From Candidatus Manganitrophus noduliformans (GTDB lineage: Bacteria > Nitrospirota > Nitrospiria > SBBL01 > Manganitrophaceae), in the NCBI RefSeq assembly GCF_012184425.1, contig NZ_VTOW01000001.1:1612001-1676000 (forward strand): a stretch of 64,000 nt of DNA, written 5' to 3'. Positions 1-64,000 of the stretch are shown here, piece by piece. The notes beneath the pieces are model-generated. The model was not told the DNA's origin. It ran no database searches and saw only the letters and a list, made by a program, of their open reading frames with translations. The stretch's first letter is position 1. Each line of letters opens with the position of its first letter. The translations under genes and the position numbers were made by a program.

Positions 1-2
1 CC

Positions 3-179
3 TTCTCCCTCAAGCAGGTCAGCCGCGACGTGGCCAAGAAGTTGGAGAGCGAGGTCATCCGGAAGGTGTTGAACCAGACCCGCTGGAACCGGCGAAAGGC
101 CGCCGAAATTTTGAAGATCAGCTATCGATCCTTGCTCTATAAAATCAAAGAGGGAGGTCTCGAGACCTCCTCTTCTTAA
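3..179 (+). CDS. Sigma-54-type response regulator, C-terminal end (partial)
   Basis: Only the last 58 codons are in the window, ending at TAA 177-179. They encode a Fis-type helix-turn-helix with the core NRRKAAEILKISYRSLLYKIKE. This is the usual DNA-binding end of NtrC-family response regulators and closely resembles the tail of PrsR-type regulators found beside exosortase-A polysaccharide loci. The receiver and AAA+ domains would lie upstream of the window. Its position just before the export and chain-length genes suggests it controls them. The domain call is secure; the PrsR assignment is inference from the tail and context. Confidence 0.8.
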   Translation, partial: FSLKQVSRDVAKKLESEVIRKVLNQTRWNRRKAAEILKISYRSLLYKIKEGGLETSSS

Positions 180-190
180 TCTTTTTTCAT
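152..190 (+). terminator. Possible rho-independent terminator overlapping the regulator's stop codon
   Basis: A perfect 18-bp palindrome, GGAGGTCTCGAGACCTCC, occupies 153-170 inside the last codons of the regulator gene. It is followed by a T-rich stretch running past the stop codon to about 190. A stem of about 7 bp with a TCGA loop is possible. The tract after the hairpin is interrupted by C and A, so termination may be weak. Confidence 0.4.
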
Positions 191-210
191 CCAACCGGGG
201 GACTCCTCGA

Positions 211-807
211 ATGCGCGCGGGTGTGTTGATCGCGGCTTTATTGCTCTCTTCTTTGGTCTTCACGGCATGCGCCGATCAGATGACCGAAGTGCCGAATTTC
301 AGACGGGTTCCGACCTCTGAAGCGCGCTCCTATGTGATCGGGCCGGACGATCTGCTTCAAATCGTCGTCTGGAAAAACGAGTCGCTTTCCCGGGAACTCC
401 GTGTCCGTCCGGACGGGAAGATCACCCTTCCCCTGATCAACGATATCCAGGCGGGGGGGAAGACGCCGTCGGATCTTCGCGATGTCATCTCGACGCGGCT
501 GGAAAAGTTTGTCGAGGTGGCGGGAGTGACGGTCATTGTGAAGGAGATCAACAGCTCGAAGGTCTCCGTCCTGGGGCAGGTGAGGAAGCCGGGGATTTAT
601 CCGCTCCGGAGCGATTTGACCGTCCTCGATGCCATCGCGATGGCGGAGGGATTTAACGAGTTTGCGGCGCCGGACCGGATGGTGATTATTCGAAAAAACG
701 GAAACGAAACCCGTTGGATCAAGGTCAACTACGACGAGATTCTTCAAGGGAGGATCTCGGAGGATCGGCTCTTTCTCGCCTCCGGAGACACGTTGGTGGT
801 GCCGTAA
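211..807 (+). CDS. Polysaccharide export lipoprotein (Wza/EpsA-like)
   Basis: This 198-residue protein starts with a lipoprotein signal ending in the lipobox FTAC near residue 20. A polysaccharide export (PES) domain follows, starting at YVIGPDDLLQIVVW, and then one SLBB domain around SVLGQVRKPGIYPL. Such proteins form the periplasmic and outer-membrane channel for exopolysaccharide. The length fits the short exporters of exosortase-A loci rather than full-length Wza. The ATG is preceded by GGGGGACTCC. It is the first gene of the assembly core and is followed by the chain-length protein and kinase that normally work with it. Confidence 0.88.
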   Translation: MRAGVLIAALLLSSLVFTACADQMTEVPNFRRVPTSEARSYVIGPDDLLQIVVWKNESLSRELRVRPDGKITLPLINDIQAGGKTPSDLRDVISTRLEKFVEVAGVTVIVKEINSSKVSVLGQVRKPGIYPLRSDLTVLDAIAMAEGFNEFAAPDRMVIIRKNGNETRWIKVNYDEILQGRISEDRLFLASGDTLVVP

Positions 808-811
808 AGAA

Positions 812-832
812 AATGAGGAATGAGGAATGTTT
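812..832 (+). repeat. Short 7-bp tandem repeat (AATGAGG)
   Basis: Two exact copies of AATGAGG (812-818 and 819-825) and a partial third copy lie in the 62-bp gap between the export lipoprotein and the chain-length gene. A related motif, AATGAGGAATC, occurs near 4,114-4,124 ahead of glmS. Similar 7-bp periodicity recurs at 28,435. Confidence 0.5.
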
Positions 833-869
833 CATTTCACAGTGCTCCGAACTTGTATAAGGGACAACA

Positions 870-1940
870 ATGCGTGAACAGAGCTCCTTTTCAATCGGCT
901 ATCTTCTCGAATCGTTTCATCGAAGGAAACACTGGATCTGGCTGACGGCGCTGATCATCTCCGCCGCCTCGGTGGCGATCGCGCTTCGGATGCCGAAGAT
1001 CTATCAGGCCACCTCGATGGTTCTTGTCCAGCCGCACCGCTTCCCGGAACAGATCGGGCGGGCCTTCGATCTGTCCAGAATGGAAAATCGCCTCAAGGCG
1101 CTCAGCGAGGTGATCTACAGCCGCACTTTCTTGCAGCCGATCATCGACGCCGAATCGCTTTACGCCGACATGGCGGGGGAGCGGACCCCGCATGAAATCA
1201 TCGAGCAGATGCGCAAGGATATTCGGATCGACATTACGGCGAACGACGTCTTCGGCATCTCGTATGAGGGAACGGAGCCGGAAAAGGTCATGAACGCCAC
1301 CAACCGGATCGCGAAACAGTTCATCTCCCTGCTGCAGCAGCAGGTCGCCGTGACCCCCGTCAACCCCCAAATCGAATTCCTGGAGGGCCGGCTGAAGGAG
1401 CTCTACGGCGAGCAGGCCGATCTTCAATCGACCTATACGAAAGTGCATCCGGAGCTGATCGCTCTTAAAAAGAAAATCGCCGAGGTGGAAGCGGTGCTAA
1501 GGGCGGAGAAGCGGGCCGCCCGGGAGAGCGCGGTGGAGGAGGCGCGCGCCGCGGTCGATGCCGAGTTTCAGAGCGCGGAAGCCCGGATCATCGACGAGGC
1601 GACCCTGCCGATGAAGCCGTTCAAGCCGAATCGGACCCTCTTCGTCCTGATCGGGTCGTTGATCGGCCTCGGCGCCGGCGTCGGCCTGGCGGTGTTGGCG
1701 GAGATCTCGGACCGGACCTTCCGGTATGCGGGCGATCTTCAGAGTTATGTCGGCCTCCCGGTCCTGGTCTGCATTCCTCAGGTGGAGACCGCCGGGGACT
1801 TGAGAAGGGTCCGGATCCGGCGGCGCCTCCTTTGGGGGGTCAGCCTGATCCTGATCTGTCTGACGTTGTTCTATTTTTACCAAAACCCGGTGAGCCTCGG
1901 TCGTTTGGATGCGGCGACGATCGGCTTCCAAGAGAGGTGA
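870..1940 (+). CDS. Wzz-type polysaccharide chain-length determinant
   Basis: This 356-residue inner-membrane protein controls polymer length and couples the exporter to the kinase. A first membrane helix lies at about residues 22-39. A periplasmic Wzz domain with a short coiled-coil region follows, then the typical proline-rich segment LPMKPFKPNR near residue 250 leading into a second membrane helix (about 255-276). An extra hydrophobic segment lies at about 320-337. It is clearly shorter than the roughly 500-residue Wzz proteins of exosortase-A loci, mostly through a reduced coiled coil. The ATG has AAGGGA upstream. The kinase domain is encoded separately by the next gene. Confidence 0.85.
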   Translation: MREQSSFSIGYLLESFHRRKHWIWLTALIISAASVAIALRMPKIYQATSMVLVQPHRFPEQIGRAFDLSRMENRLKALSEVIYSRTFLQPIIDAESLYADMAGERTPHEIIEQMRKDIRIDITANDVFGISYEGTEPEKVMNATNRIAKQFISLLQQQVAVTPVNPQIEFLEGRLKELYGEQADLQSTYTKVHPELIALKKKIAEVEAVLRAEKRAARESAVEEARAAVDAEFQSAEARIIDEATLPMKPFKPNRTLFVLIGSLIGLGAGVGLAVLAEISDRTFRYAGDLQSYVGLPVLVCIPQVETAGDLRRVRIRRRLLWGVSLILICLTLFYFYQNPVSLGRLDAATIGFQER

Positions 1941-1950
1941 GGAGAGCGAG

Positions 1951-2712
1951 ATGCGCGGGAAATCTTTTGGAAGCGCCCGTTTTGACGAACACCTGGTGGT
2001 ATTGACCGATCCAAAATCGATTGCGGCGGAGCAGTACCGCGTTCTCCGGTCTCGCATGGAGCATTTGTCGCAAGAGAAAGGCGCCCGGACCTTCATCGTC
2101 ACCAGCCCGGTGGTCGGGGAGGGGAAGTCGATGACCACCGCCAATCTCGCCATCAGCCTCTCCCAGTCGAGAGACCGGCGGGTGGCGCTGGTTGATTGCG
2201 ATCTGCGCCGTCCGACGCTTCATCGTTTGTTCGGCATGCGGATGAGGGAGGGGTTCATCGACGTTCTGGAGGAACGGACCCCGCTGGAGACGGCACTCGT
2301 TCCGATCGAGCATCCTCTCCTTCCTCCCGGCGCGCTCTCGTTTCTTCCGGCGGGGAAAGCGAATGCCGCCTCGCCGGAATGGCTCGGCTCTTCCAAAACC
2401 GACAAGCTGATCACCCTCCTCTCGGAGCGGTTTGATCTGGTCCTCTTCGACACCCCGCCGATCCTCCCCCTCGCCGATGCGGCGGTGTTGGGGGGGAAGG
2501 TCGACGGCGCGCTTCTGGTCCTCCGCGCCGGGAGGACGTCGACGGAAACACTCTCTTTGGCGATGCAGAGCGTCGATCTGCAGAATTGGGTCGGCGTGAT
2601 TCTCAACGGCGTCGATTTCGAGCGCTCTTCGCAATACGGGGGGATCTACGCCACCTACCAAAAGACCTACTCGGCCCACGCGATTGAAGGAAGAGGGGAA
2701 ATCAATGATTAA
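1951..2712 (+). CDS. CpsD/CapB-family tyrosine-protein kinase
   Basis: The protein is a cytoplasmic BY-kinase partner of the preceding Wzz. The Walker A-like loop VVGEGKS lies near residues 52-60, the second Walker motif LVDCDLRRP near 80-90 and Walker B LVLFDTPPI near 162-170. The C-terminus has four closely spaced tyrosines (from QYGGIY to KTYS), a plausible autophosphorylation cluster. ATG 1951 is chosen over the in-frame ATG 1909 because GAGGTGAGGAG lies just upstream and 1909 falls inside the previous gene. Encoding the kinase apart from Wzz is the Gram-positive-style or exosortase-A-style arrangement. Confidence 0.87.
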   Translation: MRGKSFGSARFDEHLVVLTDPKSIAAEQYRVLRSRMEHLSQEKGARTFIVTSPVVGEGKSMTTANLAISLSQSRDRRVALVDCDLRRPTLHRLFGMRMREGFIDVLEERTPLETALVPIEHPLLPPGALSFLPAGKANAASPEWLGSSKTDKLITLLSERFDLVLFDTPPILPLADAAVLGGKVDGALLVLRAGRTSTETLSLAMQSVDLQNWVGVILNGVDFERSSQYGGIYATYQKTYSAHAIEGRGEIND

Positions 2713-4093
2713 GTTCTGCAACAGATCGCTCCCCACCCGAAGCGTCTTCTTCTGCTTGGCGGAAGATCTCCTGATCTGGCTTGCCGTGGTCGTCAGTGTT
2801 CTGATTTTTCCCCTTCCGGGAGAGCCGCTTCAAATGGGAGGGCGGCTGATCCTGATCCAGGGGCTGATCCTGGCCGCCATTTTCCATCTCACCCTGTACT
2901 ACAGCGACCTGTACGATTTTTCCCTTTTCCCTCCCGACCGGGTCCATCTAATCCGGCTGGTCCGGGCCGGGGGAATCGGTCTAATCGTCTTCGGAGGAAT
3001 GGTCTCTCTTTTCCCGGCCTGGTTTCCTCCCGGAAAGAGCTTTCGCCTCTCCGTCATTCTGAGCCTCCTTCTGATCTTCGGCTGGCGGACTTTTTACAGC
3101 CGCATTCTGGAGAAAATGGAAGACCGGATTTTGATTCTCGGAACGCAGGATGTGGCCCGTCTTGTGGCGCAGGAGGTCTTGAAGCGGAAGGGGCTCGGGA
3201 TGAAGGTGGTCGGATTTCTGGATGAAGACGGAAGCCGCCTCGGACAGAGTCTCATCAATCCGAAAATCATCGGGACCTATGAGCAGCTCCAGGCGGTCCT
3301 CGCAAAGGAGCGGGTCGACAAGGTGGTGATCGCCGCGCTCGAGCGGCGGGGGCGGCTGCCGATTCGAGAGATCCTGGGGGCCCGCGCGCAGGGGGTCGAA
3401 TTCATCGAGGGGACCCGTTTCTATGAGCAGATCAGCGGCAAGGTTTTTCTGGAAGACGCCAAGCCGAGCGGGTTCATTTACGCGGAGGGGTTTAACAAGT
3501 CGGGTATCACCCGTTGGACCAAACGGCTGACCGGTATTCTCGCCTCCTCGGCGATCCTGATCCTCACCTTTCCGCTGATGATGTTATTGGCGATTCTGAT
3601 CAAGCTCGATTCTCCCGGGCCGATCTTCTTTCGGCAGGAGCGGGTGGGGGAGGAGGGAAAGCCGTTTATGCTGATCAAGTTTCGCTCCATGCGGGAGGAC
3701 GCCGAGGCGGCGAGCGGGCCGGTCTGGGCGGTGGAGGACGATCCCCGCGTGACCCGCATCGGGCGGATCATGCGAAAGCTTCGGCTTGACGAGCTCCCGC
3801 AAATCTTCAATGTCTTGAAAGGGGAGATGAGCTTCGTCGGCCCGCGGCCGGAGCGACCCTTCTTCGTCGCGCAGCTCTCGGAGCAGATCCCTTTTTACGC
3901 GCTCCGCTTCGCCGTAAAGCCGGGGGTGAGCGGGTGGGCCCAGATCCGCTACCCCTACGGCGCCTCGGTCGAGGATGCGCGGGAAAAACTAAGGTATGAC
4001 CTTTATTACATCAAGAACATGTCGCTTCTCTTCGACCTCTCCATCATTTTTCAGACGGTGAAGATCGTTCTGTTTGGAAGGGGAGGACGCTAA
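2705..4093 (+). CDS. Undecaprenyl-phosphate sugar phosphotransferase (EpsB-like priming enzyme)
   Basis: This 462-residue enzyme transfers the first sugar phosphate onto undecaprenyl phosphate to start repeat-unit assembly. The N-terminal third has several membrane helices, the middle has a nucleotide-binding-like fold (RILILGTQDVARLVAQ), and from about residue 290 a further helix leads into the bacterial sugar transferase domain. Its conserved blocks DSPGPIFFRQERVG, KFRSMR, LDELPQ and SFVGPRPERP are all present. ATG 2705, with GGAAGAGGGG upstream, is preferred over TTG 2684. The gene overlaps the kinase stop by 8 bp. Confidence 0.9.
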   Translation: MIKFCNRSLPTRSVFFCLAEDLLIWLAVVVSVLIFPLPGEPLQMGGRLILIQGLILAAIFHLTLYYSDLYDFSLFPPDRVHLIRLVRAGGIGLIVFGGMVSLFPAWFPPGKSFRLSVILSLLLIFGWRTFYSRILEKMEDRILILGTQDVARLVAQEVLKRKGLGMKVVGFLDEDGSRLGQSLINPKIIGTYEQLQAVLAKERVDKVVIAALERRGRLPIREILGARAQGVEFIEGTRFYEQISGKVFLEDAKPSGFIYAEGFNKSGITRWTKRLTGILASSAILILTFPLMMLLAILIKLDSPGPIFFRQERVGEEGKPFMLIKFRSMREDAEAASGPVWAVEDDPRVTRIGRIMRKLRLDELPQIFNVLKGEMSFVGPRPERPFFVAQLSEQIPFYALRFAVKPGVSGWAQIRYPYGASVEDAREKLRYDLYYIKNMSLLFDLSIIFQTVKIVLFGRGGR

Positions 4094-4149
4094 AGGACAA
4101 TAAGGAATCTGGAAATGAGGAATCAATACCAGGTTGTTTGGGGGTCTGT

Positions 4150-5970
4150 ATGTGCGGGATTGTCGGTTATGTCGGAAATCGAAATACGGTGCGGATTTTG
4201 GTGGAAGGGCTGAAACGGCTGGAGTATCGCGGCTATGATTCGGCCGGCATCTGCTACTTCATCGAAGGGACGATGGCGGTCACGAAAGAGGTGGGAAAGC
4301 TGATCCATTTGGAGAAACGGCTGGCGGAGGAGAAGGTGGACGCCGCGTCCGGCGCCGGCATCGGGCACACCCGCTGGGCGACCCATGGGGCGCCCAGCGT
4401 GGGAAATGCCCACCCGCACCGCGATTGTTCCGGACGTTTTTCGGTCGTTCACAACGGCATTATCGAGAACCATACCATCTTGAAGAAGCGGTTACAAGAA
4501 GAAGGGCATCACTTCCTCTCCGAAACCGACACGGAGGTCATCGTCCATCTGGTCGAGAAATACTTTCAGGGCGATCTGGCCGCGGCGGTCCGCAGGGCCT
4601 CTTTCGACCTGGAGGGGAGCTTCGCCGTTGAAGTGATGAGCACCCTCGCGCCCGACGAAATCGTCGCGATCCGACGGGGAAGCCCCCTGGTGATCGGGAC
4701 CGGGCGGGGGGAGCAGTTTGTCGCCTCCGATATCCCGGCGCTCGTCTCTTATACCCGGGAGGTTTTTTGGCTGGAGGAGGGAGAGCTGGCGGTCGTTCGT
4801 CCGGAGGGGGTCCGGGTGATCGATCTCCTTTCCGGGAATCCGGTTCGGAAAGAAATCCAGTCCGTTCCCTGGGATGCGCAGCAGGTCGAGAAGGGACGGT
4901 TTCCGCACTACATGCTCAAAGAAATCCACGAGCAGCCCGACGTCATCATGGAGATGGGGCGGCGGGAGGTCCTTTTTCAAGGGGCGCCGCCGGAGCGCCG
5001 ATTCGCCGGGGCCGGCGCGGTCTCGCAGATGTATCTTGTCGCCTGCGGCACCTCCTGGCACGCGGCGCTGGTCGGGAAGCGGATGATCGAAAAGATGACG
5101 GGAATACGGGTGGAGGTCGACATCGCCTCCGAGTTTCGATATCGGGAGCCGATCTTCGACGCCGGGACGCTTACGATCGGGATCAGCCAATCGGGAGAGA
5201 CCGCCGATACCCTGGCGGCGCTGCAGCTGGCGGCGGAAAAAGGGAGCGCGGTCTGGGCGGTCTGCAACGTCGCCGGAAGCAGCATGACCCGGCTTGCGGA
5301 GACGGTCTTCTACACCCATGCCGGTCCGGAGATCGGGGTCGCGTCGACCAAGGCGTTTACCTGTCAGCTGGTCGCGCTTTATCAGTTGGCGAGCCGGATC
5401 GCGGAGGCGCGGGGGATCGTTTCTTCCTCGATGGAAGATCGCAAGAACCGGCTTTCGGCGCTGTCGAAGCAGATTCAGGAGATCCTCCAAAAGGAGGAGG
5501 AGATCCGCGCGCTGGCGATTGAATATTATCAAAAACGGGACTTCCTCTTCATGGGCCGGGGGATTCATTATCCGATCGCCCTGGAGGGAGCGCTCAAGTT
5601 GAAGGAGATCTCCTACATTCACGCGGAAGGATATCCCGCCGGAGAGATGAAGCACGGGCCGATCGCCCTCATCGATCCGGAGATGCCGGTGGTCTTTCTG
5701 GCGCCGCAGGACGCCGTTTATGAAAAAGTCCTCGGAAACATCGAAGAGGTTCGGGCCCGGGGGGGAAGGATCATCGCCCTGGCGCAGGTGGGAGACGAGC
5801 GGATCGCCGCCAAGGCCCATCATGTGATTTATCTTCCCAAGAACGACACGTTTTTGAACTCCGTGTTGATGACGATTCCCTTGCAGCTTTTGGCTTATCA
5901 CGTCGCGCTTCAGAAAGGGTGCGACGTCGATCAACCGAGAAATCTCGCTAAGAGCGTGACCGTGGAGTAA
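4150..5970 (+). CDS. glmS: Glutamine--fructose-6-phosphate aminotransferase (isomerizing)
   Basis: GlmS makes glucosamine-6-phosphate, the entry point to UDP-GlcNAc for peptidoglycan and polysaccharide. The start is fixed at ATG 4150 because the catalytic cysteine must follow Met1 (MCGIVGYVG). A glutaminase domain spans about 1-220 and two SIS sugar-isomerase domains lie at about 290-590. The protein ends in the conserved DQPRNLAKSVTVE. Length (606 residues) is normal. Its place between the priming transferase and the glycosyltransferases suggests dedicated precursor supply, and it fits with the 2-epimerase WecB further on. Confidence 0.97.
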   Translation: MCGIVGYVGNRNTVRILVEGLKRLEYRGYDSAGICYFIEGTMAVTKEVGKLIHLEKRLAEEKVDAASGAGIGHTRWATHGAPSVGNAHPHRDCSGRFSVVHNGIIENHTILKKRLQEEGHHFLSETDTEVIVHLVEKYFQGDLAAAVRRASFDLEGSFAVEVMSTLAPDEIVAIRRGSPLVIGTGRGEQFVASDIPALVSYTREVFWLEEGELAVVRPEGVRVIDLLSGNPVRKEIQSVPWDAQQVEKGRFPHYMLKEIHEQPDVIMEMGRREVLFQGAPPERRFAGAGAVSQMYLVACGTSWHAALVGKRMIEKMTGIRVEVDIASEFRYREPIFDAGTLTIGISQSGETADTLAALQLAAEKGSAVWAVCNVAGSSMTRLAETVFYTHAGPEIGVASTKAFTCQLVALYQLASRIAEARGIVSSSMEDRKNRLSALSKQIQEILQKEEEIRALAIEYYQKRDFLFMGRGIHYPIALEGALKLKEISYIHAEGYPAGEMKHGPIALIDPEMPVVFLAPQDAVYEKVLGNIEEVRARGGRIIALAQVGDERIAAKAHHVIYLPKNDTFLNSVLMTIPLQLLAYHVALQKGCDVDQPRNLAKSVTVE

Positions 5971-6022
5971 GGGGCCTCACAGCGTAAAATCCCCCCTCTC
6001 TTTTACAATAAAGGAAGGTGAA

Positions 6023-7075
6023 GTGAGTCTGGTTAAATTCGTTTTTTGGCTCTCGTTTTTCGTGATTCTTTATACCTATATCGGGTATCCGCTGGTTTTG
6101 TCCGGTTGGCGCTCTCTGAGAAGACAGAAGGTGAATAAAAGAGAGATCCTTCCCTCGGTTTCGGTGATTGTCGCCGCCTATAACGAGGAGCGGGTCATCG
6201 AGAGAAAATTGAAAAACCTCTTCGGCCTCGACTATCCCGCCTCTCTTATGGAGATCATCGTCTCCTCCGACGGCTCGACCGATCAAACGGAAGCGAAGGT
6301 AAGCCGATGGAAAGAGCAGTATCCGAACGGACCCTCCCTCCTCCTGCTGACGGCGCCGGCCCACGTGGGGAAGGCGGCGGCCCTCAACCGGGCGGTCGCC
6401 CGTGCCCGCGGAGAGATTCTCGTCTTCACGGACGCGCGGCAAACGCTCGATCGGAAGGCCGCCGCGGCATTGGTTTCCAATTTCGCCGACGACCGGGTCG
6501 GGGCGGTCAGCGGAGAGTTGATCTTGGTCGATCGCCCGGGAGGGGAGGGGGCGTCGGGGGTCGGTTTGTACTGGCGGTACGAGAAGTGGCTTCGAAAAAT
6601 GGAAAGCGACGTCGATTCGATGCTGGGGGCGACCGGAGCGATTTACGCGATCCGCAAGTCGCTCTACGATCCGATTCCGGCGGAGACGATTCTGGACGAT
6701 GTCCTCATCCCGATGCAGGCGGTTTTCAAGGGATATCGGACCGTCTTCGAGCCGAACGCCTTGGCCTATGACTTCATCGCCAAGCGGACGGAAAACGAAT
6801 TCGCCCGGAAAGTGAGGACCCTCGCCGGGAACTACCAGCTCCTTTGGGGAACCGACGCGCTCCGGTCGTGGCGAAGGAACCGCGTCTTTATCCAGTATTT
6901 CTCGCACAAAGTGGCGCGGCTGGTGGTTCCCTTCATGCTGATCCTCCTGTTGTTCTCGAATTTATTTCTGATGCAGGGGGTTTACTTGATTTTTCTCTGG
7001 CTTCAACTCGCTTGGTACGGACTGGCGTTATTAGGAGGAGTGTCGAATGGGAAGATCGATCCGAAAACAACGTGA
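6023..7075 (+). CDS. Family 2 glycosyltransferase, membrane-anchored (C-terminus probably shifted into the next frame)
   Basis: The protein has an N-terminal membrane helix followed by a GT-A domain with VIVAAYNEE, the nucleotide-binding SSDGSTDQT, the acidic FTDAR and a catalytic-base region ETILDDVLIP. One C-terminal hydrophobic segment near residues 300-340 follows. The GTG start at 6023 has AAGGAAGGTG upstream. Relatives normally continue with another membrane helix and a short basic tail. Here the frame stops after GKIDPKTT, and what looks like that missing tail is in the overlapping ORF at 7047-7376. It may therefore be a naturally split gene or a frameshift. Confidence 0.82.
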   Translation: MSLVKFVFWLSFFVILYTYIGYPLVLSGWRSLRRQKVNKREILPSVSVIVAAYNEERVIERKLKNLFGLDYPASLMEIIVSSDGSTDQTEAKVSRWKEQYPNGPSLLLLTAPAHVGKAAALNRAVARARGEILVFTDARQTLDRKAAAALVSNFADDRVGAVSGELILVDRPGGEGASGVGLYWRYEKWLRKMESDVDSMLGATGAIYAIRKSLYDPIPAETILDDVLIPMQAVFKGYRTVFEPNALAYDFIAKRTENEFARKVRTLAGNYQLLWGTDALRSWRRNRVFIQYFSHKVARLVVPFMLILLLFSNLFLMQGVYLIFLWLQLAWYGLALLGGVSNGKIDPKTT

Positions 7076-7376
7076 TGGCGCGCGGCACGTCACGGGAAAG
7101 AAGACCGCCGCGACTCCGATTCGATCGGCCGAAGCGGTCTCCGAAATCCCGGCGCGAAAACAGGGCCGGGCGCTTCGCTTGCTGAGGGGAGCGGTTCAAT
7201 TCCCCTACACCTTCGTTGCGATGAACGGGGCGGCGGTGGTCGGCCTCTACGCCTTCCTTCGAAATCGCAAAGACATCTGGGTCCGCACGGCCGATGTGGA
7301 GGCATGGGAAACCCTGCCGGAGCCGACCGTTTCGTTGTCAACGGCGCGCCCCCACTCGGCGAGGAAAGCGGCCTAA
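7047..7376 (+). CDS. Small membrane protein resembling the missing C-terminus of the preceding glycosyltransferase
   Basis: This 109-residue ORF overlaps the end of the glycosyltransferase by 29 bp in the +1 frame and has an excellent AGGAGG site before its ATG. Its middle, from VQFPYTFVAMNG to FLRNRKDIWVR, resembles the last membrane helix and terminal tail of cellulose-synthase-like GT2 enzymes. The first 45 residues are basic and low in complexity. It may be translated on its own as a partner subunit, or the two frames may be one gene broken by a mutation or sequencing error. The similarity is from recall of family endings, not from an alignment. Confidence 0.5.
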   Translation: MGRSIRKQRDGARHVTGKKTAATPIRSAEAVSEIPARKQGRALRLLRGAVQFPYTFVAMNGAAVVGLYAFLRNRKDIWVRTADVEAWETLPEPTVSLSTARPHSARKAA

Positions 7377-7416
7377 AAAGCAAAAGGACGGGAGGCGTAG
7401 GCGTGGGGGGGGAAAT

Positions 7417-8661
7417 TTGAATTATCAAGTGGAAGAGATCTCCGATATTGATGCGTTTATCTCATTGGAGAAGGAGTGGAACGCCCTTTTGGTCGCGGCG
7501 CCGGTGAATGCCCCTTTTCTGCGGCACGAGTGGTTTCGGGTCTGGTGGAAGGCGTTCGGCGGCGGAAAGCGGCTCGCGATCCTCACGGTCCGATCCGGCG
7601 ACGGCCGCCTGGCGGCGATCGTCCCCTTCATGGAGGAGCGGGGATTCCGAGTAGGGATTCCTTGCCGGATCTGGACCTCCATGAGCAACGACCATTCCTC
7701 CCGTTTCGATTTTATTATGGGTGAGGCATCGGACGAGGCGCGCGCCCGGATTGTCGCGGCGCTGGCCGCCTTCTTATCGCGGCGAACCCCTCGGGTTCAT
7801 CTTCTGGAGTTGCAAGATTTTCCCGTCGACTCTCCGGCCCTGAGCCTTCTTCTTGATACGGTCGTCCGGTCGGGGCGGAAGGTCGGCCTCCGCCCCGAAT
7901 TGGAAACGCCGTTCATCCCGATCGAAGGAAAATGGCCCGATTATTACGAATCGATCTCCGGGCATCTGCGGCGCAACCTGCGCCGCCGCCGGCGACAGCT
8001 GGAGGAGCAAGGAAAGGTCGAGGTGATCTGCGTGACCGGAGAGGAGATCTCCGGGGGGCCGGCGCGGCTGGCCGATCATCTTCGGGAGGGATTCCGGATC
8101 GAGGCGATGGCCTGGAAGGGATCGGCCGGGACCGCCATTCGCGAAAATGAAGGCTGGGCCGACTTCTATCAGGAGTGGGCCCGCACGGCGGCGGAGCGGG
8201 GCTGGCTGCGTCTCTATTTTTTGAAGCTGAACGATCAGCCGATCGCTTTTTACTACACCCTGGTTTATGGGCGGAAGCTCTACTACTTGAAATTGGGATA
8301 CGATCCCGCGTTCGCGAGGTATTCTCCCGGCATTCTTCTTCACCAGGAGATCCTCGCCTCGGCCTTCGACCAAAAGCTCATCGAGCTCGACTTCCTGGGG
8401 CCGATGATGGCGTGGAAGCAAGATTGGGCGAAAGGGGTCCGCCCTCATGTCTGGGTCTACCTTTTTCAAAGAGGGTTCGTTCCGGAGATGATCTATTTGA
8501 TCAAATTCAAACTGTTCCCCTATTTTAAAAAGATCGATTGGGTGCATCGGTTGCAGCGGAGGCTCTTTGCAAAAGGGCTGTCCGAGCATTTCGCGAAGCC
8601 CCCATCGACCGCGTTACCTCAACAGGATTCGCTCGAAGAGGCGAGGAAAGAAGCAGCATGA
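7417..8661 (+). CDS. FemAB/CelD-like GNAT-family acyltransferase (first copy)
   Basis: This protein of about 414 residues has the duplicated GNAT-like fold seen in CelD/FemAB-type enzymes of polysaccharide loci. Markers are the N-terminal PFLRHEWFRVWW, the RRNLRRRRR basic segment, and the C-terminal block containing AFYYTLVYGRKLYYLKLGYD and LDFLGPMMAWKQDW. Such proteins probably transfer an acyl or aminoacyl group to a sugar; the substrate is unknown. TTG 7417 is preferred, with a G-rich site upstream, because extending to ATG 7294 would overlap the small ORF and give an unrelated N-terminus. It is coupled to the next gene by an ATGA overlap. Confidence 0.72.
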   Translation: MNYQVEEISDIDAFISLEKEWNALLVAAPVNAPFLRHEWFRVWWKAFGGGKRLAILTVRSGDGRLAAIVPFMEERGFRVGIPCRIWTSMSNDHSSRFDFIMGEASDEARARIVAALAAFLSRRTPRVHLLELQDFPVDSPALSLLLDTVVRSGRKVGLRPELETPFIPIEGKWPDYYESISGHLRRNLRRRRRQLEEQGKVEVICVTGEEISGGPARLADHLREGFRIEAMAWKGSAGTAIRENEGWADFYQEWARTAAERGWLRLYFLKLNDQPIAFYYTLVYGRKLYYLKLGYDPAFARYSPGILLHQEILASAFDQKLIELDFLGPMMAWKQDWAKGVRPHVWVYLFQRGFVPEMIYLIKFKLFPYFKKIDWVHRLQRRLFAKGLSEHFAKPPSTALPQQDSLEEARKEAA

Positions 8662-9824
8662 ATCCGGCGATCGTCATCAAAGGAAAATCTCGGTCCAAAG
8701 GCTATTTCATCCCGGTCCTTCCGGCGCCGTCGGCGACCTCTCTCCGGCGGAGGGAGGGGGCGCTTCCGTTTCCGTTCAGCCATCCGCGCTATTACGATTA
8801 TTATTTCGGGCGGAACGCCGTCTGGCACGGGATGAAGCAGATCGGCCTTCCCGAGAACCGCCGCATTTTGGTCCCCGCCTACCACCACGGGGTGGAGGTC
8901 GAGGCGATTTTGCAGGCCGGTTATCAGGTCGATTTTTACCGGGTCGACCTCAAGCTCCAGATCGATCTGGAGGATCTGGAGAAGAAGATCACCCCGGAGA
9001 CCGGGATGATCTACCTCATTTATTACATCGGATTTCCCCATCCGGTTGAGGAGATCGTCCGGCTCTGCAAGCGGCACGGCCTTGCCCTGGCGGAAGATTG
9101 CGCCCTCTCGCTCTTCAGCGAGGTTGACGGAAAGCCGATGGGCTCTTTCGGCGATGTCGGCATCTTCTCCTTTCATAAGACCCTTCCCCTTCCCAACGGG
9201 GGAGGATTGGTCGTCAACCGGACCGACCGGCCGCTTCCTCCGCAACGGATCGGACCGCCGCTCGTCTCCACATTGAGCCATTTGACCGGCGGAATCATGA
9301 ACCGGTTGAAGATGTCGCATCCCGCCACCGGCGCGTTTCTCCACGCTTTTTCACGGGAGTTCGTCTCGACCCTTCTGAGGATCGGAAAGGTCGATCGGAC
9401 CAGCGTGGCGAATATGGAATTTAATCTGAACAAGGTCGATTGGGGGATGTCGGGGCTGTCGAAAGCGATCCTTCAAACGATCGATCCCGCCGAGGTGGTC
9501 TCGCGGCGGAGGGAGAATTTCAGCTACCTCCTCGCTCGGCTCGATTGTAAAGATCGTTTTGTCTTCGACGCCCTCCCGCCGGGGGTTTGTCCCCTCTTCT
9601 TCCCGATTTTGGTCGAGGAAAAAGAGCGGGTCTGCCGGAATCTGATGGCGCGGGGGATCGAGACGGTCGATTTTTGGGGGATCTCTCACCCCTCGGTCCC
9701 AAAAGGAATCTACGGCGAGGTCGAATACGTTCGGGCGCGCCTTCTGGAGCTGCCGATTCACCAAGGACTTCACCAGGGCCACCTGGATTATATGATCGAG
9801 ATTCTCAAGGAGACGCTTCGATGA
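8658..9824 (+). CDS. DegT/DnrJ/EryC1-type PLP-dependent sugar aminotransferase
   Basis: This 388-residue fold-type I PLP enzyme has the aspartate motif LALAEDCALSLF and the Schiff-base lysine in FSFHKTLPLPNGGGL. Family members aminate keto-sugar nucleotides, though some have been recruited to other carbonyl substrates. ATG 8658 overlaps the previous stop as ATGA, and the gene ends in an ATGA overlap with the next. Being sandwiched between two FemAB/CelD-like acyltransferases suggests an amino-sugar is made and then N-acylated. The exact sugar cannot be read from the sequence. Confidence 0.8.
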   Translation: MNPAIVIKGKSRSKGYFIPVLPAPSATSLRRREGALPFPFSHPRYYDYYFGRNAVWHGMKQIGLPENRRILVPAYHHGVEVEAILQAGYQVDFYRVDLKLQIDLEDLEKKITPETGMIYLIYYIGFPHPVEEIVRLCKRHGLALAEDCALSLFSEVDGKPMGSFGDVGIFSFHKTLPLPNGGGLVVNRTDRPLPPQRIGPPLVSTLSHLTGGIMNRLKMSHPATGAFLHAFSREFVSTLLRIGKVDRTSVANMEFNLNKVDWGMSGLSKAILQTIDPAEVVSRRRENFSYLLARLDCKDRFVFDALPPGVCPLFFPILVEEKERVCRNLMARGIETVDFWGISHPSVPKGIYGEVEYVRARLLELPIHQGLHQGHLDYMIEILKETLR

Positions 9825-11101
9825 TCTCGAAAGAAGCCCCCTCGCCAATGACCCCCACTTTCAACAAGGGTTTGGTCGAAACGGTCTTTTCCGACCGGTC
9901 GATTGCGGTGGAGCGGGTCTGCACTGACGAGGGGCTTTTCGAATCGAAGGCCGATTGGGAACGACTCTTCGCGCAATCGTCGGCGCAGAATCCCTTCTTA
10001 AGCTGGGAGTGGATGGCGGCCTGGTGGCGTCATTTGGGCGCCGGGAAGCTCCATCTTCTCTTTGTCCGGCGTCAGGGAGCGTTGATCGGCCTCGCCCCCT
10101 TCTATCAAAGAGAGATCCGATTGGGTGGGATCTCGTTCCGCGCCCTCTCGTTTCTCGGGGACGAGGCGGTCGGATCGGACCACCTCGATTTTCTTTCCCG
10201 GAAAGGATGTGAGGACGAGGTGGCGGAGGCGGTTGTTCAAGCCTGGCTGCACGATCGCCGCGGCTGGGATTTCATCGCCCTCCGGCATATGGCGGAGGAG
10301 TCGCCTCACGCGGACCGGTTCCTCCGTCTCACCGAGCGGGGGTGGCGCGTTCAGCGGCGGGATGGAGAGGTCTGTCCCTATCTTCCCCTGGCGCCGACTT
10401 GGGAGGCTTTTCTCAACCGGCTCAGCGCCAGCATGCGCTACACCGTCCGCCGGAAAATCCGAAATATCGAGAAGGGGCACCGGGTGGAATTCATCGCGAT
10501 CGATGATTTCAACGAAGGCCGGCCCGCGATGGAGCGGTTGCTCGCCCTTCATCAGAAACGATGGGGGGATCGCGGGGGATCGGATGCTTTTGTCAGCGAA
10601 ATCAAGCTTCCCTTTCATCGGGAGACCGCCGAGGCATTTTTCCAACAAGGAACGGCCCGCCTCTTCTTTCTCAAGGCCGACGGCGAAACGGTCGCCGCGC
10701 TGTACGGCTTTATCTTAGGACAGCGGTTTTTCTATTACCAGGCCGGCTTTGATCCCGCTTGGAAGGGGAAGAGCGTCGGCATGGTCTTGATGGCGAAGTG
10801 CATCGAGGCGGCGATCTCGCAGGGATGGAGCGAATTCGATTTCTTAAGGGGGCCGGAGGAGTACAAATCCCATTGGACCTCCGATCGGCGGCAGACGCAG
10901 CATTGGATCCTCTCTCCGCCCGGGATGAAAAATGACCTCTACCGGTTTCTGGCCGCCTCGTCGCAGACCGGCCGCCGTCTGGCGCGGCGCTACCTTCCGG
11001 ACGCCTGGGTGGAACGGCTGAAGGGGAACCGGGTTGCAGGTGTCGAGCCGGGTATCGAGCCAGGTATCGAGAAAAACGCAAAGGAAAAGGAATCGGAATG
11101 A
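9821..11101 (+). CDS. FemAB/CelD-like GNAT-family acyltransferase (second copy)
   Basis: This 426-residue protein is a paralogue of the gene at 7417. It shares the layout NPFLSWEWMAAWWRH near the N-terminus, a basic YTVRRKIRNIEKGH segment, and a C-terminal GNAT-like domain with LYGFILGQRFFYYQAGFDPAWKGKSVG and EFDFLRGPEEYKSHW. The C-terminal tail carries a small GIEP repeat from a tandem repeat near 11,041-11,070, followed by a charged KEKESE end. ATG 9821 is in an ATGA overlap. It probably adds an acyl or aminoacyl group to a cell-surface sugar; the substrate is unknown. Confidence 0.75.
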   Translation: MISKEAPSPMTPTFNKGLVETVFSDRSIAVERVCTDEGLFESKADWERLFAQSSAQNPFLSWEWMAAWWRHLGAGKLHLLFVRRQGALIGLAPFYQREIRLGGISFRALSFLGDEAVGSDHLDFLSRKGCEDEVAEAVVQAWLHDRRGWDFIALRHMAEESPHADRFLRLTERGWRVQRRDGEVCPYLPLAPTWEAFLNRLSASMRYTVRRKIRNIEKGHRVEFIAIDDFNEGRPAMERLLALHQKRWGDRGGSDAFVSEIKLPFHRETAEAFFQQGTARLFFLKADGETVAALYGFILGQRFFYYQAGFDPAWKGKSVGMVLMAKCIEAAISQGWSEFDFLRGPEEYKSHWTSDRRQTQHWILSPPGMKNDLYRFLAASSQTGRRLARRYLPDAWVERLKGNRVAGVEPGIEPGIEKNAKEKESE

Positions 11102-12240
11102 ATGGAATGAAGTTCAAACAGCGCAACGGGCATCCCTTCACCGGGAATGGAGACGCGGCTTCCCCCCGTCCCCGGACTTCCCGCTTCCGCCGACTGTTGA
11201 AATCGACCGTGGCGGGGACCGCCTATTATAGCGGGCTGCTCGATCTCTATATTCAATTTCGGGATCGATGTCCGGCCCAGCGCCGCCTCTTTATCGTCGG
11301 TTATCACGCCGTCGTCGAGGAGACCGACCGGGCGATCGACGCGGGAATGATGCCGCAGCAGCTGATTTCCAAATCGCTTTTTGAGAAGGAAATCGACCAA
11401 ATCGGCGCGCAGTTCGACTTTCTCTCGATCGATCAGGCGGTCGATTTCCTGGAGGGGAAGGTCCATCTCAAGCGAGACAGCGTCGTGGTGACCTTCGACG
11501 ACGGATACCGGGGGATCTACGATCATGCCTACCCGATTTTGAGGAAAAAGGGGGTTCCGGCGATCTTCTATCTTTGCAGCGATTATGTCGGCACCTCCCT
11601 TCTGTTCGATCATGACCGGCTTTTTTATCTGATCCAAAGGGCGGTGAATGCCTCCCTGCCGATCGAGGGGCTGTTGCTTCAACGTGACGTCCCGTTCGAT
11701 TCGGCGAATCCGATCACGCGCGGCGCCCCGCTGGAGGTGACGCGGCGCCTGCTGGAGATCTGCTCTAAAACCGAGCTGGACGGTTTCATCCGGCTGCTCC
11801 AGGAGAAGCTCGCCGTCGGCGGCGCCGATTTTCCGTCCGACGCGGCGATCGTCGGATGGGACGAGGTGAAAGAGATGGCGGAGGGGGGAATGACCTTCGG
11901 ATCGCACACCGCCAGCCACTGTCTTTTGACCGAAGTCGATCCGAAGGTGGTGATGGAGGAGCTCCGAAGCTCCAAGGCGTCGCTGGAGGCGCGGCTCGAT
12001 CGGAAGATCGAGCATCTCGCCTACCCCGACGGGAGGGTGAACCCGTTTATCGTCGAAGCGGCGCGCGCCTGCGGCTATCGCTCCGCCTGCACCACCGCCC
12101 ACCGCGTCAACCGGATCGGGGGGAATCTCCATCTCCTCGGACGGGAGCTGCTCTGGGAAAACAGCGCGTTGGGATGGTCGTCGAACTGCTCGAAGGCGAT
12201 GGTGGCGTCGCAGATCAAGGGACTTTTTAAAACAGGGTAG
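11098..12240 (+). CDS. Polysaccharide deacetylase family protein
   Basis: This 380-residue NodB-like carbohydrate esterase (CE4) has the metal and catalytic motif TFDDGY near residue 132, the histidine motif SHTASH near 268, and a later LAYPDGR block. It would remove N-acetyl groups from GlcNAc-type residues of the growing or exported polymer. The N-terminal 45 residues are basic and uncharged by any clear signal peptide, followed by a mildly hydrophobic stretch. ATG 11098 overlaps the previous stop; ATG 11107 is an alternative. A second deacetylase is encoded at 23,455. Confidence 0.85.
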   Translation: MNGMKFKQRNGHPFTGNGDAASPRPRTSRFRRLLKSTVAGTAYYSGLLDLYIQFRDRCPAQRRLFIVGYHAVVEETDRAIDAGMMPQQLISKSLFEKEIDQIGAQFDFLSIDQAVDFLEGKVHLKRDSVVVTFDDGYRGIYDHAYPILRKKGVPAIFYLCSDYVGTSLLFDHDRLFYLIQRAVNASLPIEGLLLQRDVPFDSANPITRGAPLEVTRRLLEICSKTELDGFIRLLQEKLAVGGADFPSDAAIVGWDEVKEMAEGGMTFGSHTASHCLLTEVDPKVVMEELRSSKASLEARLDRKIEHLAYPDGRVNPFIVEAARACGYRSACTTAHRVNRIGGNLHLLGRELLWENSALGWSSNCSKAMVASQIKGLFKTG

Positions 12241-12249
12241 GAGAAAAAG

Positions 12250-13404
12250 ATGATTCGAATCGTTTGTGTGGTCGGCGCGAGGCCGAACTTTGTGAAAATC
12301 GCCCCGTTGGTCCGGCACATCAAGGAAGAATGGAGCGACACGTTTGAGGCGACGCTGGTCCATACCGGCCAGCATTACGACGAAAAGCTCTCTCAGGTCT
12401 TCTTCGAAGAGCTTCACATCCCGCAGCCCGATGTGAACCTCGGCGTCGGCTCCGGGACGGCGACGCGGCAGATTGCCGAAATCATGCAGCGATTTGAAGA
12501 GGTCCTCCTTTGGAAGAAACCCGACCGGGTCGTCGTGGTCGGCGATGTCAACTCCACGTTGGCCGCCGCGCTGGCGACGGAGAAGATGGGGATCCCGCTC
12601 GCGCATGTCGAGGCGGGGCTCCGCAGTTTTGACCGGGCGATGCCGGAAGAGACCAATCGGGTCCTCACCGACCGGCTCTCCGATCTTCTCTTCGCCACGG
12701 AGGAGAGCGCGGTTCAAAACTTGCTAAACGAAGGGGTCGAGAAAGATCGAATCTTTTGGGTGGGGAACTTGATGATCGACGCTTTGATCAGTCATGCGCA
12801 GGAAGCCGAGCGATCGACGATTCTCAATCAGATGAACGTGGCCCCCCGGCAGTATGCCTTGGTCACCCTGCATCGCCCCTCCAACGTCGACACTCCGGAG
12901 GGGATCGGCCGAATTTTGAGAATTCTCTCGGGGGTGGAAAAGCAGACGCGGGTGCTCTTCCCGATCCATCCGCGGACCCGCGGGCGGATGGAGGAGTTCG
13001 GTCTGGCGTCCGAGATCCGGGCCCTTCAAAATCTGACCCTCTGCGAGCCGGTCGGTTATCTCGATTTCATCCGGCTGATGCGCGACGCCAAGATGGTATT
13101 GACCGATTCCGGGGGGATCCAGGAGGAGACGACCGCGTTGGGGATTCCCTGCCTGACCCTTCGAGAGAATACGGAGCGGCCGGTCACCATCACGGAGGGA
13201 ACCAATCTCCTGACCGGAACCGATCCGGAGCGGGTCCTGGCGGCGGTGATCGACATCCTGGAGGGGCGCGGGAAGCGGGGGAAGATCCCGACCCTCTGGG
13301 ACGGCCAGGCGGCCCGTCGCATCGTCCGGGTTTTACAGGGTCAATCGACGCGTCGGGAGCCGAGCCAAGAGGTTCCTCTCTCGACGACCCTCCCCCGTTC
13401 TTAG
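12250..13404 (+). CDS. wecB: UDP-N-acetylglucosamine 2-epimerase (non-hydrolysing)
   Basis: This 384-residue cytoplasmic enzyme interconverts UDP-GlcNAc and UDP-ManNAc. Conserved blocks include VVGARPNFVKIAPL, HTGQHYD, VVGDVNSTLAAAL, HVEAGLRSFDRAMPEE and the C-terminal GGIQEETTALGIPCLTLRENTERP. Length is normal. The ATG has GGAG (12,239-12,242) upstream. With glmS in the same cluster, it points to ManNAc or a derivative in the polysaccharide. Confidence 0.93.
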   Translation: MIRIVCVVGARPNFVKIAPLVRHIKEEWSDTFEATLVHTGQHYDEKLSQVFFEELHIPQPDVNLGVGSGTATRQIAEIMQRFEEVLLWKKPDRVVVVGDVNSTLAAALATEKMGIPLAHVEAGLRSFDRAMPEETNRVLTDRLSDLLFATEESAVQNLLNEGVEKDRIFWVGNLMIDALISHAQEAERSTILNQMNVAPRQYALVTLHRPSNVDTPEGIGRILRILSGVEKQTRVLFPIHPRTRGRMEEFGLASEIRALQNLTLCEPVGYLDFIRLMRDAKMVLTDSGGIQEETTALGIPCLTLRENTERPVTITEGTNLLTGTDPERVLAAVIDILEGRGKRGKIPTLWDGQAARRIVRVLQGQSTRREPSQEVPLSTTLPRS

Positions 13405-13417
13405 CGGAGACTGTGAC

Positions 13418-14848
13418 GTGGCGCAGATGGAAACAGCTCGAACCCCTTTTCCGAAAGGGCGCTTCGGCGGATCGATGACCGCTCTCGGCTGGAGGAAAAC
13501 GGCGGAGGTTTCGGCGACGGGAGGCCGATCGTTTCAGGAAACGGAGGCCCCCTCGCGGCAAGAGCGGATCGCCTACGGCGCGCTCCTCTTGTTTGTCGCC
13601 CTCATCTACATTACCCCCGGGACCCTTTATCCGCCGCTGGAAGCGGTGCCGATCGCCAAAGGGGTGGCGGTGATCTCTTTTCTCTTTCTCTTCTCCGCCC
13701 TGCGAGCGAAGGGGGTCTCCTGGAGGCTCTCCGATCCGGCGACCCTCTGGCTGATCGCCTTTGTGGCGATCGGAGGATTGTCGATTGCCACCTCCCTCTG
13801 GCGGATCTATTCCTTGAATGCATTTCTCGATCTCTTGAAGCTGATCCTGGTCTATCTCCTGGTCCTCCATCTCGTCGATCGCCTGGAGCGGGTCCGCCGC
13901 CTCTTCTGGGTGATGCTCTGGGCGGGGATGGTCCCTGCGGCCGGGACGCTGGCGCACTATCTCCTGAAGATCGATCTGGTCGAGGGGTATCGCGGCGCCT
14001 GGCGGGGGGTTTACGCCGATCCGAACGATCTCGCCTATAACCTGATCGTGTTGATTCCGATCGGCCTGTCTCTTCTGGAAGCGGAGCGATCGTTTGTCAA
14101 AAGAGGTCTTGTCTTCGGCATCTTGACCGTCTTTATGGTGGCCATTTATGTGACCTTTTCCCGGGGAGGGCTCGTCGGGCTGATGGCCGTCTTCTTCTTC
14201 CAGATCCTCCGCTCCCGGAATCGGATGCTCCATTTTTCGCTCGCAACGATTCTCTTGATGGTCTTCCTGGCGGTGGCGCCGGCCCGGTATTGGGAGAGGG
14301 CCGAGACGATCTTGAAGTTCCGCCACGACGAATCGGCGATGGGGCGGGTCTATGCCTGGCAAGCGGGGCTGTCGATGGTGGCCGATCGGCCGCTCCTCGG
14401 CGTGGGGCTGGGCTGTTTTGTCATGGGCTGGCCGATCTACGCCCCCGCCGAAGCGGGGACGAAGTGGCGGGCGGCGCACAACACCTTTGTGGCGGTCATG
14501 GGGGAGACCGGCCTGCTCGGACTGGCGGCGTTCGGCGCCTTTATCGGAACGACCTTGCGGGGGGCGCAGAAAGTCAACCGTTTGGCCCGCCCGGCGCCGC
14601 GGCCGCTCTTCATCTCCCCCTCCATCGAAAAGAAAGAACCGGCCGAAGCCCCTTCCGTGACAGAAGCAAATCGGCGGGCGGCGCTTTATGCGCGCGGTGT
14701 GGAGATCGCCCTTTGGGGATTCCTGGCGTGCAGCTTGACGCTCGGGATCGCGCGAAGCTGGCCCCCTTACCTCTTCGCCGGCCTGGCCGTGGCCCTTTAC
14801 ACCCTCAGAATGGCCGGCGTTAGAGAAGCGCGTGGAGAATTCAAATGA
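13418..14848 (+). CDS. O-antigen ligase/polymerase family membrane protein
   Basis: This protein of about 476 residues has roughly ten to twelve predicted membrane segments. It carries the family features SRGGLVGLMAVFF and the periplasmic-loop motif AHNTFVAVMGETGLLG. Such proteins polymerise repeat units (Wzy-like) or ligate glycan to an acceptor; sequence alone does not decide which. In this cluster polymerase is more likely, since chain-length and export genes accompany it. GTG 13418 has GGAGA upstream, but ATG 13427 or 13475 could also serve. The end overlaps the flippase start by ATGA. Confidence 0.82.
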   Translation: MAQMETARTPFPKGRFGGSMTALGWRKTAEVSATGGRSFQETEAPSRQERIAYGALLLFVALIYITPGTLYPPLEAVPIAKGVAVISFLFLFSALRAKGVSWRLSDPATLWLIAFVAIGGLSIATSLWRIYSLNAFLDLLKLILVYLLVLHLVDRLERVRRLFWVMLWAGMVPAAGTLAHYLLKIDLVEGYRGAWRGVYADPNDLAYNLIVLIPIGLSLLEAERSFVKRGLVFGILTVFMVAIYVTFSRGGLVGLMAVFFFQILRSRNRMLHFSLATILLMVFLAVAPARYWERAETILKFRHDESAMGRVYAWQAGLSMVADRPLLGVGLGCFVMGWPIYAPAEAGTKWRAAHNTFVAVMGETGLLGLAAFGAFIGTTLRGAQKVNRLARPAPRPLFISPSIEKKEPAEAPSVTEANRRAALYARGVEIALWGFLACSLTLGIARSWPPYLFAGLAVALYTLRMAGVREARGEFK

Positions 14849-16431
14849 AGCCGCCCCGGCAGAACGACATCTTAAAAGGGGTCGAGGCGGGATCGGGAGA
14901 GTCGATCGATCTCCCCCCGTCGCCTCCGAAAGGAGAAGCCAAACCGGCTTCGATCAACAAGCAGGCGCTGACGTTGATTTTCGGGCGGGGTCTCTCCTCC
15001 AGTTTTACTTTTTTGATTCCGATCATCCTCGCCCGCTATTTGGCCCCGGCCGAATATGGCACCTACAAGCAAATTTTCCTGATCTATGCGAGCCTCTTTT
15101 CGATCCTTCCGTTCGGGATTATCCAGAGTCTCTACTATTTCGTGCCGAAGGAGCCGGAGCGGATGAAAGCGTACCTGGTCCAGGCCTTTCTTTTCCTGCA
15201 GGGGTCCGGGCTGATCGCCCTTCTCTTTCTGGCCTTTTTTAGGGAGAGCATCGCCCTACAGCTCAGCAATCCCGGCCTCGCGCCGTATCTCTTCCAGATG
15301 GGAGTGTTCATCTTCTTGATGCTCTCTTCCGCTTATTTCGAAGCCCTTCTGATTTCTTCTCAAAAGATCGGCCAGGCGGCGCTGCTCGGCTTTGTCTCGG
15401 AAGCGACCAAAACGGCGAGCATGTTGATCCCGTTGACCCTGACCGGACGTCTCTCCGACCTGATGTGGGGGATGAACCTTTTCGCTTTTTGCCGGTTCTG
15501 TTTTGTCTTCGTCTATGTTTTCCGGAGCTATTCCCTCTCCTGGAGGGACGTCCAGTGGCCCGCCTTCCGGCAGCAGATGGTCTATGCGATTCCGTTCGGC
15601 CTGGCGGTGATTCTCCAGGTCTCCCAGGACCAGTTCCATCAATATGTCGTCGCCTACTCCTACAGCGCCGCCGTTTTTGCCGTCTATTCGGTCGGGATGT
15701 TCCAGCTTCCGATCGTCGAGCTGATCTACACCCCCATGTCGCAGCTCTTGATCGTTCGGATGGCGGCGCTCCGGCAGCGGGCGACCCGGGAAGAGATCAT
15801 CTCCCTCTGGTTCGATATCACCCGAAAATTGGCGATGGTCTTTTTTCCCGTCTTTGTCTTTTTGCAATTGATGGCCCGCGAGCTGATCGTTCTTCTCTTC
15901 ACGCCGACCTATCTTGCCAGCGTCCCCCTCTTCCGCGTCGCCCTCCTCTCGTTGCTGACCGCCATTATCCTGACCGAAGGGGTGCTTCGCGCCTACGCGG
16001 AAACCCAGTTCATTCTCAAGACCACCTTCATGAAGCTGGTGCTCACCTTGATTTTGATCTTCCCCTTTCTGGCCTGGTTCGGGCTTTCCGGGGGGGTGGT
16101 CACGCTGATCGTGGTGCTGGCGACGGCGAAGACGTTGATGCTCTGGAAGGTCTCGCGTCTGATCCCGCTCCCGCTGGCCGCCCTTCTCCCGTGGCGCGAT
16201 CTCTTCAGCATCGTCTTTTTTTCGCTCCTCTGCGGGATTCCGGTTCTTTTTGTCAAAAGTTTCGAGATCGCCTCGCCGCTCCTTCTTCTGGGGGTGTCGG
16301 CGGCGGTTTTTGCTCTCTTTTATCTGATTTTCCTCTTCACCTCGCACCTGATCACCTTTGATGAGAAGCGAGAGATCGCCCGAATGGTCCGGCGGATGGG
16401 ATCGATTCTTCCGGCGGCGTCCAAATCGTAG
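14845..16431 (+). CDS. Oligosaccharide flippase (Wzx/MATE-like)
   Basis: This protein of about 528 residues has a hydrophilic N-terminal tail of about 40 residues followed by a dozen or more hydrophobic helices. It begins its core at LTLIFGRGLSSSFTFLIP and has the typical ILARYLAPAEYGTYK after the first helix. This is the polysaccharide transporter family that moves lipid-linked repeat units across the inner membrane. It sits beside the polymerase-like gene, with a 4-bp ATGA overlap, so it fits a Wzx/Wzy-dependent assembly route. Confidence 0.87.
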   Translation: MKPPRQNDILKGVEAGSGESIDLPPSPPKGEAKPASINKQALTLIFGRGLSSSFTFLIPIILARYLAPAEYGTYKQIFLIYASLFSILPFGIIQSLYYFVPKEPERMKAYLVQAFLFLQGSGLIALLFLAFFRESIALQLSNPGLAPYLFQMGVFIFLMLSSAYFEALLISSQKIGQAALLGFVSEATKTASMLIPLTLTGRLSDLMWGMNLFAFCRFCFVFVYVFRSYSLSWRDVQWPAFRQQMVYAIPFGLAVILQVSQDQFHQYVVAYSYSAAVFAVYSVGMFQLPIVELIYTPMSQLLIVRMAALRQRATREEIISLWFDITRKLAMVFFPVFVFLQLMARELIVLLFTPTYLASVPLFRVALLSLLTAIILTEGVLRAYAETQFILKTTFMKLVLTLILIFPFLAWFGLSGGVVTLIVVLATAKTLMLWKVSRLIPLPLAALLPWRDLFSIVFFSLLCGIPVLFVKSFEIASPLLLLGVSAAVFALFYLIFLFTSHLITFDEKREIARMVRRMGSILPAASKS

Positions 16432-16445
16432 TGAGGGTTGTATTG

Positions 16446-17657
16446 ATGAAACCGACCGTGCTCCACCTGATTGATTGCCTCTTTATCGGCGGCGGCGAGA
16501 TGCAGATGGCCGATCTGCTCCGGCGGATCGACCGGGAAAAATTTCGCCCGCTGGTCGGCTGTCTTCGCAAGCAGGGGCAGCTGGTTCCCGTTCTGGAGGA
16601 GGCCGGGATCGTCGTCGAAGAATTTCCGGTCCGCGGGAAGCTCTTCTACCCCCGCTCGATCCGGGAGATTCTTCGTCTGGCCCGGTTCATGCGCAGGGAG
16701 CGGGTGCGGATCGTCCATACGCAGGATCTCTACTCCCACCTTGTCGGCATCCCCGCCGCGTTGATCGCGCGGGTGCCGGTCGTGATCACGAACCGGCTCG
16801 ATTTGGGGCACACGATGAAGCGATGGCATCGCTTGGCGCTGAAGCTGCTGTCGTTCGCGATCACCCGGGTGATGGCCAATTCCGAAGGGGTCCGGACGAT
16901 GCTGATCGAGGAGGAGAAGATCGATCCGGGGAAGATCGAATTGATCTACAACGGGGTCAACCTCGATCAATTCCAGATTCCGTCGAAGGAGAAAGGACCG
17001 GTCCCCCTTGTGCGTGATCTCCGCCTTGAGCCGGGGGACCGGCCGATCGTCGTGGTGGCGAATCTCTGGCCGGTGAAGGGGCATGAGATTCTCTTCGAGG
17101 CGGCGGTTCGGGTCACCGCCTATTACCCGACGGCGAAGTTCGTCCTGGTCGGAACGGGGGCGGCGCGCCGGGCGATTCTCGAAGCGCGGGCGCGGGAACT
17201 CGCGATCGACAAACAGGTCCTCTTTCTCGGCCCCCGGCAGGACGTTCCTCAGATTTTGCCGCAGATGGAAATTTCGGTCCTCCCCTCGCTGGCGGAGGGT
17301 TTCTCGAATGCGATTCTCGAATCGATGGCGGCCGGCCTTCCGATGGTGGCGACCGACGTCGGTGGCAACCGCGAAGCGATCGTGGAAGGGGAGACCGGTT
17401 TTCTGGTGCCGCCGCGCGATCCGGAGACGCTGGCCGACCGGATTCTCCGACTCCTGGGCGATCGGGAACGGGGACAACGGATGGGAAAAGCGGGGCGGGA
17501 GCGGATCGAGACGACTTTCTCGCTTCAGCGGATGGTGACCGAGACGGAGCGTTTTTATGAACGGCTGCTGGAAGAACGGGGGGCGGGGGCCCGGGGCCGG
17601 GGGCCGGAGGGTCAGAAAATCGAAGCCGATCTCTCGCGCGTGAAGGTATCTCCATGA
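16446..17657 (+). CDS. Family 4 glycosyltransferase
   Basis: The protein has two Rossmann-like halves. The first begins KPTVLHLIDCLFIGGGEMQ, the middle has the conserved NSEGVR and IYNGVNLDQF, and the C-terminal nucleotide-sugar site has the EX7E motif in SLAEGFSNAILESMAAG. ATG 16446 is chosen because it gives a standard N-terminus with GAGGG upstream; GTG 16431 is possible. The last 30 residues are low complexity (GAGARGRGPEG) and are encoded by a G-rich repeat also seen at 32,904. The transferred sugar is unknown. Confidence 0.87.
   Translation: MKPTVLHLIDCLFIGGGEMQMADLLRRIDREKFRPLVGCLRKQGQLVPVLEEAGIVVEEFPVRGKLFYPRSIREILRLARFMRRERVRIVHTQDLYSHLVGIPAALIARVPVVITNRLDLGHTMKRWHRLALKLLSFAITRVMANSEGVRTMLIEEEKIDPGKIELIYNGVNLDQFQIPSKEKGPVPLVRDLRLEPGDRPIVVVANLWPVKGHEILFEAAVRVTAYYPTAKFVLVGTGAARRAILEARARELAIDKQVLFLGPRQDVPQILPQMEISVLPSLAEGFSNAILESMAAGLPMVATDVGGNREAIVEGETGFLVPPRDPETLADRILRLLGDRERGQRMGKAGRERIETTFSLQRMVTETERFYERLLEERGAGARGRGPEGQKIEADLSRVKVSP
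17593..17605 (+). repeat. G/C-rich repeat copy within a coding 3' end
   Basis: GGGGCCGGGGGCC occurs here inside the 3' end of a glycosyltransferase gene and again, identically, at 32,904-32,916 in an intergenic stretch. It gives the glycosyltransferase a low-complexity glycine/arginine tail, which suggests a repeat that spread into the gene end. Confidence 0.5.
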
Positions 17658-18700
17658 TGAAGGTCCTCTTGATCGGTGATTATCCCCCCCCCTACGGCGG
17701 GATCTCGGTGCATGTGCAGCAACTCGCCGACTTCCTCCGGCGGCAGGGTTCCGAGTGTGTCGTGCTTGACATCGAGCGCGGGACCGATCCCAAACCGGGA
17801 GCGATTCGGTTCAATGGGTATCTCGGTTTCCTCTGGACGTTGATCCTTTTTTCCGGACGGGGGTATGTGAGCCACATCCATACCAACGGCCACAATTTCA
17901 AGAGCTGGCTGGCGATCGCGGTCACCGCCTGGGTCGGTTTTTTCTTCGGCCTACGGAACATCGCCACCGTTCACTCCGGACTGATGCCCGAATATGCCGC
18001 CGGGGGTCGGCGCCGCAAACTTTTGATCCGGGCCGCCGTTTGGCCGCTGGGAGGGGTGATCGCCGTCAATCAAAAGATCGAGCGGGCGCTTCTTGAGATC
18101 GGTGTTCCGCCGTCGCGCATCTCGGTCCTCCCGGCCTTCGCCCTCGGGCCGCGCGCCGAGGTGGTGCCGGGGTGGGCCGGAGATTATCGAAAACGGTTCT
18201 CTCCCCTCATCGCCTCGGCGGTGTATCTGGAAAAGGAATATGGGACCGATCTGCTGGTGAGCGCCTGCGCGGCGCTTCGGGAAAAATATCCGCGCCTCGG
18301 CTGCATCATCATGGGCTCCGGTTCGGAGGAAGAAGCCATTCGATCCCAGATCCGGGGGGAAAAAGGGGAAGATTTTCTCTTCCTGCTCGGAAACGTTCCT
18401 CATGATCTCTGTCTCTCTCTGATGGAGCGGTCCGATCTTTTTGTCCGTCCGACCCTCTTCGATGGGGATGCGATTTCGGTTCGGGAGGCGCTGGCGCTCG
18501 GTGTCCCGACCGTGGCGAGCGACGTCGGGTTTCGGCCTCACGGAACGCGGCGCTTCACGCCGGGGGACGTCGCCGACCTGGCGCTTCAGATCGATCGGGC
18601 GCTGCAGGAGGGGCGGCCCCCCGCCGCGGCGGAGGAAATTCCAGAAAATCTGGTCCTCCTCCGGGGGGTGTATGAGCGCGCGGTAAAGGAGAGACGATGA
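17654..18700 (+). CDS. Family 4 glycosyltransferase
   Basis: This 348-residue GT-B enzyme has an N-terminal LLIGDYPPPYGGISVHVQQL donor-fold start and a C-terminal acidic motif in LFVRPTLFDGDAISVREALALGVPTVAS, typical of GT4 enzymes in polysaccharide loci. ATG 17654 overlaps the previous stop; ATG 17657 immediately follows and is an equal choice. It ends with an ATGA overlap to the next gene. Its sugar specificity is not readable. Confidence 0.87.
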   Translation: MMKVLLIGDYPPPYGGISVHVQQLADFLRRQGSECVVLDIERGTDPKPGAIRFNGYLGFLWTLILFSGRGYVSHIHTNGHNFKSWLAIAVTAWVGFFFGLRNIATVHSGLMPEYAAGGRRRKLLIRAAVWPLGGVIAVNQKIERALLEIGVPPSRISVLPAFALGPRAEVVPGWAGDYRKRFSPLIASAVYLEKEYGTDLLVSACAALREKYPRLGCIIMGSGSEEEAIRSQIRGEKGEDFLFLLGNVPHDLCLSLMERSDLFVRPTLFDGDAISVREALALGVPTVASDVGFRPHGTRRFTPGDVADLALQIDRALQEGRPPAAAEEIPENLVLLRGVYERAVKERR

Positions 18701-19656
18701 AGCGATCGGTAGAGCAACAAGAAAAGGGGCGACCCCTCTTCTTTAAGGACCCTTTGATCACCCTCCGGCGTGAGAAAAGCGAAGAGCCGCTTCGTCCAAG
18801 CCGGCCGCTTCAGACCGTTTTTTCCAAGAATGGGGCGCCCCCTTCTCCCGGGACCCGCACGTTCTTGGGGGAGGAGGTCGATTATGTCGAGCGAGAGGAG
18901 CCGATCGACCGCGCCTCCCCCGCCTGCAGGCAGAAACGCTCGGTCCTGTTCGTCAAGCCGGACTACTCGATTGTTCGGGACCTTTTTTCGGGGGAGGGGG
19001 TCGTGAATATCGACTGGCTTCATTCCTTCGCGCCGCAGGCGCGGATCGAAGGGAATCTGGCAGAGGGGTTCCATATCACTACCCCCGACGGACGCCTCTG
19101 GCTGGTCGCCTTCGGAACGCACATGAAGGGGGTCGAGGCGCGACTGAAGTCGACGGAAAAGCAGGTGGTGGTTCGGAGCGCGGGGCCGCTCCCGATCTCC
19201 CTGACCACGCTGCTCTATCCGGACGATGCTTCCTCGCAGAGCCGGTACGATTTCAAATCGCTCTACTTTCCTTCGATCGAGGGGGGGAGCGCCTTTGAGG
19301 TTCTGACGGCGACCCACACCGATACGTTCCTCTTCGCACCCGCCCGGAAACGGCTTGCCCTTTCCAACGTCCGGTTCGAAGGGGAGCAGCTCTTTGTGCG
19401 ACGGGACTATGTCGGGGAGATCGCGCGGCTCTTCGCCCTCTCCGGCCGATTCTGTTACTGGGAAGGAAAAACCCTTTTCGAGAGCGCGCAGCCGGTCCCC
19501 TTCCTCGAACTCTCTTATCGCGGAGAAATTTTGCACGTTCGGGGAACCCTCTCGGGACCGATCTCCTTTTATGCCGACGGGGTCGAGGAGGTGCATGTGA
19601 ATGGAGAGAAGAGCTATTTCACGCGGGACAGGGATCGATTGATTCTCCATTTTTGA
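18697..19656 (+). CDS. Heparinase II/III-like C-terminal domain protein (catalytic half absent)
   Basis: The protein has 319 residues. The first 75 are charged and poorly ordered. From QKRSVLFVKPDYSIVRDLFSGEG onward it is beta-rich and resembles the C-terminal beta-sandwich of heparinase II/III-type polysaccharide lyases, which have a similar line of hydrophobic strands around a REC-like VRD segment. The N-terminal alpha/alpha-toroid that holds the catalytic tyrosine and histidine in that family is missing, and no signal peptide is seen. It could be a truncated remnant or a stand-alone binding domain. Heparinase genes are common in exosortase-A loci. The assignment is moderate and rests on recall. 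Confidence 0.45.
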   Translation: MKRSVEQQEKGRPLFFKDPLITLRREKSEEPLRPSRPLQTVFSKNGAPPSPGTRTFLGEEVDYVEREEPIDRASPACRQKRSVLFVKPDYSIVRDLFSGEGVVNIDWLHSFAPQARIEGNLAEGFHITTPDGRLWLVAFGTHMKGVEARLKSTEKQVVVRSAGPLPISLTTLLYPDDASSQSRYDFKSLYFPSIEGGSAFEVLTATHTDTFLFAPARKRLALSNVRFEGEQLFVRRDYVGEIARLFALSGRFCYWEGKTLFESAQPVPFLELSYRGEILHVRGTLSGPISFYADGVEEVHVNGEKSYFTRDRDRLILHF

Positions 19657-19665
19657 GGGGCGACG

Positions 19666-21537
19666 ATGTGCGGCATTGCAGGGTGGGTTGAAAGAGATCC
19701 AAGACAAGAAGTCGACCGCAGTCTGCTTGAGCGAATGACCGATCTGATCCGGCATCGCGGTCCCGACGCGGGGGGGCTCTTTACCGAGCCGGGAATCGGT
19801 CTGGGGCATCGGCGGCTCTCGATCATCGATCGGGAAGGGGGCCGGCAGCCGATGACCAACGAAGACGGATCGGTCTGGATCGTCTTCAACGGGGAGATCT
19901 ACAACTTCCAGGAGCTTCGTCCCGAGCTGATCCAGCGGGGACATCGGTTCGCCACCCGCTCCGACACCGAGGTGATCCTCCATGCCTATGAAGAGTTCGG
20001 CCCCGACTGTCTCCGGCGGCTGAGGGGAATGTTTGCCTTCGCGATCTGGGACCGCGCCAAACGGCAGCTTCTTCTGGCGCGCGATCGCCTCGGCAAAAAA
20101 CCGCTCTACTACACGCGGCGCGACGGCGCGCTCCTCTTTGCTTCGGAGGTGAAAGCGCTTCTGACCGTGCCGGGGGTGACCCGGGGGGTGAACTGGGAGG
20201 CGATCGATCCCTATCTCTCGCTCCGCTACGTTCCCGGTCCGATGACCCTCTTTCAAGACGTCACCAAGCTGATGCCGGGGCACTATCTTCTCTTTAAAGA
20301 GGGAGAGGTGAAGGTCCAGAGCTATTGGGATGTGGCGTTTCGAGAGGAGGGGGACGGGAGAGAAAATCTGCAGGAGCAGTTCGAAGCGCTCCTGAAAGAA
20401 TCGGTCCGAATGCGGTTGATGAGCGAGGTGCCGCTCGGCGTCTTCCTGTCGGGGGGACTCGACTCCAGCGCCATCGTCGCCGAGATGACCCAGATTTCGA
20501 AAGAGGGGGGATGGGACCGGCCGATCCAGACCTTTTCGATCGGGTACGACGATCCGAAGGCGAACGAGTTCGCCTACGCCCGGGAGGTGGCGAAACATTT
20601 TGGAACCGATCACCACGAGTTTCTCCTGGAAGGGGATGCGTTCCATAATTTCATTCCCAAAATGGTCTGGCATCTCGATGAGCCGATGGCCGATCCTTCC
20701 TGCGTCCCCTTCTTTTTCATTTCGGAATACGCGAAGAAATCGGTGACGGTGGTTCTTTCCGGGGAAGGGGCCGATGAGATCCTGGCGGGGTATGGACTTT
20801 ATCAAAAAATGCGCCTCATCGATCAGGTTCAGAAAAAGGTGCCCGCGTGGCTCCTGGGCGGTGCCGCGTGGTTGTTATCAACACGGCGGGCGGCCCGCTG
20901 GCGGAAATATGCCGAGTGGATCGATCGCCCGCTGGAAGATCGGTATTGGGGGGTCTCGCGGGTCTTTACAGAGAGCGCCAAGCGCGAGCTGCTTCAACAT
21001 CCCGACCCAGGTCGATCGGTCGCCGCCCTCTTCAAAGCGTATTACCGGAAGAGCGCCGGCCTCGATCCGCTCAACCGGATGCTCTATCTCGACACCAAGG
21101 TCTGGCTTCCCGACCAGATCCTGCTGAAGGCCGACAAGATGACGATGGCGAATTCGCAGGAGCTGCGGGTTCCGTTCCTCGATCACAAACTGGTCGAGTT
21201 CGCGGCGACCCTCCCGATCCACCGGAAGCTTTCCAAGGGGGTGGGGAAACGCCTTCTTCGCGAGGCGATGGCCCATCGTCTCCCGGAGCGGATCCTGACC
21301 CGGTCCAAAAAAGGATTTCCGATTCCGGCGGTCTGGTTTCGGAAGGAGGTCCTGCCGGCGGCGCGCGCGCTCTTCTCCGAGCGCGGCTCGCTCATCGGCG
21401 AGGTGATGCGAAAAGAGAAGGTGGCGCAGATGTTGGCGGAAGAGGAAGCGCATCCTTACACCCGTCACAAGGAAATCTGGACATTGGTGATCCTCGATTA
21501 TTGGCACCGGATTTTTATTCGACAAAAAGGGAGTTGA
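19666..21537 (+). CDS. asnB: Asparagine synthase-like glutamine amidotransferase
   Basis: This 623-residue enzyme has an N-terminal glutaminase domain with Cys2 as nucleophile (MCGIAGWV), the RGPDAGG and FNGEIYNFQELR blocks, and a C-terminal synthase domain whose ATP PP-loop is LSGGLDSSAIVAEM. It would transfer ammonia from glutamine onto an activated carboxylate. In exosortase-A loci such proteins are thought to amidate sugar acids in the polysaccharide rather than make asparagine. Either role is possible here; location favours the former. The gene is 9 bp after the heparinase-like ORF. Confidence 0.88.
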   Translation: MCGIAGWVERDPRQEVDRSLLERMTDLIRHRGPDAGGLFTEPGIGLGHRRLSIIDREGGRQPMTNEDGSVWIVFNGEIYNFQELRPELIQRGHRFATRSDTEVILHAYEEFGPDCLRRLRGMFAFAIWDRAKRQLLLARDRLGKKPLYYTRRDGALLFASEVKALLTVPGVTRGVNWEAIDPYLSLRYVPGPMTLFQDVTKLMPGHYLLFKEGEVKVQSYWDVAFREEGDGRENLQEQFEALLKESVRMRLMSEVPLGVFLSGGLDSSAIVAEMTQISKEGGWDRPIQTFSIGYDDPKANEFAYAREVAKHFGTDHHEFLLEGDAFHNFIPKMVWHLDEPMADPSCVPFFFISEYAKKSVTVVLSGEGADEILAGYGLYQKMRLIDQVQKKVPAWLLGGAAWLLSTRRAARWRKYAEWIDRPLEDRYWGVSRVFTESAKRELLQHPDPGRSVAALFKAYYRKSAGLDPLNRMLYLDTKVWLPDQILLKADKMTMANSQELRVPFLDHKLVEFAATLPIHRKLSKGVGKRLLREAMAHRLPERILTRSKKGFPIPAVWFRKEVLPAARALFSERGSLIGEVMRKEKVAQMLAEEEAHPYTRHKEIWTLVILDYWHRIFIRQKGS

Positions 21538-21541
21538 ACAA

Positions 21542-22747
21542 ATGAAGGAGAGCGCCGTTCGTGTTCCGTCGGATCTGTCGGGTAAGGTGGGCAGCTCCAC
21601 AACCCTGGAGGAGACCGTCCGCCCTTTGATTGAACTGTCGATCAAAGGATTGGAGCGGATGTGGATGAAAGATCAAGGACTCTTCTGCTTTACGGTGCGC
21701 GACGGCCAAAACGGTCCGGCGCCGGAAGGGGTCTCCCTCCGTTATACGGCGATCACTCTTCTCGGCCTGCATCGCGCTGCAACGAACGGCTGGCCGGTTC
21801 CGCTCGATCTGAAGTCGATCCTCCGTCAGACGATCGAGGCCGCGCCGACGACACGGAACATCGGGACCCTGGCGCTGATCCTCTGGGCGGGGGCGGCTCT
21901 GACGCAAAAGGTCGATCCGAAGGTCGAGGCGGCGATCCGGTCGCATGGCCCCTTTTATCAAGAAGCGGGCAACGGGGTCTATGCAACGACCGAGCTCGCC
22001 TGGCTGTTGATCGCCATGATCGAGGCGGCGGAGGTCACCACGGGGGCCGAGCGGCGCCGGTTTGAAGAGACGGCCCATCTCGCTTACCGGCTTCTGAAGC
22101 GGAATTTCAATCCGAGGAGTTCGCTGTTTGCTTTCTCCATGCAACTCTCCAGCAGCTGGACGCGGCCCCTTCGGAGCCGGCTCGGCTTTTTCGACGGGCA
22201 GGTTTATGGAATTTATTCCTTCGCGCAGTATGCGCGGCATTTCTCGGACGGGGAGGCCCTCTCCCATGCGAAGCGCTGCGCCGAGCGGATTTGCGATTTC
22301 CAGGGGGGGCGGGGGGAGTGGGCCTGGCACTACAATGTCCTGCGGGGAAAAATGGTCGACCGTTATCCGGTCTACGCCGTCCATCAGCATGGGATGGCGC
22401 CGCTCGCCCTCAAAGGGCTCTCCGAAATCTCGACCGGCGATTACCGTGTTGAGATCACCCGGGGGCTTCGGTATCTCTTCGGCGAGAATCCCCTCGGGTT
22501 TCAATTTGTCGATGAGGCGCATTCGGTGATCTGGCGATCGATGAAGCGGCGATCTCCGATGGCGAAGGCGATCTACATCAATAAGGTCGCAAGCTTCGTC
22601 GGCCCCACCGGCTGGATCTCGGCCCTCGATCACCCGTCGCTGATGATGATCGATCGCGAGTGCCGCCCCTATGAGCTTGGATGGCTGCTTTTTGCCTTCT
22701 CGGACATTCCGCCGAAAAAAGAGGGGGGCCATGGACCGGCCGTCTGA
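21542..22747 (+). CDS. Alpha-rich toroid-like protein of unknown function
   Basis: This 401-residue protein lacks a signal peptide and membrane segments. It is rich in helices with repeated aromatic and glycine turns such as WAWHYNVLRGKMVDRYPVYAVHQHGMAPLAL, the look of an alpha/alpha-toroid fold found in many glycosidases, epimerases and lyases. I do not recognise the family. It begins 4 bp after asnB and overlaps the PHP gene by 17 bp, so it belongs to the operon. A carbohydrate-active role is likely from context only. It might supply the toroid missing from the beta-sandwich protein at 18,697, but that is speculative. Confidence 0.6.
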   Translation: MKESAVRVPSDLSGKVGSSTTLEETVRPLIELSIKGLERMWMKDQGLFCFTVRDGQNGPAPEGVSLRYTAITLLGLHRAATNGWPVPLDLKSILRQTIEAAPTTRNIGTLALILWAGAALTQKVDPKVEAAIRSHGPFYQEAGNGVYATTELAWLLIAMIEAAEVTTGAERRRFEETAHLAYRLLKRNFNPRSSLFAFSMQLSSSWTRPLRSRLGFFDGQVYGIYSFAQYARHFSDGEALSHAKRCAERICDFQGGRGEWAWHYNVLRGKMVDRYPVYAVHQHGMAPLALKGLSEISTGDYRVEITRGLRYLFGENPLGFQFVDEAHSVIWRSMKRRSPMAKAIYINKVASFVGPTGWISALDHPSLMMIDRECRPYELGWLLFAFSDIPPKKEGGHGPAV

Positions 22748-23471
22748 ACGACAGATCGGGGCGCTTCATATTCACTCGGACACTTCGTATGACGCCGAGT
22801 GGCCGCTGGCGCGATGCAAAACGGTCTTCAAAGCGGAGGGGTATCACTTCCTGGCGATGACCGAACATGCGGAGGGGCTCGACTCGGAGCGGGTGGCGGC
22901 CTGGCTGGACGCGTGTGATCGCCTCTCCGATTCGGACTGTCTGCTCCTCCCGGGATTCGAGTTCTCGGTCGGACGGAATATCCATCTCCTCGGGTTCGGC
23001 ATCCGGAAGTTGCTCCGCGGCAGGTCGATCGAAGCGCTGATCGATCAGATCCATGAGGCGGGGGGGGTGGCTGTCTTGGCCCATCCGACCCCGGCGGCGC
23101 TCAACCTGATCTATCCCGCGGCCGAAGCGCTCGATGGAATGGAGATTTGGAACACCCGCTATCACAAAGGAAGCCGTCTGCCGCTCCGGTTGTTGCGGGC
23201 GCTGGAGCAGCTCCGAGAGACGCGGCCCGCTTTTCACGGCTTTGCCGGGATCGATTTTCACAAAGGGACGCAAGACCGGCGGCTTTCCGTCGCCGTCGAA
23301 TCGCCCCGAACGGCGGACGGCATTCTGGCGGCCCTGCGGGCCGGACAGTTTACGATCCAACGGGGTCCCGTTTCGATCCCTGCGACCGGGTCGCTCTCGC
23401 TGGGAGAGCAGATCAAGTTCGCGCTTCAAACCTCTTTTTCGCGGATGGAATCGGATGCGGTCTCTTCTTAA
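22731..23471 (+). CDS. PHP-domain metallophosphoesterase-like protein (first copy)
   Basis: This 246-residue protein begins with the PHP metal motif LHIHSDTSYD, followed by MTEHAEGLD, PGFEFS, AVLAHPTP and a distal GIDFHKG, which together give the histidines and acids of the trinuclear site. The family hydrolyses phosphoesters, and some members act on phosphate or ester bonds of polysaccharides. ATG 22731 with GAGGGGGG upstream is preferred. It overlaps the previous gene by 17 bp and the following deacetylase by 17 bp. The PHP protein at 25,654 is a paralogue. Confidence 0.85.
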   Translation: MDRPSERQIGALHIHSDTSYDAEWPLARCKTVFKAEGYHFLAMTEHAEGLDSERVAAWLDACDRLSDSDCLLLPGFEFSVGRNIHLLGFGIRKLLRGRSIEALIDQIHEAGGVAVLAHPTPAALNLIYPAAEALDGMEIWNTRYHKGSRLPLRLLRALEQLRETRPAFHGFAGIDFHKGTQDRRLSVAVESPRTADGILAALRAGQFTIQRGPVSIPATGSLSLGEQIKFALQTSFSRMESDAVSS

Positions 23472-24435
23472 GCGAAAATTGCAGCGGGGGATCAAGTGGA
23501 TGGTCCGCCTCTTTTATCCCTTCTATCTTCTGATCGATTTTTTCAGGAGACGAGAAGAGGTCCGGATCTTGATGTACCACAAGGTCTCCAACTTGCCGCC
23601 GGAGCGGGAGGTTCCCTATTGCAATGTCCCGGTCGCCTCCTTCGAGGCGCAGATGCGTTTTCTGGCGAAGAGCGAGTTGGAGGTGGTCGCATTGGACGAT
23701 CTCGGGGGCCGGCTGGAAGGAGGGTCTTTCGGAAGGGGACGGAAAAAAGTGGTGATCACCTTTGATGACGGTTTTCAGGATAACTATCTTTATGCCGCGC
23801 CGATTTTGAGGCGGCATCGGTTGCCGGCGACCTTCTTCGTGATCACCGGGGCGATCGGACGCAATGCCCCTTTCGATCACCTTCAATGGGATGAATCATC
23901 GTTGGCCGATCATGCGGCGCACCCGGAGCCGTGGCTCCCGATGACCTGGGGGATGCTCGGCGGGTTGAAAGAGCAGGGCCATGCGATCGGATCCCATACC
24001 CGGTCCCACCGCTCACTTGCCGGGCTGACCCGGAGCGAGGTTTTGGACGAAGTCGCCCAGTCGAAGAAAGAGTTGGAGTCGGGCCTGCAGACGGCGATCA
24101 CTCTCTTTTCTTATCCTTTTGGTTCCGCAGTCTATGGCGATTTGAATGAGGGGACGGAAGAGGCATTGAAAGAGGCGGGATACCGCTTTGCCTGCACGAC
24201 CAAATGGGGGGCCAACCTGGCTGGGGAGAACGGCTATCGGCTCAAGCGAATTCCGGTTTATGACCATGACACCCTCTTCGATTTCAAGTGCAAGGTGGTC
24301 GGCGCGGCCGATTGGGTCGGATGGTTGAAGGATGGCTGGCAGAAGAGATTCCGGCGGGACGATAAAACCGAGTTCATCCCGACGGTCCGAGAAGAGGGAA
24401 GAGAGATTTCCATCAACACGGAGAGATCGTCATGA
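23455..24435 (+). CDS. Polysaccharide deacetylase family protein
   Basis: This NodB-fold esterase of about 326 residues has a basic, amphipathic N-terminus with one hydrophobic stretch (MVRLFYPFYLLIDFF), then ILMYHKVSN, the metal motif TFDDGF and the histidine motif SHTRSH. A later FSYPFGS block fits the family. It would act on N-acetylated sugars at the membrane. ATG 23455 is chosen because the residues before it belong to the PHP gene in another frame. It overlaps the PHP gene by 17 bp and the ATP-grasp gene by ATGA. Confidence 0.86.
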   Translation: MRSLLKRKLQRGIKWMVRLFYPFYLLIDFFRRREEVRILMYHKVSNLPPEREVPYCNVPVASFEAQMRFLAKSELEVVALDDLGGRLEGGSFGRGRKKVVITFDDGFQDNYLYAAPILRRHRLPATFFVITGAIGRNAPFDHLQWDESSLADHAAHPEPWLPMTWGMLGGLKEQGHAIGSHTRSHRSLAGLTRSEVLDEVAQSKKELESGLQTAITLFSYPFGSAVYGDLNEGTEEALKEAGYRFACTTKWGANLAGENGYRLKRIPVYDHDTLFDFKCKVVGAADWVGWLKDGWQKRFRRDDKTEFIPTVREEGREISINTERSS

Positions 24436-25670
24436 AGGTATTTGTGACCGACGGCGCACAGAACCATGCCTTGGCGGTGGCCCGCTCGCTGGGAGCCAAA
24501 GGGGTCGAGGTGGTGGTCGGGGAGTCTTCCGTGCTTTCCAAGGGGGGATTCTCCCGCTATTGCCGGCAGCGTCGGGTCTATCCCTCCCCGGCGGAGAGTG
24601 TCGGCGGCTTTCTCTCCTGGATGGTCGAGGAGATGAAAAAAGGGGAGTATGATTTCCTCCTGCCGATGACGGAGGGATGCCTGCTGCCGATCTCGGCGAA
24701 TCGGGATCGTTTTCTTCCTTATGTCCGTCTTCCGCTCCCCTCGCATGAAGCGATCTTTCAGGCCTGCAACAAAGCAGACACCCTCGCCCTCGCGCAGCAG
24801 GAGGGGGTTCCGATTCCGCAGACCTGGTTCGTGGAGGAGCTGACGGAGCTGCCGGCGCTTGCGAAAACGATTCCCTATCCGGTCGTGATCAAGCCGAAGT
24901 GGTCTTCCTTTTGGAAGGGAGACCGGATGATGTCGGGAGGAGGGGCGGCGTATGCCTTCGGGCCGGAGGAGTTGGTGGAGAAGTTCCGGCGCGTCCATCA
25001 AGAAATTCCGTTCCCGTTGATCCAGTCGTTTGTTCCCGGAAGAGGATACGGGCTTTACGCCCTCTTCGAGGAGGGACGGCCGCGGGTCTTGTTCGCCCAT
25101 GAGCGGCTGCGGGATGTCCGGCCGACCGGCTCGGGGAGCGCCTTGCGGCGGAGCATCCCCCCCGATCCGCTGTTGACGAAGCATGCCGTATCGCTCCTCA
25201 AAGCGCTGAAGTGGCACGGGGTGGCAATGGTCGAATTCAAGTGGGAGCGGGAGCGCTCCGAGCCGGTTCTCATGGAAATCAACGGGCGTTTCTGGAACTC
25301 CCTTCCGCTGGCGATCGCCGCGGGGGTCGACTTCCCCTGGCTGTTGTTGCAGATGGCCCAAGGAAAGCCGTTCGACGATTTTCCGGCGTATCAAACCGAC
25401 CTCCTCTGCCGGTGGTTTCTCGGCGACTGCCGCCATCTCTTCTCCGTTTTGCGCGGGGCGCCGCCGGGATGGCCAGTCCCTTTTCCGGGGCGGGGGAAGA
25501 CTCTTTTAGACTTTTTAAAATCACACCGGCGGGGGATCGTCTCCGACACCTTCCGATGGGAAGATCCGATGCCGGGATTGATCGAGTGGCTCTATTTTGC
25601 TTTCACGAAAGCGCCCGGATATTTTCGAAGCTCCAAGAGGAGGCTCGCCAAACATGCCGAACCGGTTTAA
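24432..25670 (+). CDS. ATP-grasp ligase
   Basis: This 412-residue protein has an N-terminal Rossmann-like start (MKVFVTDGAQNHALAVARSLG), a central ATP-binding region with YPVVIKPKWSS, and the C-terminal metal-binding LMEINGRFWNSLPLA. ATP-grasp proteins of this kind form amide or ester bonds between a carboxylate and an amine or hydroxyl. In a polysaccharide locus this may attach an amino acid to a sugar acid, but the substrate is unknown. ATG 24432 lies in an ATGA overlap. The end overlaps the second PHP gene by 17 bp. Confidence 0.84.
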   Translation: MKVFVTDGAQNHALAVARSLGAKGVEVVVGESSVLSKGGFSRYCRQRRVYPSPAESVGGFLSWMVEEMKKGEYDFLLPMTEGCLLPISANRDRFLPYVRLPLPSHEAIFQACNKADTLALAQQEGVPIPQTWFVEELTELPALAKTIPYPVVIKPKWSSFWKGDRMMSGGGAAYAFGPEELVEKFRRVHQEIPFPLIQSFVPGRGYGLYALFEEGRPRVLFAHERLRDVRPTGSGSALRRSIPPDPLLTKHAVSLLKALKWHGVAMVEFKWERERSEPVLMEINGRFWNSLPLAIAAGVDFPWLLLQMAQGKPFDDFPAYQTDLLCRWFLGDCRHLFSVLRGAPPGWPVPFPGRGKTLLDFLKSHRRGIVSDTFRWEDPMPGLIEWLYFAFTKAPGYFRSSKRRLAKHAEPV

Positions 25671-26466
25671 GGCCGCCCTTCACCTTCATACTACTTATTC
25701 GGATGGGGAGCTGACCCTGGAAGAATTGAAAGCCCGGTTCCAGAAGGAGGGGTTTCAATGCTTGATGATGAGCGATCATGCCGAATCGATGACGCCGGAA
25801 GGGATGGAAAGGTATGTTGCTCAATGCCGCGCCCTCTCCGACGATCAATTCTGCATCGTCCCAGGTCTTGAGTTTGCATATCCATTTGAGAGCGGCAGTC
25901 TTCACCTGCTCGGTTACGGTGTCAGTCGGCACCGACGCGAGGAGGAACCGGTCGAGATGGTCAACACGATTCATCAACTGGGAGGGGTCGCGGTGTTAGC
26001 CCATCCTTATCCGCCGTTGTTGCCTCAAATCGCTCCGATGAAAGGGACGATCGATGGGATCGAGCTCTGGAACACGAAGTACAACGGCCGGATCGCCCCC
26101 GCGCTTTGGAATTACCAGCTCTTGAAGGAGGTGAGGAGACTCCGGCCGGAAGTCCTCGGTTTCTACGGCACCGACTTTCATTGGAAGACGCAATACGCCG
26201 GGCTGGCGGTCTGGATCGAGGCCGACGCGCTGACCCCGGCATCCCTTTTGGCGGCGCTTCGAAACGGAAAGTTCTATGCGGAAAAAGAGGGGATGCGCCT
26301 TACCCCGGACGGCTCCCTCACCTCCGATCAGAAGTCTTCCTTCGAAAGAAAGGAGCGGTTTTATCGGCTCTGGAGAAAGATGGTGGTCGGCGCGCGGGGC
26401 CCCTTCAAGGCCCTTCGTCTCCCGATCCCGCAGCGGCTCAAGGCGATGGCAAGGAAAGTGCTCTAA
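25654..26466 (+). CDS. PHP-domain metallophosphoesterase-like protein (second copy)
   Basis: This 270-residue protein is a paralogue of the product at 22,731. Shared blocks are LHLHTTYSDG, MMSDHAES, PGLEFAY, GGVAVLAHPYP, GIELWNTKYN and GTDFHWK. The first half carries the PHP metal residues. A C-terminal basic stretch (from FERKERFYRLWRK) is extra. ATG 25654 has AGAGGAGG upstream and overlaps the ATP-grasp gene by 17 bp. Function is unknown; hydrolysis of a phosphoester or a related bond is likely. Confidence 0.84.
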   Translation: MPNRFKAALHLHTTYSDGELTLEELKARFQKEGFQCLMMSDHAESMTPEGMERYVAQCRALSDDQFCIVPGLEFAYPFESGSLHLLGYGVSRHRREEEPVEMVNTIHQLGGVAVLAHPYPPLLPQIAPMKGTIDGIELWNTKYNGRIAPALWNYQLLKEVRRLRPEVLGFYGTDFHWKTQYAGLAVWIEADALTPASLLAALRNGKFYAEKEGMRLTPDGSLTSDQKSSFERKERFYRLWRKMVVGARGPFKALRLPIPQRLKAMARKVL

Positions 26467-26482
26467 TTCATAGGGGGTTATC

Positions 26483-27715
26483 ATGCTTCAGGGAAAAGAG
26501 ATCATCTGTTTTGCGAACGATTGGGACGGCGATCCATTGAGCAAGAAACATATTATGAAACGGCTGGCGCAGCAGAATCGCATCCTCTGGGTCAACTCGA
26601 TCGGAAATCGGAGCCCGAAGATCAATAAAAAAGATCTCGGCCGGATTTTCAGGAAGGCGAACCAATTTTTCCAGGGGGTCCGCGAGGTAGAGAAGAATAT
26701 CTACGTCTTCTCGCCGGTGATGATTCCCTTCTACCATTCGATGGCGTTCCGAAAGGCGAACCAGCTCCTCTTGGCCGCGATGATCCGGCGGCAGTTGAAG
26801 CGCCTCGGTTTCTCCAAGCCGATCACCTGGACCTTCGCCCCTTCCTCCGCCGATGTGGTGGGACGGCTCGGCGAATCCCAGGTGATCTATCATTGCGTCG
26901 ACGAGTTCTCCGCTTTTTCGGATGCGCCTCAAACGGCGATTCAAAAGATGGAGGAGACCCTTCTGAAGAAGTCCGATGTGGTGATCGTTTCGGCGAGCAC
27001 CCTCCAGGAGAGCAAACGGCGGTGGAATCCGAACACCCACCTCGTTCGCCATGGCGTCGAGTACGATCACTTCAGAAAGGCGCTCGATCCTGCAACGGCC
27101 ATTCCTCCGGAACTCGCGGCCCTGCCGCGGCCGATCATCGGGTTTCACGGGCTTGTGGCCGACTGGATCGACCTCCCCCTGATCCGGAAGATGGCGATCC
27201 AATATCCCAAGTGGTCAATTGTTCTCTTGGGATCGGCCACGACCGACCTCTCGCAGATCGCCGGATTCAAAAATGTCCATCTCCTGGGAAAGCGTCCCTA
27301 TGAGAGTTTGCCCTCTTACTGCAAGGGATTCGATGCGGCGATTCTCCCCTTTGTGGTGAATCGTCTGACGCTGTATGCGAATCCTCTCAAGCTCCGGGAA
27401 TATCTGGCGGCCGGCCTGCCGGTGGTCTCGACCGATCTTCCGGAGGTGCGGAGCCTCGGGGGAGACATCCGGATCGGCCGAAGCCACTCCGGTTTCATCG
27501 AGCAGGTCGCCGATCTCGTTCAGAAAGAAGGGACGGGTCCTTCTCTTGCGCGTTCCAAGAGCATGGCGCAGGAGAGTTGGGATCACAAGGTGGAGCTTCT
27601 CTCGATGCTGATCGAGAAGGGGGCTTTATCCCGGGAGGGAGATCATTCCCGCGCGTCAGTAATAAGTCCTATCAGTCATTTAGGTCCGATCGGTCGTATA
27701 AGACCGATGAAGTGA
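26483..27715 (+). CDS. Family 4 glycosyltransferase
   Basis: This GT-B enzyme of about 410 residues begins [20 protein letters not shown] and has [12 protein letters not shown] in the middle. The C-terminal donor site region includes [24 protein letters not shown] and the acidic stretch [20 protein letters not shown]. It belongs to the WsaF/YpjH-like group that acts on polysaccharide intermediates. The last 20 or so residues (from VISPISHLG) are encoded by a 9-bp tandem array, so the natural C-terminus may have been extended by repeat insertion. The ATG has TAGGGGG (26,470-26,476) as its site. Confidence 0.84.
27661..27714 (+). repeat. 9-bp tandem array (unit near TATARGWCC)
   Basis: Six consecutive 9-bp units run from 27,661: AATAAGTCC, TATCAGTCA, TTTAGGTCC, GATCGGTCG, TATAAGACC and GATGAAGTG. 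The same unit type recurs at 55,651 and 59,167. Here the array codes for the tail of the preceding glycosyltransferase and ends 15 bp before the next start codon. Confidence 0.7.
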
Positions 27716-27729
27716 GTTTGGGGGAGAAC

Positions 27730-28452
27730 ATGGGTTTACAACAGCTGGCATTGAAAATCAGGAAGAGGGAGGGGACCTTCTACAAGGGGCTCTATCAACT
27801 CGCGATCCGGGTCCGGCATTTGGCTTGTCCGGTGTTTGTCCCTTTGCACCGGTTCCTCTATTATGAACGGCTCTCAAGGAAATCGGCGTGGCATTATCTC
27901 CGGCGGGTCTTCTATTGGGAGCCGCTCTTCAAGAGCATCTGTCGAGAGGTCGGACCGCGGTTCCGGCTGGTCAGCGGCATCCCCTGGGTGGAGGGATATC
28001 TCGATATCCGGATCGGGGCGGATGTGACGCTCAACGGCATCACGACGCTCGCCGGGGCGACCGTGTGGGAAAAGCCGGCCCTGGAGATCGGCGATGATTC
28101 TTACATCGGTTATCAGGTGACGATCACCGTCGGCCCGCGGGTTCGGATCGGGCGGCATGTCTTGATCGCCGACCGTGTCAGCTTGATCGGATATGACGGC
28201 CATCCGCAAGATCCGGTCGAGCGGAGAAACCACCGGCCCGCGCCGAGGGAGGATGGACGGCCGATTGTCATCGAGGACAATGCCTGGATCTGCTCGAACG
28301 CGACGATATTAAAAGGGGTCACCGTCGGCGAGGGGGCGATCGTCGCCGCGCACGCGGTCGTCACGTCCGATGTCCCTTCCTACGCCGTGGTGGCCGGGAA
28401 TCCGGCGCGCGTGGTGAAACAGCTCTCAAGCGCCGTGAGGAGTGAGGCGTGA
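27730..28452 (+). CDS. Hexapeptide-repeat acyltransferase
   Basis: The protein has 240 residues. After a basic, hydrophobic N-terminal third, residues from about 95 onward show left-handed beta-helix repeats ([66 protein letters not shown]). The end [15 protein letters not shown] is typical of the WcaF/NodL group. It would acetylate or otherwise acylate a sugar or lipid-linked intermediate. ATG 27730 has GGGGGAGAAC upstream. A 7-bp tandem array forms its stop codon region. Confidence 0.86.
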
Positions 28453-28462
28453 GGCGTAAGGA
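28435..28462 (+). repeat. 7-bp tandem array spanning a stop/start junction
   Basis: Units GTGAGGA, GTGAGGC, GTGAGGC and GTAAGGA follow one another. The array contains both the TGA stop of the acyltransferase (28,450-28,452) and the GTG start of the next gene (28,449). The start, stop and likely ribosome binding sites are therefore all repeat-derived. Confidence 0.7.
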
Positions 28463-29642
28463 GTCAAAGCGCCAAGCGCCGATCATTTACGCCTCCCCCA
28501 CGCCGGACGTCTCACGGTTTTTAAAGGGCAAGACGAACGGGGATTCCCTCGCGCGTCTACGCGCGATGGTTTTCCGGGAGCAACAGACCCGATGGGGGGC
28601 GTTCGGTTTCTCGCCCGAGTGGTCGTTCACCCTCGCGCCGATCGAGGCCGAGGGAGAAAACGCCGCCAAATATCTTGCAACCTTTTTCTCAAAAGATGAA
28701 AAACCGCAGCGGAAGGTGTTTCTGAAGCAGTATCACCATCCGCAGATCGACAGCGCCATGGTGGAGAATGAATTTTGCGGGATTCAGATCACACACCAGG
28801 CGCTTCAGCCGACCGACCGGTTCCGCGCCCCCCAGCCTTACAGCTGCCGGCTCGACGAGAAGATCCTTTTTATGGAGTATTGTCCCTCCGTCAGCCTGAA
28901 AAAAGTGCTTTTCCGGCCGCTTCGTTTTTCGCGCCTGTTGCTTTTGGGCAGGGAGCGTGAGAGACTGCTCGAATATATGATTGAAGCGGGCCGACTCCTG
29001 TCGCACTTTCAGCGCGTTCCGCTCAATCACCACCCGGCGGGCGAGAGGGAAACGGCGGAGGGAATCGTACTGCGTTATGAAAAACAGCTCTTGCGTCATC
29101 TCGGCATCTGCCGGAAAGGGGGTTTCCCGGAGGATCTGATCCGGCGGATCCAATCTGCCGTGTTCCATCGGCTTGAAAGCCAATCCTTTCCACCGATCGT
29201 TTTACAACATTCCGATTTCGCCCCCTGGAATCTGATGGTGGGGGATCGGCATCTTTATTTGACCGATTTTCAAAACTTCACCCCCGGTTTTGCCTCCTTT
29301 GATCTGGCGTTCTTCTACTGTGCCCTCGACCTCCTCTACCGTTATCGAACCGTGGACGGGGCGCTTTTGTCCCGGATGCAGTCGGTTTTAGTCGATGCTT
29401 ATCTCAATGGTCATGAAGAAGCCGGTTTTCTGGAGTTGAAGCAGCCCCTCCCCTTGTTTGAGGCTTTTCGATTGATGCACATGACCTACTTTGCGCAATC
29501 TATCTTTTGTATTCCCGCGGGCTCCTATTATCAATCACTCTATGCCGTTCCCTTCCGCCGCTTCTTGATCGAGTGGTTTCACCAGCACCTTGAGGATGAA
29601 GGGAGCGCCGCAATGTCGGTACGATGCCGGAAAGAATCTTAA
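28449..29642 (+). CDS. APH-fold kinase-like protein
   Basis: This 397-residue protein has the catalytic loop [13 protein letters not shown] (Brenner-type, HxD..xxN) followed by the metal aspartate in [12 protein letters not shown]. An N-lobe lysine region precedes, KVFLKQYHH, with a gatekeeper block ILFMEYCPS. It belongs to the aminoglycoside phosphotransferase/choline kinase group, which phosphorylates small hydroxyl compounds. In a polysaccharide cluster it may phosphorylate a sugar or lipid-linked intermediate. GTG 28449 overlaps the previous stop (GTGA) inside a 7-bp tandem array. The kinase that follows overlaps its end by 19 bp. Confidence 0.75.
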
Positions 29643-31789
29643 TCATCGATGATGAACCGCACCTCGTCATTACGCTCGAGGAGATTCTGCGGCAGGAAGG
29701 GTATGAGGTCGACTCCGCGAGGACCGGCAAAGAGGCACTGGAGAAGCTGCGCCACGCGCCCTATGACGTCGCCATCATCGATCATCATCTCCCGGATGGA
29801 ACCGGACTCTCGCTCCAGAGCGAAATTGAAAAGATCCAGCCCACTCCCGCCACGGTCCTGCTGACCGGCTACGCTTCGATCGAGACCGCCATCGAGGCGC
29901 TTCGACGCGGGGTGAGCGATTATCTTTTCAAACCGGCCCATCCGGAGGAGTTGAAGCGGTCGGTCCGGCAGGCGCTGGAGCGGAAGAAGATCTCGGAGGC
30001 GGTGACGCTTCAAAGAAAAATGGAGCTGCTTTATCAGGTCGGCCGCTCCATTACCGGAGAGACCGAGTCCGACGCCTTCCTGAAAAATCTGGTTGAAAAA
30101 CTTTCGGAGGTGCTGGCCCTTCCCCGCTGTCTGCTCTTTCTTTTGACCGAGGAGCGGGAGGCCTTGGTGCTCAACGCTTCAAATGTTCCGGTGGAGCGGG
30201 AGGTCCGCATTCCGGTCCGCAGAGGGGTGATCTACGACCTTCTTCATGAGGGGAAAGAGGTCGTCATCGACGATGCACAGAAGGATCGACGGCTTCCTTC
30301 TTTATTGAAAAAGTTGCATCTCCGCTCGATGCTGATTGTTCCGATTCTTCTTCGGGGGAACTTGCTCGGTGTCCTTTCGGTCGATTCGGGCGAAGCCCCT
30401 CACCGTTTTACCGAATCGGAGGTCAAGCTCGTCCGCTTTATCGCCGATCAGGCGGCGGTCGGCATTGAGAATATACGATTCTGCCAGCGTGAGCGGGACA
30501 AAGCGAAAGAGTTCGGTCTCCTGGCGGAGATTGCGACGACGGGGACGGAATTGCACGAGGAGAGAGCGATCCTGAATCTGGCGATTGAGAAGGCCGTTTC
30601 GCTGATGCGGGTGGATGCCGGGACCGTTTTTCTGATCGATCCGGAGCGTTGGATCCCGACCCTTTCGGTTTCGCGCGGGCCGTCGTTGGCGCCGACCGGG
30701 AGGCCGAAGCCGCTCTCCCCGCGGGGGCTGGAAGGGATGATCGCGCTTTCTCAAAAACCGTGGGCGATTCCGAATATCGGATCGGAGAAGAAGCTCCCGC
30801 CGTCGGAGCGGGGAAGGCTGAAAGGATGGGCCTCCTATCTCGGCGTCCCGTTGGTCTATAAGGGAACGACGCGGGGAATTCTCTCGATCGCGACCCGGCA
30901 GCCGCGCAGCTTCGTTCCGCGCGAGATCGCGTTGATGAACTCGATCGCGCACCAGGTGGCGCTGACGATCGAGAATGTGCGTCTCTACAAGTTGAACCGG
31001 GCGCATCAAGAGGAGCTGCGGCAGCTCTCGCTGAAGGTCCTCTCGACGCAGGAGGACGAGCGGAGGCGGATCTCGCGGGAGCTGCACGATGCGATGGGGC
31101 AGGGCCTGCTGGCGCTCAAACTTCACCTGGAGATCCTGGCCGACCAGATCCCTCCGGAGATGGCGAGCCAGCGGGAGGAGATCGGGGAGGCCCACGCCAT
31201 TGCAACCCAGACGATTGAGGAGATCAGAAGGCTGGTCGCCGATCTGAGGCCGCTCAAGCTGGACGATCTCGGACTGGTCCCCACGCTGCGGGGGCTGATC
31301 AAAGACTTTTCCAGGAAGTTTAAGATCCGGACCACGTTGAAGCGGGTGAAGCTATATCGGCGGCTTCCCTCCGACATGGAGACGATGATCTACCGGATCG
31401 TTCAGGAGGCGCTGACCAATGTCGCCAAACATGCCCGGGCGACGCAGGTCTCGATCTGGCTGGAGCGGATTGAAGAGCAGGTCCGGGTCCGGGTGATCGA
31501 CAACGGGGTGGGGTTCGATGCGACCACCCTGGCCCGGCGGCGCGCCCGCCGGTTTGGGCTGGTCGGGATTCAGGAGCGGGTCGACTTAATGGGGGGGGTC
31601 TTTCAGATCCTCTCTTGCAGAGGGCGGGGGACGGAGTTGCGGGTCGAGCTTCCCTTTGAACCGGCCGTTCAGAGACCGGAGTGGCTGCCTCCCCCCTCCG
31701 GCCCGGAGCTTCGAAGGGAGCCGATCTCGACCAAGGCGACAAAGCGCCCTCTCTCGATCCGCAGGCCGCGGCGGCTCCCGCCCCATTGA
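29624..31789 (+). CDS. REC-GAF-GAF sensor histidine kinase
   Basis: This 721-residue protein has an N-terminal receiver (phospho-acceptor Asp53, DD at 9-10 and K in LFKPAH), GAF domains at about 135-290 and 300-455, and a HisKA_3 dimerisation domain with His488 in RRRISRELHDAMGQ. A HATPase domain follows, with NVAKHARA and the G-box IDNGVGFD. The C-terminus after residue 690 is basic and low complexity. An output kinase with its own receiver may be a hybrid regulated by another histidine kinase. It has no membrane segment, so it is a cytoplasmic sensor, with the GAF domains as ligand sites. The next gene is its NarL-type partner. Confidence 0.9.
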   Translation: MPERILIIDDEPHLVITLEEILRQEGYEVDSARTGKEALEKLRHAPYDVAIIDHHLPDGTGLSLQSEIEKIQPTPATVLLTGYASIETAIEALRRGVSDYLFKPAHPEELKRSVRQALERKKISEAVTLQRKMELLYQVGRSITGETESDAFLKNLVEKLSEVLALPRCLLFLLTEEREALVLNASNVPVEREVRIPVRRGVIYDLLHEGKEVVIDDAQKDRRLPSLLKKLHLRSMLIVPILLRGNLLGVLSVDSGEAPHRFTESEVKLVRFIADQAAVGIENIRFCQRERDKAKEFGLLAEIATTGTELHEERAILNLAIEKAVSLMRVDAGTVFLIDPERWIPTLSVSRGPSLAPTGRPKPLSPRGLEGMIALSQKPWAIPNIGSEKKLPPSERGRLKGWASYLGVPLVYKGTTRGILSIATRQPRSFVPREIALMNSIAHQVALTIENVRLYKLNRAHQEELRQLSLKVLSTQEDERRRISRELHDAMGQGLLALKLHLEILADQIPPEMASQREEIGEAHAIATQTIEEIRRLVADLRPLKLDDLGLVPTLRGLIKDFSRKFKIRTTLKRVKLYRRLPSDMETMIYRIVQEALTNVAKHARATQVSIWLERIEEQVRVRVIDNGVGFDATTLARRRARRFGLVGIQERVDLMGGVFQILSCRGRGTELRVELPFEPAVQRPEWLPPPSGPELRREPISTKATKRPLSIRRPRRLPPH

Positions 31790-31850
31790 TTTCGGAGCGG
31801 GAATCTGTTTCACTGAAGAATGTTTCCTAACGAAGAATGCGAGACGAAAA

Positions 31851-32504
31851 ATGGCTAAAATAAGGGTTCTGTTGGCCGATGACCACACCTTGCTTCGGCA
31901 GGGGATGCGGCGATTGTTGGAAGCGGAAGACGATTTCGAAATTGTGGGAGAGGCCGGCGAGGGGCTGGAGACGATTCACAAGGCGGAGCAGCTTCGCCCC
32001 GACGTGGTGGTCCTCGACTACGCCATGCCGGGATTGACCGGACCGCAGGCGGCGGTTCGAATCAAGCAGATGGAGCCGAAGACCAAGCTCATCATCCTGA
32101 CGATGCATGACGACGAGGAATATGTCGAAGAGGCGCTCGGCGCGGGGGCCTCGGGCTACATGCTAAAAGATTCGGCTTCCCACGAGTTGATCGCGGCGAT
32201 CCGCTCGGTTTACCGGGGGGATACGTATCTCTCTCCCGGCGTCTCTAAGAAGATCGTGACCGGTTACCTTCAGCGGACGAAACGACCGGAGCCGAAGACC
32301 CCTTATGAGCAATTGACCGTTCGGGAGCGGGAAATCCTCCGGCTGCTGGCCGAGGGGCATTCCGCAAAAGAGGTCTCGCGCCTTCTCAACATTCAGCCCA
32401 AAACGGTCGACGCGCATCGATCCAACCTCATGAAGAAGCTGGGACTCCACTCCCGCACCGATCTGATCAAATATGCCATCCGAAGAAAGATCATCAAGGT
32501 GTAA
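31851..32504 (+). CDS. NarL/LuxR-family response regulator
   Basis: This 217-residue regulator has a receiver domain (Asp56 in VVVLDYAMPG, DD at 10-11, K in YMLKDS) and a LuxR-type HTH from about residue 150 (LTVREREILRLLAEGHSAKEV and VDAHRSNLMKKLGL). It pairs with the HisKA_3 kinase directly upstream, the standard NarX/NarL-type combination. ATG 31851 is the start that begins the receiver. The 61-bp gap upstream has only a weak binding site (GAGACGAAAA). Confidence 0.93.
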   Translation: MAKIRVLLADDHTLLRQGMRRLLEAEDDFEIVGEAGEGLETIHKAEQLRPDVVVLDYAMPGLTGPQAAVRIKQMEPKTKLIILTMHDDEEYVEEALGAGASGYMLKDSASHELIAAIRSVYRGDTYLSPGVSKKIVTGYLQRTKRPEPKTPYEQLTVREREILRLLAEGHSAKEVSRLLNIQPKTVDAHRSNLMKKLGLHSRTDLIKYAIRRKIIKV

Positions 32505-32517
32505 TACGGGTTCGGAA

Positions 32518-32880
32518 TCATTTTCCCGCGTGATCGAAGAATAATCCTAATACGCGGATGCGGGCGGGATGGCGCTCATCGGGGAGGATCTGGAATGGTT
32601 GATCTCCGAAAAAGGGGACGGCCATCGCCTGAACCACCTCGAGGGCCGGTTGCCCCTCTTTTCCGGTAATATGAAGCTGATACTGACCGGACGCATCTTC
32701 CCGATCGACCGCGAGAAAAAAAGCGATATCGACCCCGCAGACGACGGCGCGATGGCAATCGGCCGGCGGCGCGCCGTCCCAACAGGGGGTGCTCTCGGCC
32801 GTTTTTTTCAACGATGCGATTTTCTGGTGATCTTCCGGGGTGAAGTGAAGCGTCCCCTTCCGCGCAGACGAATTCTTCAA
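32518..32880 (-). CDS. Small hypothetical protein
   Basis: This 120-residue protein is read from TTG 32880, with GGAGG 4 bp upstream. The longer reading from 32,967 would include a G-rich repeat as coding sequence and is less likely. It includes TPEDHQKIASLKKTAES, a CWDGAPPADCHRAVVCGVDIAFFLAVD segment with three cysteines, and a beta-like tail. I do not recognise the family, and no signal or membrane segment is seen. It lies downstream of the TPR lipoprotein and converges with the response regulator. Confidence 0.5.
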   Translation of the reverse strand: MKNSSARKGTLHFTPEDHQKIASLKKTAESTPCWDGAPPADCHRAVVCGVDIAFFLAVDREDASGQYQLHITGKEGQPALEVVQAMAVPFFGDQPFQILPDERHPARIRVLGLFFDHAGK

Positions 32881-32895
32881 AGCGCCTCCAAAAAC

Positions 32896-32978
32896 GGGTG
32901 TCGGGGGCCGGGGGCCAGGGACCGGATAAAAACACAGGACAAACGTTTTTTCCCCGACCTCCGACACCCGACACCTTT
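32896..32978. repeat. Intergenic G-rich repeat with 9-bp inverted arms
   Basis: GGGTGTCGG at 32,896-32,904 is matched by CCGACACCC at 32,961-32,969, separated by 56 bases. A GGGGCCGGGGGCC copy (32,904-32,916) overlaps the left arm, and a related CCCGACACC lies at the right end. It fills the 106-bp gap between two genes on the - strand and may act as a transcript end or as a mobile miniature repeat. Confidence 0.45.
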
Positions 32979-32986
32979 CTTTAACA

Positions 32987-33373
32987 TCACATTCCCAAAT
33001 GTTTCTTCAGATTGTCGTTTTCGGCGATCTTCGGGTTGCTCCCCCCGAACTCCTTTGCCTTTTTGAACGACTCCGTCGCTCCGGCGTGATCTCCTTTTCC
33101 ATCCAGCGCGATGGCCAGGTTGAAATGGGCCTCGGCAAAATCGGGTTTCATCCCCAGCGCTTCTTGAAAAAGCGGCGCCGCCACGTCGTAATGCCCCTGA
33201 ACGAGATGATCAACCCCTTCGTTGTTCTTGGCCGCCGCGTCTTTATTGCCAATGTCCGCCGGCGACATGATCGCCGGAATCTGGGCGCTTGAGGCGCCTC
33301 CTCCTCCCCCTGAACTGTAACAACCGGTGAGAGCCAATAGTACGAATAAGATTGAAAGGGATTTCATCTTCAT
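32987..33373 (-). CDS. TPR-repeat lipoprotein
   Basis: This 128-residue protein has an N-terminal lipoprotein signal with lipobox LALTGC, a short Gly/Ser linker, and about two TPR units from NNEGVDHLVQGHYDVAAPLFQEAL onward. It would be anchored in the periplasm as a protein-protein adaptor. ATG 33373 has a textbook AGGAGGTG site, which rules out the longer reading from 33,430. Its own promoter lies upstream at 33,419-33,447. Partner proteins are unknown. Confidence 0.83.
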   Translation of the reverse strand: MKMKSLSILFVLLALTGCYSSGGGGGASSAQIPAIMSPADIGNKDAAAKNNEGVDHLVQGHYDVAAPLFQEALGMKPDFAEAHFNLAIALDGKGDHAGATESFKKAKEFGGSNPKIAENDNLKKHLGM

Positions 33374-33418
33374 TTTACACCTCCTGGGTTGATGGATGGC
33401 GGTAAACGATCTCCGGAT

Positions 33419-33447
33419 ACTATAGGTCAATTTTGTTCCGAATTCAA
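33419..33447 (-). promoter_or_regulatory. Sigma-70-like promoter for the TPR lipoprotein
   Basis: On the - strand, TTGAAT (33,447-33,442) is followed after 17 bp by TATAGT (33,424-33,419). The -10 matches five of six consensus bases. Transcription would start about 40 bp upstream of ATG 33373. Confidence 0.55.
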
Positions 33448-33480
33448 GTGAGGTTCCCGACAGGGCGGCTTCGTGAAATT

Positions 33481-34032
33481 CTAATCCGCCAAGCGGATCG
33501 TGGGGGTTTCGGATCCCAGGATGGGAATCTTTCCCTGATCGATCGGACGGAGGTAGTCGTCGGCTTCTTTGCGGAGCCGAACGACATCAACCCCCATCCA
33601 GTGTCGATCCCGAAAGGGGCTGAGTTGCTCCGATGCGGCGCGCCAGAGTTTTCGGGAGGAGGACGCCTCCCGCATATGAAGTTTAAGGAGCGAGGCGGCG
33701 AGATTGATCAATCCCTGAATAAACCGGGCCGGATCGTCCTGCGGCGGATGGCTCTTCCAGAGCGCTTCCCAGACTTCGTGCGCTTCCCAAAAGTAGAACC
33801 GGTTGAAGAGATCGACGCCGCGCAGGTATGCTTCGTTCGTCCTCCATCGGTCGGGCGTCCAGAAGGGGTGGGCCTGGGTGCGGACGGCGCGGCGGCTATG
33901 TCCTCTCGGGTCGCGGATCGGGTGGGGGAGGAGGCCGGGGACGAATCGATACGCGGGGAGGGTCCGCTCCTTGGCATACCAGGGAAGGGTCTCCATGCGG
34001 GGGGGATCGGGAATGGGAGAGAGCGCCGGCAT
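33481..34032 (-). CDS. DUF309-family protein
   Basis: This 183-residue protein carries the DUF309 core GVDLFNRFYFWEAHEVWEALW, followed by FIQGLINLAASLLKLH. The family is helical and widespread, and its biochemical role is unknown. The N-terminal 65 residues are proline-rich and basic and may not be conserved, so a downstream start is possible. It begins 18 bp after the PilZ-like gene and is probably in the same transcript. Confidence 0.72.
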   Translation of the reverse strand: MPALSPIPDPPRMETLPWYAKERTLPAYRFVPGLLPHPIRDPRGHSRRAVRTQAHPFWTPDRWRTNEAYLRGVDLFNRFYFWEAHEVWEALWKSHPPQDDPARFIQGLINLAASLLKLHMREASSSRKLWRAASEQLSPFRDRHWMGVDVVRLRKEADDYLRPIDQGKIPILGSETPTIRLAD

Positions 34033-34050
34033 GTCTGTCGGGTCGATCCG

Positions 34051-34434
34051 TTAGCTCTGGATCTTCTCTTTCATCCAGTGAGAGAGGTGGACATACCGCT
34101 TCAGCGTCAGGCCGTCCTGGTCCGCAATTTTGGTGATGAGCAGCCCGTGGCGATAGCAGCCGTCCGGGTCCGTTTGGCTGTCGACCCGAACGACCTGTGC
34201 CTCCAGTGGAATCGTCTGCCAATTGGAGAAGGGGAAGAGCGTTTTCGGAAGATAGAGCTTCACCTGAACCGGCGTTCCCATCGAAAGCGCCTCTTCAAGC
34301 AGGAGCATGAAGCCGGCCTCGCCGATGCCCATTGCGCGGGCTCGCTGGAAGTGCTGATTGGACAAGGCATACTCCACAGGCAAGGTGACCCCTTCCAGGC
34401 GGGTCGATTTTCTTTTGTCGGGACTGTTTTCCAT
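34051..34434 (-). CDS. PilZ-like domain protein
   Basis: The protein has 127 residues. It begins with a basic RKSTR stretch resembling the RxxxR c-di-GMP-binding signature, then has a beta-rich domain with MGIGEAGFMLLLEEAL in the place of the usual D/NxSxxG motif, and a C-terminal helix. If it binds c-di-GMP it would link this transcript to biofilm signalling, which fits the exopolysaccharide cluster nearby. The second motif is not canonical, so ligand binding is uncertain. Start and folP stop share one base (TAATG). Confidence 0.6.
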   Translation of the reverse strand: MENSPDKRKSTRLEGVTLPVEYALSNQHFQRARAMGIGEAGFMLLLEEALSMGTPVQVKLYLPKTLFPFSNWQTIPLEAQVVRVDSQTDPDGCYRHGLLITKIADQDGLTLKRYVHLSHWMKEKIQS

Positions 34435-35402
34435 TATCGATTCCTTTCCTCCCTGCGGATGGCCTCCGCCACCTGGACAACCCGCGCGAGGGGTTTGATG
34501 TCATGGACCCGAATGATCCGTGCCCCTTGGAACACGGCGATCGCGGCGGCGGCGGCGGTTCCTTCCAACCGTTCCGAAGGAGGAAGGTCGAGAATCCGTC
34601 CGATGAACGATTTACGCGAAGGACCGACCAGCAACGGGACCCCGAGATCGGCGAAGTCGCCGAGGCGATGGAGAATTTTCAGGTTGTGATTGGCGGTCTT
34701 CCCGAATCCGATCCCGGGATCGACGGCGATCCGGTTTTGTGGAATCCGGTGGAAGACGGCCGCGTCGATCCGCTCGTTTAAGAACCGGCGGATCTCCCCG
34801 ATCAGATCATGGTAGCGGGGACGGCGCTGCATAGTCTGCGGTGTTCCCTTCGTATGCATGATGACGAGACCGGTCTTACCGCTTGCGGCCACGGACAACA
34901 TGTGGGGGTCGCGCATGAAACCGCTGACATCGTTGATGATCGAAGCCCCCGCCTCAATCGCCCGCCGCGCCACCTCCGATTTGGTCGTGTCGATCGAGAT
35001 CGGGATCGCAAGTTGTTTCGCCAGCCGCTCTACGACCGGAACCACACGGCGGGCCTCTTCTTCGACTGAAACCGGGGTTGCGCCGGGCCGGGTCGATTCC
35101 CCTCCGATGTCGATCAGGTCGGCTCCTTCCCCTTCCATCCGGAGCGCTTGCTCGACCGCCTGATCCGGATCGAAGAAATGTCCCCCGTCCGAGAAGGAAT
35201 CGGGAGTGACATTCAAAACGGCCATGATCAACGGCCGCCGGGCGTAATTCAGTCGATAATCGCCGCAGTGCCAGATACCCGCTTGTTTTTTGGATCGGGG
35301 CGAACGGCGATGATTGAGAGCAGCCCCTTTTTGCGGGGAAGAAACGAAGAACCCGTCTCTCCCCTTCGTTTTAGGAGATGAGACGGGTTCTTCGTTTGAC
35401 AT
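34434..35402 (-). CDS. folP: Dihydropteroate synthase
   Basis: FolP condenses p-aminobenzoate with the pterin diphosphate in folate synthesis. The TIM-barrel signatures are all present: MAVLNVTPDSFSDGGHF, IDIGGESTRPGA, SIDTTKSEVARRAIEAGASIINDVSG, IAVDPGIGFGKT and VGPSRKSFIG. Length is 322 residues, with about 45 more at the N-terminus than typical. That extension contains an 18-bp inverted repeat (35,342-35,397), so part of it may be non-essential. ATG 35402 is the only evident start; no clear binding site precedes it. It follows ftsH by 10 bp. Confidence 0.95.
   Translation of the reverse strand: MSNEEPVSSPKTKGRDGFFVSSPQKGAALNHRRSPRSKKQAGIWHCGDYRLNYARRPLIMAVLNVTPDSFSDGGHFFDPDQAVEQALRMEGEGADLIDIGGESTRPGATPVSVEEEARRVVPVVERLAKQLAIPISIDTTKSEVARRAIEAGASIINDVSGFMRDPHMLSVAASGKTGLVIMHTKGTPQTMQRRPRYHDLIGEIRRFLNERIDAAVFHRIPQNRIAVDPGIGFGKTANHNLKILHRLGDFADLGVPLLVGPSRKSFIGRILDLPPSERLEGTAAAAAIAVFQGARIIRVHDIKPLARVVQVAEAIRREERNR
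35342..35397. repeat. 18-bp inverted repeat at the start of folP
   Basis: AAACGAAGAACCCGTCTC (35,342-35,359) and its exact complement (35,380-35,397) are separated by 20 bases, with a possible extension of the stem by three pairs across a bulge. It lies 5 bp inside the folP start codon on the - strand and could form a very stable RNA hairpin. It is followed by a mixed C/T stretch rather than a T-run, so it is not a standard terminator. Confidence 0.8.
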
Positions 35403-35412
35403 GCTTTAACCG

Positions 35413-37221
35413 TTAAGCTGGAGAGGGAGAAATCGACGACTGAAGGATCCGATCGATTTCCGGGGCATCCAACGACTCTTTCTCCAGGAGGGCCTCGGCC
35501 AACGCTTTGAGCGCCTTCATATTGTTCGTGATCAAGGTTTTGGCCCGTTCGTAGTTTTCCGTGACCAAGCGTCTGACTTCATTATCGATCTCAATCGCGG
35601 TATACTCCGAATAGTCGCGGTGCTGGTTGATCTCCCGTCCCAAGAAGATTTCCTGCTCTTTCTTCCCGAAGGTCAGCGGGCCCATCTTCTCGCTCATCCC
35701 CCACTCGCAAACCATCTTCCGGGCCAGATCGGTCGCTTTCTCGATGTCGTTTCCGGCGCCGGTGGTCACGTTGTTGAGCACCAGCTCCTCGGCGACGCGG
35801 CCCCCCATCATGATGGCGATGGTGTTGTAGAGGTATTCTTTGTGATAGTTGTGCCGATCGTCGGTGGGCAGCTGCATCGTCACACCCAAGGCTCGACCGC
35901 GCGGGATAATGGTGACCTTGTGGATCGGATCGGTTCCCGGCAACAGCTTGGCAATCAGAGTATGCCCCGCCTCATGCACCGCCGTGATCCGTTTCTCCTC
36001 TTCAGAGATGACCATGCTTCGACGCTCGACTCCCATCAAAACTTTGTCTTTGGCCGCTTCAAAATCGTTCATCTCGACCGTCTTTTTCCCCCTCCGGGCA
36101 GCCAAAAGAGCCGCCTCGTTGACCAAGTTCTCAAGATCGGCGCCGGCAAATCCCGGTGTTCCCCGGGCGATGATTTCGAGCCCCACATCGGGAGAGATCG
36201 GGATTCTCTTCGTGTGGACCTTCAGGATTTCAACCCGCCCTTTCAGATCGGGACGACCGACGACGATCTGACGGTCAAACCGTCCGGGGCGCAGAAGCGC
36301 CGGGTCAAGCACATCGGGCCGGTTGGTGGCGGCGATCAAGATGACCCCCTCCGATGTTTCAAAACCGTCCATTTCGACCAGAAGCTGGTTGAGGGTCTGC
36401 TCCCGCTCGTCGTGTCCGCCGCCCAACCCGGCGCCGCGATGGCGACCGACGGCGTCAATCTCATCAATAAAGATGATACAGGGGGCGTGTTTCTTCCCCT
36501 GCTCGAAAAGATCGCGAACCCGCGAGGCGCCCACGCCGACGAACATTTCAACGAAATCGGAGCCGGAGATCGAAAAGAAAGGAACCCCCGCTTCCCCGGC
36601 GATCGCCTTGGCGAGGAGCGTCTTTCCGGTTCCGGGAGGCCCCACGACCAGGACCCCTTTCGGAATCCGTCCGCCGAGTTTCTGAAACTTCGGAGGATCT
36701 TTCAGGAATTCAATGATCTCCTCCACCTCTCCTTTTGCTTCATCGATACCGGCGACGTCCGAGAAGGTGATCTTTTTCCGGTCTTCCGAAAGAAGGCGCG
36801 CGCGGCTCTTTCCAAAGGAGAGGGCCTTGTTCCCGCCGACCTGCATCTGGCGCATGAAAAAGATCCAGAGGCCGACAAAGAGGATAAACGGACCCCATGT
36901 CATCAGGAAGGTCATGTACCAAGGGGGCTCTTCGGGCGGCTTGGCGGTGATCCGGACGTTCTTCTCCCGGAGATTTTTAACGAGGTCGGGATAGGCGGCG
37001 GAGTAGGTTTTGAATTTGGTTCCGTCCTTCAGGATTCCCGAAATGTAGTTGTCCTTGATCGTCACCTCGGAGACTTCGCCCTTTTCGGTCTTCGCCATAA
37101 AATCGGAGAAGATGATCTCATCTTCAATCGGCCGTGAAGAGGTATTGAAGAGGTTGTAGAGCAGGATCATAAAGAGGGCCACCACGATCCAGGGGGCTAA
37201 GTTCTTGAAACGAGGGTTCAT
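35413..37221 (-). CDS. ftsH: ATP-dependent zinc metalloprotease FtsH
   Basis: FtsH is an inner-membrane AAA+ protease that degrades misassembled membrane proteins and regulators. Membrane helices lie at about 10-27 and 103-123 with a periplasmic domain between. The AAA+ domain has Walker A GPPGTGKT, Walker [12 protein letters not shown] and the conserved second-region residues [10 protein letters not shown]. The zinc site HEAGH is near residue 416. Length (602) is normal. ATG 37221 has AGGAGG upstream. It has its own promoter with an overlapping inverted repeat and is followed by folP. Confidence 0.97.
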
Positions 37222-37257
37222 TTAATCCTCCTAAAAATCAAAAAAATATTGCTCCAC

Positions 37258-37286
37258 ATTCTAACATAGTTTTTTGGCGGTGACAA
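37258..37286 (-). promoter_or_regulatory. Sigma-70-like promoter for ftsH
   Basis: On the - strand TTGTCA (37,286-37,281) is followed after 17 bp by TAGAAT (37,263-37,258), each matching five of six consensus bases. The start of transcription would be about 30 bp upstream of the ftsH ATG. This makes ftsH and its downstream genes a separate transcription unit inside the longer run. Confidence 0.65.
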
Positions 37287-37312
37287 TCAATTCTGCAAGG
37301 GTGGAATTGATT
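37285..37312. promoter_or_regulatory. 9-bp inverted repeat overlapping the ftsH -35 region (putative operator)
   Basis: AATCAATTC (37,285-37,293) and GAATTGATT (37,304-37,312) form a perfect dyad with a 10-bp spacer. It overlaps the -35 hexamer and extends upstream. The geometry recalls heat-shock repressor sites such as CIRCE (9-N9-9), but the sequence is different. A repressor or activator site is plausible; the protein is unknown. Confidence 0.55.
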
Positions 37313-37375
37313 GAGAAAACGCCTCCATACAATTCGTGGAGCAAAGAGATCGTTTCAGCCGGCCGGGCCGATCTT

Positions 37376-37918
37376 TCATGCATCTTCTCGAACGTTTTCC
37401 AGCACGGCAATATAGGGGAGGTTCCGGTACTTGTTTTCGTAATCGAGCCCGTATCCGACGACATATTTGTTGGGGATGGTAAAGCCGACATAATCGATGG
37501 TGACTTCCGTTTTCCGGCGCTGCGGCTTATCGAGCAGAGTACAGAAACGGAGCGAGTTCGGCTTTCGCGCCATGAGCTTCTTTTTCAGAAAGGTCAGCGT
37601 CAATCCGGAGTCGACGATATCCTCGACTACGAGGACATCTTTTCCCTTTAGATTTTGTGTGGTATCCGAAATAACCTTGACCGCCCCGCTGCTTTTTTTC
37701 TTTTCACCATAACTTGAAACGACCAGGAAATCAACATGGAGCGGAAGGGGGACGGCCCGCGCCAAGTCGGAAAAAAAGACGAAGGCCCCTTTTAGAACGC
37801 CGATCATCAGAAGATCTTTCTCCTGATAATCTTGGGCAATACGCAAGCCGAGCTCCTGGATTCGTTTTCGCATCTCCTCTTGGGTAATCATCGGTTTTCC
37901 AAAGATCCGTCCTTCCAT
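37376..37918 (-). CDS. hpt: Hypoxanthine phosphoribosyltransferase
   Basis: Hpt salvages hypoxanthine and guanine to nucleotides using PRPP. The 180-residue protein has the PRPP-binding loop VLVVEDIVDSGLTL, the flexible-loop region SSYGEKKKSSG and the base-binding KYVVGYGLDY. Length is normal. The ATG directly abuts the tilS stop, an arrangement (tilS-hpt-ftsH) found in many bacteria. Its stop lies about 155 bp before ftsH, the gap holding the ftsH promoter. Confidence 0.95.
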   Translation of the reverse strand: MEGRIFGKPMITQEEMRKRIQELGLRIAQDYQEKDLLMIGVLKGAFVFFSDLARAVPLPLHVDFLVVSSYGEKKKSSGAVKVISDTTQNLKGKDVLVVEDIVDSGLTLTFLKKKLMARKPNSLRFCTLLDKPQRRKTEVTIDYVGFTIPNKYVVGYGLDYENKYRNLPYIAVLENVREDA

Positions 37919-39406
37919 TCAGGTGCCCCCAGGGAACGGCTTCACGCCCGGCAGAGAAGCGGGTCGATCCAGCGCGTGCGCTTCCACGATCAATACCTCT
38001 TTTGATTTTTCCGTCGCCCGAAACCGGTCGTCGATCCGCAGGCCGACGACCCACAAGATTCCCTCCGGACAGGTCAGGAGGGGGATTGAGGCCCTTTGCG
38101 ATTTTGGAACTTTTGCGTCAACAAACAGATCTTGAAGTTTCTTGTGTTTGCCCCTCATACCGGCCGGAACAAAAGAATCTCCCGCCCGCCAGCTACGAAG
38201 GGTGAAAGGATTGGAAATTCTATCAAAATCGAAAGAAGCGGCGCAAGTGGAAAAAGCGGGCCGGTTTTCTCGGTTCCGATGGAGCGAGACGCTCAGGCGC
38301 AAGCCCCACTCCGGAAGGTCGATCGGGTCCGGGGAGGGAAAGAGGATCGTCTCCGGTCGCGCGGATTGAAAAGAGGCCTCCGTCTGTTCCTCTTTCGAAG
38401 GCTCCTTTCGGAGAACGAGTTGGGTATAGCCCTTCTCGACCCAAAGACGATGCGGAAGCGGATAGGCTTTCCCGGTCCGGCCGGCGAGGGCTTTCAACAA
38501 AACGGTTTCAATATGATGAAAACCGATTCCTTTCAGGCCGGGATGGAGCTGGTCGAGCCCCCACCGGACGATTCGGCGTTGAAGGGCGGGGTGAAGCGGC
38601 CGGAGGCGTTCGAGATTGAAGGAGACCGAGGTCTGCTTTTTTTCGACGCCGAGGCGCGGAATCATCTCCTCTGTGTAGCGGGTCAAGAAATCATTCTCTT
38701 CCTGCAGCAGTTCCGCTTCTTTGTTGAGCGCCTCCTTTACGTTCGGATTGTATTCCTCGAGAAGGGGAAGAAGCCGATGGCGGACACGGTTCCGGAGATA
38801 GATCTCCTGCCGGTTGGATGGATCTTCGATATACGGAATCTGCTCCCGCGATAACGCATCGACGATTTGCTTCCGCGAAATGGACAGCAAAGGACGAATG
38901 ATCATGCCGTCGCGCATCCGGGGAATCGCGCCGAGTCCCTTCGATCCGGCCCCTCGGAGGAGGCGCATGAGAAAAGTCTCGGCTTGGTCGTCGGCCGTGT
39001 GGCCTAAGGCGATCCATCGGGCGCCGACCGCTCCGGCGACCTCTTTGAGGAAGGCATAGCGGACTTCACGGGCCCCTTCTTGTTTTGAGAGATGCCGCTC
39101 TTTACAGATGCGCGGGACCGGAAGGGAAGAGAGGGTCATCGGAATGTCCCAATCCGCGCAGAGCCGCTTGACGAAATCGGCTTCTTTCTCCGCCTCGGTT
39201 CGAAAGCCGTGATTTAAGTGGGCCACATGAAGGGTGAACTGATAACGCGAAGAGAGTTGCCGGAGGAGGTGAAGCAGACAGACCGAATCAGCCCCGCCGG
39301 AAACGCCGACGACGATCTTATCTCCGGGCTGGCGAGGAAATCGTTGGAAGGATAACGCAAACGATTTAAGAATCGATCGGTTCCGACGAACTGAGAGCAT
39401 CTCCAC
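37919..39406 (-). CDS. tilS: tRNA(Ile)-lysidine synthase
   Basis: TilS converts cytidine 34 of tRNA-Ile(CAU) to lysidine so it reads AUA. The PP-loop VGVSGGADSVCLLHLL is near residues 33-47, with LNHGFR and LGHTADDQAETFLMRLLRGAG further on. A C-terminal domain (RSWRAGDSFVPAGMRGKHKKLQDLF) is present, so this is the long form. GTG 39406 has a G-rich site upstream; ATG 39400 is close and also possible. It follows ribF by one base and abuts hpt. Confidence 0.94.
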   Translation of the reverse strand: MEMLSVRRNRSILKSFALSFQRFPRQPGDKIVVGVSGGADSVCLLHLLRQLSSRYQFTLHVAHLNHGFRTEAEKEADFVKRLCADWDIPMTLSSLPVPRICKERHLSKQEGAREVRYAFLKEVAGAVGARWIALGHTADDQAETFLMRLLRGAGSKGLGAIPRMRDGMIIRPLLSISRKQIVDALSREQIPYIEDPSNRQEIYLRNRVRHRLLPLLEEYNPNVKEALNKEAELLQEENDFLTRYTEEMIPRLGVEKKQTSVSFNLERLRPLHPALQRRIVRWGLDQLHPGLKGIGFHHIETVLLKALAGRTGKAYPLPHRLWVEKGYTQLVLRKEPSKEEQTEASFQSARPETILFPSPDPIDLPEWGLRLSVSLHRNRENRPAFSTCAASFDFDRISNPFTLRSWRAGDSFVPAGMRGKHKKLQDLFVDAKVPKSQRASIPLLTCPEGILWVVGLRIDDRFRATEKSKEVLIVEAHALDRPASLPGVKPFPGGT

Positions 39407-39407
39407 G

Positions 39408-40361
39408 TTACCCCGGCGTGGCTCCCTTCTCTTTTAAGACCGCCCGTGCCTGCTCGGAATCCTTTTTCATTTGCTGAACCAGCGCCTCGGACGATTCGAA
39501 TTTTTGGTCGCCCCGAATCCAGTCGATAAAGGTGACGAGCAGACGCTTGCCGTAGATATCTTCATTGAAGTCGAAGATATGGACCTCCATCCGGTTTTCA
39601 TGTTCGCCGAACGTCGGCCGCGATCCGATATAAACAATTCCATCGAGGGTGACATACCCCTCCGCCTTGAGGGTGGCCACCCGGACGGCGTAGACCCCCT
39701 CCTTCGGCACCAGTTCATTGGGGAGCCGGAAGTTGGCGGTCGGGAAGCCGAGCTTTTTCCCCATCCCATCTCCGGGAAGGACTTTTCCTTCCATCGTATA
39801 ATACCGGCCCATCATTCGAGCGGCCAGGTAGACGTTTCCCTCTTTCATCAGCTCACGGATTTTAGTGGAGCTGACGGGGATGCCGTCGACGGTCACCGGA
39901 TCTTTCACCACCACCTCGAATCCAAGCTCTTTGCCGAATCGGATCAGATCCTCCACCTTTCCGGCGCGATCTTTCCCGAATTGGAAGTTGCGGCCGACCA
40001 CCACCTCTTTGGCGCCGATTTTGTTGTGCAGGTAGGTCTTGGCGAAATCATACGGGCTCAACTCGGCGAAGTTTTTGTTGAATTCGGCGCTGAAGGCGAC
40101 ATCGATCCCGGTCGCCTCGATCTGCCGCATCTTCACCTGAAAGGTGCTCAACAATCGAAGGTCCCGCTCCGGATGCAACACCTTCACGGGATGCGGCTCA
40201 AAGGTCAGGATGACCGAGGTTCCCTCTTTTTCCTGGGCCCGCTGGATCGCCTCCGCCAGAATCGCCTGGTGTCCCAAATGAAGTCCGTCGAAGTTGCCGA
40301 TGGCAACCACCGGATAGGCCTCGATCGGTTTAATGTTGGCCGAGCCGATAAACATTCTCAT
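39408..40361 (-). CDS. ribF: Bifunctional riboflavin kinase/FAD synthetase
   Basis: RibF makes FMN and then FAD from riboflavin. The N-terminal nucleotidyltransferase domain begins [18 protein letters not shown], and the C-terminal kinase domain has the [20 protein letters not shown] signature. Length is 317 residues from ATG 40361, which has GGGGGAAAAGAG upstream and overlaps hemB by ATGA. The longer reading to 40,478 would run through the hemB 3' end in another frame. Confidence 0.95.
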
Positions 40362-41338
40362 CTCTTTTCCCCCGAAATGTGCGCCATTTCTTTTGCAAAA
40401 TAAGTTAAAATCATATCCGCGCCGGCTCGCCGGATCGAGAGGAGCGATTCGATCATGGCGCGCGTCTCGTCGATCCATCCCTTCTGCGCCGCCGCCTTGA
40501 TCATCGAAAACTCCCCGCTGACCTGATACGCCGCCACCGGAACATTAAAAGTATCCTTCACTTCCCGAATAATATCAAGGTAGGGAAGGGCCGGCTTCAC
40601 CATCACGATGTCGGCCCCTTCTTCGATATCGAGCGCCACCTCCCGGATCGCCTCGCGCCGGTTGGCCGCATCCATCTGGTAGCTCTTCCGATCTCCGAAC
40701 TGGGGGGCCGATTGGGCCGCATCCCGAAAAGGGGCGTAGAAGCAGGAGGCATATTTGGCGGCGTAAGAGAGGATCGGGATCTCGGTCTGTCCGTTTTCAT
40801 CCAACGTCTTCCGGAGGGTCCGGACCCGGCCATCCATCATGTCCGAGGGGGCGATCATGTCGGCTCCGGCCTCGGCATGCGCCAGCGCCATCTTGGAGAG
40901 GATCTCCAATGTTTCGTCGTTGAGGATTTTCCCCTCCTTCACCACGCCGCAATGTCCGTGAGAAGTGTATTCATCGATGCAGACATCGGTGATGACGAGA
41001 AGATCGGGCGTTTTCTCTTTGATCGCCCGGATCGCCTGCGGGACCACGCCGCGCGGGTCGCAGGCGGCCGATCCGTAGTCATCTTTCGTCTTCGGGATGC
41101 CGAAGAGAATCACCGCCGGAATGCCCAGCCGGGCCGCCTCCGTCGTTTCCTTAAGAAGCTCGGGGATCGACAGGCGATACTGCCCCGGCATCGACGTGAT
41201 TTCGCTTTTCCCTTTCTTTTCCTGGGTGACAAAAAGAGGATAAATCAGGTGGCCGGCCGAAAGCTCGGTCTCGCGGACCATCCGGCGCAATGCTTCACTT
41301 GCCCGAAGCCGCCTCGGCCGGTGCGTTGGAAATCCCAT
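40358..41338 (-). CDS. hemB: Delta-aminolevulinic acid dehydratase (porphobilinogen synthase)
   Basis: HemB condenses two aminolevulinate molecules to porphobilinogen. The Schiff-base lysines lie in YAAKYAS and VKPALPYLD. The metal-site region reads [14 protein letters not shown]: it keeps the first and third cysteines of the zinc type, but the second is replaced by aspartate, so the metal may not be standard zinc. Length is 326 residues. The ATG has AGGAG upstream. It follows the cobA/hemD fusion by 36 bp. Confidence 0.95.
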
Positions 41339-41374
41339 AAGAACTCCTAAAGGCTTGTCATTTTCTGTTCCAAT

Positions 41375-42922
41375 TTACTCTTTTTTCCCGAAATAGTCTA
41401 CAATCGATTCGGCCAGGGCGGGAAGGGTATACTCGCCCGGAATGACATCGACCTTCAATCCGAACTCCCGCGCCGTCTCCGCCGTGATCGGCCCGATGCA
41501 GGCAATGGCGCTCCCGGTCAGCCATGATTGCCGCTGCGGGCCGAGGATCTCCATGAAATTGCGAAGGGTGGACGAGCTGGCGAAGGTGATCATATCGACC
41601 CGTTTCGCATGAAGGATGGTCTCCAGGGTTGCGGGAACAGGAGTGGGCCGGACCGACCGGTAGACGGGGACGACATCGACCTCGCCCCCTTTTTTTTGAA
41701 TTTCCTCCGGTAGGATCTCCCGGGCTTCCATGGCGCGGGGAATCAGGAAGCGTTTTCCGGCGATCCCGCGCGCATCCAGTGCCTGGAGCACCCCTTCTGC
41801 TTTAAATTCGGCTGGAACCAGATCGACCTGCAGCCCCCACGCCTCAATCTCAGCCGCCGTTCGAGGGCCGATGGCGCAGAGCGAAATTCCCTTCAGCAGC
41901 CGGAGGTCTTTTCGGAGGGCGGCGAGCCGTTTCCGGAATGACTGCACCCCGTTGACCGAGGTGAAAATGATCCAATGGTAACGTTCGATCCGTTCGATGG
42001 CGGCATCCGCTTCGGCCCAGCTCGGCGGCGGCGCGATCTCAAGGGTCGGAAAGGAGACCGCCTCCGCCCCATAAGAAGAAAGAAGATCGATGAACTCCGG
42101 CGCCTGCTCTTTGGCGCGGGTGACGATGATCCGTTTTCCAAAAAGCGGTTTTGATTCGAACCAATTGAGCCGGTTTCGAAGCGAGACCACTTCGCCGATC
42201 ACCATCACCACCGGCGGCTTCATCCCCTCGATGCCGACCTTCTCAACGATATTGTCGAGCCGGCCGACCAGCGTTTTCTGAAAGGGATGTGTTCCCCACC
42301 GGATCAGGGCGATCGGCGTCTTCGGGTCTTTCCCGTGCCGGACCAGCTCCGAGACGATTCCGGCGAGGTTCCCCATTCCCATCAGGAAGACGAGGGTGTC
42401 GGGTCCGCCGGCGAGCTTGGCCCAGTCGACAAGACTTCCCTCTTTGGCGGGATCCTCGTGGCCGGTGACGAAGGCGACGGTGGACGCCTTGTCGCGGTGG
42501 GTCAACGGAATGCCGGCATAGGTCGGGACGCTCACGGCGGAGGTGACGCCGGGGACCACTTCAAAGGGGATTCCCGCCGCGACCAACGCTTCCGCCTCTT
42601 CTCCCCCACGTCCGAAAATAAACGGGTCGCCCCCCTTCAGCCGAACGACGCACTTTCCGGCCTTCGCCGCCTCGATCATCAGCTGATCGATATGCTCTTG
42701 ATGAAGGGAGCTTCGCGAGCCCCCTTTTTTCCCGACGTAGATCTTCTCCGCCCCCTCTTTTGCGAATTCGAGCAGCTTCGGGTTGGCGAGATAGTCATAG
42801 ATAATGACATCCGCCTGTTCCAATATTTCTTTCCCGCGCAGGGTGATCAGCTTTGGATCGCCCGGGCCGGCGCCGACCAGGTAGACGGTTCCGTTCTTTT
42901 TGTTGGAGGGATGTTGTCCCAC
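41375..42922 (-). CDS. Uroporphyrinogen-III C-methyltransferase/uroporphyrinogen-III synthase fusion
   Basis: The 515-residue protein has two enzymes. Residues about 10-255 are a SUMT (CobA) domain with VYLVGAGPGDPKLITLRG, VVRLKGGDPFIFGRGGEE and TLVFLMGMGNL. Residues about 265-510 are uroporphyrinogen-III synthase (HemD). It makes uroporphyrinogen III and diverts some to precorrin-2 for siroheme or cobalamin. The fusion is common in Gram-positive and Nitrospirota-type gene sets. GTG 42922 has AGGA upstream. Confidence 0.94.
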   Translation of the reverse strand: MGQHPSNKKNGTVYLVGAGPGDPKLITLRGKEILEQADVIIYDYLANPKLLEFAKEGAEKIYVGKKGGSRSSLHQEHIDQLMIEAAKAGKCVVRLKGGDPFIFGRGGEEAEALVAAGIPFEVVPGVTSAVSVPTYAGIPLTHRDKASTVAFVTGHEDPAKEGSLVDWAKLAGGPDTLVFLMGMGNLAGIVSELVRHGKDPKTPIALIRWGTHPFQKTLVGRLDNIVEKVGIEGMKPPVVMVIGEVVSLRNRLNWFESKPLFGKRIIVTRAKEQAPEFIDLLSSYGAEAVSFPTLEIAPPPSWAEADAAIERIERYHWIIFTSVNGVQSFRKRLAALRKDLRLLKGISLCAIGPRTAAEIEAWGLQVDLVPAEFKAEGVLQALDARGIAGKRFLIPRAMEAREILPEEIQKKGGEVDVVPVYRSVRPTPVPATLETILHAKRVDMITFASSSTLRNFMEILGPQRQSWLTGSAIACIGPITAETAREFGLKVDVIPGEYTLPALAESIVDYFGKKE

Positions 42923-42943
42923 GTTGTTTCCTAATCGATTATG

Positions 42944-43894
42944 TCAGGGTGTTCCGGGCGCCGGCGGTCGTCCCCCTTCATAAACCGCTTTGAGGATTTT
43001 GTCCGCCCCTTTGCCCAGGAGTGATTCGGCGACCTGCGTGCCCAGCCGGGCCGCCTCGGAAATCGGCGCCCGTTGCCGCTCCCGGAGCATCTCCCGGCCA
43101 TCCAGCGTGGCGACCCGTCCTTCGAGGGTGATCTCTTCCCCAGAGAGGGTGGCATAACCTGCAATCGGAACCTGACAGCCCCCCTCCAACCGGATCAAGA
43201 GGGCCCGCTCGGCGGTGACCGTGCAGGCGGTTTCCGGATCGTTCAAAAAAGCGATCTGTTGATTGACCTCCCGGTCCTCTCGTCGGCACTCGATTCCCAA
43301 CGCCCCCTGTCCGATCGCCGGAAGGCTGATGTCGGTCGAAAGATACTCCGTGATCCGATCGCTCCATCCCATCCGGTGAAGACCGGCGGCGGCGAGGATG
43401 ATCGCTTCGAACTCCCCCTCGGCCACTTTGCGCAGGCGGGTGTCGAGATTCCCGCGGAGCATGGCGAAATCGAGATCGGAGCGATAGGCCCAGAGCTGCG
43501 CCTGGCGTCGAAGAGAGCTGGTCCCGATCTTCGCCCCGGAGGGGAGATCGGCCAGCCGAAGACTCCGGCGGCTGATCAACGCATCCCGCGGGTCTTCCCG
43601 TTTGGGGATGGCTGCCAGGTGGAGCGGCTCGGGGAGCTCGCTCGGAACGTCCTTCATGCTGTGGACGGCCAGATCGATTTCGTTTCGCAGGAGCGCCTCC
43701 TCGATCTCTTTGACGAAGAGTCCCTTCCCTCCCACTTTGGCGAGGGGGACGTCGAGGATTTTATCGCCGGTGGTTTTGATCTTTACGATCTCGACCTGAA
43801 ACCCCTTCTGCTCGAGCTGGCTTTTCACCCAATTCGCCTGCCAGAGCGCCAACTGGCTCCCGCGGCTCCCGATTTTTAAAACGCTCTTCGCCAT
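42944..43894 (-). CDS. hemC: Hydroxymethylbilane synthase (porphobilinogen deaminase)
   Basis: HemC joins four porphobilinogens into hydroxymethylbilane. The start region KIGSRGSQLALWQANWV, the HSMKDVPSELPE loop and RRQAQLW are typical, and the dipyrromethane cofactor cysteine lies in EGGCQVP near residue 240. Length is 316. It lies between the propeller lipoprotein and the cobA/hemD fusion. Confidence 0.96.
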   Translation of the reverse strand: MAKSVLKIGSRGSQLALWQANWVKSQLEQKGFQVEIVKIKTTGDKILDVPLAKVGGKGLFVKEIEEALLRNEIDLAVHSMKDVPSELPEPLHLAAIPKREDPRDALISRRSLRLADLPSGAKIGTSSLRRQAQLWAYRSDLDFAMLRGNLDTRLRKVAEGEFEAIILAAAGLHRMGWSDRITEYLSTDISLPAIGQGALGIECRREDREVNQQIAFLNDPETACTVTAERALLIRLEGGCQVPIAGYATLSGEEITLEGRVATLDGREMLRERQRAPISEAARLGTQVAESLLGKGADKILKAVYEGGRPPAPGTP

Positions 43895-43897
43895 TGT

Positions 43898-45112
43898 CTA
43901 ATTCATTCTCCCCTGCATTTTCGGTGTCCACTCATCGACCCCCCCCTTTTCTCCCAGCCAGAGGTGCCGGTCGGCATCGATGGCGATCGCATAAACATGT
44001 TCGTTCGTCAGCCCCTCGCGGGGGGTAAGGTTCATCCACTCTCGGCCGTCGAAGCGGGAGACGCCGTGGTTGGTCCCGAACCAGATCGCCCCGTCGGCCG
44101 GATCGACCGTGATCGCATAAACGATGTTGCCGGCGAGACCGTCATCCGTCGTGTAGTTCTTCCAGGTCGCGCCGTCGAAGCGGGCGGCGCCCCCTCCCCA
44201 CGTTCCGAACCATTTGTTCCCGTCGCGGTCGATTGCCATCGAGAAGACATAATTTTCATTGTAGGTTTCGTTGCCGCCCGGATCGAGGATCGAGAGGTCG
44301 TGCCGGTGTTTGTAGTCGTCCATCTCCGATTTGGAGAGGGTGCCGAAACCGGTGTTCTCGCTCCGGGTCAGTCCCAGCTTATTGGGCGCCCCGAGACCAT
44401 CCTCGTGGCGCCATGTCTTCCAGTTTCCTTGCGGGTCGAGGCGGCTGACCCCTCCCTCCGTTCCGAACCAGACCGATTGGTCCCGATCGATCGCCAACGC
44501 ATAGACCCATCGATCGGCCAAGCCGTCTTTGGTGTTGTAATTTTTGAACGTGGTTCCATCAAACCGGCTGACCCCGTTCCAGGTGGCGATCCAGGTCGTC
44601 CCGTCCGCGGCGAAGTCGATTCCGTAGACCCAGAAGTCGGCGAGGCCGTCGGAGGGAAGGTAGGTCTTCCAATCTTTCCCGTCAAAGCGGCTGATTCCCC
44701 CATTGTTGGTCCCGAACCAGTGAACCCCCCTCGGGTCTTTCTTCATCGTGAAGATATAGGGGCTCTTCAATCCATCCGCCGTCGTGTAGGTTCCAAGGGC
44801 TTCTCCGGTGCGCCGGGCGACCTTGATGATCCCTTCGGAGGTCCCGACCCAGAGAAAATCACCGTCCGCCAGAAGCGAGCGGACGTAACTTCCTTCACCG
44901 GTGCTGAAACTCCCCGTCAAAAGGTAGGGGCCGCCCCTTCCATGCGGCGGAACTCCCGGAGGAAACGACGGAGCGACTTTCCGCTCTTCCGTAACAGGGG
45001 CCGCCTGCGGAAGAGTCGGTTTTGGGTTGACCTGATTGGGATCGCGTCGACAGCTGATAAGGGAGAGAATCAGAAAGGCGAGCAACAGGGGAAGTCCGAT
45101 GCCCCGGTTCAT
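43898..45112 (-). CDS. Beta-propeller lipoprotein (Reg_prop repeats)
   Basis: This 404-residue protein begins with a lipoprotein signal (lipobox LSLISC) and a proline-rich linker. About six or seven blades follow, built on units such as VWFGTEGGVSRLDPQGNWKT and WFGTNNGGISRFDG ending in DGLA. These are the periplasmic sensor repeats of two-component regulator propeller proteins, but no kinase domain is attached. Being a surface-anchored propeller among haem genes is odd. It shares one base with the hemA stop and is clearly in the same transcript. Function unknown. Confidence 0.8.
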   Translation of the reverse strand: MNRGIGLPLLLAFLILSLISCRRDPNQVNPKPTLPQAAPVTEERKVAPSFPPGVPPHGRGGPYLLTGSFSTGEGSYVRSLLADGDFLWVGTSEGIIKVARRTGEALGTYTTADGLKSPYIFTMKKDPRGVHWFGTNNGGISRFDGKDWKTYLPSDGLADFWVYGIDFAADGTTWIATWNGVSRFDGTTFKNYNTKDGLADRWVYALAIDRDQSVWFGTEGGVSRLDPQGNWKTWRHEDGLGAPNKLGLTRSENTGFGTLSKSEMDDYKHRHDLSILDPGGNETYNENYVFSMAIDRDGNKWFGTWGGGAARFDGATWKNYTTDDGLAGNIVYAITVDPADGAIWFGTNHGVSRFDGREWMNLTPREGLTNEHVYAIAIDADRHLWLGEKGGVDEWTPKMQGRMN

Positions 45113-46431
45113 TACAACGGTTCCTCGGGGGGGACCTTCTTCTCCTCATCGAGCTTGGAGAGGACCTCCTCGAGATGGAAGAGCCTTCGGGTCGCCTCCA
45201 GAATCATATTGCCGTTGGTCGAGTGGGCCTCTTCCTTCAACACGGTCAGAGGGCTGTGGAGGAGCTTGTTGACGATCGAGCTGGTGAGCCCCTCCAGCAT
45301 CTCTCGTTGGGCCGGGGTCAACGGTCCGAGCTTTCCGACGATTTTTTCGATCTCCGCTTTGCGGATCTCTTCGGCCCGGTCTCTTAAGGCGACGATCATC
45401 GGAACGGCATCGAGCGACTTGAACCAGCGGGAGAAGCGCTCGATCTCCTCGTCGATGATCTGATCCGCCTTGAGCGCTTCTTGTTCCCGTGCGCGAAGGT
45501 TGGTCTCCACCGCCAGCTGCAGATCGTCGATATCGTAGAGAAAGACGTTGTCTAATTTGTTGATCGCCGGGTCGATGTTCCTCGGCACGGAGATATCGAT
45601 GAAGAAGATCGGCCGGTTCTGGCGGATGGCGATCACCTTCGAGACCTCTTCAACCCCGATTAAGTAGCGCGGGGCGCCGGTGGAACAGAGGACAATATCC
45701 GATTCGGCCATTTGCGCCACGAAATCTTCGAACTTCACCGGGACGCCGTTGAACTCTTTCGCCAGCTCCAGGGAGCGCTCGTAGCTCCGGTTTGCGATGG
45801 CGACCGACTGGACGCCGTTGCCGACGAAGTGGCGCGCCGCCAACTCGGCCATCTCACCGGCGCCAAGCAGAAGGGCCGATTTCCGGTCGAGTTTCCCGAA
45901 AATTTTTCTCGCGAGCTCGACCGCCGCGAAGCTGATGGAGACGGCATTCTCGGCGATCTTCGTTTCGGTCCGGACCCGTTTCGCCACCGAGATCGCCTTT
46001 TTGAAAACCTTGTTCAGAACGACCCCGGTGGTTTTATGGAGGATCGCTTGATCGAAGGCATCTTTGATCTGGCCCAAGATTTGAGGCTCTCCGATGATCA
46101 TCGAATCGAGGCTGGAGGCGACGCGGAAGAGGTGGCGAAGACCGTCCCCGGCGGCATACATGTAGAGGCAAGGGGTGAGGACGTCGGGGGAAATGCCCGG
46201 CTGGTAATGGATCAGGAAATTTTTGATCGCTTCGAAACCCTTCGTCGTCTCCTTGACCATGGCGCAGACTTCCACCCGATTGCAGGTGGATAAGATCAGG
46301 CCTTCCTCGATGACGGGATTCGACTTCAGTCGATAGAGGGCCTCTCCGATCTGTTTTTCGGAGATCGAAAAGCGCTCCCGAATTTCAACCGGCGCGGTGC
46401 GATGGTTGAGACCGACGATCACGATATTCAT
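45112..46431 (-). CDS. hemA: Glutamyl-tRNA reductase
   Basis: HemA reduces glutamyl-tRNA to glutamate-1-semialdehyde, the first committed step of tetrapyrrole synthesis. GLNHRTAPVEIRE, the active-site cysteine in LSTCNRVEV, the NADPH-fold GAGEMAELAARH and a C-terminal dimerisation helix are all present. Length is 439 residues. It follows the ccsA-like gene and begins the haem part of the operon. Confidence 0.96.
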   Translation of the reverse strand: MNIVIVGLNHRTAPVEIRERFSISEKQIGEALYRLKSNPVIEEGLILSTCNRVEVCAMVKETTKGFEAIKNFLIHYQPGISPDVLTPCLYMYAAGDGLRHLFRVASSLDSMIIGEPQILGQIKDAFDQAILHKTTGVVLNKVFKKAISVAKRVRTETKIAENAVSISFAAVELARKIFGKLDRKSALLLGAGEMAELAARHFVGNGVQSVAIANRSYERSLELAKEFNGVPVKFEDFVAQMAESDIVLCSTGAPRYLIGVEEVSKVIAIRQNRPIFFIDISVPRNIDPAINKLDNVFLYDIDDLQLAVETNLRAREQEALKADQIIDEEIERFSRWFKSLDAVPMIVALRDRAEEIRKAEIEKIVGKLGPLTPAQREMLEGLTSSIVNKLLHSPLTVLKEEAHSTNGNMILEATRRLFHLEEVLSKLDEEKKVPPEEPL

Positions 46432-46490
46432 GACGTTTTCTTCCGTTGCGCCATCTTCAAAACATCAGACCAAAAGCGATCAGAGGCGGT

Positions 46491-47357
46491 TTAAGCCAGG
46501 GTGACGAAAATAAAAACGACCCCCACAAAGCCGATGATGGCGAGGTGGGCCGCTTTCTTCGCCCTCCATCCAATCGTAATCCGGCCGTGGAGGACCATCA
46601 AGTAAAAAAGCCAGGTTCCCAAAGAAAGCGCCTGTTTTGGATTGTTCTGGATCCAAAACGAACCGATCGAATACTGCGCCCAGAGCGCTCCCGAAATAAT
46701 GCCGAGGGTCAGAAGCGGAAATCCGAGCAGGATGGCTTTCTTGTTCCACTCGTCGAGCAGATCGAGGGAGGGGAGCTTATAATAAAGCGGACTGAATTGT
46801 TTCGATTTCAGGAAACTTTCCTGGAGAAGATACATAATTCCGGCGATGAATGCAATCGCGAAGGCGACGATGCCGAGCAGAGAAAGGGTGGTATGGATGC
46901 CGAACCAGATGGTCTTCAGCGTCGGGTCGAGGGTGCGGATTTCATCCGGAAGGGCCGCCGCCGAGACCAGGGAGAGAAAGGCGAGCGGGAGGATAAAAGA
47001 TCCGAGGATGTCGATCCCGTAGCGGAACTCCACCAGGAAAAAAGCGAGAACGATCGCCCAGGAAAAAAAGGAAATGGCTTCATGGAGGTTGGTGAAGGGG
47101 ATGTACCCGGCCTCCCTGATTTGGGCGACCAGGGCAAGGGTGTGGAAGATAAACCCGGCGCCTGTCACCACGACGGCCAGCTTTTGACTCCAGGAAGCAT
47201 CGGCAAACGATCCGGTCGCGGAATCGGTTTCCGAGTTTCCGAAAATCGGTTTTTTGGGGAGGCGTTCTCCTTTTCGACCCCAGAGGTTAAACAAGAAAAA
47301 GGTGGTGCCGAGGAAATAAAAAAGGAGGGTGACTTTAAAAAATAAAACATTTAGCAT
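46491..47357 (-). CDS. CcsA/HemX-type cytochrome c assembly membrane protein
   Basis: This 288-residue protein has about eight membrane helices and the family's conserved histidines in FHTLALVAQIRE, NLHEAISFFSW, IHTTLSLLG and VLHGRITIGW, where haem or haem-iron would be held. The WAQYSIGSFW segment is a tryptophan-rich WWD-like stretch. Such proteins stand at the head of hemA operons in many bacteria. It may take part in cytochrome c assembly or adjust HemA levels (HemX). ATG 47357 lies about 25 bp from the promoter and has no strong binding site. Confidence 0.85.
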   Translation of the reverse strand: MLNVLFFKVTLLFYFLGTTFFLFNLWGRKGERLPKKPIFGNSETDSATGSFADASWSQKLAVVVTGAGFIFHTLALVAQIREAGYIPFTNLHEAISFFSWAIVLAFFLVEFRYGIDILGSFILPLAFLSLVSAAALPDEIRTLDPTLKTIWFGIHTTLSLLGIVAFAIAFIAGIMYLLQESFLKSKQFSPLYYKLPSLDLLDEWNKKAILLGFPLLTLGIISGALWAQYSIGSFWIQNNPKQALSLGTWLFYLMVLHGRITIGWRAKKAAHLAIIGFVGVVFIFVTLA

Positions 47358-47386
47358 CGAAATCAGATTCGCTTTAAGGGTGACAC

Positions 47387-47415
47387 ATTATAGCCGTTGG
47401 TCAAAAGGGTGTCAA
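47387..47415 (-). promoter_or_regulatory. Perfect sigma-70 promoter for the ccsA-hem operon
   Basis: On the - strand TTGACA (47,415-47,410) and TATAAT (47,392-47,387) are exact consensus hexamers with a 17-bp spacer. It drives the long - strand run. The resulting leader before ATG 47357 is only about 20-25 bases, so little room exists for attenuation. Confidence 0.88.
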
Positions 47416-47469
47416 GCTTAATTCCAAGAGAGAACAAGGGTTTGTGTATCCGGTGGATCGGGTTGTTCG

Positions 47470-47499
47470 TTGACAAAGAATCGGTGAAAGTGATAGATT
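47470..47499 (+). promoter_or_regulatory. Sigma-70-like promoter for the first bifunctional-nuclease gene
   Basis: TTGACA (47,470-47,475) is exact and is followed after 18 bp by TAGATT (47,494-47,499). The two divergent promoters in this 183-bp intergenic region (47,358-47,540) are separated by about 55 bp. Confidence 0.6.
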
Positions 47500-47540
47500 T
47501 AAAAATAAATCTTTCGGTAATGATGGGAAGGACATCAATC

Positions 47541-47996
47541 ATGTTGGTCCAGATGAAGGTGCGGGGTCTCATGTTTGACCCCTATAATAATGCCTATATT
47601 ATTATTCTTCGAGACGAAGAGAATACCGAAGTGTTGCCGATTTGGGTCGGAAAGCCGGAGGCCAACGCCATCAGCCTGGCGTTGGAAGGGGTGTTTACCC
47701 CCCGCCCGATGACCCACGACCTCATCAAAAATGTCTTGGATTCCCTCGATGCGAAGATCATCAGCATCGTTGTAACCGACCTAAAAGAGAATACCTATTT
47801 TTCAAAAATTCATCTCATGTACGGCGATTCTGAATTCACGATCGACTCCCGGCCCAGCGATGCCATTGCCCTGGCGCTTCGCGTCGATGCCCCGATCTTT
47901 GCGACCGAAGGGGTCATCAAAAAGCAGAGTTCCGAGGAATTGGACCGCTGGCTGGAGAATCTCCGGCCTGAAGATTTCGGGAAGTACGACACCTAA
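47541..47996 (+). CDS. Bifunctional nuclease family protein (BFN, DUF151), first copy
   Basis: This 151-residue protein consists of one BFN domain: LMFDPYNNAYIIILRDEENTEVLPIWVG, ALEG near residue 55 and SRPSDAIALALR. Members have been described as having DNase/RNase activity in plants and bacteria. ATG 47541 has GGGAAGGA upstream; the in-frame ATG 47553 is also possible. A second copy lies at 49,306, with a JAMM protein and a lipoprotein between them. Confidence 0.85.
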   Translation: MLVQMKVRGLMFDPYNNAYIIILRDEENTEVLPIWVGKPEANAISLALEGVFTPRPMTHDLIKNVLDSLDAKIISIVVTDLKENTYFSKIHLMYGDSEFTIDSRPSDAIALALRVDAPIFATEGVIKKQSSEELDRWLENLRPEDFGKYDT

Positions 47997-48079
47997 GCGG
48001 GCGGCATCGATCTCCTATCAAATTCAAATGTATGATCGTATAAAGAGTGGTATGATGATCAGCGGAAGAGGGGGGAAAG

Positions 48080-48610
48080 GTGCAGGTCTATCTCAACGAA
48101 AATGTCTTCATCGGTTTAATCCTCTCTGCCGTGGAAGTGTACAAGAAAGAATGCTTCGGTCTCCTCTTGGGCTATCGTAACCCCGATAAGTTCATTGTCG
48201 AGCATGCGATCCCCTATCAAAGCGTCAAGCGGGGCCATAGCTGGACGGAGCTGCGGCCTGAAAAGTGGCGAATCATTACGGAGGTCCTGAAGAATTTTCC
48301 GAAATTGGATGTCATCGGGGACTTCCATTCTCATACAATGTACCGCGATATCCGGGCGCACGTCACCCTTAGCTCGGAAGATATCCAATACATGGCCGAC
48401 GATGATCTCCAGATCGTCATTGCAATCAACGAGAACAAGCGGTCGCGGTCGAGACTTTTTCAGTTTGACCACACGGTCTCGGGCTCGCTCGACAAGTATC
48501 AGTTTAAGATTGCAGCCTATTATTTTGAAAACGGCCGCAAGAATGGGAACAGCCGTCCCAGGCTTGCGGAAATATGGGGTCCTCTCTCCACAAGAATAGA
48601 GCGGGTATAA
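48080..48610 (+). CDS. JAMM/MPN metalloprotease-like protein
   Basis: This 176-residue protein shows the JAB1/MPN pattern: a glutamate in ECFGLLLGYR, then the metal motif HSH at residues 83-85 in IGDFHSHTMYRD and a downstream SSED. The spacing from HxH to S-x-x-D is longer than the usual JAMM motif (about 10 residues instead of 7), so activity is not certain. The GTG start has GGGGGGAAAG upstream. The 83-bp gap before it contains no clear promoter. It lies between two BFN genes. Confidence 0.7.
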   Translation: MQVYLNENVFIGLILSAVEVYKKECFGLLLGYRNPDKFIVEHAIPYQSVKRGHSWTELRPEKWRIITEVLKNFPKLDVIGDFHSHTMYRDIRAHVTLSSEDIQYMADDDLQIVIAINENKRSRSRLFQFDHTVSGSLDKYQFKIAAYYFENGRKNGNSRPRLAEIWGPLSTRIERV

Positions 48611-48640
48611 ATGAGACTTTCACCGGAAAATCCTCCGATC

Positions 48641-49234
48641 ATGAAACGAACATTCCTCTTTTTTATATTTGGTTTTTTATTTTTCGGGTGCGTCGGCATC
48701 GACGACCTCTCCCGGGAGGACTACCGCAGGGGGGTTCTTTATACCAGTAGTCTTTCAACGGAAACGATCGCCGTCATGCCGATGGTCGGACGGGGGGCGA
48801 ACCGCGACTATACGAAAACGGCCGAGAAGATCTTCTACCGGGCGCTGACCGAAATGCGGCAGCAAACACAGTTGATTTCACCTGAAGAGGGGCGCGCCAG
48901 AGTTGAAGCGAGCAATCTCGGTCCATTGCTGGAACGACTGAAGAAAGAATTGTCGTTTAAAAAGGTCGCCGAAGAGAAGGATGTCGCCGAGCTAAAGAAG
49001 GTCTTCGGAACGCGCTTTCTCCTGCAGACCGAATTGCAACAGGTAGAGGTGATTGAAGGGGCGACACACGTTCGCCTCCAAGGCCGGTTGTGGGATATTG
49101 AAATGGGCGATATCATCTGGGAGGGAACGGGGGAATCGAGAGGATATCTCTTTCTCTTTTTCCCGCGCATTCCGGCCAGTTTCGAAAAAGCGGCGGAGGT
49201 GGCGAGCCGAGGTCTTATTAAGCGGCTGCCGTAA
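48641..49234 (+). CDS. Putative lipoprotein of unknown function
   Basis: This protein of about 197 residues starts with a signal ending in the lipobox FFGC. The mature part is a mixed alpha/beta domain (TIAVMPMVGRGANRDYTKTAEKIF, VFGTRFLLQTELQQVEV, LQGRLWDIEMGDIIWEG) reminiscent of CsgG/LpoB-type envelope lipoproteins. ATG 48641 gives a clean signal peptide; ATG 48611, which abuts the JAMM stop, is the alternative. It would sit in the periplasm; its partner is unknown. Confidence 0.65.
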   Translation: MKRTFLFFIFGFLFFGCVGIDDLSREDYRRGVLYTSSLSTETIAVMPMVGRGANRDYTKTAEKIFYRALTEMRQQTQLISPEEGRARVEASNLGPLLERLKKELSFKKVAEEKDVAELKKVFGTRFLLQTELQQVEVIEGATHVRLQGRLWDIEMGDIIWEGTGESRGYLFLFFPRIPASFEKAAEVASRGLIKRLP

Positions 49235-49305
49235 GCGATCATTACGGAAGGCGCCGGGTTGGCGACGTCGATGAGCAAAGAACCTAGGAAGGCAGGGAGT
49301 CAGAG

Positions 49306-49788
49306 ATGAATATCCCACTGAAAGTGCACGCGGTGGTCTCCGATCCGAATACGGAAGCACAGATCGTCATCTTAAAGGATGAACAGAACGTGGAGCTTCT
49401 TCCGATTTGGGTGGGGACGACCGAAGGAAACGCGATCCGATTTGCGCTGGAAGGGATCGTCCCGCAGCGTCCTCTCACACATGATCTTCTGCGAGACCTG
49501 TTGACCCATCTGAGCATTCAGATGGAAAAGATCGTCATTCATGATCTCAACAACAATACCTATTTCGCGACCCTTTATCTGGTGCATCGGCGGACATCGG
49601 AGCAAGAGGGAACAGGCTCCGGAGAGTTTACGATCGATGCCCGACCGAGCGACGCCATTGCGTTGGCCCTTCGCGCCGGGGTTCCGATCTATGTCACCGA
49701 AGAGGTGCTCCGAAAGAAGTCGTCGGAAAATTTGGACGAGTGGCTCGAAAGACTCAAACCGAAAGATTTCGGCTCCTACAATGCGTGA
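49306..49788 (+). CDS. Bifunctional nuclease family protein (BFN, DUF151), second copy
   Basis: This 160-residue protein is a paralogue of the product at 47,541. Matching blocks are AQIVILKDEQNVELLPIWVG, ALEGIVPQRPLTHDLL, DARPSDAIALALRAGVP and KPKDFGSYNA. It has a short insertion (HRRTSEQEGTGSG) before the SRPSD-like block. The ATG has AGGGAG upstream. A promoter for rplM follows the gene. Confidence 0.85.
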   Translation: MNIPLKVHAVVSDPNTEAQIVILKDEQNVELLPIWVGTTEGNAIRFALEGIVPQRPLTHDLLRDLLTHLSIQMEKIVIHDLNNNTYFATLYLVHRRTSEQEGTGSGEFTIDARPSDAIALALRAGVPIYVTEEVLRKKSSENLDEWLERLKPKDFGSYNA

Positions 49789-49836
49789 GGGGACCCGCCG
49801 GGTCGCCCCCAATACCCCCCGTTTCAATCTTTCCCC

Positions 49837-49865
49837 TTGACAAAAGACCGATCATTGTATAAAAA
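49837..49865 (+). promoter_or_regulatory. Sigma-70-like promoter for rplM-rpsI
   Basis: TTGACA (49,837-49,842) is exact. The -10 is either TAAAAA at 49,860-49,865 with 17-bp spacing or TATAAA at 49,858-49,863 with 15-bp spacing. It is 36 bp upstream of the rplM ATG, so the leader is short. Confidence 0.6.
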
Positions 49866-49900
49866 TACACTACTTTACAGCGTTTAAATGAAGGATAAAG

Positions 49901-50353
49901 ATGAAAACAACGGCAGTGAAAGAGTCCGATATTCAGAGAAAGTGGTTCGTCGTTGATGCGGACGGCAAGGTCTTGGGTCGCATGGCGACGCAAGTTGCGG
50001 CGGTTCTTCGTGGAAAGCATAAGCCGGTTTTTACTCCCAACCAGGACCTCGGAGATCATGTGGTCGTCATCAACGCGGCGAAGGTTGTTTTGACCGCCGG
50101 CAAAGCGGTCAAAAAGAAATATTATCACCACAGCGGTTATATGCGGGGGGGACTGAAGGAGACAAACGCGGAGAAGATGCTGCGGGAGAAGCCGGAACGG
50201 CTTGTCACCTACGCGATTGCCGGAATGCTCCCGAAGACCAAGCTTGGCAAGGCGATGGCGAAGAAATTGAAAGTCTATGCCGGGCCCGACCATCCGCACC
50301 AGGCGCAGCAACCACAAGCTTTTGCAGTAAAAGAAAAAGAAAGGGGTTCATGA
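49901..50353 (+). CDS. rplM: 50S ribosomal protein L13
   Basis: This 150-residue primary rRNA-binding protein of the large subunit has the normal blocks WFVVDADGKVLGRMATQVAAVLRGKHKP, GDHVVVINA, KKYYHHSGYMRGG and AIAGMLPKTKLG. The rpsI start overlaps its stop by ATGA. Confidence 0.97.
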   Translation: MKTTAVKESDIQRKWFVVDADGKVLGRMATQVAAVLRGKHKPVFTPNQDLGDHVVVINAAKVVLTAGKAVKKKYYHHSGYMRGGLKETNAEKMLREKPERLVTYAIAGMLPKTKLGKAMAKKLKVYAGPDHPHQAQQPQAFAVKEKERGS

Positions 50354-50748
50354 TCATGGCGGCAACCCGTTATTTTGCCACAGGAAAGAGAAAGAACGCC
50401 ACCGCGCGGGTTTATTTGGAGCCGGGAGAGGGGAAGATCTTGGTGAACGGCAGGCCGTCGGATGAGTATTTCCCCCGCCAAGCCTGGAAGTATCTCCTCA
50501 TCCAGCCCTTCCAATTGACGGAGACGGTCGGACGATACAACGCCGTTGCCACGGTTCATGGCGGCGGACTGACCGGCCAGGCCGGCGCGCTCCGTCACGG
50601 CATCTCCAAGGCCCTCTTGGAAGCGATCCCCCAATCACGGACCGCTTTAAAGAAAGAAGGATTGCTCACCCGCGATCCGAGGGTCAAAGAGAGAAAAAAG
50701 TATGGGCAAAAGGGAGCCCGCAAGCGGTTCCAATATTCAAAACGGTAA
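50350..50748 (+). CDS. rpsI: 30S ribosomal protein S9
   Basis: This small-subunit protein has ATGKRKNATARVYL, GEGKILVNGRP, VHGGGLTGQAGALRHGISKAL and the conserved C-terminal KKYGQKGARKRFQYSKR that reaches into the ribosomal P site. ATG 50350 overlaps the L13 stop; ATG 50356 also fits. A strong terminator follows. Confidence 0.97.
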   Translation: MIMAATRYFATGKRKNATARVYLEPGEGKILVNGRPSDEYFPRQAWKYLLIQPFQLTETVGRYNAVATVHGGGLTGQAGALRHGISKALLEAIPQSRTALKKEGLLTRDPRVKERKKYGQKGARKRFQYSKR

Positions 50749-50774
50749 AGGTTCTTTTCACCTCGCACTTGATC

Positions 50775-50804
50775 GGGAAGGTCGAAAGACCTTCCCTTTT
50801 TTTT
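50775..50804 (+). terminator. Rho-independent terminator after rpsI
   Basis: A 9-bp stem GGGAAGGTC/GACCTTCCC with a GAAA tetraloop (50,775-50,796) is followed by eight T residues (50,797-50,804). It should end the rplM-rpsI transcript. Confidence 0.95.
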
Positions 50805-50852
50805 AAGTAAACATCGGGACCAGAGGTCCCTTGCATAAAGATAAGTGATGAG

Positions 50853-51890
50853 ATGACCCTCAAAGTCGCCATCGCCGGCGCCACCGGTTATACGGGGGGA
50901 GAATTGCTCCGGCTTCTCTCTCAACACCCCCATGTCGAGGTGGTCAGTGCGACCTCCGAGCAGTCGGCCGGAGAGCCGCTCGTTCATCGGCTCCCCTCGT
51001 TAAAAGGGTATTACGACCTGACGCTGGAATCCTTTGATCCGAAGAAGATCGCCGAAAAGGCCGATCTGGTCTTCCTCGCTCTCTCCCACACAAAAGCAAT
51101 GGAACCGGCGCGGCAGCTCATCGATCTCGGCAAAAGGGTGATCGACCTCTCCGCTGATTTTCGCCTCCGATCTGCCCCGCTGTATGAGCGCTGGTACCAG
51201 TTGCCCCACTCCCGCCCCGAGCTCTTGAAGGAGGCGGTGTACGGTCTGACCGAGGTCTACCGAAGCGAGATCGCAAAAAGCCATCTCATCGCGAATCCCG
51301 GCTGTTATCCGACCGGGGCGCTGCTGCTCCTCTATCCCTTTTTAAAGGCCGGGTGCATCGATCCAAGCCGGGAGATCATCATCGATTCGAAGTCGGGAAT
51401 CTCGGGGGCGGGACGGACTCCCTCCGCAAAGGCCCACTTTACCGAGGTCAACGAAGGAATGGCGGCGTACAACGTCGGTGTTCACCGACATCTCCCTGAG
51501 ATCGAACAGGAGATTCGGCGGATCGGCCAACAGAAGATGACCGCTCTCTTCACCCCGTACCTTCTCCCGGTCAACCGGGGGATATTGACGACGATCTATC
51601 TTCCGTTAAACGAAAAGTTCACACAGAAGAAGATCGATTCGGTTTTGGACCTCTATCGGGGCGAGCCCTTTATCCGGAGGTTCGACGGCGCGCCGAACCT
51701 GAGTCAGATTCGCGGATCGAACTTTTGCGACATCGGCGCCTTTGCGACCCCCTCCGGTCGGACGGCAATCCTCATGTCGGCGATCGATAACCTGGTCAAA
51801 GGGGCGTCGGGACAAGCGATTCAGAATATGAATGTCATGATGGGATGGGACGAGCGGCTTGGCCTGATGTCGCCGGGGATCTTCCCCTAA
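50853..51890 (+). CDS. argC: N-acetyl-gamma-glutamyl-phosphate reductase
   Basis: ArgC reduces N-acetylglutamyl phosphate to the semialdehyde in arginine synthesis. It has the NADP-binding start VAIAGATGYTGGELLRLL, the active-site cysteine at residue 151 in IANPGCYPTG, and HRHLPEIEQE. Length is 345 residues. A small GGGACC-AGA-GGTCCC hairpin lies upstream at 50,816-50,830. It pairs with argJ, 23 bp downstream. Confidence 0.96.
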   Translation: MTLKVAIAGATGYTGGELLRLLSQHPHVEVVSATSEQSAGEPLVHRLPSLKGYYDLTLESFDPKKIAEKADLVFLALSHTKAMEPARQLIDLGKRVIDLSADFRLRSAPLYERWYQLPHSRPELLKEAVYGLTEVYRSEIAKSHLIANPGCYPTGALLLLYPFLKAGCIDPSREIIIDSKSGISGAGRTPSAKAHFTEVNEGMAAYNVGVHRHLPEIEQEIRRIGQQKMTALFTPYLLPVNRGILTTIYLPLNEKFTQKKIDSVLDLYRGEPFIRRFDGAPNLSQIRGSNFCDIGAFATPSGRTAILMSAIDNLVKGASGQAIQNMNVMMGWDERLGLMSPGIFP

Positions 51891-51913
51891 ACGCTTTTCA
51901 TTTTGGATGAACG

Positions 51914-53116
51914 ATGGAACAGATTGAAGGGGGGATCACCGCCGTCGACGGCTTTACGGCGGCAGGAACATTTGCCGGGATCAAGAAGATGGAGAAGCCC
52001 GATCTCGCATTAATCTTCTCCGAGAGCGTCTGCAACGTGGCGGGGGTCTTTACCAAGAACCGATTCCAAGCCGCCCCGCTTCTGCTCGATCGAAAGCACC
52101 TTCGAAAGAAAAAGGGCCGGGTGATCATCGCCAACAGCGGCAACGCCAATGCCTTCACGGGGGCGCGGGGCGGCCGGGATGCAGGAGCGATGGCCGAGGC
52201 GGCGGCGCGGGCATTGAATGTCCCGATCGCGTCGGTCTACGTCGCCTCGACCGGGGTCATCGGCGAGTTCCTGCCGATCGAGAAGATCACCGGCGCGGTT
52301 CCGCGGTTGGCCTTGCAGCTTTCGCGAAACGGCGGCCGCGCGGCGGCGGAAGCGATTATGACGACCGATACCTTTCCGAAAGAGGTCGCCTTCACCGGGA
52401 AGGTCGGTCGAGAAGAGGTCCGGGTCGGTGGGATCGCCAAGGGTTCCGGAATGATCCATCCGAACATGGCGACGATGCTTGCCTTCTTGGCGACCGATGT
52501 AGCGATGGAGCCCCGTCTGCTTCAGGAGGCGCTCCGGCAAGCGGTCGATCGTTCGTTCAACCGCACCACCGTCGACGGCGACACCAGCACGAACGACATG
52601 GTCCTCTGTTTCGCCAGCGGACAGCGGGGAAAAGAGATCCGATCCAAGGGGACGGCCTACGGCCAGTTTGTCGTCCTGTTGGAGGCGGCCTGCCTCTCGC
52701 TTGCCAAGATGATCGTCCGGGACGGGGAGGGGGCGACGAAGCTGATCGAGATTAAGATCACCGGCGCCCGGAGCGATTCGGCGGCCCGACGGATTGCCGA
52801 GTCGATCGCCTGCTCCAGTCTGGTCAAAACCGCCTTTTTCGGAGAGGATGCCAACTGGGGACGGATTGTTGCGGCCATCGGCAATGCCGGAGTTCCGGTC
52901 GATCCGGAGCAGGTCGATCTTTCCTTCGGCCCGGTGGCGCTCGTCCGTAAGGGGGTCTACCAAGGAAAGGATGCGGAATCGAAGGTGGCGGTCCTCTTGA
53001 AACAAAAGGAGATTGAATTGACGGTTCACCTCCATTCCGGCAGGGGTCGCGCCGACTTCTGGACATCCGATCTCAGCCTCGACTATGTCAAGATCAATGC
53101 GGCGTACCGGAGCTAA
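51914..53116 (+). CDS. argJ: Ornithine acetyltransferase/N-acetylglutamate synthase
   Basis: ArgJ recycles the acetyl group from N-acetylornithine to glutamate. The self-cleavage motif GSGMIHPNMATMLAF has the nucleophilic threonine near residue 187, and the N-terminal GITAVDGFTAAG is normal. Length is 400 residues. With argC it forms the arginine pair that separates the ribosomal genes rpsI and rpsB. Confidence 0.96.
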   Translation: MEQIEGGITAVDGFTAAGTFAGIKKMEKPDLALIFSESVCNVAGVFTKNRFQAAPLLLDRKHLRKKKGRVIIANSGNANAFTGARGGRDAGAMAEAAARALNVPIASVYVASTGVIGEFLPIEKITGAVPRLALQLSRNGGRAAAEAIMTTDTFPKEVAFTGKVGREEVRVGGIAKGSGMIHPNMATMLAFLATDVAMEPRLLQEALRQAVDRSFNRTTVDGDTSTNDMVLCFASGQRGKEIRSKGTAYGQFVVLLEAACLSLAKMIVRDGEGATKLIEIKITGARSDSAARRIAESIACSSLVKTAFFGEDANWGRIVAAIGNAGVPVDPEQVDLSFGPVALVRKGVYQGKDAESKVAVLLKQKEIELTVHLHSGRGRADFWTSDLSLDYVKINAAYRS

Positions 53117-53157
53117 GATGAGGAGAAGAGATCCTTTTTTCCTATTGCAAATTCGGC

Positions 53158-53163
53158 TATAAT
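53158..53163 (+). promoter_or_regulatory. Promoter -10 element for rpsB
   Basis: A perfect TATAAT lies at 53,158-53,163. The -35 position holds only a T-tract, so the promoter depends on the -10 or on an activator. A leader of about 200 nt to rpsB follows. Confidence 0.55.
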
Positions 53164-53251
53164 TATGTTACTTTTTAAAATCTCATCATTTGAAATTCCT
53201 GTGATCGAGATCGTGTAACACCTTCAACAATCAACACAAAATTCACACGCT

Positions 53252-53310
53252 CCCCGCTGGGGCTCGGTCCCCGACCGAAAAAAGCGCAGGTCGGGTCGCC
53301 CTTTTTGTCC
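53252..53310 (+). promoter_or_regulatory. Structured leader upstream of rpsB
   Basis: CCCGACC (53,270-53,276) pairs with GGTCGGG (53,289-53,295), followed by TCGCCC and a T5 tract. GGGG (53,259-53,262) can instead pair with CCCC at 53,269-53,272 or 53,252-53,255. These folds exclude one another, as in a regulated attenuator, perhaps autogenous control by S2. No known rpsB leader family was matched; this is inferred from base pairing. Confidence 0.5.
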
Positions 53311-53369
53311 ATGAGGCAATCAGTGCGTAAAAGCGGGAGCGGAGGCTCAGACCAAAATAAGGAGAAGCA

Positions 53370-54152
53370 ATGACTGAAATGAGAGAATTACTTGAAGCGG
53401 GTGTTCATTTTGGACACCAAACCAATCGTTGGAATCCGAAGATGGCCAAATATATCTTCGGGGAGAGAAATGATATTTATATCATCGATCTTCAGAAAAC
53501 CGTTAAGAAGTTCGCGGAAGCGACCGATTTCGTCCGAGACCTTGTGGCGCATGGAGAGACGATCCTCTTCGTCGGAACGAAGCGGCAGGCGCAGGAGATC
53601 GTGGAGGCCGAGACGAAGCGGTGCGGCATGTTTTATGTGAACCATCGGTGGCTGGGGGGGATGCTGACCAATTTCGCCACCATCCGGAAGAGTATTGAAA
53701 AGTTAAAAAAGTTCGAATCGGCGCGCGAAGACGGGACCCATGAGCGGCTGCCGAAAAAAGAAGTGCTCCAGATGGAGAAAGAGCGGGAGCACCTCGAGTG
53801 GAATCTCGGCGGAATCAAGGATATGCGGAACCTTCCGGCGGCGATCTTCGTGATCGATACGATGAAAGAGCGAACCGCCGTGTTAGAGGCGAACCGGCTG
53901 GGGATCCCGGTCATCGCCATTGTCGATACGAATTGTGATCCCGATGAGATCGATTATGTCATCCCGGGCAACGACGATGCGATCCGTGCGATTCGTTTGA
54001 TCACCAGCCGGATGGCCGATGCGGTCTTGGAGGGTCGGCGTATTCGGGAGAAGACGCAGACCGAGCGGCCGGCTTCCGCTTCCCAGCAAGAGGTGAAGCC
54101 GGAACCGGTGATGGCCGCGGCGGAGGGAGAGCCGGGAGCGTCTGCCTCGTAA
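53370..54152 (+). CDS. rpsB: 30S ribosomal protein S2
   Basis: This 260-residue small-subunit protein has [46 protein letters not shown] and [24 protein letters not shown]. The ATG has AAGGAGA upstream. The C-terminal tail (from [13 protein letters not shown]) is acidic and low complexity. It leads the S2-EF-Ts-PyrH-Frr set. Confidence 0.97.
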
Positions 54153-54204
54153 GCGCCACCTCGGGCTCTGATTTCTTGTAGAGATATTTTAGAAAGGAAA
54201 CGGA

Positions 54205-54810
54205 ATGTCGGCAGTCGATACGATTAAAGAGTTACGCGAGAAGACAGGGGCCGGTATTATGGATTGCAAGGCCGCCCTGGCGCAGTCGCAAGGGGACCTC
54301 TCCAAGGCGATTGATTATCTCCGGCAGAAAGGGCTTGCGACCGCCGCCAAAAAAGCGGGGCGGGAGACGCGCGAAGGGAGCATCGGCTCCTACATCCACT
54401 TCGGCGGAAAAATCGGCGTTTTGGTCGAGGTGAGCTGCGAGACCGATTTCGTCGCGCGAAATCCGGAGTTCCAGGAGTTCGTTCGAGATATCGCGATGCA
54501 GATCGCCGGCTCGACCCCCCCGCCTCAGTATATCCGGCGCGAGGAGGTTCCCGCGGAGGTGATCGAGAAGGAGCGGAACATCTATATCGCTCAGGCGCGT
54601 GAGACGAAAAAGCCGGAGGGGGTGATCGCTAAAATCGCCGAAGGAAAACTCGAGAAGTTTTTTGAGGAGATCTGCCTGCTGGAGCAGCCGTTCATCAAAG
54701 ATCCTCAGACCAAGATCAAAGATCTATTGGCACAGAAGATTGCGAAGGTCGGGGAGAACATGCACATCCGACGGTTTACGCGATATCAGTTGGGTGAAGG
54801 GGAGGCTTAG
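54205..54810 (+). CDS. tsf: Elongation factor Ts
   Basis: EF-Ts recycles EF-Tu by promoting GDP release. The start [18 protein letters not shown] and [13 protein letters not shown] are typical. At 201 residues it is the short form with one coiled-coil-bearing C-terminal domain, as in many non-enteric bacteria, compared with about 280 in Escherichia coli. The ATG has AGAAAGGAAA upstream. Confidence 0.95.
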
Positions 54811-54894
54811 GGCCTCCGCTCCATCCATTCCATGCCGAACGAAGCCAACGGCGCCTTTGCCGTTCGCTCCGGCGGTGTTGCCCTTTCCATCTAT

Positions 54895-54920
54895 TAATAG
54901 GATCGCCTAATAGGATCGCC
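54895..54920 (+). repeat. 13-bp tandem duplication at the pyrH ribosome binding site
   Basis: TAATAGGATCGCC occurs twice in a row (54,895-54,907 and 54,908-54,920), ending 4 bp before the pyrH ATG. Each copy contains an AGGA, so the ribosome binding site has been duplicated. Confidence 0.8.
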
Positions 54921-54924
54921 GCCC

Positions 54925-55647
54925 ATGTCCGACGCCAAATATCGAAGAGTTCTCCTGAAAGTCAGCGGGGAGGTATTGGCGGGTGACCAGGGGTACGGGA
55001 TCGATCCCAAGATGCTCGACACCATCGCCGAGGAGATCAAAGAAATCGCCTCGATGGGGGTTGAGACGGCGGTTGTGATCGGCGGCGGAAACATCTTTCG
55101 GGGCATCGCCGGGAGCGCCGCGGGAATGGAGCGGACCTCGGCCGATTACATGGGGATGTTGGCGACCGTTCTTAATGCGCTTGCTCTCCAGAATATCCTC
55201 GAAAAGAAGGGGGTCTTCACCCGCGTTCAGTCGGCGATCGAGATGAAAGAGCTGGCCGAGGGATACATTCGAAGAAAGGCAATCCGTCATTTGGAAAAAA
55301 AACGGGTGGTCATCTTCGCGGCCGGGACCGGCAATCCTTATTTTTCGACCGATACGGCGGCGGTGCTCCGAGCGATGGAAATCGGCGCCGAAGTAATCTT
55401 AAAGGGAACCAAGGTCGACGGTGTCTTCGACCGGGACCCGATGAAAGATCCGGCGGCCCGCAAGTTCTCCGAGCTGACCTTCTTCGAGGTGATCGAGAAG
55501 GGATTGAAGATCATGGATTCCACCGCGGTGACTCTTTGCATGGATAATAATCTTCCGCTGATCGTCTTCAACGTTAAAGAAAAAGAAAACATCCGCAAGG
55601 TCCTCACCGGCGAGCGTGTGGGAACGATTATTAGAAAGTCGCGATGA
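54925..55647 (+). CDS. pyrH: Uridylate kinase
   Basis: PyrH phosphorylates UMP to UDP. The 240-residue protein has [42 protein letters not shown] and [26 protein letters not shown]-like blocks. Length is normal. It is followed after a 9-bp tandem array by frr. Confidence 0.96.
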
Positions 55648-55650
55648 TTT

Positions 55651-55695
55651 TATAGGTCCTATACGACTTATAGGACCTATAAGACCTATAAAAGG
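55651..55695 (+). repeat. 9-bp tandem array between pyrH and frr
   Basis: Five exact 9-bp steps: TATAGGTCC, TATACGACT, TATAGGACC, TATAAGACC and TATAAAAGG. The last unit supplies the AAAGGA ribosome binding site of frr, whose ATG is 6 bp after the array. Confidence 0.8.
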
Positions 55696-55701
55696 ATTTT
55701 C

Positions 55702-56259
55702 ATGTTTTCTGACGCGAAAAAGAAAATGCTCGAGAAGATGGAGGCTTCCCTCCAACACCTGAAGGTGGAGCTCTCCGGCGTTCGAACCGGCCGCGCCTCC
55801 TTGGTCCTCTTCGATTCCGTTCAGGTCAATTATTATGGAGCAACCACTCCTTTAAAGCAGATCGCGACCCTTTCCATCCCCGACAGCAGAACGGTCCTCA
55901 TTCAGCCATGGGATACCAGCCAGCTTCCCGAGATGGAAAAAGCGATCTTGGGCTCCGGGCTGGGACTCACCCCCTCCAACGATGGAAAGGTCATCCGGAT
56001 CAGCATCCCTCCTCTGACCGAAGAGCGAAGAAAAGATCTCGTGAAGCTGGTGAAAAGGATCGGGGAAGAGTCGAAGGTGGCGATCCGAAACATCCGGCGC
56101 GATACGAACGAAGAGCTCAAATCGCTGCAGAAGGACGGAACACTGACGGAGGATGCGCTCCGCAAAGCGCAGGATGAAGTTCAAAAAATGACCGACCAAA
56201 CGATCACCAAGGTCGATGAAATCTTAAAGAAGAAAGAAGCGGAGATTCTGGAAGTTTAA
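55702..56259 (+). CDS. frr: Ribosome recycling factor
   Basis: Frr splits the post-termination ribosome with EF-G. The 185-residue protein has the typical LSGVRTGRASLVLFDSVQVNYYG, VTPSNDGKVIRISIPPLTEERR-like block and a C-terminal helix with TIDEILKKKEAEILEV-like end. Length is normal. The ribosome binding site comes from the preceding 9-bp array. Confidence 0.96.
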   Translation: MFSDAKKKMLEKMEASLQHLKVELSGVRTGRASLVLFDSVQVNYYGATTPLKQIATLSIPDSRTVLIQPWDTSQLPEMEKAILGSGLGLTPSNDGKVIRISIPPLTEERRKDLVKLVKRIGEESKVAIRNIRRDTNEELKSLQKDGTLTEDALRKAQDEVQKMTDQTITKVDEILKKKEAEILEV

Positions 56260-56319
56260 GTGAAAGTCTAGACGGCGTGTCGTTTCACGGTTCTCATGGT
56301 TGCGGATAGGAGGTCGTCG

Positions 56320-56730
56320 ATGGGTTTTCGGGTTCAGCTTTTCTTTAAACGATCCTTAGTCGGTTATTTGGTCATTGCCACAGTGGTTCTTGGACTCCTC
56401 TCCGCTTTCCCGACCTCCGAAGGTTGGGCGATGTTTCTCCCCTCCAATCAGACCTCTTCGATCCGCCAAGAGGATCTTTCCAAGATACAGACCGTTCTCG
56501 AATCAAAAATGATTCACCAACGCCTGGCCGATCTCGGTTTAAGCCAAGAAGAAATCACTTCCCGGCTGGCGCAGCTCTCCGATCAGGAAGTCCATCAAGT
56601 CGCCGGTCAGATCGATTCCCTTTATGCCGGGGGGGACGGGCTCGGGGTGGTGATCGCGCTTCTGGTGATCGCGATCCTCGTGGTGATTCTACTTCAACTG
56701 ACCGGGCACAAAGTCATCATCACAAAGTAG
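56320..56730 (+). CDS. PA2779-family protein
   Basis: This 136-residue protein has an N-terminal hydrophobic segment (about 14-30), the family hallmark region LSKIQTVLESKMIHQRLADLGLSQEEITSRLAQLSDQEV, and a C-terminal membrane helix. ATG 56320 has AGGAGGT upstream, which is better than ATG 56296. In other bacteria a PA2778-type cysteine peptidase lies next to it, as here. Its function is unknown, but the pair is thought to work together. Confidence 0.82.
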   Translation: MGFRVQLFFKRSLVGYLVIATVVLGLLSAFPTSEGWAMFLPSNQTSSIRQEDLSKIQTVLESKMIHQRLADLGLSQEEITSRLAQLSDQEVHQVAGQIDSLYAGGDGLGVVIALLVIAILVVILLQLTGHKVIITK

Positions 56731-56794
56731 ATCGAATGTGAGCCGACTTCATCGTACGGGGCCTGTTGATGAGATCCAGCCGATTTCTTCCGGG

Positions 56795-57349
56795 ATGATC
56801 CCGGTTCTGTTGCGATCTTCTCTGGCGATTCTTTTCTTTGCACTCGTTTCAGCCTGTGCCCCGGCGGGTCAAATGCGTTCTCCCTCCCCGGAGGCGCTTC
56901 GGTTAAACGTTCCTTATTTCCCCCAGCAGGTGGGCCTTTGCGGTCCGGCGTCATTGACCTCCGTCTTGCACTACTGGCGGGAGGAGATTTCGGTGGAGGA
57001 GGTGACGCGCGCCGTCTATCTTCCGGAGTTAAACGGGGCGTTGGGGATCGATCTCACCCATTTCGCGCGGAAGAAGGGGATGCGGGCCGAGAGCTACGCC
57101 GGCAGCCTCCCCGATGTCAAGAAACATCTCTCGCAAGGCATTCCCCTGATTGCATTTTTGAATCTGGGGGGACGCGTTTTCCCCGTCGGTCATTTTGTCG
57201 TCATTACCGGCCTGGATGAAACGCGGGAAGAGGTGATCGTCCACTCCGGATTAGAAGAGAACAAACCGATTCCGTATCAAACCTTTGTCGCAGCCTGGGA
57301 GAAGACGAATTATTGGACGCTTCAAGTCGTTCCCCGAAGCGCAAGTTAA
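56795..57349 (+). CDS. PA2778-family C39-like cysteine peptidase lipoprotein
   Basis: This protein of about 184 residues has a lipoprotein signal (lipobox LVSAC) and a C39-like peptidase domain with the catalytic cysteine in GLCGPASLTSVLHYW and the histidine in GHFVVITGLD. ATG 56795 gives a normal signal peptide; GTG 56738 would add a polar tail before it. Related PA2778 proteins carry a C-terminal TPR, which here is a separate gene directly downstream. Confidence 0.82.
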   Translation: MIPVLLRSSLAILFFALVSACAPAGQMRSPSPEALRLNVPYFPQQVGLCGPASLTSVLHYWREEISVEEVTRAVYLPELNGALGIDLTHFARKKGMRAESYAGSLPDVKKHLSQGIPLIAFLNLGGRVFPVGHFVVITGLDETREEVIVHSGLEENKPIPYQTFVAAWEKTNYWTLQVVPRSAS

Positions 57350-57354
57350 CCCCG

Positions 57355-58008
57355 ATGGGACTCGCACGGACGCTGCTTCTCCTTCTCCGGTTTGGGCTCC
57401 TTTTCGGGCTCGCCGGCTGCGGCGCCGTTCCCAAAGTCGTCATTCTCAACGACCCGCTCTCCGGTGAAGAGCATCTTCAACTCGGGCTTTCTTATGAAGC
57501 GCGGGGGGCGTGGGACCTGGCGATCGTGGAATATCAAGCGGCGCTCGACAAGGGAGGATCCCCCTCGGTGATCCAGGGCTACTTGGGAAACGTTTACTAC
57601 GCAAAGAAAAATTACGCCGCCGCGGAACAGGCCTATCGAAAGTCGCTCCGTCTCGACCCTCGGAACGCTCCCATTCTCAATAATCTGGCGTCGCTTTATC
57701 TGATCGAAGAGAGAGATCTGCTCGAAGCGGAGCGCTGGGTTCAGCAGGCGATCGAGGTCGACCCGGCGCGAAAGCCCTACTATCTCGACACCCTCGCCGC
57801 CATTTACCTGGCGCGCGCCGAATACGAACCGGCCCTCGCCGCGGTCCGGGAGGCGAAGGCGTTGTCTCCCTCCGATCCGCTTCTTCTGAAACAGCTGAGC
57901 GAACAGCAGAATCATGTGCTAGAATTGCTCGAAGAAAAAAACTCGAACGGCGCGGCCGCTCCGGTGGAATCGAATCCGGACGGCCGGGCCGACGAGGAAG
58001 AGGATTGA
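57355..58008 (+). CDS. TPR lipoprotein, probable partner of the C39-like peptidase
   Basis: This 217-residue protein starts with a lipoprotein signal (lipobox GLAGC) and has about four TPR units (EHLQLGLSYEARGAWDLAIVEYQAALD, VYYAKKNYAAAEQAYRKSLRLDP, LLEAERWVQQAIEVDPARKPY and ALAAVREAKALSPSD). It probably acts as the TPR half that is fused to the peptidase in PA2778. ATG 57355 is chosen for the signal peptide. Stop-to-start distance from the peptidase is 5 bp. Confidence 0.8.
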   Translation: MGLARTLLLLLRFGLLFGLAGCGAVPKVVILNDPLSGEEHLQLGLSYEARGAWDLAIVEYQAALDKGGSPSVIQGYLGNVYYAKKNYAAAEQAYRKSLRLDPRNAPILNNLASLYLIEERDLLEAERWVQQAIEVDPARKPYYLDTLAAIYLARAEYEPALAAVREAKALSPSDPLLLKQLSEQQNHVLELLEEKNSNGAAAPVESNPDGRADEEED

Positions 58009-58022
58009 GCGAGGGAATAAAG

Positions 58023-59159
58023 ATGGATGTTCGAAGACGCGCAGCCGGCGTGGCGGAGATTGATCTCTCGGCGTTGCGCCGCAATCTTCAGCAGGTCAAG
58101 AAGCGAATCGGCCGGAGGGAGATCTTAGCGGTCATCAAGGCGAACGCCTATGGCCATGGCGCCGTCCCGATCGCGCAATTTCTGGTGGGAGAGAAACGGT
58201 CGATGGAGATCAGCCTGCTCGGGGTCGCTTATTTGGAGGAGGCGATCCAGCTTCGAAAGGCCGGGATCACCCATCCGATATTGTTGATGACCGGCTGCCC
58301 GATCGAGCAGATTCCGGAAATCGTCCGATATCAGCTCACCCCTCTTCTCTTCGACGCGGCGTCGCTTGCCGCCCTGAGCCGGTATGCCGCGCGGCGGGGG
58401 GAGCGGGTGAACGTCCATGTCAAACTCGATACCGGCATGGGACGCATCGGCCTGCCGGTTTCCGAAGCCCTCCCGTTCATTCAAACGGCGATGGAACAGA
58501 AGGGGATTCGGGTGGAAGGAATTCTGACCCACTTTGCCGAGGCCGATCTGAAGGATCTCTCTTTTGCCAAGAAACAGTTTGAGGCGCTGAAGCAAATCTG
58601 GACCGCGCTTCAGAAGGCGAAAATGAAAGTCCGCTATTGCCATCTCGCCAACAGCGCTGCTATTATGCACTTCGGCGCGGCGCACTTTAACTTGGTCCGG
58701 CCGGGGTTGATGCTCTACGGGTATTCCCCTTTGGAAGAGGAAACGGAGATCCCGCTGAAGCCGATCCTCCAGCTTCGGGCCCGCGTCATCGCAGTGAAAA
58801 AAGTTCCCGCGGGGACTTCCATCAGCTACGGGCGCACCTTCTTCACCCGGCGGGAGAGCCTCATCGCCACCGTGTCGATCGGTTATGCAGACGGTTATCC
58901 GCGGCTTCTCTCCAACCGCGGGGTAATGATCGCCAAAGGGCAACGGGCGCCGGTGGTGGGCCGGGTCTGCATGGACATGACGATGCTCGATGTCACCGAG
59001 GCCCCTTCCCTGAGCGTCGGCGACTGGGTCACAGTGATTGGGGAAGAAGGTGGCGAAGCGGTCTGGGCCGACGAACTCGCCCGCCAGGCCGAGACCATCC
59101 CGTATGAGATTCTCTGCGGGATCGGGGAGCGGGTTCCGAGAATATACAAGGAGAGGTGA
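58023..59159 (+). CDS. alr: Alanine racemase
   Basis: Alr makes D-alanine for peptidoglycan. The PLP lysine 39 lies in VIKANAYGHGAVP, and the second-domain blocks LDTGMGRIG, YCHLANSAAIMHF, VRPGLMLYGYSP and GRVCMDMTMLDVT are present. ATG 58023 has GAGGGA upstream; TTG 58005 would overlap the TPR stop. Length is 378 residues. The 3' end is followed by a 9-bp array and mlaE. Confidence 0.95.
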   Translation: MDVRRRAAGVAEIDLSALRRNLQQVKKRIGRREILAVIKANAYGHGAVPIAQFLVGEKRSMEISLLGVAYLEEAIQLRKAGITHPILLMTGCPIEQIPEIVRYQLTPLLFDAASLAALSRYAARRGERVNVHVKLDTGMGRIGLPVSEALPFIQTAMEQKGIRVEGILTHFAEADLKDLSFAKKQFEALKQIWTALQKAKMKVRYCHLANSAAIMHFGAAHFNLVRPGLMLYGYSPLEEETEIPLKPILQLRARVIAVKKVPAGTSISYGRTFFTRRESLIATVSIGYADGYPRLLSNRGVMIAKGQRAPVVGRVCMDMTMLDVTEAPSLSVGDWVTVIGEEGGEAVWADELARQAETIPYEILCGIGERVPRIYKER

Positions 59160-59166
59160 GGCAAAA

Positions 59167-59202
59167 TATAGGTCGTATAAGACCCATAAGACCGATACTC
59201 TT
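59167..59202 (+). repeat. 9-bp tandem array directly abutting the mlaE start codon
   Basis: Units TATAGGTCG, TATAAGACC, CATAAGACC and GATACTCTT fill the gap and end at base 59,202; the mlaE ATG begins at 59,203. No Shine-Dalgarno sequence is left between them, so translation may rely on the upstream gene or an unusual start. Confidence 0.78.
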
Positions 59203-59970
59203 ATGCGCTACTTCGAAAAAATAGGGAGCTGGCTTCTTGGCTTTTTGACGGAGGTGGGGGCGATCGCCCTCCTTTTCATCAAGGCGTTCCTTTGGACGTT
59301 CCGGCCCCCGCTTCGTTTTCGGAACATCGCCCGGCAGATGGAGGCGGTGGGGGTCGAGTCGATCCCGGTCGTCCTGATCACCGCCACCTTCACCGGGATG
59401 GTCCTGGCGCTGCAGAGCTACACCGGTTTCCAGCGGTTTAATGCCGAGGGGCTGGTCGGGACGGTCGTCGCCCTTTCGATGACGCGGGAGCTCGGGCCGG
59501 TCCTGACGGGGCTGATCGTGGCGGGGCGCGCGGGGGCGGCGATGGCCGCCGAGCTCGGGACGATGAAGGTGACCGAGCAGATCGACGCCCTGGCGTCGAT
59601 GGCGGTCGATCCGGTCCAATATCTGATTACGCCGAGATTGCTCGCGGGGATGTTGATGCTTCCGCTCCTGACCGTTTTTTCGGATTTCATCGGCATCATC
59701 GGAGGATACCTGATCTCGGTGCAGATGCTAGAGGCGAATCCGGGGATCTATATCCGCCGGACGATTCAGTATCTGGAGCCGAACGATATTTGGGGGGGGC
59801 TCTTGAAGGCGATGGTTTTCGGCACCCTCATCGCGACGATCAGCTGCTATAAGGGATTTAATACGCAAGGGGGGGCCGAAGGGGTCGGGCGGGCGACCAC
59901 CGGGGCCGTCGTCATCGCGGAGATGCTCATTTTGATCTCCGACTATTTCCTGACCGCCTTTCTCTTTTAG
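59203..59970 (+). CDS. mlaE: MlaE-type ABC transporter permease
   Basis: This 255-residue inner-membrane protein has about five helices and the family motif ELGPVLTGLIVAGRAGAAMAAELGTMKVTEQIDALASMAVDP. It is the permease of the Mla system, which moves phospholipids between inner and outer membrane to keep outer-membrane asymmetry. ATG 59203 is used; the upstream frame continues into the alr gene. The ATPase and MCE genes follow in order. Confidence 0.93.
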   Translation: MRYFEKIGSWLLGFLTEVGAIALLFIKAFLWTFRPPLRFRNIARQMEAVGVESIPVVLITATFTGMVLALQSYTGFQRFNAEGLVGTVVALSMTRELGPVLTGLIVAGRAGAAMAAELGTMKVTEQIDALASMAVDPVQYLITPRLLAGMLMLPLLTVFSDFIGIIGGYLISVQMLEANPGIYIRRTIQYLEPNDIWGGLLKAMVFGTLIATISCYKGFNTQGGAEGVGRATTGAVVIAEMLILISDYFLTAFLF

Positions 59971-59993
59971 AATGATTTAGGAGGGGAAAGGTC

Positions 59994-60788
59994 ATGAAAC
60001 CGATGATAGAGCTGATCGATGTAAAGAAAAGTTTCGGCAACAACCATGTCTTGCGGGGGGTGAACCTCCAGGTCGAGGCCGGCGAGAACATGGTTGTCAT
60101 CGGGGGGAGCGGAACCGGGAAGAGCGTTATTCTAAAGCACATCATCGGCCTGATGAGGCCCGATTCCGGACGCATTCTCATCGACGGGGTCGAAATCGAG
60201 ACCCTCCCCGAGAGAGATCTGAGCGAATTTCGGAAGCGGTTCGGGATGCTCTTCCAAGGGGCGGCCCTTTTCGACTCGTTGAGCGTTTGGGAGAATGTCG
60301 GCTTCGGGCTCCGGGAGCATACCAGTTTTCCGGCTGAAAAAATCCGGGAGATCGCCCGCAAGAAACTGGAAATGGTGGGGTTGAAGGGGATCGAGGATCG
60401 GATGCCGGCCGATCTCTCCGGAGGGATGAAGAAGCGGGTCGGCTTGGCGCGGGCGATTGCGATGGATCCGAAAATTATTCTTTACGACGAGCCGACCACC
60501 GGACTCGATCCGATTATGTCCGACGTCATCAACGAGCTGATCTGCCGGATGAACAAACAGCTTCAGGTGACCTCGGTTTCGATTACGCACGACATGAAGA
60601 GCGCATATAAAATCGCCGATCGGATTGCGATGCTCTATCAGGGTAAAATTTTAGAGGTCGGCACCCCCGAGGAGATTCGGAACAGCCCCAACCCGGTGGT
60701 CCAACAGTTCATCACCGGGAGCGCGGTCGGCCCGATCACCGTGGGGGAGGGGATCGGCGGTCCAAAGAGCGAGGATAAGGAAGCGTAA
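59994..60788 (+). CDS. mlaF: MlaF-type ABC transporter ATPase
   Basis: This 264-residue ATPase has Walker A in VIGGSGTGKSVILKHIIG, the signature LSGGMKKRVGLARAIA, Walker B IILYDEPTTGLDP and the switch histidine SITHD. It powers the Mla permease. The ATG has AGGAGGGGAAAGG upstream. The C-terminus has a short charged tail (KSEDKEA). Confidence 0.94.
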   Translation: MKPMIELIDVKKSFGNNHVLRGVNLQVEAGENMVVIGGSGTGKSVILKHIIGLMRPDSGRILIDGVEIETLPERDLSEFRKRFGMLFQGAALFDSLSVWENVGFGLREHTSFPAEKIREIARKKLEMVGLKGIEDRMPADLSGGMKKRVGLARAIAMDPKIILYDEPTTGLDPIMSDVINELICRMNKQLQVTSVSITHDMKSAYKIADRIAMLYQGKILEVGTPEEIRNSPNPVVQQFITGSAVGPITVGEGIGGPKSEDKEA

Positions 60789-60830
60789 ACACTTATCTCT
60801 CATTTTTACTTACTTCGATAAGGAGATCCA

Positions 60831-62288
60831 TTGAAGGGAATCACCACTGAAGCAAAGGTCGGAATCGCTGTCCTTGTCGGTCTTCTTCTCCTCACGTATA
60901 TGACTTTCAAGGTCGGCGGATTCGCCTTTCTTCAGGAAGAGGGGTATCGCCTCAATGCCACATTCAGCTCCGCTTCGGGTCTTGATCGACGGGCTCCCGT
61001 CCGGGTGGCGGGGGTCGAGGTCGGACAGGTGGAGAGTATCGAGCTGGTGGACGGGGGCGCGAAGGTGACCCTCAAGATCCAATCGGAGGTTAAGATCCGG
61101 AAGGGGGGATACGCCGCAATCCGGTCGGAAGGGCTCTTAGGGGATCGCTATGTGGAGATCGTCCCCGGCACGGAGAATACGTTTTGGGGGGACGGGGAGA
61201 CGATCCCGGTCCAGGAGGCCTCCGCGGACCTTGAAAACTTAATGACCCGCTTCTCCAGCATCGCCGACGATGTGAAAGCGGTCACCACGTCGCTCCGGGA
61301 GGTTCTCGGGAGCGAGGAGGGAAAACAGAACCTGAAAGAAGTTTTGGAGAACGCGAAAGGGCTGACGAAAGGGATCAACGAGTGGGTCCAGAAAAATCAG
61401 GAGCCGCTCAGCCGCTCGATCGCTAATTTCGAGTCGTTCTCCGCGTCGCTCAAAGAGGAGGGGAATGAGCTCGTGGAGAGCCTCGCCCGGATGGCCCAAA
61501 AGATGGAGCGGGGGGAGGGAACCCTCGGCAAGTTGATCAACGATGAAGAGGCCTATGAGAAGCTGACCCGCGCCCTGGATGACCTCGGCGATTCGCTGAA
61601 GGGGGTGGAGGCGATCACGGCCAAGGTCGAGCGGGGCGAAGGGACCATCGGAAAGCTCTTCACCGATGAGAGCGCCTACGAAAATATTAACAGCGCCCTG
61701 GAAGGGATCGGCAACGCGGTCGGCCGGATCGAAAAATTCCGGACCTATGTCGGCTTCCGAAACGAATATCAGCTTCAGGAGAGCCAAAACAAAGGCTATT
61801 TCACGCTCCAACTTCAACCCCGCGCCGACAAATTCTACCGGGTGGAGATTGTGGATGATCCGCGGGGGAGCGTCCGCGAGAAAACCACGGTCATCACCAC
61901 CGACGGGGTGCCGACCACCGTCACCGAGCTGGAGACGCAGCGCCGGTTAAAGCTCTCCGCCCTCTTCGGAAAGCGGGTTTCCAACCTCGGTCTCCGGATC
62001 GGTCTCGTTGAGAACACTTTCGGCGCCGGGGCCGACTACTTTTTATTTAATGAGGCCTTCCGGGTCAGCGTCGACGTTTGGGATTTCAACAGCGACGATC
62101 CCTTGTCGGAGCGGGCGCATCTGAAGTTGACCACCGCCTATACCCTCTTTAAATACATCACTTTCGAAGCCGGCTATGACCAGATCCTCAACAATGATCT
62201 GAATACCTTTTTCATCGGCGCCGGGCTTCGGTTTGAAGATGATGATCTGAAATATCTCATCGGCTCCATGGCCACCGCGGCCTTTTAA
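60831..62288 (+). CDS. mlaD: MlaD-type MCE protein with extended C-terminal barrel-like domain
   Basis: The protein has 485 residues. One N-terminal helix is followed by a single MCE domain (GLDRRAPVRVAGVEVGQVESI), then a long helical region containing two copies of a RGEGTxGKLxxDExAY motif, about residues 215-300. From about residue 300 a beta-rich segment (RTYVGFRNEYQLQ to FFIGAGLRFEDDDLKYLIGS) looks like an outer-membrane barrel or porin-like end. Single-MCE relatives of about 150-200 residues lack this part. The TTG start has AAGGAGA upstream. The end would reach the outer membrane, giving a one-piece bridge. Confidence 0.85.
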   Translation: MKGITTEAKVGIAVLVGLLLLTYMTFKVGGFAFLQEEGYRLNATFSSASGLDRRAPVRVAGVEVGQVESIELVDGGAKVTLKIQSEVKIRKGGYAAIRSEGLLGDRYVEIVPGTENTFWGDGETIPVQEASADLENLMTRFSSIADDVKAVTTSLREVLGSEEGKQNLKEVLENAKGLTKGINEWVQKNQEPLSRSIANFESFSASLKEEGNELVESLARMAQKMERGEGTLGKLINDEEAYEKLTRALDDLGDSLKGVEAITAKVERGEGTIGKLFTDESAYENINSALEGIGNAVGRIEKFRTYVGFRNEYQLQESQNKGYFTLQLQPRADKFYRVEIVDDPRGSVREKTTVITTDGVPTTVTELETQRRLKLSALFGKRVSNLGLRIGLVENTFGAGADYFLFNEAFRVSVDVWDFNSDDPLSERAHLKLTTAYTLFKYITFEAGYDQILNNDLNTFFIGAGLRFEDDDLKYLIGSMATAAF

Positions 62289-62336
62289 AGGACGCCTGCG
62301 CCGGTCTTCGAAAAAGAGATGAATCACTTTCGGCTT

Positions 62337-62354
62337 GTGTGATTCCGGTCACAC
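62337..62354. promoter_or_regulatory. CRP/FNR-type dyad
   Basis: TGTGA-N6-TCACA is exact (62,338-62,353), extended by a flanking G/C pair. This is the classic CRP-family half-site arrangement. It lies in the 280-bp gap between mlaD and the DUF4091-like gene, about 215 bp before the latter's start. The factor is unknown. Confidence 0.6.
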
Positions 62355-62568
62355 GAAAGGCGAAAGGAAATCTTCGGCACGTTTTTCAATTCATCTCCGT
62401 CATCCCAGTCCGACTTTCCATTAGAGTGTCTCCCTTCTTTTGTTCCGATTGATCCGATCTAAGGAAAATATCAAAAGGAATTAAAGCGGTTGCCCTATGG
62501 CCGATGGATCACGTTTTGGTATGCTTGCGCTTTGTCTTTATCACGACCCTTTATGGATGGAGCGCGGC

Positions 62569-64000
62569 ATGTACCGATGGCGGCAATGGGCGATTCTGGT
62601 CAGTTCTTTTTTTCTATCGGTCGGTGTTGCAGAGGCGCAGACGATCTGGTGGGACACCGGGATGGTCAAGCTCCGCCAAGCCAACGGCGGCGCGACGGGA
62701 GATCCGGTCCCTGCCGGAATCGATCTCTGCGCCGCCGCGGGATGCAGCGAGGGAGGGGTGACCCTCTCCGCCGGGCGAAACGAGTTCGAGCCTTTTCAGA
62801 TTTTCATTGCCGCCTCCTCTTCCGCGCTCTCTCAAGTCAACGTCACAATCACCGACCTCACCGACGGTCGGGGGAACGTCATTGCCGCGCTTGCCAACGG
62901 CCGTCCTAAAAATATCGTTATTTACCGCGAGCATTATCTCCCCGTCACTTCCGCCTCTTCTTCGGAAGGAAAATTAGGACTCTGGCCGGACGGTTTGGTT
63001 CCCAAGGTCGATGAATATTTCGGCGAGGTCCGGCGGATGCCGGGGGAGACCGCGCCGGCCTTTCCGTTTAACGTCGCCGCGAATCAGAAGCAGGGGATCT
63101 GGGTCGATCTGTATGTTCCGCAGGGGAGCCCCGCCGGCCTCTACCGGGGGACGGCCCAGGTGACGATCGGGAGCGCCGTCGCCGCCACGATTCCGATCCG
63201 GCTGACGGTCCGAAATTTTGACCTTCCCTCCATTCCTACTTTAAAAACAGCCTATGCGGTCGGAATCGGCGAGGCGAAGACCGGCCATTACGGCACCGCC
63301 GAGGTCGGGGACGACAAGTACTGGGAGATCATCTGTCTTTATACAAAGGAGATGCTGCTCCATCGGGTCTCGAACGAAAACGCCATCTGGCCGAGGCCGG
63401 TCTGGAGCAACTCCCTCGGAGGGATCAATTGGTCGCTCCCGGCGATCTCGACCACCTGCAACCAGCGGTATCCGGAGTTTCTCAGCGGCGGGGATCCCAA
63501 CCTCCTTCCGAACGGAAAGCTCCCGGGGACGAAGCTGACCCGGGCCCGGATGCGGGACGGAACGGGGTTGAGCGCCACCGGCGTGGAAACGGTCGCTTAT
63601 TACCGGGATTACATCCGGTACATCGCCGACAAGGGATGGAAATCGCAGCTTTTCTATTATCTCTGGGATGAGCCTCCTTATCCCTCGGTGAGCGGGGTCC
63701 GGCGGTGCGACCAGAATTACAGCGGCGGCGCCTCGACCGCCTGGAGAGAGGTCTACCAGAAGGCGAAATTTTTCAAGGACAACGCCATCGACATTCCGAT
63801 CATGATCACCAGCAGCCGGCAGGCGAGCGAAGATTGCTTTACGAATTATTTGAACGTTCCCGATTATACCCGTTATCTCGACATCTGGACCGTCCCCAAC
63901 GTTTGGATGAATGGAAAACCGACCGGCGGTTTCCCTTTCAACACCAACCTTCGGCGCAGCTATGACACGATCATCGCCCCCGGAAAGGAGCTCTGGTGGT
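62569..64000 (+). CDS. Secreted DUF4091/glycoside hydrolase-like protein (partial)
   Basis: The ATG at 62,569 begins a clear signal peptide (MYRWRQWAILVSSFFLSVGVAEAQ) and the frame is open to the window end, giving 477 residues without a stop. The N-terminal part is a beta-rich domain (GVTLSAGRNEFEPFQIFI). The later part, with ELFYYLWDEP-like FYYLWDEPPYP near residue 363 and repeated aromatic turns, resembles the DUF4091/GH123-like catalytic barrel. It would be secreted and act on glycans; the substrate is unknown. GGAG lies upstream of the ATG. Confidence 0.72.
   Translation, partial: MYRWRQWAILVSSFFLSVGVAEAQTIWWDTGMVKLRQANGGATGDPVPAGIDLCAAAGCSEGGVTLSAGRNEFEPFQIFIAASSSALSQVNVTITDLTDGRGNVIAALANGRPKNIVIYREHYLPVTSASSSEGKLGLWPDGLVPKVDEYFGEVRRMPGETAPAFPFNVAANQKQGIWVDLYVPQGSPAGLYRGTAQVTIGSAVAATIPIRLTVRNFDLPSIPTLKTAYAVGIGEAKTGHYGTAEVGDDKYWEIICLYTKEMLLHRVSNENAIWPRPVWSNSLGGINWSLPAISTTCNQRYPEFLSGGDPNLLPNGKLPGTKLTRARMRDGTGLSATGVETVAYYRDYIRYIADKGWKSQLFYYLWDEPPYPSVSGVRRCDQNYSGGASTAWREVYQKAKFFKDNAIDIPIMITSSRQASEDCFTNYLNVPDYTRYLDIWTVPNVWMNGKPTGGFPFNTNLRRSYDTIIAPGKELWW

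Follow-up and report, generated by a model that had tools for sequence, protein, structure and literature searches.

In Candidatus Manganitrophus noduliformans, two paralogous genes of the DUF151 or bifunctional nuclease family (BFN1 and BFN2) enclose a gene for a JAMM/MPN+ metallopeptidase-like protein and a lipoprotein gene. The association between JAMM and BFN is real and old, but lineage-bound. We lean, tentatively, towards interpreting the arrangement as an old, vertically inherited housekeeping operon, in which a JAMM protein with a lengthened active-site loop would be functionally tied to BFN1.

Results

All four genes lie where a previous sequence-only reading had placed them, on the same strand of the window (by which we mean the whole 64,000-nucleotide stretch of DNA analysed) and followed by rplM-rpsI. 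BFN1 (47541..47996, + strand, 151 aa) and BFN2 (49306..49788, + strand, 160 aa) both match Pfam BFN_dom (PF02577; 2.2e-39 and 2.8e-38, respectively), which, with a mutual identity of about 51-54%, bears out the paralogy that had been claimed for them. Between them are the JAMM gene (48080..48610, + strand, 176 aa, with a GTG start) and the lipoprotein open reading frame (48611 or 48641 to 49234, + strand), leaving gaps of 83, 0 and 71 bases, of which the zero applies only if the lipoprotein starts at 48611. A further gap of 112 bases separates BFN2 from the start of rplM at 49901; rplM (L13) and rpsI (S9), recognised as open reading frames in an order shared with many relatives, occupy 49901..50748 (+ strand) and are likely to belong to the same transcription unit as BFN1-JAMM-lipoprotein-BFN2, with which they would share a transcript. 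Upstream of BFN1, ccsB and hemA are divergently oriented. A consensus scan placed promoter-like sites 5' of BFN1 (47470..47499, + strand; TTGACA-18-TAGATT, with TG before the second hexamer) and in the BFN2-rplM gap (49837..49866, + strand; from the scan only), but it returned 6 sites against 2.8 expected in shuffles, which is not evidence of function. A terminator-like site lies 3' of rpsI (50775-50796). On the minus strand, ahead of ccsB-hemA, there is a perfect TTGACA-17-TATAAT match at 47387-47415, and beside hemA the interval 43898-45112 (- strand) encodes two-component-regulator propeller repeats behind a lipoprotein-like start.

The JAMM protein scores 24.0 bits against Pfam Prok-JAB, just under the cut-off of 25, and 25.1 together with its neighbours in the genome scan; relatives pass the cut-off (L035 with 31.3 bits and L024 with 27.6 bits), and no NCBIfam model fits the window protein or the three distant relatives scanned. 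A confident AlphaFold (AF2) model (pLDDT 82.3, pTM 0.83) predicts an Rpn11/JAMM fold. It aligns with Rpn11 (4owp_B; Z 16.9, rmsd 2.6, 140 aligned, by VIA-align) and with the Caldiarchaeum Rpn11 homologue (6fnn_B; Z 16.6), and its close fold matches include Rpn11, BRCC36 and Pyrococcus JAMM1. The active-site motif comprises E24 and H83-S-H85-x12-S98-x-x-D101 (HxHx12SxxD), in which E24, H83, H85 and D101 are invariant across all 24 aligned JAMM rows and S98 is present in at least 90%. The window protein is 98% identical to a copy on CP114561.1 (Candidatus Manganitrophus sp. GAC4).

The canonical JAMM spacing is HxHx7SxxD, and the spacing of this protein had been singled out as unusual. It is indeed so, being x12 against the x7 of CSN5 (from the PDB alignment) and of three further JAB proteins encoded in this genome, and it is a trait of the whole family: x12 is found in 46 of 46 distinct JAMM relatives, 43 with Ser and two with Gly as read by script, plus L028, in which a lazy pattern matched x10 but the sequence also reads x12. 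The two rows in which Gly replaces the active-site Ser are both Myxococcota copies (L019:2537-3064 and L020:6001-6531), and that of L020 has two SPFH/Band 7 genes just upstream.

With known JAMM/MPN+ metallopeptidases (Pfam JAB PF01398 and Prok-JAB PF14464; Rpn11, BRCC36 and Pyrococcus JAMM1) the window protein shares its predicted fold, the active-site Glu, HxH, Ser and Asp, and the minimal size of a stand-alone domain. It departs from them in its x12 spacing, in its sub-threshold Prok-JAB score and in having no NCBIfam model; it reads HSHT where CSN5 and the JAB protein of a ThiF cluster read HSHP; and, unlike the known systems, it has no ubiquitin-like, E1 or proteasome gene adjoining. Judged from sequence, the long-loop (HxHx12SxxD) proteins would form an uncatalogued and distinct subfamily of the known JAMM kind, and we class them as a variant.

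In the lipoprotein, the lipobox Cys is invariant in all 12 aligned homologues, and the lipobox of the window copy, LFFGC, is loose relative to the canonical pattern. Two start codons are available, ATG 48611, which abuts the JAMM stop, and ATG 48641, from which the signal peptide more probably begins. No Pfam match to this protein exceeded the cut-off, a profile of the 12 homologues searched against the PDB returned only 5t11_A (E 0.96), and a structural model built from an alignment of four near-identical rows (pLDDT 39.3) is too low for use.

Both BFN proteins carry full-length DUF151 domain matches (134.2 bits for BFN1 and 130.6 for BFN2 against PF02577, cut-off 27), as do the other members of the family such as TM0160, Rv1829 and the plant BBD proteins, and the alignment of BFN1 to TM0160 spans 126 residues (phmmer 1.3e-27). 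The putative site of TM0160 consists of Thr57, His58 and Asp115, and the T-H and the D are retained in both window copies. Across a set of 55 rows, the Asp motif RPSDA is universal (55/55) and the Thr-His motif RPxTH[DE] is present in 45; of the ten exceptions, nine are BFN2 copies in relatives, in which Ser replaces the Thr, and the tenth is a BFN1 that has Ala. In a tree of these rows (74 places reduced to 55 by requiring matches of at least 100 aa and removing identical sequences), BFN1 and BFN2 separate with 100/100 support. The window differs from TM0160, Rv1829 and the plant BBD proteins in having two tandem paralogues within one operon-like set, and neither copy has a UVR or HCR domain in the Pfam scan, in contrast to the plant proteins trapped by CLPC1, which carry an extra UVR. 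DNase and RNase activity is reported for the plant proteins BBD1 and BBD2 in a 2020 paper, which gives the exact molecular function of the DUF151 domain as unknown (PMC7249048); the 'nuclease' label of the window BFNs is inherited from plant homologues.

PF02577 occurs in 143 of 146 genomes of the Nitrospirota class to which the window (genus Candidatus Manganitrophus) belongs. Pair spacing was counted in a chosen set of 54 of these 146, and in 47 of the 54 the two BFN genes are on one strand and no more than 3 kb apart, adjacent without a gene between them in 32, with room for one gene in 10 and for two in five. No close pair exists in G006, G007, G008, G010, G024, G028 and G128, three of which (G006, G010 and G128) have their copies on separate contigs. 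As tallied without G027 and G036, the slot between BFN1 and BFN2 holds JAMM alone in three genomes (G019, G023, G032), the lipoprotein alone in five (G021, G022, G026, G030, G034) and both in another five (G000, G003, G004, G005, G020). A lipoprotein gene is also found 3' of the single BFN1 in G008 and 5' of BFN2 in G006 and G010. Overall, the lipoprotein gene is present in six families (f1, f2, f4, f8, f9, f10) and the JAMM gene in four families of the class (f1, f7, f8, f11). As the sequences indicate, the BFN pair is an old, class-wide duplication of an ancestral DUF151 gene. Because they share the same slot in separate families, we infer that JAMM and the lipoprotein were ancestral to it, and both genes appear to have been lost from it repeatedly. 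The idea of a linked set is upheld, but 'four-gene module' is too strong a term, since the core is the BFN pair, the JAMM and lipoprotein genes are separately dispensable, and all four have been seen together in two families, f1 and f8. The rplM gene is directly downstream of BFN2 in 11 of the 20 class regions fetched first; this link is present in f1, and was not seen within the fetched flanks of f7, f8, f11 and f10.

JAMM was detected in 10 of the 146 class genomes, single-sequence and profile searches agreeing, and not in the other 136. In all ten it is linked to BFN, although contig ends cut the JAMM loci of G001 and G002 on one side; in G002 JAMM and BFN2 are separated by a lipoprotein gene. 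In a wider sample of the phylum, the JAMM profile matches 66 of 295 genomes; four weak matches (G215, G177, G289 and a second copy in G277; E 4.5e-11 to 6.7e-7) and one that is marginal, the second in G161 (E 7.8e-4), were not taken as family members. Outside the class, all seven strong matches in family f23 have a single BFN 3' of JAMM, followed by a deoxyhypusine-synthase-like gene, and in the BFN tree the f23 copy groups with BFN1 and not with BFN2. There are thus two gene orders, BFN1-JAMM-(lipoprotein)-BFN2 and JAMM-BFN-deoxyhypusine-synthase-like.

Among 61 JAMM places, some of them fetched twice, a BFN gene is present in the fetched flank at 27 and absent from it at 34. These reduce to 46 rows in the JAMM tree (matches of at least 100 aa, identical sequences removed, and the truncated JAMM of G002, L022/L120, left out), in which all 15 BFN-linked rows fall into one clade with support of 97/90, and none of the remaining 31 has BFN beside it. 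One BFN gene is located elsewhere in 51 of 52 unlinked JAMM-bearing genomes, adjacency having been read directly only where loci were fetched. Since BFN is found in nearly all genomes (143/146 and 51/52), mere co-occurrence of JAMM with BFN adds nothing. The outcome foreseen as adverse to the set, BFN genes apart and JAMM unlinked in relatives, is not found in the nearest clade, whereas JAMM genes without BFN do occur in more distant relatives.

Purifying selection is strong. The dN/dS values are 0.023-0.038 for JAMM (four comparisons), 0.010-0.033 for BFN1 (three orthologue comparisons), 0.048 and 0.055 for BFN2 and 0.060-0.115 for the lipoprotein (four comparisons), and with the exception of the lipoprotein they are on the level of rplM and rpsI. 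Comparisons were left out where tblastn had picked a paralogue (BFN1 with L022, BFN2 with L014) or dS was saturated (BFN2 with L083).

Across the genome, ThiS-type and ThiF-type genes score over cut-off at four places each, none inside the window. One cluster elsewhere (G000:C1:1303000-1312000, L143), in which two genes of ThiF type and two of ThiS type accompany a canonical Prok-JAB gene (HSHx7SxxD), is likely to be a sulfur-carrier (CysO/Mec-like) locus. Mec/CysO-type proteins are the JAB peptidases of sulfur-carrier clusters; the window JAMM resembles them in being a stand-alone bacterial JAMM protein, and differs in having no carrier or E1 gene nearby. There are also two pairs of JAB and ThiF neighbours with the motif HSHGxxxxxxSxxD outside the window (G000:C1:1151340-1152177 and G000:C7:85734-86593), which are reminiscent of PRTRC-type plasmid genes.

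Discussion

An ancestral DUF151 gene would have duplicated to give BFN1 and BFN2, placed ahead of rplM-rpsI in many members of the class, and a stand-alone long-loop JAMM and a lipoprotein would have resided between them, to be lost in many lineages. The JAMM protein would be a catalytically active, cytoplasmic zinc (iso)peptidase, working on or together with BFN1, perhaps by processing BFN1 itself, a protein bound to it, or a small-protein conjugate. Since the putative DUF151 active site in TM0160 is described as built from two subunits (PMC7249048), BFN1 and BFN2 may form a heterodimer. The likely role would be in RNA or protein quality control linked to translation rather than in defence; the strong purifying selection and steady chromosomal position of the genes argue for a housekeeping function. 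Observations in favour of this reading include the single 97/90 clade that holds all BFN-linked rows, the two gene orders, the grouping of the f23 BFN with BFN1, the intact catalytic residues and JAMM fold, and the adjacency of the BFN pair in most of the 54 genomes counted. The reported enrichment of plant DUF151-UVR proteins with a trap of the chloroplast unfoldase CLPC1 (PMC8889267) fits a link between DUF151 and proteolysis by analogy, despite the extra UVR domain of the plant proteins.

The same tree also lends itself to a different interpretation, because a single ancestral juxtaposition could be the source of every linked case. It is quite possible that BFN1 and JAMM are neighbours by inheritance only, kept together by chance and shared transcription, and that JAMM has a job of its own as it does in unlinked relatives. 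Every linked case does fall in one clade, and neither gene needs the other, given that 31 of 46 JAMM rows have no adjacent BFN and that no JAMM of this family was detected in 136 of the 146 class genomes; JAMM is missing from most class genomes that retain the BFN pair. Moreover, unlinked relatives sit in unrelated contexts: a GalT-USP-JAMM-FAD oxidoreductase neighbourhood in the unlinked Nitrospirota copies inspected, SPFH-JAMM-DUF6588, and VWA/ABC genes in Acidobacteriota. What such an account explains less readily is that the link has outlived both the rearrangement that distinguishes f23 from the class in gene order and a deep sequence divergence (JAMM identity of about 60-65%), while other neighbours changed. 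A further alternative, that JAMM frees a small beta-grasp protein from the cargo to which it is joined, as ubiquitin-like or sulfur-carrier deconjugases of the CysO/SAMP type do, is suggested by the close fold matches to Rpn11, BRCC36 and Pyrococcus JAMM1 and by the ThiS-type and ThiF-type genes of this genome. We regard it as improbable. Those genes are all outside the window, and a canonical JAB gene is already present in the ThiF/ThiS cluster, so that the window JAMM is probably not the sulfur-carrier peptidase; with two more JAB genes beside ThiF genes, other proteins probably perform the role usual for a bacterial JAMM. The altered x12 spacing would, in addition, suggest a different substrate cleft.

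The sequence-only reading had itself suggested a stress or phage-defence module made up of a nuclease, a protease and an envelope protein. The enzyme types are compatible with this, and PADLOC models give weak generic JAB matches to the JAMM protein (E 0.0013 and 0.0058), but none to BFN1, BFN2 or the lipoprotein. The constant, ancestral location next to hemA/ccsB and rplM/rpsI, which many relatives share, dN/dS values of about 0.03, and the loss of components singly rather than as a unit are all at odds with defence, and on the grounds of location, selection and PADLOC we reject a defence module; the suggestion as a whole seems to us very improbable indeed. For a role in stress, the one hint is that distant JAMM relatives have a universal stress protein gene as a neighbour.

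A bolder extension of the housekeeping reading, and in our estimation a rather unlikely one, is that the locus represents an undescribed bacterial proteolytic partnership, in which a long-loop JAMM would act with DUF151 proteins as adaptors or substrates in protein or RNA quality control, these not being free nucleases, and BFN1 and BFN2 would form a composite two-subunit site. If true, DUF151 in bacteria would acquire an enzymatic partner, and there would be a connection to the capture of plant DUF151-UVR proteins by CLPC1. The open-access literature searched contained no paper joining JAMM with bifunctional nuclease, or linking the JAB/MPN and DUF151/PF02577 families, nor any joining 'bifunctional nuclease' with Nitrospirota-type names ('Nitrospir') or with rplM. 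DUF151 is widespread in bacteria, archaea and plants, and a conserved neighbour whose fold is recognisably that of an enzyme provides a handle on the function of the domain. The long-loop JAMM proteins can be delimited as a subfamily on which structural and biochemical studies could be based.

The long-loop JAMM is found in Nitrospirota, Myxococcota, Acidobacteriota and one Stahlbacteria MAG, and two of its settings recur. The run of GalT-like, universal stress protein, long-loop JAMM and FAD oxidoreductase genes is seen at L025, L026, L027, L035 and L097-L115, that of L035 being close to parA-parB. At L017:2701-6337, L021:1680-5344 and in the f23 genomes, the JAMM-BFN unit runs into polyamine-type genes (deoxyhypusine-synthase-like, arginase-family and pyruvoyl arginine decarboxylase); in L017, a named relative, the arginase-family and arginine decarboxylase genes follow the JAMM-BFN-deoxyhypusine-synthase-like run.
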